From: a virus
Direction: 5' to 3' (one strand)
Length of the DNA stretch: 21,662 bases
IMG/VR virus record: IMGVR_UViG_3300006484_000070
Location: 1-21,662 of that record
This document shows, piece after piece, positions 1 to 21,662 of the stretch (position 1 is the first letter of the stretch; each line of letters opens with the position of its first letter). A model generated the notes under the pieces. It did not search any database and had not been told where the DNA came from. It saw only the letters and a list, made by a program, of their open reading frames with translations. The translations under genes and the position numbers were made by a program.

Positions 1-234
1 TGGCAGGAGGATGGAAGACAACAGACCTACGGCTTTGTGGCTCAGGAACTTAATGAGGTGGTTCCAGAAGCAGTAAGACCTGCGGAAGAAGAAGAAGATC
101 AGGTGTGGATGGTTAAACACGCGAAGCTAGTGCCTTTGCTAACAAAAGCCATCCAAGAACAACAAGCCACTATTGAATTACAGGCAGCAGCAATAACTGA
201 CCTGACTACGAGACTAACAGCATTGGAGAAATAA
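1..234 (+). CDS. Tail fibre/spike C-terminus, S74-type chaperone domain (5' end outside window)
   Basis: The frame is open from base 1 and ends at TAA 232-234, so only the last 77 residues are visible. They begin WQEDGRQQ, followed by YGFVAQELNEVVPEAV. This matches the conserved G-F-I-A-Q-E-V...P-E-A-V core of the peptidase S74 (endosialidase-type) intramolecular chaperone. The segment AKLVPLLTKAIQEQQATIE and a leucine-rich helix follow, as in the C-terminal coiled coil of that domain. In this family the domain trimerises the fibre or spike and then cleaves itself off; the catalytic serine would lie upstream of the window. An internal ATG at 37 is only a methionine-free artefact of a later start and I do not take it as the gene start. 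This is the only + strand gene seen, so it marks the edge of the structural gene block. Which receptor the fibre binds cannot be told. Confidence 0.82.
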   Translation, partial: WQEDGRQQTYGFVAQELNEVVPEAVRPAEEEEDQVWMVKHAKLVPLLTKAIQEQQATIELQAAAITDLTTRLTALEK

Positions 235-259
235 AAAAAGGGGCGCAAGGCCCCTTTTT
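235..259. terminator. Bidirectional intrinsic terminator between convergent genes
   Basis: An A-tract (235-239), GGGGC (240-244), loop GCAAG (245-249), GCCCC (250-254) and TTTTT (255-259) form a GC-rich hairpin flanked by A and T runs. It therefore ends with a U-tract when read from either side. It lies between the stop of the fibre gene (234) and the stop of the minus-strand small gene (262), exactly where two convergent operons would need it. Confidence 0.88.
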
Positions 260-261
260 CG

Positions 262-510
262 TTACTGTACTATTTCGCCTTCTACAGGCTCTCCCTCTCC
301 GGGAGACTCTACAGCATTCGTTAGAATGTCCGTAAAACCTTTTTTAGCGACCTCAAACTGGTCCAGTCTAGCTTTTGATTGTGAGATTTGGGCATCCAAA
401 TCTTGAATCTGTGCTATACAGTATTTTGCTTGATCTGACAAATCCTCGATAACATAATTATTATCATTGAGGGTTAGTACAGGTTTGTCGTTAGCTTGCG
501 CTTCAGCCAT
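262..510 (-). CDS. Small conserved phage protein of unknown function (82 aa)
   Basis: This 82-residue acidic protein has a conserved-looking N-terminal block (KPVLTLNDNNYVIEDLSDQA) followed by a helical, probably coiled-coil stretch at about residues 28-65 (AQIQDLDAQISQSKARLDQF). The pattern of a short beta-hairpin, then E-D-L-S, then a helix ending in small residues, resembles small proteins common in marine phages and annotated DUF6447. That assignment is from memory and unverified. AGGAG lies just upstream of the ATG. It is the last gene of the minus-strand operon, 9 nt after nrdB, and ends against the shared terminator. No function is assigned. Confidence 0.7.
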   Translation of the reverse strand: MAEAQANDKPVLTLNDNNYVIEDLSDQAKYCIAQIQDLDAQISQSKARLDQFEVAKKGFTDILTNAVESPGEGEPVEGEIVQ

Positions 511-519
511 TTTATTCTC

Positions 520-1479
520 CTATTTAAAGATATCTTGCCAATTGCCACTAGTACTTGCACGTGCGTACTCAGTAGCTCTGTTTTCAAAAAAGTTAGTATG
601 TTCTACTCCATTTAGGATATAATCCAACCATGGTAACGGATTATCTTTGCTATGAAAAATTGTTTTCATTCCAATTCCTAAAAGTCGTCTATCCGCAATG
701 TAACGAATATACTCTTTTACTTCCTTGGATGTTAACCCTGTGATATCAGCTTCGCCGAAACAAGTGTCAATGAAAGCATCTTCTAGCTCAACAACGCGCT
801 CTGCAGCGCAGTAAATTTCATACTTTAACTCATCATTCCAAAGTTCTGGGTTTTCACGAATAAACTCTTTAAAAAGCCTACTCATGCTTTCTACATGAAG
901 TGTTTCATCACGAATACTCCATGTAACAATCTGTCCCATACCTTTCATCAAGTTATGCCGAGAGAAGTTTAACAGAATTGCAAAACTACTAAATAGCTGC
1001 ACACCCTCTGTGAAGGCGCTGTATACAGCCATAGTCTTAGCTAATCCAACGTCTGTTTTAGTATCAAACTTACTCAAGTATTCATGTTTATCTGACATGG
1101 CTTGTACTTGAGAAAACATTTGATACTCTTCCTCTCCATAACCTAGCGTTTCCAACAAAAGTGAATACGCTTCTTGATGCACTGCTTCCATATTTGCAAA
1201 AGCAGACAGCATCATTCTTACTTCAGGCTGTTTAAATGTTGGCAAGTAGTGGGTAGCATACCCACAGGCCACATCTACATCAGCTTGTGTAAAAAATCTA
1301 AAAATGTTAGACAACAAGTTTTTGTTGTCGTCACTTAATTTGTCCCTAAAATCCCGCAAATCATCTGCTAGATTGACTTCCTCAGGAAGCCAGTGCATAT
1401 GCTGCTGTGTCTTGTAAGCTTCAAATGCCCACGGGTAATTAAAAGGTTTGTAATAACTTCTTTCGTCTAATAGTCCCAT
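520..1479 (-). CDS. nrdB: Ribonucleotide reductase class I small (beta) subunit NrdB
   Basis: The protein is a 319-residue di-iron subunit that generates the radical for reduction of ribonucleotides to deoxyribonucleotides with NrdA. Ligands can be placed by alignment to the E. coli pattern: first carboxylate probably D67 (FFTQAD), E98 and H101 (NMEAVHQEAY), E158 (FTEGVQ), and E192 and H195 (RDETLH). The radical tyrosine is kept as Y105, four residues after H101. The C-terminus (NWQDIFK) is short but in the usual position for binding NrdA. The ATG at 1479 directly abuts the TGA-type stop region of nrdA (1480), so the two are coupled. A tyrosyl-radical, iron enzyme (class Ia-like) is most likely because the tyrosine is present; metal identity cannot be read from sequence. 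Confidence 0.96.
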   Translation of the reverse strand: MGLLDERSYYKPFNYPWAFEAYKTQQHMHWLPEEVNLADDLRDFRDKLSDDNKNLLSNIFRFFTQADVDVACGYATHYLPTFKQPEVRMMLSAFANMEAVHQEAYSLLLETLGYGEEEYQMFSQVQAMSDKHEYLSKFDTKTDVGLAKTMAVYSAFTEGVQLFSSFAILLNFSRHNLMKGMGQIVTWSIRDETLHVESMSRLFKEFIRENPELWNDELKYEIYCAAERVVELEDAFIDTCFGEADITGLTSKEVKEYIRYIADRRLLGIGMKTIFHSKDNPLPWLDYILNGVEHTNFFENRATEYARASTSGNWQDIFK

Positions 1480-3255
1480 TTATCCCTCACACGCTAAACA
1501 AGCTTCTTCATCCTCAAAATCAAAAATATACTCTCGTAGTTTTTCGTCTGATATTGTTTCTGCTCTTTTTAGTGCTTCACTTCTTAAATAATAAAGTGTT
1601 TTAATTTTTTGCTTCCATGCCATTAAATGTACATTATGCAGTTCTTGCTTTGATACATCCGCAGGGAAGAATACGTTTAGGCTTTGTGCTTGACAGATAT
1701 ACGGTTGTCTATCTGCGGCATGCTCAATAACCCATCTCTGGTCGATTTCTACGGCTGTTTTAAACGTATCTTTCTCCCAATCATCTAAAAAGTCTAGCCC
1801 TGCTACACTTCCGTTTGATGTAATTATGTGCTTCCATACTTCTTCTGTATTCTTGCCTTTGCTTTCGAGTAGTTCTTCAAGAAACTTATTTTTAAGAAGG
1901 CTACTGCCTGTCTTAGTTTTTTGAGTAAATGCGTTAGCACGATAAGGCTCGATACTAGGGGAAGTATTCCCACAAATAATACTACTACTTGCATTAGGAG
2001 CAATGGCAAGTAGATGAGCATTTCTAACGCCCCCATTAAACCACTCGCTATCTGGGCACTGTCCACGTTCGACTGCCAACTGCCTAGTTGCAACTTCTGC
2101 CTGATGTTTGATATGCTTGAAGGCTCGTAGATTGAAACTCTTTGCCATAGGCGACTCAAATGGAATGCCGTTCTTTTGAAGATAGGCATGGAACCCCATC
2201 GCTCCCAATCCAATTGATCTCTCTTGCGAAGCAGAAAATTTTGCAGTCGCAAGCTCATTTGGCGCGTGTTTGATAAAATACTCCAAGACATTATCAAGCA
2301 TACGAATAAGATCTGGAATAAAGCGCGGCTCAGTTGACCACTCATCATATTTCTCCAAATTTACACTAGAAAGGCAGCATACGGCTGTTCTTTCTTGGTT
2401 TGTAGGCAAAGTAATCTCACTACATAAATTACTTTGATTCACTCTTAGGCCAAGTAGTTTTTGGTATTCAGGCAAATTCTCATTAACTGTATCCTCAAAC
2501 ATAATGTAAGGCTCACCTGTTTCCACGCGATTCTGGATAATTTTAATCCACAATACCTTTGCAGACACAGTCTTAACAACTTTCCCCGAATGTGGGTCAA
2601 TTAGATCCCAACTATCATCATATCCTTCTTCCGTGGTAGCTCGTGCTACGTGCTCCATAAACTTATCAGAAATTATGATAGCATGATGCAAGTTAATAGA
2701 CTTGCGGTTAATATCACCTCCTGTTGGTTTGCGAACATCCAAAAATTCCTCGACCTCAGGATGAGAGATAGGTAAATATGCTGCATAACTGCCCCTTCTT
2801 GTTACTCCTTGACTAAATGCTAGCATCTCAGCATCTACTACTTTTAGAAAAGGAATTACGCCTGTAGACTCACTTCCGTGACTTGTTTTTGCACCTACAC
2901 TACGTATGTCCCCCCAATATCCTCCAATCCCGCCTCCTACAGATGAAAGCCATGCGTTCTCTGTATAGTGACCTGTAATTCCCCCACGGCTATCTTCTAC
3001 ATAATTTAGAAAACAACTGATAGGCAATCCTCTACTACTTCCGCCATTAGACAGAACAGGAGTAGAAAACATAAACCACAGATTACTAGCGTAGTCGTAT
3101 AAACGCTGTGCCATATCATCATCATCTGCGAAGGTTTTCGCCGCACGTGCGAAAGCTTCTTGTGGCGATTTCTCATCGTCTAAGAGGTATCTATCTTCTA
3201 GAGTTTTTAAACTGAACTCTGGCAGTATACTATCCCGTGTGTAGTCTAGCTTCAC
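1480..3255 (-). CDS. nrdA: Ribonucleotide reductase class I large (alpha) subunit NrdA, without ATP-cone
   Basis: At 591 residues this is the catalytic subunit. Visible active-site residues are C81 (GLPISCFLNY) and C293 (AVCCLSS), which form the redox pair; N276, C278 and E280 (NLCSE), which include the thiyl-radical cysteine; and the tyrosine pair in LYYLRSEA, which carries the radical from NrdB. The C-terminal shuttle cysteines are C586 and C589 (CLACEG). It is about 170 residues shorter than E. coli NrdA. It starts directly at the catalytic barrel (about residue 50, LYDYASNLWFMFSTPVLSNG), with no room for the N-terminal ATP-cone that senses dATP. The start overlaps the end of the flap-nuclease gene by 26 nt, and its stop abuts nrdB. 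Loss of the cone should make the enzyme insensitive to dATP feedback, which suits massive phage DNA synthesis; that is inference. Confidence 0.96.
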   Translation of the reverse strand: MKLDYTRDSILPEFSLKTLEDRYLLDDEKSPQEAFARAAKTFADDDDMAQRLYDYASNLWFMFSTPVLSNGGSSRGLPISCFLNYVEDSRGGITGHYTENAWLSSVGGGIGGYWGDIRSVGAKTSHGSESTGVIPFLKVVDAEMLAFSQGVTRRGSYAAYLPISHPEVEEFLDVRKPTGGDINRKSINLHHAIIISDKFMEHVARATTEEGYDDSWDLIDPHSGKVVKTVSAKVLWIKIIQNRVETGEPYIMFEDTVNENLPEYQKLLGLRVNQSNLCSEITLPTNQERTAVCCLSSVNLEKYDEWSTEPRFIPDLIRMLDNVLEYFIKHAPNELATAKFSASQERSIGLGAMGFHAYLQKNGIPFESPMAKSFNLRAFKHIKHQAEVATRQLAVERGQCPDSEWFNGGVRNAHLLAIAPNASSSIICGNTSPSIEPYRANAFTQKTKTGSSLLKNKFLEELLESKGKNTEEVWKHIITSNGSVAGLDFLDDWEKDTFKTAVEIDQRWVIEHAADRQPYICQAQSLNVFFPADVSKQELHNVHLMAWKQKIKTLYYLRSEALKRAETISDEKLREYIFDFEDEEACLACEG

Positions 3256-4096
3256 TTATTTTTTCCTTAATTAAAATACTTTGACACTTACTCTGAATGT
3301 CCTTTATATTTTCTTCACCTATTGCTTGCTCACAAAACCCTAGTAAATCCATCAATTCAAAGTTTAGAATTAGCTTTTCTTTGTTGTCATTTAAACTCTG
3401 AATATATTTATACTTACTACTGATTGGACAGGCATCATAGATATCAAATAAATTACCATACTTATGTAATAGGTCACAGGCTCTTTTAGGCCCAATACTT
3501 GGAATCCCTGGAATGTTGTCTCCAGAGTCTCCATTCAAACATTTAATAGTAATATAGTCTTCTATGCTGTAGTCGTGCGTCTCACGCCAGTTTTCAAAAG
3601 TAGTTTCAGATCTTGTTGTATAAGCAAATCTAGACACGTTTTCGCTTATTAGCAAATCCCAGTCTCTATCAGAGCTTACCATCCATATGTGATCTGCTTC
3701 AATTCTAGTTGATATATACGCTGCAATATCATCTGCCTCAACACCATCATACTGTAATACGATATATTTTTCTGCTAGTAACTCTAGCGTCTTTTCCATC
3801 TCTTGATAAAATTGTACGAAAGAATCCTTTTCTTCTTGAGTTTGCTTCTCATACCTCTCTTTTCTAGAGAGCTTATACTCAGGATATCTTTCTTTCCTAT
3901 AACTACTGCTTCCTTTATCACAAGCGATAATTACTTTGTCGCACTTATAGGAACTAGCTAAAGACTGTACTGTTTTAAGGTAGTCTTCAGCAAATTCTGT
4001 TCTATTAGAGTGCTTCCATCTAAACCCAAGGTTTAGTGCATCAATAATTATTGCATTATTGTGCGATTGCTGAAACTTCAGAAATGTTTTGCCCAT
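3230..4096 (-). CDS. 5'-3' exonuclease / flap endonuclease (T5 D15-like)
   Basis: This 288-residue FEN-family nuclease probably removes RNA primers and 5' flaps during lagging-strand synthesis. Metal-binding acidic residues appear in order: D19 (IIIDALN), D60 (ACDKGSS), E120, D122 and D123 (GVEADDIAAY), D143 and D145 (SSDRDWD), and D190 and D193 (GDSGDN). The helix-3-turn-helix DNA-binding segment NIPGIPSIGPKRACDLL (194-210) follows. The family A polymerase in this window has no 5'-3' exonuclease domain, so this protein supplies the missing activity, as D15 does in T5. The start overlaps the preceding nuclease gene by 41 nt and the end overlaps nrdA by 26 nt. The ATG at 4096 has only a weak GGA upstream, consistent with coupling. 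Confidence 0.95.
   Translation of the reverse strand: MGKTFLKFQQSHNNAIIIDALNLGFRWKHSNRTEFAEDYLKTVQSLASSYKCDKVIIACDKGSSSYRKERYPEYKLSRKERYEKQTQEEKDSFVQFYQEMEKTLELLAEKYIVLQYDGVEADDIAAYISTRIEADHIWMVSSDRDWDLLISENVSRFAYTTRSETTFENWRETHDYSIEDYITIKCLNGDSGDNIPGIPSIGPKRACDLLHKYGNLFDIYDACPISSKYKYIQSLNDNKEKLILNFELMDLLGFCEQAIGEENIKDIQSKCQSILIKEKISEARLHTG
3281..3310 (+). promoter_or_regulatory. Possible antisense sigma70-like promoter inside flap-nuclease gene
   Basis: TTGACA at 3281-3286 is followed, after an 18-nt spacer, by TATATT at 3305-3310 on the + strand. This is a full -35 and a 5/6 -10 match. It would transcribe against the minus-strand operon. No + strand gene follows, and in an AT-rich genome such a match can arise by chance, so confidence is low. 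Confidence 0.2.
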
Positions 4097-4529
4097 TTAT
4101 AAATTCCGGTTTTTCGTTTATTAACCATTCATCTGCTATCATTACATAACAACCTAAATGCCCTATGTGCATAAACTTCTTAGTCTTTGCAGGCTCATCT
4201 CGAGTTGCTACGAAGACTTTTGATCTATTGTACTTGAAAAATAATACTGGTTTCTTATTAGTCTTCTTTGCCTGACTCGTTGTTTGTTCCCACCACTTAA
4301 TAAACTCATTAGACTTATTAGTTAGTATCTTGTCATCAAAGTGACTGTTCTTATAGAACTTGACTTCTATACAGTAGTGCATTGCAGTGTCTGGAACAAA
4401 CAAGTCTCCTTTCATAAAAGGTAAAGCTCCTGACATAGGGACTCTTTCAAAAGGTAGTCCCGTATGTTTTCTTAGTAGCTCTCTTACTTGTCTTTCTCCA
4501 TCCGCTCCTTTAGCACGTGAATCAACCAT
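4056..4529 (-). CDS. PD-(D/E)XK nuclease, Holliday-junction-resolvase-like (157 aa)
   Basis: I start the protein at MVDSRAKG (ATG 4529) because AGGAG lies 7 nt upstream; the longer open frame would begin within the membrane-protein gene. The 157 residues show the restriction-endonuclease-like core: E12 in KGADGERQVRELL, a basic stretch (FERVPMSG), D42 in MKGDLFVP, then the I-E-V-K element with E55 and K57. That order (Glu helix, Asp, ExK) is the one found in archaeal Hjc-type resolvases and related phage nucleases. Likely job: resolving branched recombination or replication intermediates beside the SbcCD pair and flap nuclease. The exact substrate is inference. The start overlaps the membrane-protein gene by 8 nt (ATGGTTGA) and the end overlaps the flap nuclease by 41 nt. 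Confidence 0.8.
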   Translation of the reverse strand: MVDSRAKGADGERQVRELLRKHTGLPFERVPMSGALPFMKGDLFVPDTAMHYCIEVKFYKNSHFDDKILTNKSNEFIKWWEQTTSQAKKTNKKPVLFFKYNRSKVFVATRDEPAKTKKFMHIGHLGCYVMIADEWLINEKPEFINGQNISEVSAIAQ

Positions 4530-4833
4530 TATTACTCTCCTCTTTGTAATCTCTAGCCCAGCTTTTAAACCATGCAGCTCCGTCTCTCTTTGCATCTTCG
4601 AATATTCCATATGTAAAAAATACTGCGAATACAAAACCGACGTGACCCCAGATTAGGGGGATAACATTCATCCAACCTGCAATCAGAGTACAAAATGTAA
4701 GAGTCCAAAGTAGTGAGAGTGCTACCATACAGTACATCTGTACACTTGTATTACGAATATAACTAATGGGATTATACTTTAAGTTCATTATAGAATCCCA
4801 GCTATAATAAAACCACATCAACTTATTCTTCAA
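4522..4833 (-). CDS. Small two-helix membrane protein of unknown function, TTG start
   Basis: This is a 103-residue hydrophobic protein with two predicted membrane segments, roughly residues 32-54 (YCMVALSLLWTLTFCTLIAG) and 57-78 (VIPLIWGHVGFVFAVFFTYG). It ends in a charged tail (EDAKRDG...RDYKEESNNG). The short turn between helices suggests a hairpin with both ends on the same side. The start is TTG: AAGGAG lies exactly 6 nt before it, whereas the first ATG is too far away. A later ATG (residue 16) lacks a good ribosome site. It begins 11 nt after the sbcC-like gene and overlaps the resolvase-like nuclease by 8 nt. I do not recognise a family. A holin is possible by shape but its place in a recombination cluster argues against that. 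Confidence 0.72.
   Translation of the reverse strand: MKNKLMWFYYSWDSIMNLKYNPISYIRNTSVQMYCMVALSLLWTLTFCTLIAGWMNVIPLIWGHVGFVFAVFFTYGIFEDAKRDGAAWFKSWARDYKEESNNG
4537..4541 (-). promoter_or_regulatory. Ribosome binding site deciding nuclease start
   Basis: AGGAG (read on the minus strand) sits 7 nt before ATG 4529. It supports the 157-residue form of the PD-(D/E)XK nuclease over a 192-residue extension. Confidence 0.75.
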
Positions 4834-4839
4834 AGCTAT

Positions 4840-4845
4840 CTCCTT
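4840..4845 (-). promoter_or_regulatory. Ribosome binding site for a TTG start
   Basis: AAGGAG on the minus strand lies 6 nt before TTG 4833. It overlaps the stop codon of the sbcC-like gene (TAA, 4844-4846), so translation of the membrane protein is probably coupled to it. Confidence 0.75.
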
Positions 4846-6652
4846 ACGCTTCTAGTCTACTTATATTGGACTCTTTAACTACTTCGATCTTCTCTAATAG
4901 AGGATGTGTCCAACCGTGGGAAACAATGTATGTGTTTAACCCCTGTTCTAATAATAGTACCTCGACCATCTTCTCTCGTCCTTGCTCGTCTAGTACATTT
5001 ATAACCTCATCTAAAAACAATACATTGATCCTAGACTTGGAAATACTGCTCATTAACTTTCGTATAGAGATAAGCGTAGCAGTATTTACTCTAGCTAATT
5101 CTCCGCTACTTAAAGCTAATATATCTACTATAGATCCGTTATCCGCTAAATTCACATTTAACTTGTCATTCTCCACTACAAAATTGATATTAAACCTACC
5201 ATCACTTAGTTCAGCTAAATACTCATTTGTCAAGTCTTCAAACTCTTTTACTAAATTTTCTAGTTTATAGGCAACCAACCCATTAGTTGAAAATGCTCTT
5301 TTAAGGATTTCTAGATTCGTGTTGATTTTTTCTTGTTCAGAAAGTTCTTTCTCAATTCCTTTAAGCTGTCCTTCGAATTCGTCGGTTTGCTCTTCGATGA
5401 CTTGGATTCTTGTGTTGTGTTTTTGTCGTCTACTGTTTTCATCAATAGTCTCCTTTAATTTTTTACTAGTAGAGTTAAGCTTACTTCTAAGCTCAGAGAT
5501 ATTAGTTTCTATCTCATTACCATCAAGAAGTTCTGACGGTAGGGCATTATCAACCCTACCAATCAGACCTTCAAAGTCTCTCTGCATTTTATGTTTACTA
5601 GTTACTATAGAGTTAAGCATTTTTATCTGCTCTATCTTTTTCTCTAGATCACTTACCTCGTTTTCCGCCTTTTGGCTTTTTTGGACGCTTAGGCTTTTTA
5701 GGTTTTGCGTAACCGTATCCTTTATTTCCTGTTGGCATGTCGGGCACTCTCCTTTTAGATTACTTAAATGAGTAATCTCTTTAGCGGCTTCTTTAATTGT
5801 CCGCTGGCTCGCTCCTAATTGAATCTGTAACTCATCATAGGATCGAATTCCTTTCTCTTCTTCTCCTACTAAGGTGAAGTCGTTAGGGGAAATATTAGCA
5901 AGAAGTTCTTTGTATGTATTATTTTCTCGGATTTTTTTATTTTTTTCGGAAATATTTTCAAAGTTTACTCGTAATGAACGTAATTCGTTCTCGTCTTCTT
6001 CCGAGATTTTTGGTAAATTTAGCTCTGGCAGTATATTGGTAGCCTCTAATTTATTATCTGTCAACCATTTCTCAATGGTACTACAACGTGCTCCTAACTG
6101 CGTGATGTTAGTACTAATATCTTTAGATACGGTACGGAATATATCATAATATTTAGTGTACTCATCGACTCCGAATAGGTCTACTAGAAACTTTTTACGG
6201 TTCGCGTCGGTTGCAGTTAAGAACTGCAAGCTGGCGGTTGTGTTTTGATACACAAGCTGAGAAAACGTTTTAAAGTCTAAGCCTAGAACTTCTTCAACAT
6301 TCTTATATGTGTTAGTAGCTGTATGGCTAGAGATATCTTTTCCGTTTTCAAAGAACTTTACTTTAATTGTTCCTCTACTTCTTCGCACCTCTATCTGATA
6401 CTTTTTTTCTTCCACAGAAAAATCAAGGGATATGTTGTATCCCTTGTTGTAAGCTCGATTCTGTATCTCAGCTTTCTTGATTCCTTTGGAGTTTTTGTTG
6501 AATAGTACTTCTTCTAAGATTAAAGGCAAAGAAGACTTACCTGCTCCATTCTTTCCTACTAGCTGAGTAAGAGTTGTTCCGTTCAGATCTATTGAATTGT
6601 TACTACCATAGCTGAAGCAATTATCCCACTGCAATTTCTTTAGAGTAATCAT
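4844..6652 (-). CDS. SbcC/Rad50-like recombination nuclease ATPase subunit (T4 gp46 / T5 D13 type)
   Basis: The 602-residue SMC-type ATPase has a Walker A at residues 33-40 (GKNGAGKS). A long charged coiled coil follows, with a zinc hook C303-P-T-C306 near its middle. The ABC signature is L514-S-S-G-E518, Walker B runs V544 to E549 (VLFLDE), and the switch histidine is H579 (YIVSHG). The order of head half, coil, hook, coil, head half is intact. It would dimerise through the hook and, with the SbcD-like partner encoded just upstream, process DNA ends for recombination and host DNA breakdown. Its start overlaps the sbcD-like gene by 32 nt. The arms are short compared with bacterial SbcC (over 1000 residues), as is normal for phage versions. 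Confidence 0.95.
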   Translation of the reverse strand: MITLKKLQWDNCFSYGSNNSIDLNGTTLTQLVGKNGAGKSSLPLILEEVLFNKNSKGIKKAEIQNRAYNKGYNISLDFSVEEKKYQIEVRRSRGTIKVKFFENGKDISSHTATNTYKNVEEVLGLDFKTFSQLVYQNTTASLQFLTATDANRKKFLVDLFGVDEYTKYYDIFRTVSKDISTNITQLGARCSTIEKWLTDNKLEATNILPELNLPKISEEDENELRSLRVNFENISEKNKKIRENNTYKELLANISPNDFTLVGEEEKGIRSYDELQIQLGASQRTIKEAAKEITHLSNLKGECPTCQQEIKDTVTQNLKSLSVQKSQKAENEVSDLEKKIEQIKMLNSIVTSKHKMQRDFEGLIGRVDNALPSELLDGNEIETNISELRSKLNSTSKKLKETIDENSRRQKHNTRIQVIEEQTDEFEGQLKGIEKELSEQEKINTNLEILKRAFSTNGLVAYKLENLVKEFEDLTNEYLAELSDGRFNINFVVENDKLNVNLADNGSIVDILALSSGELARVNTATLISIRKLMSSISKSRINVLFLDEVINVLDEQGREKMVEVLLLEQGLNTYIVSHGWTHPLLEKIEVVKESNISRLEA

Positions 6653-7571
6653 GAAATGTACTTAATACTTCCTTTACTGTGTTGTTTTCTAGTTCCAGAA
6701 TATAACTTAGATATTCCGCCAATTCATCTTCTATAGTCATGTCATCACTAAGAAGAAGTGCAGTTTCTGTCTTTCGTTTAATTACTTTCTTATCTAGTAA
6801 GTCTGAATTTGCTACGGAGGACAGTTCTGCAATATCTCCCTCTATTTCATATATTGTGTGATGGTATTCTGTAGGCACCATTTCTTTTTCGGAAGTTACT
6901 GTTTTTCTTAGTAACTGTGGTAATTCAAATTGATACCACTGCCAGTTATCATCCTCAATGATAATGTAACCAGTCTTAACTAAGTTACGATGAAACTGTG
7001 TAGTCATAGGACTACCTGGGTATACTATATTAGCCTGTGTATTAGTATGGCTATGTAAGTCTCCTGCAAAAACAACAGGAAACTGTTCAAATCTTCGAAG
7101 GTCTACTTCGGGTGTAACGTGTGGAGGAATGGCTCCCCGTACGTGAGTGAAAAGCGGCTTTCTGATACTAAAGTCTTTAGCGTGCCATTTTCCGTGTAGC
7201 TCACAGTAGGGGAGCACCCCAAAATGATCTTCATTATAGATAGAGTCTACAACCTCTACGAGAGTATTCACCTCCTTTGATGCTTTTTTCAGCTGTGTTA
7301 GAAAAGTTTGATGTTTTTTTGTGGCTTCATGATTTCCATCGTAAATTAAGGTACGCACCTCTATGCCACTAATGAACTCAAAATATAGCTCTAACTCGCT
7401 CATGGTGGGGATCCGGTCAAACAAATCCCCTCCAATCACATGAAGATCAACTCCTGCTTCCAGTTCATGAATCTTGTTAAAGAACATCCGATACCGTTCA
7501 CGTGCCCAATCTTCCGGCACATTCTTTTGACCTATCTTTATGTGCCAATCAGCAGTGAACAGTGTCTTCAT
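6621..7571 (-). CDS. SbcD/Mre11-like nuclease subunit (T4 gp47 / T5 D12 type)
   Basis: This is a 316-residue calcineurin-type metallophosphoesterase. Metal-binding motifs are D8 and H10 (ADWHIK), G47-G-D49 (IGGDLFD), G79-N-H-E82, H143 (FTHVRG), and G170-D-L-H-S-H175. The C-terminal third (about residues 225-316) is the capping/ATPase-binding region and ends in leucine-rich helices. It forms the nuclease of the SbcCD-type complex with the neighbouring ATPase. The ATG at 7571 overlaps the stop of the SSB-like gene by one base (TAATG), and its end overlaps the sbcC-like gene by 32 nt, so the three products are likely made in step. Confidence 0.95.
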   Translation of the reverse strand: MKTLFTADWHIKIGQKNVPEDWARERYRMFFNKIHELEAGVDLHVIGGDLFDRIPTMSELELYFEFISGIEVRTLIYDGNHEATKKHQTFLTQLKKASKEVNTLVEVVDSIYNEDHFGVLPYCELHGKWHAKDFSIRKPLFTHVRGAIPPHVTPEVDLRRFEQFPVVFAGDLHSHTNTQANIVYPGSPMTTQFHRNLVKTGYIIIEDDNWQWYQFELPQLLRKTVTSEKEMVPTEYHHTIYEIEGDIAELSSVANSDLLDKKVIKRKTETALLLSDDMTIEDELAEYLSYILELENNTVKEVLSTFHDYSKEIAVG

Positions 7572-8197
7572 TAGTAAGGTAAATCCTGTTCTAGTTCTTC
7601 AACTACATCTGCAGAAGCACCTGCAGACTCACTCATCAATCCCTCTAGGAATTCTTTTTGTTGCTCGGCGGAAGGTCGAGTAAGGATATCGTCCATGGAC
7701 TTTAACCCTTTTACGAGAGCTTTCTCATCGGCATCTAGTGCTCGTACTTTGCATTTTAATACTTGCAACTGGTATTCTACATTGTATACTTGTGGGCCAG
7801 TCTTAACACGCTTAAAGTTTACGTCCCATCCAGTTTCTGGATTAGTAGGGTCGCCTAATTCTTCTGCTGCTAACATGATTTGCTCAAGCAGTTTCTTTTT
7901 AAGGTTAAGGATTTTTAGCTCACCGTCATGGATGCATTGAATCGCATAAGCCCATCCGCATTTCTTTTCGGGATGATACTTGCGTACCCAGTCGGTTTCT
8001 TTGTTTTCAAAGGTTTCCGTCTCTCGATTGAATCCTAAGCACTCCATTGGAATGTTTTTGTTATTCTCACCAGTTATCCAGTACACGTAGCGAGGAAGAA
8101 TGTCTCCTACTAGTCGTACTTTATTGTCGCCAGTGATGTATTGATATTGAACTACGGAACTCTTCTTTGCAGTTCCTTTTGCGTCAGCAAATTTCAT
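7571..8197 (-). CDS. Single-stranded DNA-binding protein (gp32-like, acidic tail)
   Basis: The 208-residue protein has two beta-rich blocks that fit the OB-fold of phage gp32-type SSBs: NKVRLVGDILPRYVYWITG (25-43) and GWDVNFKRVKTGPQVYNVEY (123-142). A helix (LKKKLLEQIMLAAEELGD) lies between them. The C-terminus is acidic and ends VVEELEQDLPY, which resembles the acidic tip with a final aromatic residue that SSBs use to recruit partners. Two cysteines (C80, C88) lie where T4 gp32 has a zinc site, but a full ligand set is not visible. Its position beside the SbcCD genes and helicase fits. AGGAG precedes the ATG at 8197. The fold assignment rests on motif impressions, not an alignment. Confidence 0.75.
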   Translation of the reverse strand: MKFADAKGTAKKSSVVQYQYITGDNKVRLVGDILPRYVYWITGENNKNIPMECLGFNRETETFENKETDWVRKYHPEKKCGWAYAIQCIHDGELKILNLKKKLLEQIMLAAEELGDPTNPETGWDVNFKRVKTGPQVYNVEYQLQVLKCKVRALDADEKALVKGLKSMDDILTRPSAEQQKEFLEGLMSESAGASADVVEELEQDLPY

Positions 8198-8205
8198 ATT
8201 TTCTC

Positions 8206-8589
8206 CTAAATGTCTTCATACTTGAAATGAATCTTATCATCTATCAAAGTAAGTAGTCTGTTATTGTTTATTGCGTCCTGACCCACGTTAGCGTGTGAAA
8301 GGTCTAAAGTTACTATTTGATCGTGCATATAAATAGCAAAGCTACGGTAGCTCAGCAGAGATAGATACTCTATTCTCTCTTGGGCAGTGTAGTTCTTTGC
8401 TTCGAAGAAAAGAGGTTTCAGATCTACTGCAAACGAATTTCCAACGAAGTTATACTGCATATAATTATAAACTGTGTCTTTTCTATTGCTTGGCAGCGAC
8501 ATAAAAGTCATCCAATGCATAATCGCGAAGATGTCTTTGGCTCTGCCCTGTGTCTTGTTTACAATCTTTTTCCAATTAAACAGTGTCAT
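8206..8589 (-). CDS. Conserved-looking phage protein of unknown function (127 aa)
   Basis: This is a 127-residue mixed protein with no motif I can assign (begins MTLFNWKK; helical middle TVYNYMQYNFVGNSFAVD). It lies between the D10-type helicase and SSB genes. The ATG at 8589 is only 2 nt after the -10 box of promoter P1, so that ATG would lie upstream of the P1 transcription start. It could be translated only from read-through messages, or a later start is used. No strong ribosome site is visible for either. A faint likeness of residues 20-60 to T4-type clamp-loader small subunits was noticed but no clamp or large loader gene is present, so I do not use it. Confidence 0.6.
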   Translation of the reverse strand: MTLFNWKKIVNKTQGRAKDIFAIMHWMTFMSLPSNRKDTVYNYMQYNFVGNSFAVDLKPLFFEAKNYTAQERIEYLSLLSYRSFAIYMHDQIVTLDLSHANVGQDAINNNRLLTLIDDKIHFKYEDI

Positions 8590-8591
8590 AT

Positions 8592-8620
8592 ATTATCTCA
8601 AATTTTAAACGAAATGTCAA
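8592..8620 (-). promoter_or_regulatory. Promoter P1 (sigma70 type)
   Basis: Read on the minus strand: TTGACA at 8620-8615, a 17-nt spacer, and GATAAT at 8597-8592. It shares TTCTTGACATTT and TTTGAGATAATAT with P2 and P4. It lies between the D10-type helicase stop (8632) and the unknown gene starting at 8589, and would boost the unknown, SSB, SbcD and SbcC genes. Confidence 0.88.
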
Positions 8621-8631
8621 GAAATATTTTT

Positions 8632-9912
8632 TCATATGTTCTTGATCTCATATCCTTGCTTCAAGTAGTATCCTGCTCTGTTATTCGCTTGCTTTCTGGC
8701 TGTGTTGCCTTTTAAGTTTATGTCGATTATAACAGGATCTTTCTTACCTTCTTTTATTCTAATTACACGACCTATTAGCTGTGTAAGAAGAGGCTCATTA
8801 TTTACAGGAGTTCCGAGCACGAGGCAACTCAAAGCATCGAGAGAAACACCTTCTGAGAATATAGACTGTGTGCCAAACAGTACATTCTTGTCAGTATTTA
8901 TTCTCTCCATCATATCAGGTCTTTCTTCGTGTGGAGTTTCTCCTGTAATTACTATAGCACTATCTCCTACCAGTTCGGCAGCTTTCTTTAAGAAAGCAAC
9001 ACGATCAGCTACAACTAGAACTTTGTGTCCTTTAGCAGCCATCGCACTTGCTATTATTGCTACTTCATGCTGATACTCCTCGTTATAAGCTAGATGATTT
9101 ATCTTCTTAGCCCATGGAGTACCACTGCCGTCTAAAAAACGTATATCTGAATGTATGATATGTATCTTAGGCGGCATATAGTTTTCTTTTGGTGGAAAGT
9201 ATATTTTAGGACTAAAATAATCTCTAAACAATACGTGCTTTCCATCTTTTCTTTCAATTGTACCTGATAGTCCAATCTTATATCTAGCAGTGCACTTATC
9301 TAGAATATTCTTAAATGTAGGAGAAGATACGTGATGCATCTCATCGAGAATGATTGTCCCGAATTCATTAGCAAAGTCTGGTACTCGCCTTGTGAGCGTC
9401 TGGACATTACCAATGACGATTGGACCACTTAAATCAAACTTACCACTACCAATTATGGCGGGTTTAATTCCGTATACCTTCTCTACTTCTTTCTCCCACT
9501 GGGATCTAAGAGCTACAGTGTGCACAACCACTAGAGTTTTCTGTTTTAGCTTGCCAGCAATTGCCAATCCTGTAAATGTTTTACCCCAACTAACCCAAGC
9601 ATTGATAATACAACTGTCCTCAATATCGTCATGTACTTCTTTTTGGGACACACGTAACTCATGGCGAAACTCTGGGAACTCGACCGGCGCAAGCTTTCTT
9701 TTATCGACGATTTCATGCCCCTCTGGTATCAAATCAAAGCGACCACTTGGAACTGTAATCATTCCTTGCTTAATTCTACCCATATTCTTAATGACAAGAG
9801 GTGGGTCTAAGGGATTATAAGTTGGTATTGAGTAGGTTAACTCCTTATCAATCTTATCCTGTGTCTCTTGATCCACGGTCATGTATATTTTATCAGAAAC
9901 TACTGCTTTCAT
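8632..9912 (-). CDS. Superfamily 2 DNA helicase (T5 D10 / T4 UvsW type)
   Basis: This is a 426-residue ATP-dependent helicase. Motif I is A105-W-V-S-W-G-K-T112, an atypical but valid [AG]x4GK[ST] loop. Motif II is D190-E-M-H193, and HTVALRSQWEKEV (131-143) is motif Ia. A motif III-like GLSGTIER and motif VI QLIGRVIRIKEG are also present. The N-terminal 85 residues are a separate small domain, as in UvsW-like proteins. UvsW-type helicases unwind branched DNA and remodel forks and R-loops. The ATG at 9912 overlaps the preceding stop by 4 nt (ATGA). Placement between polymerase and SbcCD genes parallels the T5 order D9-D10-D12-D13. Confidence 0.92.
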   Translation of the reverse strand: MKAVVSDKIYMTVDQETQDKIDKELTYSIPTYNPLDPPLVIKNMGRIKQGMITVPSGRFDLIPEGHEIVDKRKLAPVEFPEFRHELRVSQKEVHDDIEDSCIINAWVSWGKTFTGLAIAGKLKQKTLVVVHTVALRSQWEKEVEKVYGIKPAIIGSGKFDLSGPIVIGNVQTLTRRVPDFANEFGTIILDEMHHVSSPTFKNILDKCTARYKIGLSGTIERKDGKHVLFRDYFSPKIYFPPKENYMPPKIHIIHSDIRFLDGSGTPWAKKINHLAYNEEYQHEVAIIASAMAAKGHKVLVVADRVAFLKKAAELVGDSAIVITGETPHEERPDMMERINTDKNVLFGTQSIFSEGVSLDALSCLVLGTPVNNEPLLTQLIGRVIRIKEGKKDPVIIDINLKGNTARKQANNRAGYYLKQGYEIKNI

Positions 9913-10391
9913 ATCTTTCTCTTTGTGTCTTTCTTTTTATTCTCTGAAAATTCGTATAGGAGCCACGGGTGCCTCCCATCATATAGTATACCCGCCCAAC
10001 GCATTGCTGGATCAGGGGGTCTAGCTAAATCAAAGGGAAAATTTATGTCTTCTATCCACACTATGCTCTTAGTTCCCAGTCTTCGTACACTTTTTATTAA
10101 ATAGTACCTTAGATCTACCATTCGGGTCTTTTCATACCTAAATACGGTACCATCAGAGTCTACAAATCTTTTTGCAGCACTTTTTAGAAAAGAGGGAATA
10201 TCGTGTACCGCCTTGGTTAAGGGAAACTTTGTGGGATAAGAAGACCTGAGCCTTCTCATCCCCAAAGAGTCATGATTGACGTTGAGATCGTCTAGCATCT
10301 GTCGATTTGCAAATACTATCCCATCTTGCGTGTCTATGTCTATATCTCTTGGCAGTATAAATACTGGAAATACTATATCAGTTAGCTTCAT
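9909..10391 (-). CDS. Conserved phage replication-cluster protein of unknown function (160 aa)
   Basis: I start at MKLTDIVFP (ATG 10391); a TTG at 10403 would add four residues and cannot be excluded, since GGTAAG lies near it. The 160-residue basic protein has a C-terminal half rich in aromatic residues (VWIEDINFPF, ARPPDPAMRWAGIL, GRHPWLLYEFSENKKKD). It ends in a lysine/arginine run. I recall similar proteins next to family A polymerases in other phages, always without function. It overlaps the end of the polymerase gene by 14 nt and the helicase start by 4 nt, so coupling to replication is likely. No catalytic motif is evident. Confidence 0.7.
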   Translation of the reverse strand: MKLTDIVFPVFILPRDIDIDTQDGIVFANRQMLDDLNVNHDSLGMRRLRSSYPTKFPLTKAVHDIPSFLKSAAKRFVDSDGTVFRYEKTRMVDLRYYLIKSVRRLGTKSIVWIEDINFPFDLARPPDPAMRWAGILYDGRHPWLLYEFSENKKKDTKRKI

Positions 10392-12654
10392 ACGCTTTTG
10401 CAAACTTACCGAAGCTGTAGTCTTCGCCTACATCAAAGTCGCAACCAACAGGGGCACCTTTGATAGCACAGCCTTCTCGAGGCTGCTGGATAAAGTATCT
10501 TACTTTCTCGCAGTAGTGATCTACTTCGTGATCTGGAACTTCTGCAAGGATAGAGTCATGTACTAGAGCAAAGATACGGCTTTTAAGACCATGATCTTTT
10601 ATGTAGTTGTGCATATCAACAGCACCTAGAAGATTGATGTCACTAGCCGCAGACTGTACTAAGAAGTTGATGCCAGAGCGAACTTCGTGAGAAGCAATAC
10701 CTTGGTCACTACTATGTACATTTGGTAGTCTACGCTTGCGACCAAAGATAGAATAAACATATCCATGTTTAGCAATCTCTAGTTTTTTATCGTCTAACCA
10801 TTTTTTTAACATCTTGAACTGCTTAAAGTAATCGTCAATAACTTCTTGTGCTTCCGATACTGAGAAGTATGTGCCTGAGTCTTTTGTAACTTGGGCACTA
10901 ATCTTCTTAGCTCCGGCACCATACATGATACCAAACGTTACAGCTTTTGCAGCTTGTCGCTTTACAGAGTAGAACTCTGCTACATCACCTACCTCGCAAG
11001 GAAGCCTAAAGACTACCTTTGCGATTGTACTGTGAAAGTTACCGCCTTGTCTAAATACATCCTGCAGCTTCTCATCTCTGGCTAGTACAGCAGCGACATA
11101 AACTTCTGCAGTGGTTAAATCCATTGCAACTATTTGATGTCCTGGTCTAGCTTTAATACACCCTTTAATAATCGGATTATCTCTAGGTATTTGCTGCATG
11201 TTTAGTTTACCGGAACTACTAAGGCGGCCAGAAGTAGTACCGTGTAGATTAAAATTCGTCCGAAGTCGCGAGTCGCGATCCAACTGAGGAATAATCTTGT
11301 CGAGATATGTATTCTTAATTTTACTTTTCTGGCGTATTTCCAGAATATGCTTAGGAACCTCATGTTCTTCTCCCAATGCCTGCAGTACTTCTGCATCTGT
11401 AGAGTTTGCTCCCGTACCTGTTTTCTTGCCAGTAGGCTTTAGTCCTATAAAATCGAACAAAAGTTTTCTTAGCTGAAGCGTACTGTTTGGATTAAACCCT
11501 TTATCTTGAAATTGCTCAAACTCTTTTACTTCTTCAAACTCATATAGCCCTGCTACAGCAGTCTGTATATCTTCTTCCATAAGATTTTGAGATACTTCTA
11601 GTCTGTTTCTGTCGAAAGGAACTCCAGTATCTTGACAGTCTGTCAAAAATCGCATGGCAGGAATTAGAAGATTCTTATATACTCTACGAATCTGAGGATC
11701 TTTATCCAGCTCTTCCTTGAATATTTGATATATACGATAGGTTACACAAGCATCCATTGCTGCGTATACTTGCATCAAATCAAAAGGAATCATATCCCAT
11801 GTGAAGTCACCACGTAACATACCATTCCTACGGCAGTACTCCTGTATGAATTCATACATAGGCTTCTCATAATCTCCATATGGAGTATGTTTGATAGCTA
11901 ATGTCTTCAGTCCATGATTGCCTGGTACTTCATTTAGCATATAGGACATGAGCATTGTATCATCTATACGAGGAAACTCAAAATTAAAGTGATACTCTAG
12001 CATTGCCAAGTCAAACTTGGCATTGTGCATAATAACACCCTTCTTATTGAAGATTTCTTGCATAAGTGAGGTGGCTTCTTCATCCACACAGTCTGTACTT
12101 ATATATACAGAAGTGTCCTCTTGATACGCCATACTAATTCCAAGAATGTGCCCATCCCGAGGGTACAATCCTGTAGTTTCAGTGTCTACTGCAATATGGG
12201 TAGCGTCACTTACAAGCGCCGCTTTTAGCCATTCAATAGCTTCCTGAGTGTCCTCAATACCGTAGAATTTCTCTTTGTCAATTACTACGCTTTTGAGATC
12301 CCCTGATATGTACTTATTCAGTTTGCTCACCGCATCGTCCCAAGTTTCTTTTGCCTCAGGGCGGAATGCAAGCATACCAGGATTGATGATAGGAATATAC
12401 TTATCATCAATAAGTCTACCACAATGTTCTGTGATAGATCGTTCTTTAGCAAAATGTTGAAGTGCTTCAGATCCGACCAATACGACAAAGTCGTACTCAT
12501 CTGTATCAATCTCAATATCAACATCTTTCTTTAATATTTTTTTCTTTGTTGTATCTGAACAAAGAGCATACCTATCAAACTGAAACTTGTTCTCAAAGTG
12601 ACGAACAAAGTCAGTTTTGCTAGGCACCTTCTCAATTAGGGCTACTGTGGCCAT
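10378..12654 (-). CDS. Family A DNA polymerase with 3'-5' proofreading exonuclease (T5 D9-like)
   Basis: The 758-residue replicative polymerase has an N-terminal region (1-125) of separate character, with a stretch resembling uracil-DNA glycosylases. Exonuclease motifs follow: D157 and E159 (VDTETTG), D215 (HNAKFD), and Y297-x3-D301. The polymerase domain includes T473-T-S-G-R477; motif A D512-L-T-T-A-E517; motif B R566, K570, F574 and Y578 (KAVTFGIMYG); and motif C H699-D-S701. F574 is at the position that selects dNTPs over ddNTPs. Motif C reads HDS rather than the common HDE, and motif A lacks the usual D-Y-S-Q-I-E wording. There is no 5'-3' exonuclease domain; that function is the separate gene at 3230-4096. 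AAAGGA precedes ATG 12654, and the gene overlaps the primase by 23 nt. Confidence 0.96.
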   Translation of the reverse strand: MATVALIEKVPSKTDFVRHFENKFQFDRYALCSDTTKKKILKKDVDIEIDTDEYDFVVLVGSEALQHFAKERSITEHCGRLIDDKYIPIINPGMLAFRPEAKETWDDAVSKLNKYISGDLKSVVIDKEKFYGIEDTQEAIEWLKAALVSDATHIAVDTETTGLYPRDGHILGISMAYQEDTSVYISTDCVDEEATSLMQEIFNKKGVIMHNAKFDLAMLEYHFNFEFPRIDDTMLMSYMLNEVPGNHGLKTLAIKHTPYGDYEKPMYEFIQEYCRRNGMLRGDFTWDMIPFDLMQVYAAMDACVTYRIYQIFKEELDKDPQIRRVYKNLLIPAMRFLTDCQDTGVPFDRNRLEVSQNLMEEDIQTAVAGLYEFEEVKEFEQFQDKGFNPNSTLQLRKLLFDFIGLKPTGKKTGTGANSTDAEVLQALGEEHEVPKHILEIRQKSKIKNTYLDKIIPQLDRDSRLRTNFNLHGTTSGRLSSSGKLNMQQIPRDNPIIKGCIKARPGHQIVAMDLTTAEVYVAAVLARDEKLQDVFRQGGNFHSTIAKVVFRLPCEVGDVAEFYSVKRQAAKAVTFGIMYGAGAKKISAQVTKDSGTYFSVSEAQEVIDDYFKQFKMLKKWLDDKKLEIAKHGYVYSIFGRKRRLPNVHSSDQGIASHEVRSGINFLVQSAASDINLLGAVDMHNYIKDHGLKSRIFALVHDSILAEVPDHEVDHYCEKVRYFIQQPREGCAIKGAPVGCDFDVGEDYSFGKFAKAYEAN

Positions 12655-13483
12655 ATAAAAAATCCTTTAAGTCTGATATTCTTTCTTTGGTAAGATCTCC
12701 AGGATCTGTACCTCTTGCTATTGGTATTATGCCACTAGGCATTCCTATTTCTTCACAAAGCCCACATATTCTTTCTGCTGCAGTTTGTCCTGCTTCATCT
12801 CCATCAAAGAATACTTTTACACTCTGTACGCCATATACTTTTAGTAAAGCCAACTTATTCGTATCAAAGTTGTTAGTACCAAAGCAGCATATTGCATTTG
12901 TTAAACCTTTGTCAATCATATTCAGCGCATCAAAAATACCTTCTACTAGAATGACTTCTCCATGAATCATATTAGGTTTTGAAGGAAACAAAGGAAGTTG
13001 TACTCCTCTGGGCTGAATCATATATTTGGGTTGGATGGTGTTATCCGTAGCTCTACCAATAAAAGCCCTAATCTTGCCTGTCATATCCTTTAAGGGAAAA
13101 GCAAGTCTACCCGCGTATTCTTTTTCGAAGTGGGTAAACGCCCCAAACTGCGCTAAGGTATCTGCGGATATATTTCTAAACGCTCCTACAAATCGAATAG
13201 CTTTCTCTGGTATCTTTAACCCTACATTATCAGACCTGATCTTTTCTATCTTATGTCTTACTTTATGTAGGCGTAGAGTTTTTTCTGTAGGAGGCGTACC
13301 ATAGTGAGTAAAGATATTGCCTTTGAAGTGACAACTAAAACAGTGGAACACTCCAGTAACTTTATCTACCCGAAGAGAAGGGTTTCTGTCATCATGATCC
13401 GGGTTCAGACATTTAATCTGAAAGTCCTGACCTGAGACAGTATACGCCAACTTTTCTTTATTTAATACGTCTATTACATCCAT
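12632..13483 (-). CDS. DnaG-type primase (zinc-binding plus TOPRIM, short form)
   Basis: The 283-residue protein makes RNA primers for the lagging strand. An N-terminal CHC2 zinc site is C25, H30, C48 and C51 (KCLNPDH, HCFSC). A basic linker and RNA-polymerase-like N-lobe (about 90-170) follow, then a TOPRIM core with E181 (VILVEGIFDAL) and D227-G-D229 (VFFDGDEAGQ). It is half the length of bacterial DnaG and has no C-terminal helicase-binding domain, so interaction with the DnaB-type helicase must occur otherwise. Promoter P2 lies directly upstream: its -10 box ends 6 nt before ATG 13483, so the message may begin at or within 2 nt of the ATG and be leaderless. Confidence 0.93.
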   Translation of the reverse strand: MDVIDVLNKEKLAYTVSGQDFQIKCLNPDHDDRNPSLRVDKVTGVFHCFSCHFKGNIFTHYGTPPTEKTLRLHKVRHKIEKIRSDNVGLKIPEKAIRFVGAFRNISADTLAQFGAFTHFEKEYAGRLAFPLKDMTGKIRAFIGRATDNTIQPKYMIQPRGVQLPLFPSKPNMIHGEVILVEGIFDALNMIDKGLTNAICCFGTNNFDTNKLALLKVYGVQSVKVFFDGDEAGQTAAERICGLCEEIGMPSGIIPIARGTDPGDLTKERISDLKDFLYGHSSPN

Positions 13484-13489
13484 TTATAT

Positions 13490-13518
13490 ATTATCTCAAA
13501 ATTTAAGGAAAATGTCAA
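13490..13518 (-). promoter_or_regulatory. Promoter P2 (sigma70 type), -35 overlaps thyX stop
   Basis: Read on the minus strand: TTGACA at 13518-13513, a 17-nt spacer, GATAAT at 13495-13490. The TGA stop of thyX (13517-13515) is inside the -35 box. It would drive primase, polymerase and helicase. The flanking AATAGTTC upstream of the -35 matches P4 exactly. Confidence 0.9.
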
Positions 13519-14159
13519 GAACTATTTTTAAGTGGGAATACATTAGCTATAACTTCTGCTACCGCTAAGGCTATATCCATATGTTCCTTCTGTGTTCCGT
13601 TTTCTTTCCTTAAATCAATATAGTGAATCCAGCTTCTTAAAGTACCATTCATATACATCCTACTTATAGTATTTCCCTCTGGAAGCACAGCTCTAGCCTG
13701 CTCTTTTGCAATACCATTATCAATTGCCCACCTATAAGCTTTTGTTGACGCTTCTATGACTTCTCTCTGGCGTTTATGCCATTCAATTTCTAATCCGTCA
13801 TTATCTGCCTCTATACTGTTCTGCCTGTTCTTAGGATCTTGTAAACGTGCTTGCCTAGTCTCGAAACTTAAGTCTTCTGTAGGATCAGCATAACGCTGAC
13901 TAAACTCTTGAAACGAAAAAGAACGGTGACGAAGTATCTGTCGTGCAATATCTCTAGTTGTTTCAATTTCTAAACAAACACTGACCATCTCTAGAGGGCT
14001 CCAGTGTTGGTGCTTCATCAAGTACTTTACAAGTTTTTCACTTGTTTCTTTATTGTTTTGATTATCTGGGTTACTTACTCTAGCACAATATGCCACTAAG
14101 TCCAACGCTGACTCATTGTAATCTGGTGCTTGTGAGTGACTAATAAGTTTTACGTTCAT
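13515..14159 (-). CDS. thyX: FAD-dependent thymidylate synthase ThyX
   Basis: The 214-residue enzyme methylates dUMP to dTMP with methylene-tetrahydrofolate, using FAD and NADPH. The signature R77-H-R79 followed by seven residues and S87 (RHRSFSFQEFSQRY) is complete. W53-S-P-L (HWSPLEM) near the N-terminus and the C-terminal RSWIHYIDLR, which binds dUMP in this family, are also present. Unlike ThyA, ThyX gives tetrahydrofolate rather than dihydrofolate, which pairs well with the SHMT gene upstream in the operon. The ATG at 14159 directly follows the stop of the small lipoprotein gene. Its last bases form part of promoter P2. Confidence 0.96.
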   Translation of the reverse strand: MNVKLISHSQAPDYNESALDLVAYCARVSNPDNQNNKETSEKLVKYLMKHQHWSPLEMVSVCLEIETTRDIARQILRHRSFSFQEFSQRYADPTEDLSFETRQARLQDPKNRQNSIEADNDGLEIEWHKRQREVIEASTKAYRWAIDNGIAKEQARAVLPEGNTISRMYMNGTLRSWIHYIDLRKENGTQKEHMDIALAVAEVIANVFPLKNSS

Positions 14160-14282
14160 TTAATAAATCATCCAGTCGCTGCTATAAACTTCAAGCCTTT
14201 CTTTTACAGAGCAAGAATTGAGCACAAAAGCCAATACAACTAAAATTAGTACTCCTCCCCATAGTTTTTTTAAATCATCCAT
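14160..14282 (-). CDS. Small predicted lipoprotein (40 aa)
   Basis: This 40-residue frame fills the gap between the oxygenase gene and thyX. It begins MDDLKKLWGG, continues with the hydrophobic stretch VLILVVLAFVLNSC and ends VKERLEVYSSDWMIY. Positively charged K5-K6, a hydrophobic core at 11-21 and L21-N-S-C24 form a plausible lipoprotein signal with lipidation at C24, leaving a 17-residue mature peptide. The D2-D3 at the N-terminus is unusual for a signal peptide. Its start overlaps the oxygenase stop by 8 nt (ATGGATGA) and its stop TAA abuts the thyX ATG, the pattern of a real gene in this operon. The ribosome site (GAAAG) is weak. T5 carries a small early lipoprotein (Llp) that blocks superinfection; a similar role here is only a suggestion. 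Confidence 0.68.
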   Translation of the reverse strand: MDDLKKLWGGVLILVVLAFVLNSCSVKERLEVYSSDWMIY

Positions 14283-14820
14283 TTAATTCTTTCGTCCATA
14301 TTGTTAGTGAGTATTTAGTACCCGATGTTATAGGAGTACTACGATGTGGATGTGTGATCTTACTAGGCCAAGTTAGTAATTGGCCTACCTCAACATCCTT
14401 GTTAGAAAATTTTTGTCTAGGAAACTCTAATAATCCCCCAGTGTAAGAGTCGCACAGTTTTACACTGCCACTAATAAAACTCTCGTCGTGGTGAAGATCA
14501 AGAGACCTCTGTCCATCCATGTGGTATTTTATAGCAAATATAGTATCTGTTGCAAACTCATCTATATCCCAATAGTGCTGAGCCCAAGGCCATATTCTTT
14601 GATCTAGATGTGTATTCAACTGTCCGAATAGATCTGGGATTGAGTCTTCTAATAGTACATCTCTAGTCTTATATCTGTCACCGTGATTAGACGTCCACTC
14701 TTGTCCTTGTATTGCCTGTATAATGAAGTCGCAAAACTCTTTCGTCATAAAGTCATAGACTATAAAGTCATTCTTCAGCGTAGAAGGGTTAATATATTTC
14801 GGAAAAGCTTCGCCTAGCAA
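14275..14820 (-). CDS. 2-oxoglutarate/Fe(II)-dependent oxygenase (prolyl-4-hydroxylase-like), TTG start
   Basis: The 181-residue double-stranded beta-helix oxygenase has an iron site made of H110-x-D112 (LDLHHDES) and probably H159 (ITHPHRST). K169 (SGTKYSL) is in place to hold the 2-oxoglutarate carboxylate, where R is more common. YTGGLLEFPRQ and VGQLLTWPS are core strands typical of the P4Hc/phage oxygenase group. These enzymes hydroxylate protein side chains, nucleobases or small molecules; the substrate cannot be told. The start is TTG 14820 because AGGAG lies 6 nt upstream and no in-frame ATG exists before residue 25. It overlaps the Coq4-like gene by 7 nt and the lipoprotein gene by 8 nt. 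Confidence 0.88.
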   Translation of the reverse strand: MLGEAFPKYINPSTLKNDFIVYDFMTKEFCDFIIQAIQGQEWTSNHGDRYKTRDVLLEDSIPDLFGQLNTHLDQRIWPWAQHYWDIDEFATDTIFAIKYHMDGQRSLDLHHDESFISGSVKLCDSYTGGLLEFPRQKFSNKDVEVGQLLTWPSKITHPHRSTPITSGTKYSLTIWTKELNG

Positions 14821-15407
14821 AACATACTCCTAACCTCACGCACTTGCATACCCAATATAGTTTCCCAATCTAAAATCTCTATTCTAGATAGTCGTTGTCC
14901 TTTTCGGTACGCAGAGAGCAAAAGAGCAGGAGAGCTTCCATATCTCCAAGCTATAGAAAGAGCTATAAGAAGAAATCCCAAGTTTCTAGACTGAGAAAAC
15001 TGAAACATAGCTACTTGCATTTCGCCTTTTAGTGAGGAGTCATATCCTAGAATAATATGTAAAAGCTCGTGAGAAGCTAACATTCTTTGTAGTAAAAATG
15101 CATTAGTATTTGTCGCCTCATACGACCCTAGGGCAAAGTATTCTCTAGTGTCTATTTCCCAGTAAGTGCAGTACGCTCTATAATACTCGGCAACGGAACC
15201 TTCTTTAAACTCTGTGATATTGTCTATGTAGTCTATTAGACTTACTTTTTCTTCTAGAACTCTTTTGCCTACCTTACTGTTCTCAAATAACTCCGCATTT
15301 TTAGCGCGACTGCCTGCTGCAAACATATAAAGCAATCTCCAGTACAGCGCTGGAGTATTCGGCTCTTTACATAGTCCTATAAATAGTTTTGCTGCATCTT
15401 TTATCAT
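14814..15407 (-). CDS. Coq4-like protein
   Basis: The 197-residue, largely helical protein has the signature H113-E-L-L-H117, then eleven residues, then E129 (SHELLHIILGYDSSLKGE). This is the HDxxHx11E metal-binding motif of Coq4 with D changed to E. The context also fits: an R-x-x-x-S before the motif, G121-Y after it, G128-E129, and a following AMFQFSQSRN like the conserved A-F-x-x-x-Q stretch of Coq4. Coq4 acts in ubiquinone synthesis, where it has been linked to oxidative decarboxylation of the ring. I know of no established role in phages. It sits between a MazG-like gene and an oxygenase gene and overlaps the latter by 7 nt. Alternatives are an unrelated helical metalloprotein, for example a zinc HExxH-like enzyme, but HELLH here lacks the usual metzincin context. 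Confidence 0.7.
   Translation of the reverse strand: MIKDAAKLFIGLCKEPNTPALYWRLLYMFAAGSRAKNAELFENSKVGKRVLEEKVSLIDYIDNITEFKEGSVAEYYRAYCTYWEIDTREYFALGSYEATNTNAFLLQRMLASHELLHIILGYDSSLKGEMQVAMFQFSQSRNLGFLLIALSIAWRYGSSPALLLSAYRKGQRLSRIEILDWETILGMQVREVRSMFC
14827..14831 (-). promoter_or_regulatory. Ribosome binding site for a TTG start
   Basis: AGGAG on the minus strand, 6 nt before TTG 14820, decides the start of the oxygenase. It lies inside the end of the Coq4-like gene. Confidence 0.72.
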
Positions 15408-15420
15408 TTATTCTATTCCA

Positions 15421-15678
15421 TTACTCGTAGTTTACTTTAGACATTTTAAGGTGTCTCTGGTTCTCTAATACTTCTACTACATCTTGATCTATATCGTAAG
15501 ATTCTATTAGAATATTAAGCATAGCTCGTACATCTGCTATTTCTTCAATTAGATTCTTCCTGTACTTAGGATCTCTTTCTGTACCATGACGCAGTACTTT
15601 AGAGCAAGCTCTTACCAATTCTCCACATTCTTCCATAGCGAGTATAAGAGCTTTATTTTTTGTCATTGAGTCTATCAT
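15421..15678 (-). CDS. MazG-like nucleotide pyrophosphohydrolase
   Basis: The 85-residue all-helical protein carries the MazG metal-binding pattern E16-E17-x-x-E20 (AMEECGELVRA) and, 25 residues later, E46-x-x-D49 (EEIADVRAML). The family hydrolyses (d)NTPs to monophosphates, either to balance dNTP pools or to lower alarmone levels in infected cells; which of these applies is unknown. It is a single-domain form, a third of the size of E. coli MazG. Its start overlaps the preceding small gene by 26 nt. M5 is an alternative start but neither has a strong ribosome site. It belongs with ThyX, SHMT and NrdAB as part of the nucleotide module. Confidence 0.88.
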   Translation of the reverse strand: MIDSMTKNKALILAMEECGELVRACSKVLRHGTERDPKYRKNLIEEIADVRAMLNILIESYDIDQDVVEVLENQRHLKMSKVNYE

Positions 15679-15820
15679 TCTTTTCTACAAATTCCGTTAG
15701 TATACTAATTACTCCAGCCTGAACAATGGCTTGTAGTGCTACAGGTGTCATTTCCAATGTTATAATAGCGGAGCCATCCTTGTGTTCTACAACCTCTAAT
15801 ACTTCTACTTCATCATCCAT
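15653..15820 (-). CDS. Small acidic protein of unknown function (55 aa)
   Basis: This 55-residue frame fills the gap between SHMT and the MazG-like gene. It begins MDDEVEVLEVVEHKDGSAII, continues TLEMTPVALQAIVQAG and VISILTEFVEKND, and ends in lysines. The layout of an acidic beta-hairpin, a D-G-S-A turn, then a helix ending in small hydrophobics, resembles short hypothetical proteins common in phage genomes. No function is known to me. AGGA lies 8 nt before the ATG. The start overlaps the SHMT stop by 8 nt (ATGGATGA) and the end overlaps the MazG-like gene by 26 nt, so it is very likely real. Confidence 0.75.
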   Translation of the reverse strand: MDDEVEVLEVVEHKDGSAIITLEMTPVALQAIVQAGVISILTEFVEKNDRLNDKK

Positions 15821-16973
15821 TGTTATTTCCTATAATCTGGTGTATCATATCCGCCAGAGATTTAAACCATTCGGCATCATGTCCTTTAGTAGTTTCTGCA
15901 GCAGTACCTAACCTAATACCACTTGTTTTTAGAAATCCGCGGGGATCATTAGGTATGCCATTTTTGTTTACTGTAATGCCATTATCTTCTAGTAGATCTG
16001 CTGCGGCTCTTCCACTAACACCTTGCTTTGTAAGATCTAGCAAGATCAAATGGGAGTCTGTGCCCCCAGTCATACAAGTAAACCCTAATTCTGTTAGTCT
16101 AGAAGAAAAAGCTCTTGCATTCCCTAGTACATTATTTGCATATTGGACGAAAGAATCTGAGTTTGCTTCTATAAAACATTGAGCTTTGCCCGCAATCATA
16201 TTCATGAGAGGTCCTCCTTGAGTACCTGGGAATACTGCATTATTTATGCGTCTGCTATAATCCTCATTATTCCACAATATGATACCTCCGCGCGGACCTC
16301 GTAGTGTTTTATGGGTAGTGCTTGTAACTACGTCAGCATAATCAACTGGGTTATCGTAACACCCACCTGCTATAAGCCCTGAGTAGTGTGCCATATCAAC
16401 GAGTAGATACGCGCCTACTGAGTTTGCAATCTCCCTAAATCTTGCCCAGTTAATCTGTCTCGGGTACGCACTAGCACCTGCAACAATCATCTTAGGGTTA
16501 ATTACTTTTGCTTGTTCTTCTATAGCGTCATAATCTAAGAAACCTTCTTCATCTACAAAATAAACATGGGATTCATAGATCTTGCCAGAGAGATTCACCT
16601 TCGCGCCATGCGATAGATGTCCTCCACTAGCAAGATCCATGCCCAAAATCTTGTCGCCAGGTTCTAAGAATGCCTGATAAACAGCTGTATTGGCGTTAGC
16701 ACCCGAGTGGGGCTGTACATTTGCAAAGTTAGACTTAAATATCTCGTTAACTTGCCTAATCGCTAACTCCTCGATAGCATCCATATTAGCACATCCGTTA
16801 TAATAGCGCCTTCCTGGGTAGCCTTCGGCATACTTATTTGTAAAAATACTACCACAAAGATCCATAATTGCTTGACTTGTATAGTTTTCACTAGCTATAA
16901 GCTCTATTGTATTGTCTTGCCGTATTTGTTCGTTGTTTAAAATCTGTCGTATTCTTGTATCTATTTCACTCAT
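15813..16973 (-). CDS. glyA: Serine hydroxymethyltransferase
   Basis: The 386-residue PLP enzyme converts serine and tetrahydrofolate to glycine and methylene-tetrahydrofolate. The PLP lysine is K222 in TSTTHKTLRGPRGG, with D193 (LVDMAH) contacting the ring nitrogen. Other hallmarks are ELIASENYTS (24-33), NKYAEGYPGRRYY (46-58), QPHSGANAN (87-95), and TSGIRLGTAA near the end. It is somewhat shorter than E. coli GlyA (about 417) but every core block is present, so it should be active. Its product is exactly the substrate of ThyX encoded 1.7 kb downstream. The start overlaps the helicase stop by 8 nt (ATGAGTGA), with GGAAG upstream. Confidence 0.97.
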   Translation of the reverse strand: MSEIDTRIRQILNNEQIRQDNTIELIASENYTSQAIMDLCGSIFTNKYAEGYPGRRYYNGCANMDAIEELAIRQVNEIFKSNFANVQPHSGANANTAVYQAFLEPGDKILGMDLASGGHLSHGAKVNLSGKIYESHVYFVDEEGFLDYDAIEEQAKVINPKMIVAGASAYPRQINWARFREIANSVGAYLLVDMAHYSGLIAGGCYDNPVDYADVVTSTTHKTLRGPRGGIILWNNEDYSRRINNAVFPGTQGGPLMNMIAGKAQCFIEANSDSFVQYANNVLGNARAFSSRLTELGFTCMTGGTDSHLILLDLTKQGVSGRAAADLLEDNGITVNKNGIPNDPRGFLKTSGIRLGTAAETTKGHDAEWFKSLADMIHQIIGNNNG

Positions 16974-18303
16974 CGTCTTCCATTTCCTCTCTTAGTGCGG
17001 CTTTCTCTTTTGGACTGAGTGCCGAACGTGGGCCAATCTTTAAAGTATCCCAATCTATCTCACTGGTAAAACTATCCATAGAACCATTACGCATCTTTTT
17101 ACAATCCATAGTAATACAATTGTCAGAAGGATTCCAAGTCTCCAAGGAAAAAGCAGCATCGGCTGCGTCTAGTATGCCTTTTGCGAAGCGTGCTTCGCCT
17201 GTTGCATCAGTTTGATATGGAGAAAAGATTAACACTTCATAATCTTGTGCGTACTGTTTTAATGCCTTACTTACTTCTATTTGTTCTGTCCAATCATATT
17301 GACCATTCCTACTCGGAGGGCCACCACGCTTGACTTGATTCAAATAGTCTACAATAACAACTTTAACATCCTGAGTTGACACTCTGTGCTCGATCTCTGA
17401 ACGTATCTTTGCCAATGTCAACGAAGGTTCATAAACAATATCCATTTGAGCCTTCTGTCTAAGTTCTAGCCTTGTTACTTCTTCATGGAATTTTTCAAAG
17501 TTTCTAGTCTCAAAGAATCTCTTTAGTACTTTATCACTCTCCTCAAAACGTCCAGCTTGAAACTTAGCAAGTATATCATACTCGATATCTGAAATCATCC
17601 TGTCCTGCATTCGCTTGATAGGGATGCCTGTGGCAGTAGAAACCATTCTGCGAAATACCTGTTCTTTAGTCATCTCAATAGTAAAATATAAAGAACTATG
17701 GTCTTGCAAGTATTGATTAACAGCAATATTAGTACAAGTAAAAGACTTACCAGCCCCTCTACGACCACCAAGCAATATTAAGTCTTGCTTGGAAAAGCGC
17801 ATAGACTGGTCATATTCGTCATTGAGACCTAAAGGTATATAACTTTGTAGTTCTTCTTCCGACTGTAAAATAGTAATCTTCTGCATACTGACTGTTTCAG
17901 TATCTAATTCTACTTTATTACGAATATCTAGAACTATATTCTCGAATGCTTCTATGTTCTCTTCAGCTCTCGTCATTGCAACGGACTGATCTAAGTACTT
18001 TTCTACTTCGTCTAGTAGCTCACTTTGAGTGTACTCGTTTTTAAGATATTCTAAAAGAAGGTAAGGTTCCGAATCTATTTCTAAGGATTCTATAGCAGTC
18101 ACTTTCTCTTTAACTTCCCGACTAGGGATGCTTAGTTTAAGATCGTCGAAAGTGGGCAGGCCGTTCTCTGCCTCAAAATGCTTAGAGATAGCTCGGTAAA
18201 TAACGTGAAATTCTTTAGGTAGATAATTTAGTTGCAAGTTGCCCCAGGTTTCTAAATCCTGTTCTCTAATGACAGAACTGAGTAGGGCAGATGCTATGTT
18301 CAT
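16966..18303 (-). CDS. DnaB-type replicative DNA helicase
   Basis: This is a 445-residue RecA-fold helicase. The N-terminal region (1-135) is helical. The ATPase domain has Walker A G179-G-R-R-G-A-G-K-S187, the catalytic glutamate E210 (YFTIEMTKEQ) and Walker B ending D319 (VKVVIVDYLNQV). The typical FSPYQTDATGEARFAKG segment corresponds to the sensor histidine/glutamine region. It unwinds the fork 5' to 3' as a hexamer. The acidic C-terminal tail (REEMEDDE) could bind partners. ATG 18303 follows AGGATAAT with AGGA as a weak ribosome site. An intrinsic terminator lies just upstream, so expression depends on read-through or an undetected promoter. Confidence 0.93.
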   Translation of the reverse strand: MNIASALLSSVIREQDLETWGNLQLNYLPKEFHVIYRAISKHFEAENGLPTFDDLKLSIPSREVKEKVTAIESLEIDSEPYLLLEYLKNEYTQSELLDEVEKYLDQSVAMTRAEENIEAFENIVLDIRNKVELDTETVSMQKITILQSEEELQSYIPLGLNDEYDQSMRFSKQDLILLGGRRGAGKSFTCTNIAVNQYLQDHSSLYFTIEMTKEQVFRRMVSTATGIPIKRMQDRMISDIEYDILAKFQAGRFEESDKVLKRFFETRNFEKFHEEVTRLELRQKAQMDIVYEPSLTLAKIRSEIEHRVSTQDVKVVIVDYLNQVKRGGPPSRNGQYDWTEQIEVSKALKQYAQDYEVLIFSPYQTDATGEARFAKGILDAADAAFSLETWNPSDNCITMDCKKMRNGSMDSFTSEIDWDTLKIGPRSALSPKEKAALREEMEDDE

Positions 18304-18321
18304 ATTATCCTAAATTTAAGT

Positions 18322-18347
18322 GAAAGAAAAGGCGGGGTAAACCCGCC
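18322..18347 (-). terminator. Intrinsic terminator after the D5-like gene
   Basis: On the minus strand GGCGGG and CCCGCC (18347-18342 and 18336-18331) form a six-pair GC stem with a 5-nt loop, followed by TTTTCTTT. It lies 21 nt after the stop of the tandem-HTH gene and before the helicase gene. It probably limits transcription into the operon rather than ending it completely. Confidence 0.82.
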
Positions 18348-18368
18348 TCGTCTAACAAGGGGAAAAGA

Positions 18369-19094
18369 TTAGCCAGCAGCTTTTTCTTTTTTAGAAGCGC
18401 CATCATAGTCCGCAGCCACGAGGCCACGACGAGTAAGCATAGTTTTAACACCACGCTCAGTCTTATCGATTTCTGATGCAATTTCTTCCACAGTCATCGC
18501 TGAGATATCACCAAGTTCGGTTAGTGGATCAACAGTTGATGCCGATTTAGTCTCTCGTTGAGCAGGGATTGCGTCAATCTCTCCCGTTCGTAAAAATGAC
18601 AGAGCTTTGCCTCGGATAGAGTTGACCTGACGGTCTAAAGCTTCTGCGATATCTTCTACGAATGCACCATCAGCTACTAGTGATAAGAAAGTTGCTTCCT
18701 CATCTTCACTGTAGGTACGCACGCTAACAGGCTTTTCAGCTGGCTTAACGTGATCGGTAAGTTCCATGGATAGGATTTTACCTTGAATGGATTTGTTGCT
18801 ATACTTGCCATCTGCAAACGTGTCTGCGATTTCAGTGTAGGTGTATTGTCCAGAATTTCCTTCAACAAATGATGCCAAAGTAGCCTCTTCTTCTTCTGAA
18901 AAGGTGCGTGTGCTAGTTGCAGAGGCAAGCTCTACATCAAAGCCCATTTTACGCAGCTTAGAAGAAACCGAACGAGGGCTTGTGTCAAGCGAGTCTGCGG
19001 CTTGCGCAACCGTAGCTTGAGATACGGGGGATTCGTCTCCAACAAAGTTAGTTAATTCGCTGGTACGATCTTCAGTCCACTTAGGTACTGCCAT
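18369..19094 (-). CDS. Tandem-HTH DNA-binding protein (T5 D5-like position)
   Basis: The 241-residue protein starts at MAVPKWTE (ATG 19094, GGAGA 6 nt upstream). It contains about four repeats of a Myb/SANT- or HTH-like unit: residues 5-52 (WTEDRTSELTNFV...RSVSSKLRKMGF), 69-113 (FSEEEEATLASFV...KSIQGKILSM), 127-167 (YSEDEEATFLSLV...NSIRGKALSFL) and 190-228 (LTVEEIASEIDKTERGVKT-type). Each has an acidic first helix and a basic recognition helix. T5 D5 is an abundant dsDNA-binding protein needed for replication and late transcription and lies in a matching place between ligase and helicase genes; homology is inferred from place, size and type. The base composition is higher in GC than its neighbours, and the gene has a strong ribosome site and its own terminator, which suggests high expression. 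Confidence 0.75.
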   Translation of the reverse strand: MAVPKWTEDRTSELTNFVGDESPVSQATVAQAADSLDTSPRSVSSKLRKMGFDVELASATSTRTFSEEEEATLASFVEGNSGQYTYTEIADTFADGKYSNKSIQGKILSMELTDHVKPAEKPVSVRTYSEDEEATFLSLVADGAFVEDIAEALDRQVNSIRGKALSFLRTGEIDAIPAQRETKSASTVDPLTELGDISAMTVEEIASEIDKTERGVKTMLTRRGLVAADYDGASKKEKAAG

Positions 19095-19095
19095 A

Positions 19096-19860
19096 TTAAA
19101 TCTCCAAAATATTAGTAATAATTTTAATTCCTGCTGCTTCAGCTTTTTTTGTTTTGCTGGAAGCAACTCCGCTTTCGTTTACTAGAATAGTAGTGTTCTT
19201 AGTAACATTGTCTTTGAGTGTGTATCCTCTACCTTCAAGATAAGGCCCTGCTTCTGCCTTAGTCTTAAATGTGGTGAGTTTACCGGAGATCACTACTTCT
19301 CCTAGTTGTTGGGTTCTCACTTTTCGTTCTCGGTTTAGTTCCCAAGTAAAAGGTAGTAAAGCCCAATTTGTTGTAGATTTCCACTTTAGAATACTCTCAG
19401 TTGTTTTAGGTCCGATACCTGCTTTATTACAAGCTTCAGCATCTATATCACTTACATGAAATATATGCTCACATAACTTCTCTGAGGCAGTTCGGCCAAA
19501 CAAAGGTATTGAGAAGGCGGGTAGTAGCTCTTGCAGTCCTACATTTTTACTATCTTCTATTTGTGTGAGTAGTTTGTCCGAGAGCGATTTACTACCCAAC
19601 CTATTCTCAATATCTGAATACTCTAGCGAATAAATCTCTTCAATAGAGGAAATCCCTAGCTTTTCAATTGTTTTTGGGCCTAAACCCTTAATCTTGAGAA
19701 CCTGAGCAAAATTATGAATTACTTTCTCCACCTTAGCGTCACAAGAGTCGCTTACACAAAACAGTTGATCGTTATTCCAGATCAATGCCGTGTTACAACT
19801 CGGACAGACAGTTGGTGGTACTATTTCTTTCAAAGGTTGTTCTTTTCTCAAAATGTGCAT
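19096..19860 (-). CDS. NAD+-dependent DNA ligase, C-terminal subunit (Zn finger, HhH, BRCT)
   Basis: The 254-residue protein equals the second half of bacterial LigA. A four-cysteine zinc finger is C19, C22, C35 and C40 (CPSCNTAL, FCVSDSC). HhH repeats follow (LKIKGLGPKTIEKLGI, NKAGIGPKTTESIL). A BRCT domain (about 180-254) contains QLGEVVISGKLTTF and KAEAAGIKIIT. It must act together with the separately encoded adenylation/OB subunit; T5 also has a two-part ligase. The ATG at 19860 is 2 nt past the P3 -10 box, so messages from P3 would start after it. A TTG at residue 4 or 10 is an alternative start for these, upstream of the zinc finger, with no clear ribosome site. It ends 1 nt before the D5-like gene begins. 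Confidence 0.9.
   Translation of the reverse strand: MHILRKEQPLKEIVPPTVCPSCNTALIWNNDQLFCVSDSCDAKVEKVIHNFAQVLKIKGLGPKTIEKLGISSIEEIYSLEYSDIENRLGSKSLSDKLLTQIEDSKNVGLQELLPAFSIPLFGRTASEKLCEHIFHVSDIDAEACNKAGIGPKTTESILKWKSTTNWALLPFTWELNRERKVRTQQLGEVVISGKLTTFKTKAEAGPYLEGRGYTLKDNVTKNTTILVNESGVASSKTKKAEAAGIKIITNILEI
19101..19105 (-). promoter_or_regulatory. Ribosome binding site deciding D5-like start
   Basis: GGAGA on the minus strand, 6 nt before ATG 19094, favours the 241-residue form over a 265-residue extension that would run into the ligase gene. Confidence 0.78.
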
Positions 19861-19862
19861 AT

Positions 19863-19891
19863 ATTATACCAAATAGGGTTTCAAAAGTCAA
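19863..19891 (-). promoter_or_regulatory. Promoter P3 (sigma70 type), between ligase halves
   Basis: Read on the minus strand: TTGACT at 19891-19886, a 17-nt spacer, TATAAT at 19868-19863. The -10 is a perfect consensus. It shares TCTTGACTTTT-like flanks and the 17-nt spacing with P1, P2 and P4 but the spacer differs more. It would drive the ligase C-terminal subunit and the D5-like gene up to the terminator at 18322-18347. Confidence 0.87.
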
Positions 19892-19904
19892 GATTTATTT
19901 TTTA

Positions 19905-20873
19905 CTAGGTGCGTCCTATTATGCGAGGAATTATATCGCCAGAGCGTATAACTTGGACCTCACATCCAATTTCTAACCCTAAATCTTTGATGTATGCTAT
20001 GTTATGTAAAGTTGCTCTACTTATCATAGCACCTTCAATCTCTACAGTATCTAGTATCGCTACTGGTGAAACTACTCCTGATTTACCTACCTGCCAAACT
20101 ACATCTAAAAGTGTAGTATTTACTGCTTCTTTCTGTACCTTCAAGGCATAAGCACCACGAGGGTGGTGTGCCGTATGGCCCATCTTACTGTAAGTTTTAT
20201 TACAGTCTATACGCCATACTGTACCATCGTGAGGAAATTCACTGTAGTTAGATTGTAATACATTTCTAAAGCCTTCACCTCGTAACTTCTCCATATCATT
20301 ACAATATGTATCGGTAAGCGAAGGAGAGACTCCGTGAACAACGAAAGAGAGATTACGAGAGAGAAACTCACGTACATCCTTCAAGTTTAATGCACCTGCA
20401 GCATAATTACGTGCGTTGGGTATAGTTTTGGGAGAGACTATCTCTCCCGTAATCTGCAAAAGTTGTTGTGTATTTATTTTTCTAGGGGCTAAGTAGCAAG
20501 TAGGGTTGAGAAACTTATTAGTAATATCAATACCCTCTTTTCCATCTCCTCTAGTTAGTACTTGTACTAACTCTCCACCTTCATATGTTAAGGCAATGGA
20601 AGCTCCATCTAGTTTAGATGTTACTACGATACTATCTTTGCCTATATTAGCCAGAGGGGGAGTTTCGCCACTACCCTGAATGTGCTTTTGTAAGCTATAC
20701 ATTCGATATGTATGTGGTACCCTCTCCCCCTCTAGGTTAGCATATCCTACAGTAGACCAGCCATTAGCAACTGCAAGAGCATCAAACTCTTCATCAGTCA
20801 TAATAGGGCTGCCTTCATAGTAAGCCTTACTAGCTTTCTCTAAAGTTTGTTGTGCATCTGGTCTTACTTTCAT
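19905..20873 (-). CDS. NAD+-dependent DNA ligase, N-terminal subunit (adenylation and OB domains)
   Basis: The 322-residue protein equals the first half of bacterial LigA. A short Ia-like NMN-binding region (YYEGSPIMTDEEFDAL, 18-33) is followed by the nucleotidyltransferase motifs K87-L-D-G90 (adenylated lysine), T107-R-G-D-G, G143-E144, and KVQKEA. The OB fold (about 258-322) contains GVVSPVAILDTVEIEG, ISRATLHNIAYIKDLG and VQVIRSGDIIPRIIGRT. It stops exactly at the OB/zinc-finger junction, where the partner subunit begins after promoter P3. The Ia domain looks shortened by about half compared with E. coli LigA. The ATG at 20873 overlaps the preceding stop by 4 nt (ATGA). It is a two-gene ligase rather than a frameshift, because the second gene has its own start and promoter. 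Confidence 0.92.
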   Translation of the reverse strand: MKVRPDAQQTLEKASKAYYEGSPIMTDEEFDALAVANGWSTVGYANLEGERVPHTYRMYSLQKHIQGSGETPPLANIGKDSIVVTSKLDGASIALTYEGGELVQVLTRGDGKEGIDITNKFLNPTCYLAPRKINTQQLLQITGEIVSPKTIPNARNYAAGALNLKDVREFLSRNLSFVVHGVSPSLTDTYCNDMEKLRGEGFRNVLQSNYSEFPHDGTVWRIDCNKTYSKMGHTAHHPRGAYALKVQKEAVNTTLLDVVWQVGKSGVVSPVAILDTVEIEGAMISRATLHNIAYIKDLGLEIGCEVQVIRSGDIIPRIIGRT

Positions 20874-21442
20874 CGTGTTATTCTCGATTCGTAACTGGCT
20901 TCATTTTCGTCCCACCAATGGGGGGTTCCTCTAAACTTCCAAGACGCGAAGGTGGCTTTATCCTTATGATAGAAGCTACGATACGCGGCTATTGCGTCTT
21001 CTCCTTTAAGCTCATCTGGCATTGCTTGTGCAAAAGGAGTAAGTCCCACTCGTGGTAGGGACTGAGGCTCTGGGAGTTTGAGTATGACATCATGCACTGA
21101 TTTATGGCTTTTTCCGTATCGGTATCCATATTCACTGTTAAGAGCAAGAGCATAGCAGTATAGCCACTCATAGTTATCCAAGCTAGCACGAGCCCAGATA
21201 GTACAAGGGTGGTTATGCATTGTAGGTAAGTACGGGTAGTCTCTAGGCTCATTCTTCTTTGCTTCTCTAAGAACAGCGAGCTGTTCTTTTGATAGTTTCT
21301 CTGGCACAAAGCCAAAGTATTTGTCAACCCACATATTCGTACACAACATCTGAGCTGCCTCAAGAGGCATCTTGATAATGTGCTTGTCAACATGAGCCTC
21401 GGCACACTTGTCGATGTCAAGGTCTAGTATAAATATGTTCAT
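20870..21442 (-). CDS. Conserved phage protein of unknown function (190 aa)
   Basis: The 190-residue protein belongs to a family I recognise from many phages: MNIFILDLDIDKCAEAHVDK followed by HIIKMPLEAAQML, then NHPCTIWARASLDNYEWL, then EYGYRYGKSHKS, then FAQAMPDELKG and AYRSFYH, and a tryptophan-rich end (TFASWKFRGTPHWW). The histidines (H17, H21, H77) and tyrosines repeated in fixed places suggest a conserved pocket, but no catalytic role is known to me. It is sometimes labelled with repair terms, which I cannot support. It is the first gene after promoter P4, with a short leader containing GGGAAA before ATG 21442, so it and the ligase N-terminal subunit are probably expressed together early. 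Confidence 0.8.
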   Translation of the reverse strand: MNIFILDLDIDKCAEAHVDKHIIKMPLEAAQMLCTNMWVDKYFGFVPEKLSKEQLAVLREAKKNEPRDYPYLPTMHNHPCTIWARASLDNYEWLYCYALALNSEYGYRYGKSHKSVHDVILKLPEPQSLPRVGLTPFAQAMPDELKGEDAIAAYRSFYHKDKATFASWKFRGTPHWWDENEASYESRITR

Positions 21443-21466
21443 GGTGTTTCCCGAAATTGAAAGAGT

Positions 21467-21495
21467 ATTATCTCAAAAATTAAGGGAAATGTCAA
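21467..21495 (-). promoter_or_regulatory. Promoter P4 (sigma70 type), -35 overlaps upstream stop
   Basis: Read on the minus strand: TTGACA at 21495-21490, a 17-nt spacer, GATAAT at 21472-21467. The expected start is near 21460, leaving an 18-nt leader with GGGAAA before ATG 21442. The TGA of the partial right-edge gene (21494-21492) lies inside the -35 box, as at P2. Confidence 0.9.
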
Positions 21496-21662
21496 GAACT
21501 ATTATAAGTTGCGCTGAAAGCATCTTCAAAATACTCCAGCACCCTATCTCTACTTTCAGCCAAAGATAAAATCTCCACTAGTCCGGTGAATAACTCATAT
21601 GAGTTACTTAAATCGAGGGGCATGGCTACCCCATCTTTCGTTGGGAGCCACTCTTCGTTAAA
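21492..21662 (-). CDS. C-terminal end of an unidentified gene (5' end outside window)
   Basis: The minus-strand frame is open from the right edge to TGA 21494-21492 and gives 56 residues: NEEWLPTKDGVAMPLDL near the start, then YELFTGLVEILSLAESRDRV and a C-terminal EDAFSATYNSS. It is acidic and mostly helical. No family is recognised. Its last codons form part of promoter P4. It contains a perfect 16-bp palindrome at 21591-21606. Its being open across 171 bases and matching the operon strand supports it as real. Confidence 0.65.
   Translation of the reverse strand, partial: FNEEWLPTKDGVAMPLDLSNSYELFTGLVEILSLAESRDRVLEYFEDAFSATYNSS
21591..21606. repeat. Perfect 16-bp palindrome
   Basis: TAACTCATATGAGTTA is its own reverse complement. 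It lies in the coding part of the right-edge gene, about 95 nt upstream of the P4 -35 box. It could be an operator or chance. Confidence 0.5.

Follow-up and report, generated by a model that had tools for sequence, protein, structure and literature searches.

Coq4 is best known for its part in ubiquinone synthesis in human mitochondria. It was long regarded as a scaffold, reports of it as an enzyme being only recent, and to our knowledge quinone chemistry is the sole chemistry reported for the family. Reviews assign the C1 oxidative decarboxylation in coenzyme Q synthesis to COQ4 (PMC11495197, PMC12938788), and it has been proposed to organise the CoQ complex of eukaryotes (PMC11495197). The structure of the Nostoc homologue Alr8543 (6E12) was solved with oleic acid and holds Mg2+ bound at H120, D121, H124 and E136 (PMC9774615). 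Bacterial ubiquinone is considered limited to Pseudomonadota and one class of Desulfobacterota (PMC13386864), and the ubiG gene carried by Baltic Sea viruses is a precedent for a phage ubiquinone gene (PMC9301287).

The window analysed here is an entire IMG/VR record of 21,662 bases. For the predicted Coq4-like gene within it, hereafter P0001, the coordinates given by the original prediction held, but the strand did not: the gene, an ORF of 197 aa, lies on the minus strand (Table 1), and the plus strand of this interval is full of stops. Along the minus strand, the DnaB-like helicase, SHMT and MazG-like genes precede P0001 in that order, and the 2OG-Fe(II) oxygenase, ThyX, primase and PolA genes follow it, which bears out the nucleotide and replication setting that had been claimed. 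The end of the MazG-like gene and the ATG of P0001 are separated by 13 bases, and the TTG start of the oxygenase gene overlaps the end of P0001 by 7 bases, with an AGGAG motif ahead of the TTG. Judging from these junction sequences, the oxygenase is probably translationally coupled to P0001, and the spacing, overlap and AGGAG motif together suggest that the MazG-like gene, P0001 and the oxygenase gene are probably co-expressed.

The interval between dnaB and primase (window positions 13484-16965; loci L101-L130) is a variable cargo slot in the T5-like group. In the window it is filled by the SHMT, MazG-like, Coq4, oxygenase and ThyX genes; in PolA relatives it carries genes that read as sulfotransferase-like, ParB-like, epimerase-like and methyltransferase-like, and Coq4 was found in none of 31 PolA-related records. 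RNR alpha matched Pelagibacter phages at 66-67%, pointing to a marine setting. No ubi gene was recognised among the scanned window genes, and neither Rfam nor tRNA scanning gave a match in the window. Elsewhere in the window, two adjoining ORFs (254 and 322 aa; 19096-20873) resemble halves of an NAD-dependent DNA ligase on reading, and a short ORF on the plus strand at the edge of the window (37-234), with no Pfam match, has an end that by eye resembles a tail-fibre C terminus.

Table 1 Features of the P0001 locus and of the second viral Coq4 operon
Feature	Position	Strand and start	Evidence
Coq4-family protein P0001, 197 aa	14814..15407	minus, ATG at 15407	Pfam PF05019; AF2 model and Foldseek; leave-one-out profile
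2OG-Fe(II) oxygenase	14275..14820	minus, TTG start	Pfam PF13640 28.6 bits; PHROG_61 84.5 bits
MazG-like nucleotide pyrophosphohydrolase	15421..15678	minus	PHROG_4856 59 bits
Serine hydroxymethyltransferase (SHMT, glyA), cargo interval of P0001	15813..16973	minus	Pfam PF00464 490 bits
ThyX flavin-dependent thymidylate synthase, cargo interval of P0001	13515..14159	minus	Pfam PF02511 147 bits; TIGR02170 156.8 bits
DnaB-like helicase, primase, PolA	same run as P0001	minus	named by sequence reading and phage matches
Capsule-like/X12110/optional Coq4 operon	L089:1620-4173; L100:8149-10639; L224:5090-7661; others		

The Pfam Coq4 model PF05019 matched residues 42-194 of P0001 with 37.3 bits (E 2.3e-9) against a gathering cut-off of 22.9, and a search in genome mode gave 35.9 bits. 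A genome scan for relatives returned 190 stretches at E <= 1e-3, and 80 were kept. In a leave-one-out test, P0001 scored 103.5 bits against a query-free profile of 64 homologues and 94.2 bits against a bacteria-only profile, the alignment of the homologues having included the query; the highest score among 1000 shuffles was 5.4 bits, and that of any other segment of the window 4.2 bits. The motif of P0001 is HELLH-x11-E (H113, E114, H117 and E129), and H[DE]xxHx11E occurred in none of 1000 shuffles of the protein. H113, H117 and E129, exactly the residues that had been named, are the only invariant positions across the 65-sequence alignment. Position 114 is Glu in P0001, as the original prediction had also remarked, and Asp in all 64 homologues; the change is conservative, and E114 is itself a possible metal ligand. 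P0001 further departs from the family consensus at positions 110 (R), 111 (D) and 125 (D), and shares 18-26% identity with the aligned homologues. Sequence and fold thus support the proposed placement of P0001 in the Coq4 family, of which it is a divergent viral representative.

The AlphaFold2 model of P0001 is nearly all helical (pLDDT 91, pTM 0.88) and, having been built on an alignment containing family members, does not give fully independent evidence for the family. The chief test posed for the prediction had been whether its structure matches Coq4, and Foldseek against the PDB returned two Nostoc Coq4 homologues, 6e12 (TM 0.77, E 1.7e-5) and 3msq (TM 0.67); the best-ranked non-Coq4 structure, at rank 4, had a TM of 0.15, and beyond 6e12 and 3msq no query-normalised TM exceeded 0.25 among the 50 matches listed. 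H113, E114 and H117 lie on the predicted helix 101-120 and E129 near the beginning of helix 126-140; these four are the equivalents of the Mg2+ site residues of 6E12. From this helix layout and the 6e12 match, H113, H117 and E129 would be expected to cluster. P0001 may bind a metal and may associate with membranes; the stretch LGFLLIALSIAWRYG at residues 143-157 is very hydrophobic.

We then compared P0001 with its bacterial relatives, many of the nearest of which are Myxococcota. Among 32 genomes holding a Coq4 relative, several of them incomplete MAGs, UbiG scored above cut-off in 14 and not above it in 18. The UbiG-positive genomes have loci labelled Pseudomonadota/Proteobacteria or their orders; those with no UbiG above cut-off are mostly Myxococcota and include Polyangium and Pyxidicoccus isolates. 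TetR, SDR and hydrolase families were the commonest neighbours of the bacterial relatives (93 proteins scanned), and no ubi family was among the 25 commonest, ORF calling being crude in these GC-rich genomes. Since 18 of the 32 genomes gave no UbiG above cut-off and no ubi family was among those commonest neighbours, Coq4 membership does not imply ubiquinone synthesis, and the family is broader than ubiquinone. On sphingomonad plasmids (L004:3920-4717 and L005:3920-4717), Coq4 stands beside nitronate monooxygenase, acyl-CoA dehydrogenase, P450 and ferredoxin genes in what looks like a catabolic cluster.

Scans of viral contigs found no close viral relatives of P0001, and PHROGs, BFVD (a structure search with the P0001 model gave no match at E <= 0.001) and annotated phages yielded no counterpart. 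The tblastn matches in Bacteroides phage (E 0.4), which fall within a 793-aa protein, were rejected, as the whole record contained no Coq4 match. The search of phage genomes suggested in the original prediction thus yielded no close relatives, but it did yield a second viral family. Coq4 was present in 2 of 50 ThyX-related records, an alignment-based scan for viral Coq4 gave 12 records, and a scan with the upstream gene, X12110, gave 29 IMG/VR records, with Coq4 directly behind X12110 in 18 (two cut by the contig end) and absent from 11. In these 11 records, about 130 bases separate X12110 from a convergent GT29-like (sialyltransferase-like) gene. The gene order is a long Ser/Thr-rich fibre-like gene, the capsule-like gene, X12110 and Coq4, then the convergent GT29-like gene, SDR, ThyX, radical SAM and RNR; no such fibre/capsule-like/X12110/Coq4 cassette occurs in the 21,662-base window. 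One related phage carries AhpC/TSA peroxiredoxin and acyl carrier protein genes by Pfam (L032:56-577 and 3475-3711), and L012 apparently has both too.

All complete second-family copies that we read keep HDxxHx11E. By a simple count, dN/dS was 0.06-0.14 among the better separated close members and 0.24-0.40 for the remaining pairs, of which several approach saturation of dS. The second viral family is under purifying selection, and Coq4 is optional in these phages, with clean presence and absence. Neither PHROGs nor annotated phages held a counterpart of this group, and the family, with its canonical motif, is new. In a 68-row tree, the viral Coq4 proteins form one group (95/86), which belongs to a set of 28 rows (98/99) that includes 18 bacterial ones, Pseudomonadota being nearest. 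Because long branches meet in this tree (as the program warned; the P0001 branch is 4.18), a single viral origin is suggested only and the grouping may be false; in an earlier tree, which contained fewer viral sequences, P0001 fell between the phage group and bacteria.

As the best explanation, we tentatively propose that P0001 is an optional cargo Coq4 enzyme of a T5-like marine phage, with a metal site acting on a host isoprenoid or aromatic lipid and with a quinone precursor as the lead substrate. P0001 would most likely be made during infection together with the oxygenase, whose expression appears coupled to its own, sit at the host inner membrane and use its predicted metal site on such a lipid. 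Our guess for the leading substrate is polyprenyl-4-hydroxybenzoate, the ubiquinone precursor whose C1 carboxylate is replaced by a hydroxyl in the known COQ4 reaction. A quinone precursor is ranked first because quinone chemistry is the only chemistry reported for the family, the viral branch lies next to Pseudomonadota and phages with ubiG are known. The cargo character is favoured by the variable slot and by the presence and absence of Coq4 in the second family. Against the quinone reading stand the Asp-to-Glu change and the other altered conserved residues of P0001, the relatives in genomes without ubiG, beside TetR, SDR and hydrolase genes, the lack of any other recognised ubi gene in the window, the long branches behind the viral grouping, and the capsule-like and glycosyltransferase-like neighbours of the second viral family. 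Keeping respiration running during infection, as originally suggested, would be a plausible role for P0001.

The alternative that survives best, which we hold possible but doubtful, is a Coq4-family enzyme acting on a non-quinone substrate (host envelope, glycan-carrier or other membrane lipid) and serving surface or tail modification instead of respiration. In the 18 records of the second family, Coq4 ends a tightly packed operon that converges on the GT29-like gene, and this placement beside capsule-like and glycosyltransferase-like genes points away from quinones; the bacterial relatives in genomes with no UbiG above cut-off, whose commonest neighbours include no ubi family, favour the same alternative. 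However, P0001 has another location, flanked by the MazG-like and 2OG oxygenase genes; the capsule-like gene scored short of the cut-off (E 0.038), the model of X12110 is poor (pLDDT 40), and the family's reported chemistry concerns quinones. In profile searches against the PDB, neither X12110 nor the capsule-like protein rose above chance-level matches. It is unlikely that marine T5-like phages have a Coq4 branch of their own whose substrate, outside quinone synthesis, is a membrane lipid, polyprenyl-linked or of another kind, connected with glycans of the tail fibre or host surface.

We give little probability as well to P0001 being a lipid- and metal-binding scaffold without catalysis, which would stabilise or disturb the host quinone-synthesis complex. 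The proposal that Coq4 organises the CoQ complex of eukaryotes (PMC11495197) fits such a protein, and the Asp-to-Glu change could weaken catalysis while the fold is kept; however, retention of H113, H117 and E129 at so low an identity suggests that the predicted metal site is in use, and the second viral family keeps the full motif. That P0001 is a metalloenzyme with a nucleotide or DNA base as its substrate is more improbable still. The ThyX, SHMT, MazG-like and 2OG oxygenase neighbours might suggest such a substrate, as might the tight packing with the MazG-like gene and the coupled oxygenase, but the characterised fold relative binds a lipid (PMC9774615), other phages of the group carry unrelated cargo in the dnaB-primase interval, and the second viral family lies outside any nucleotide operon. 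The modified-base substrate raised in the original prediction found no support beyond the neighbours, which sit in a variable cargo slot. Although HELLH fits HExxH, a zincin-type zinc metalloprotease is hardly credible and was rejected on fold, since the model matched Coq4 in the PDB search, where no protease scored meaningfully, and the motif aligns at the Coq4 ligand position.

Literature searches, thin on subscription papers and so weak evidence of absence, found nothing linking Coq4 and phages, in agreement with the earlier statement that no phage function has been described. The phage versions are small natural Coq4 variants, one of them with an altered putative metal ligand, and the natural presence/absence series provides a handle on what the fold does. 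If P0001 acts on quinones, phages would interfere directly with the host respiratory carrier; if its substrate is not a quinone, Coq4 would have a role beyond quinones.

Compared with the Coq4 proteins of PF05019 (human COQ4 and yeast Coq4), P0001 has in common the match over residues 42-194, the position of the metal motif and the helical layout, and it differs in having Glu for Asp in HDxxH, in being phage-borne and in having no ubi genes beside it. Alr8543 of Nostoc (6E12) and the Nostoc punctiforme protein 3MSQ are its best PDB fold matches; they are cyanobacterial proteins of unproved function, share 14% identity with P0001 and, unlike it, have Asp in the metal motif. Should P0001 belong to ubiquinone synthesis, UbiN of Rhodobacter capsulatus, a decarboxylative hydroxylase, would perform the same chemical step, although UbiN is a flavin monooxygenase and thus another kind of enzyme; UbiN is functional in an E. 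coli K-12 ubiD ubiH double deletion (PMC10626278). The phage Coq4 group (L032/L089 to L100, L224 to L228 and others) belongs to the same family as P0001 and likewise comes from T5-like marine phages, which have RNR, ThyX, SbcC/D and exonuclease genes in common with the window; in contrast to P0001, its members have the canonical HDxxH and stand at the end of the fibre/capsule-like operon, at ~20% identity to P0001.
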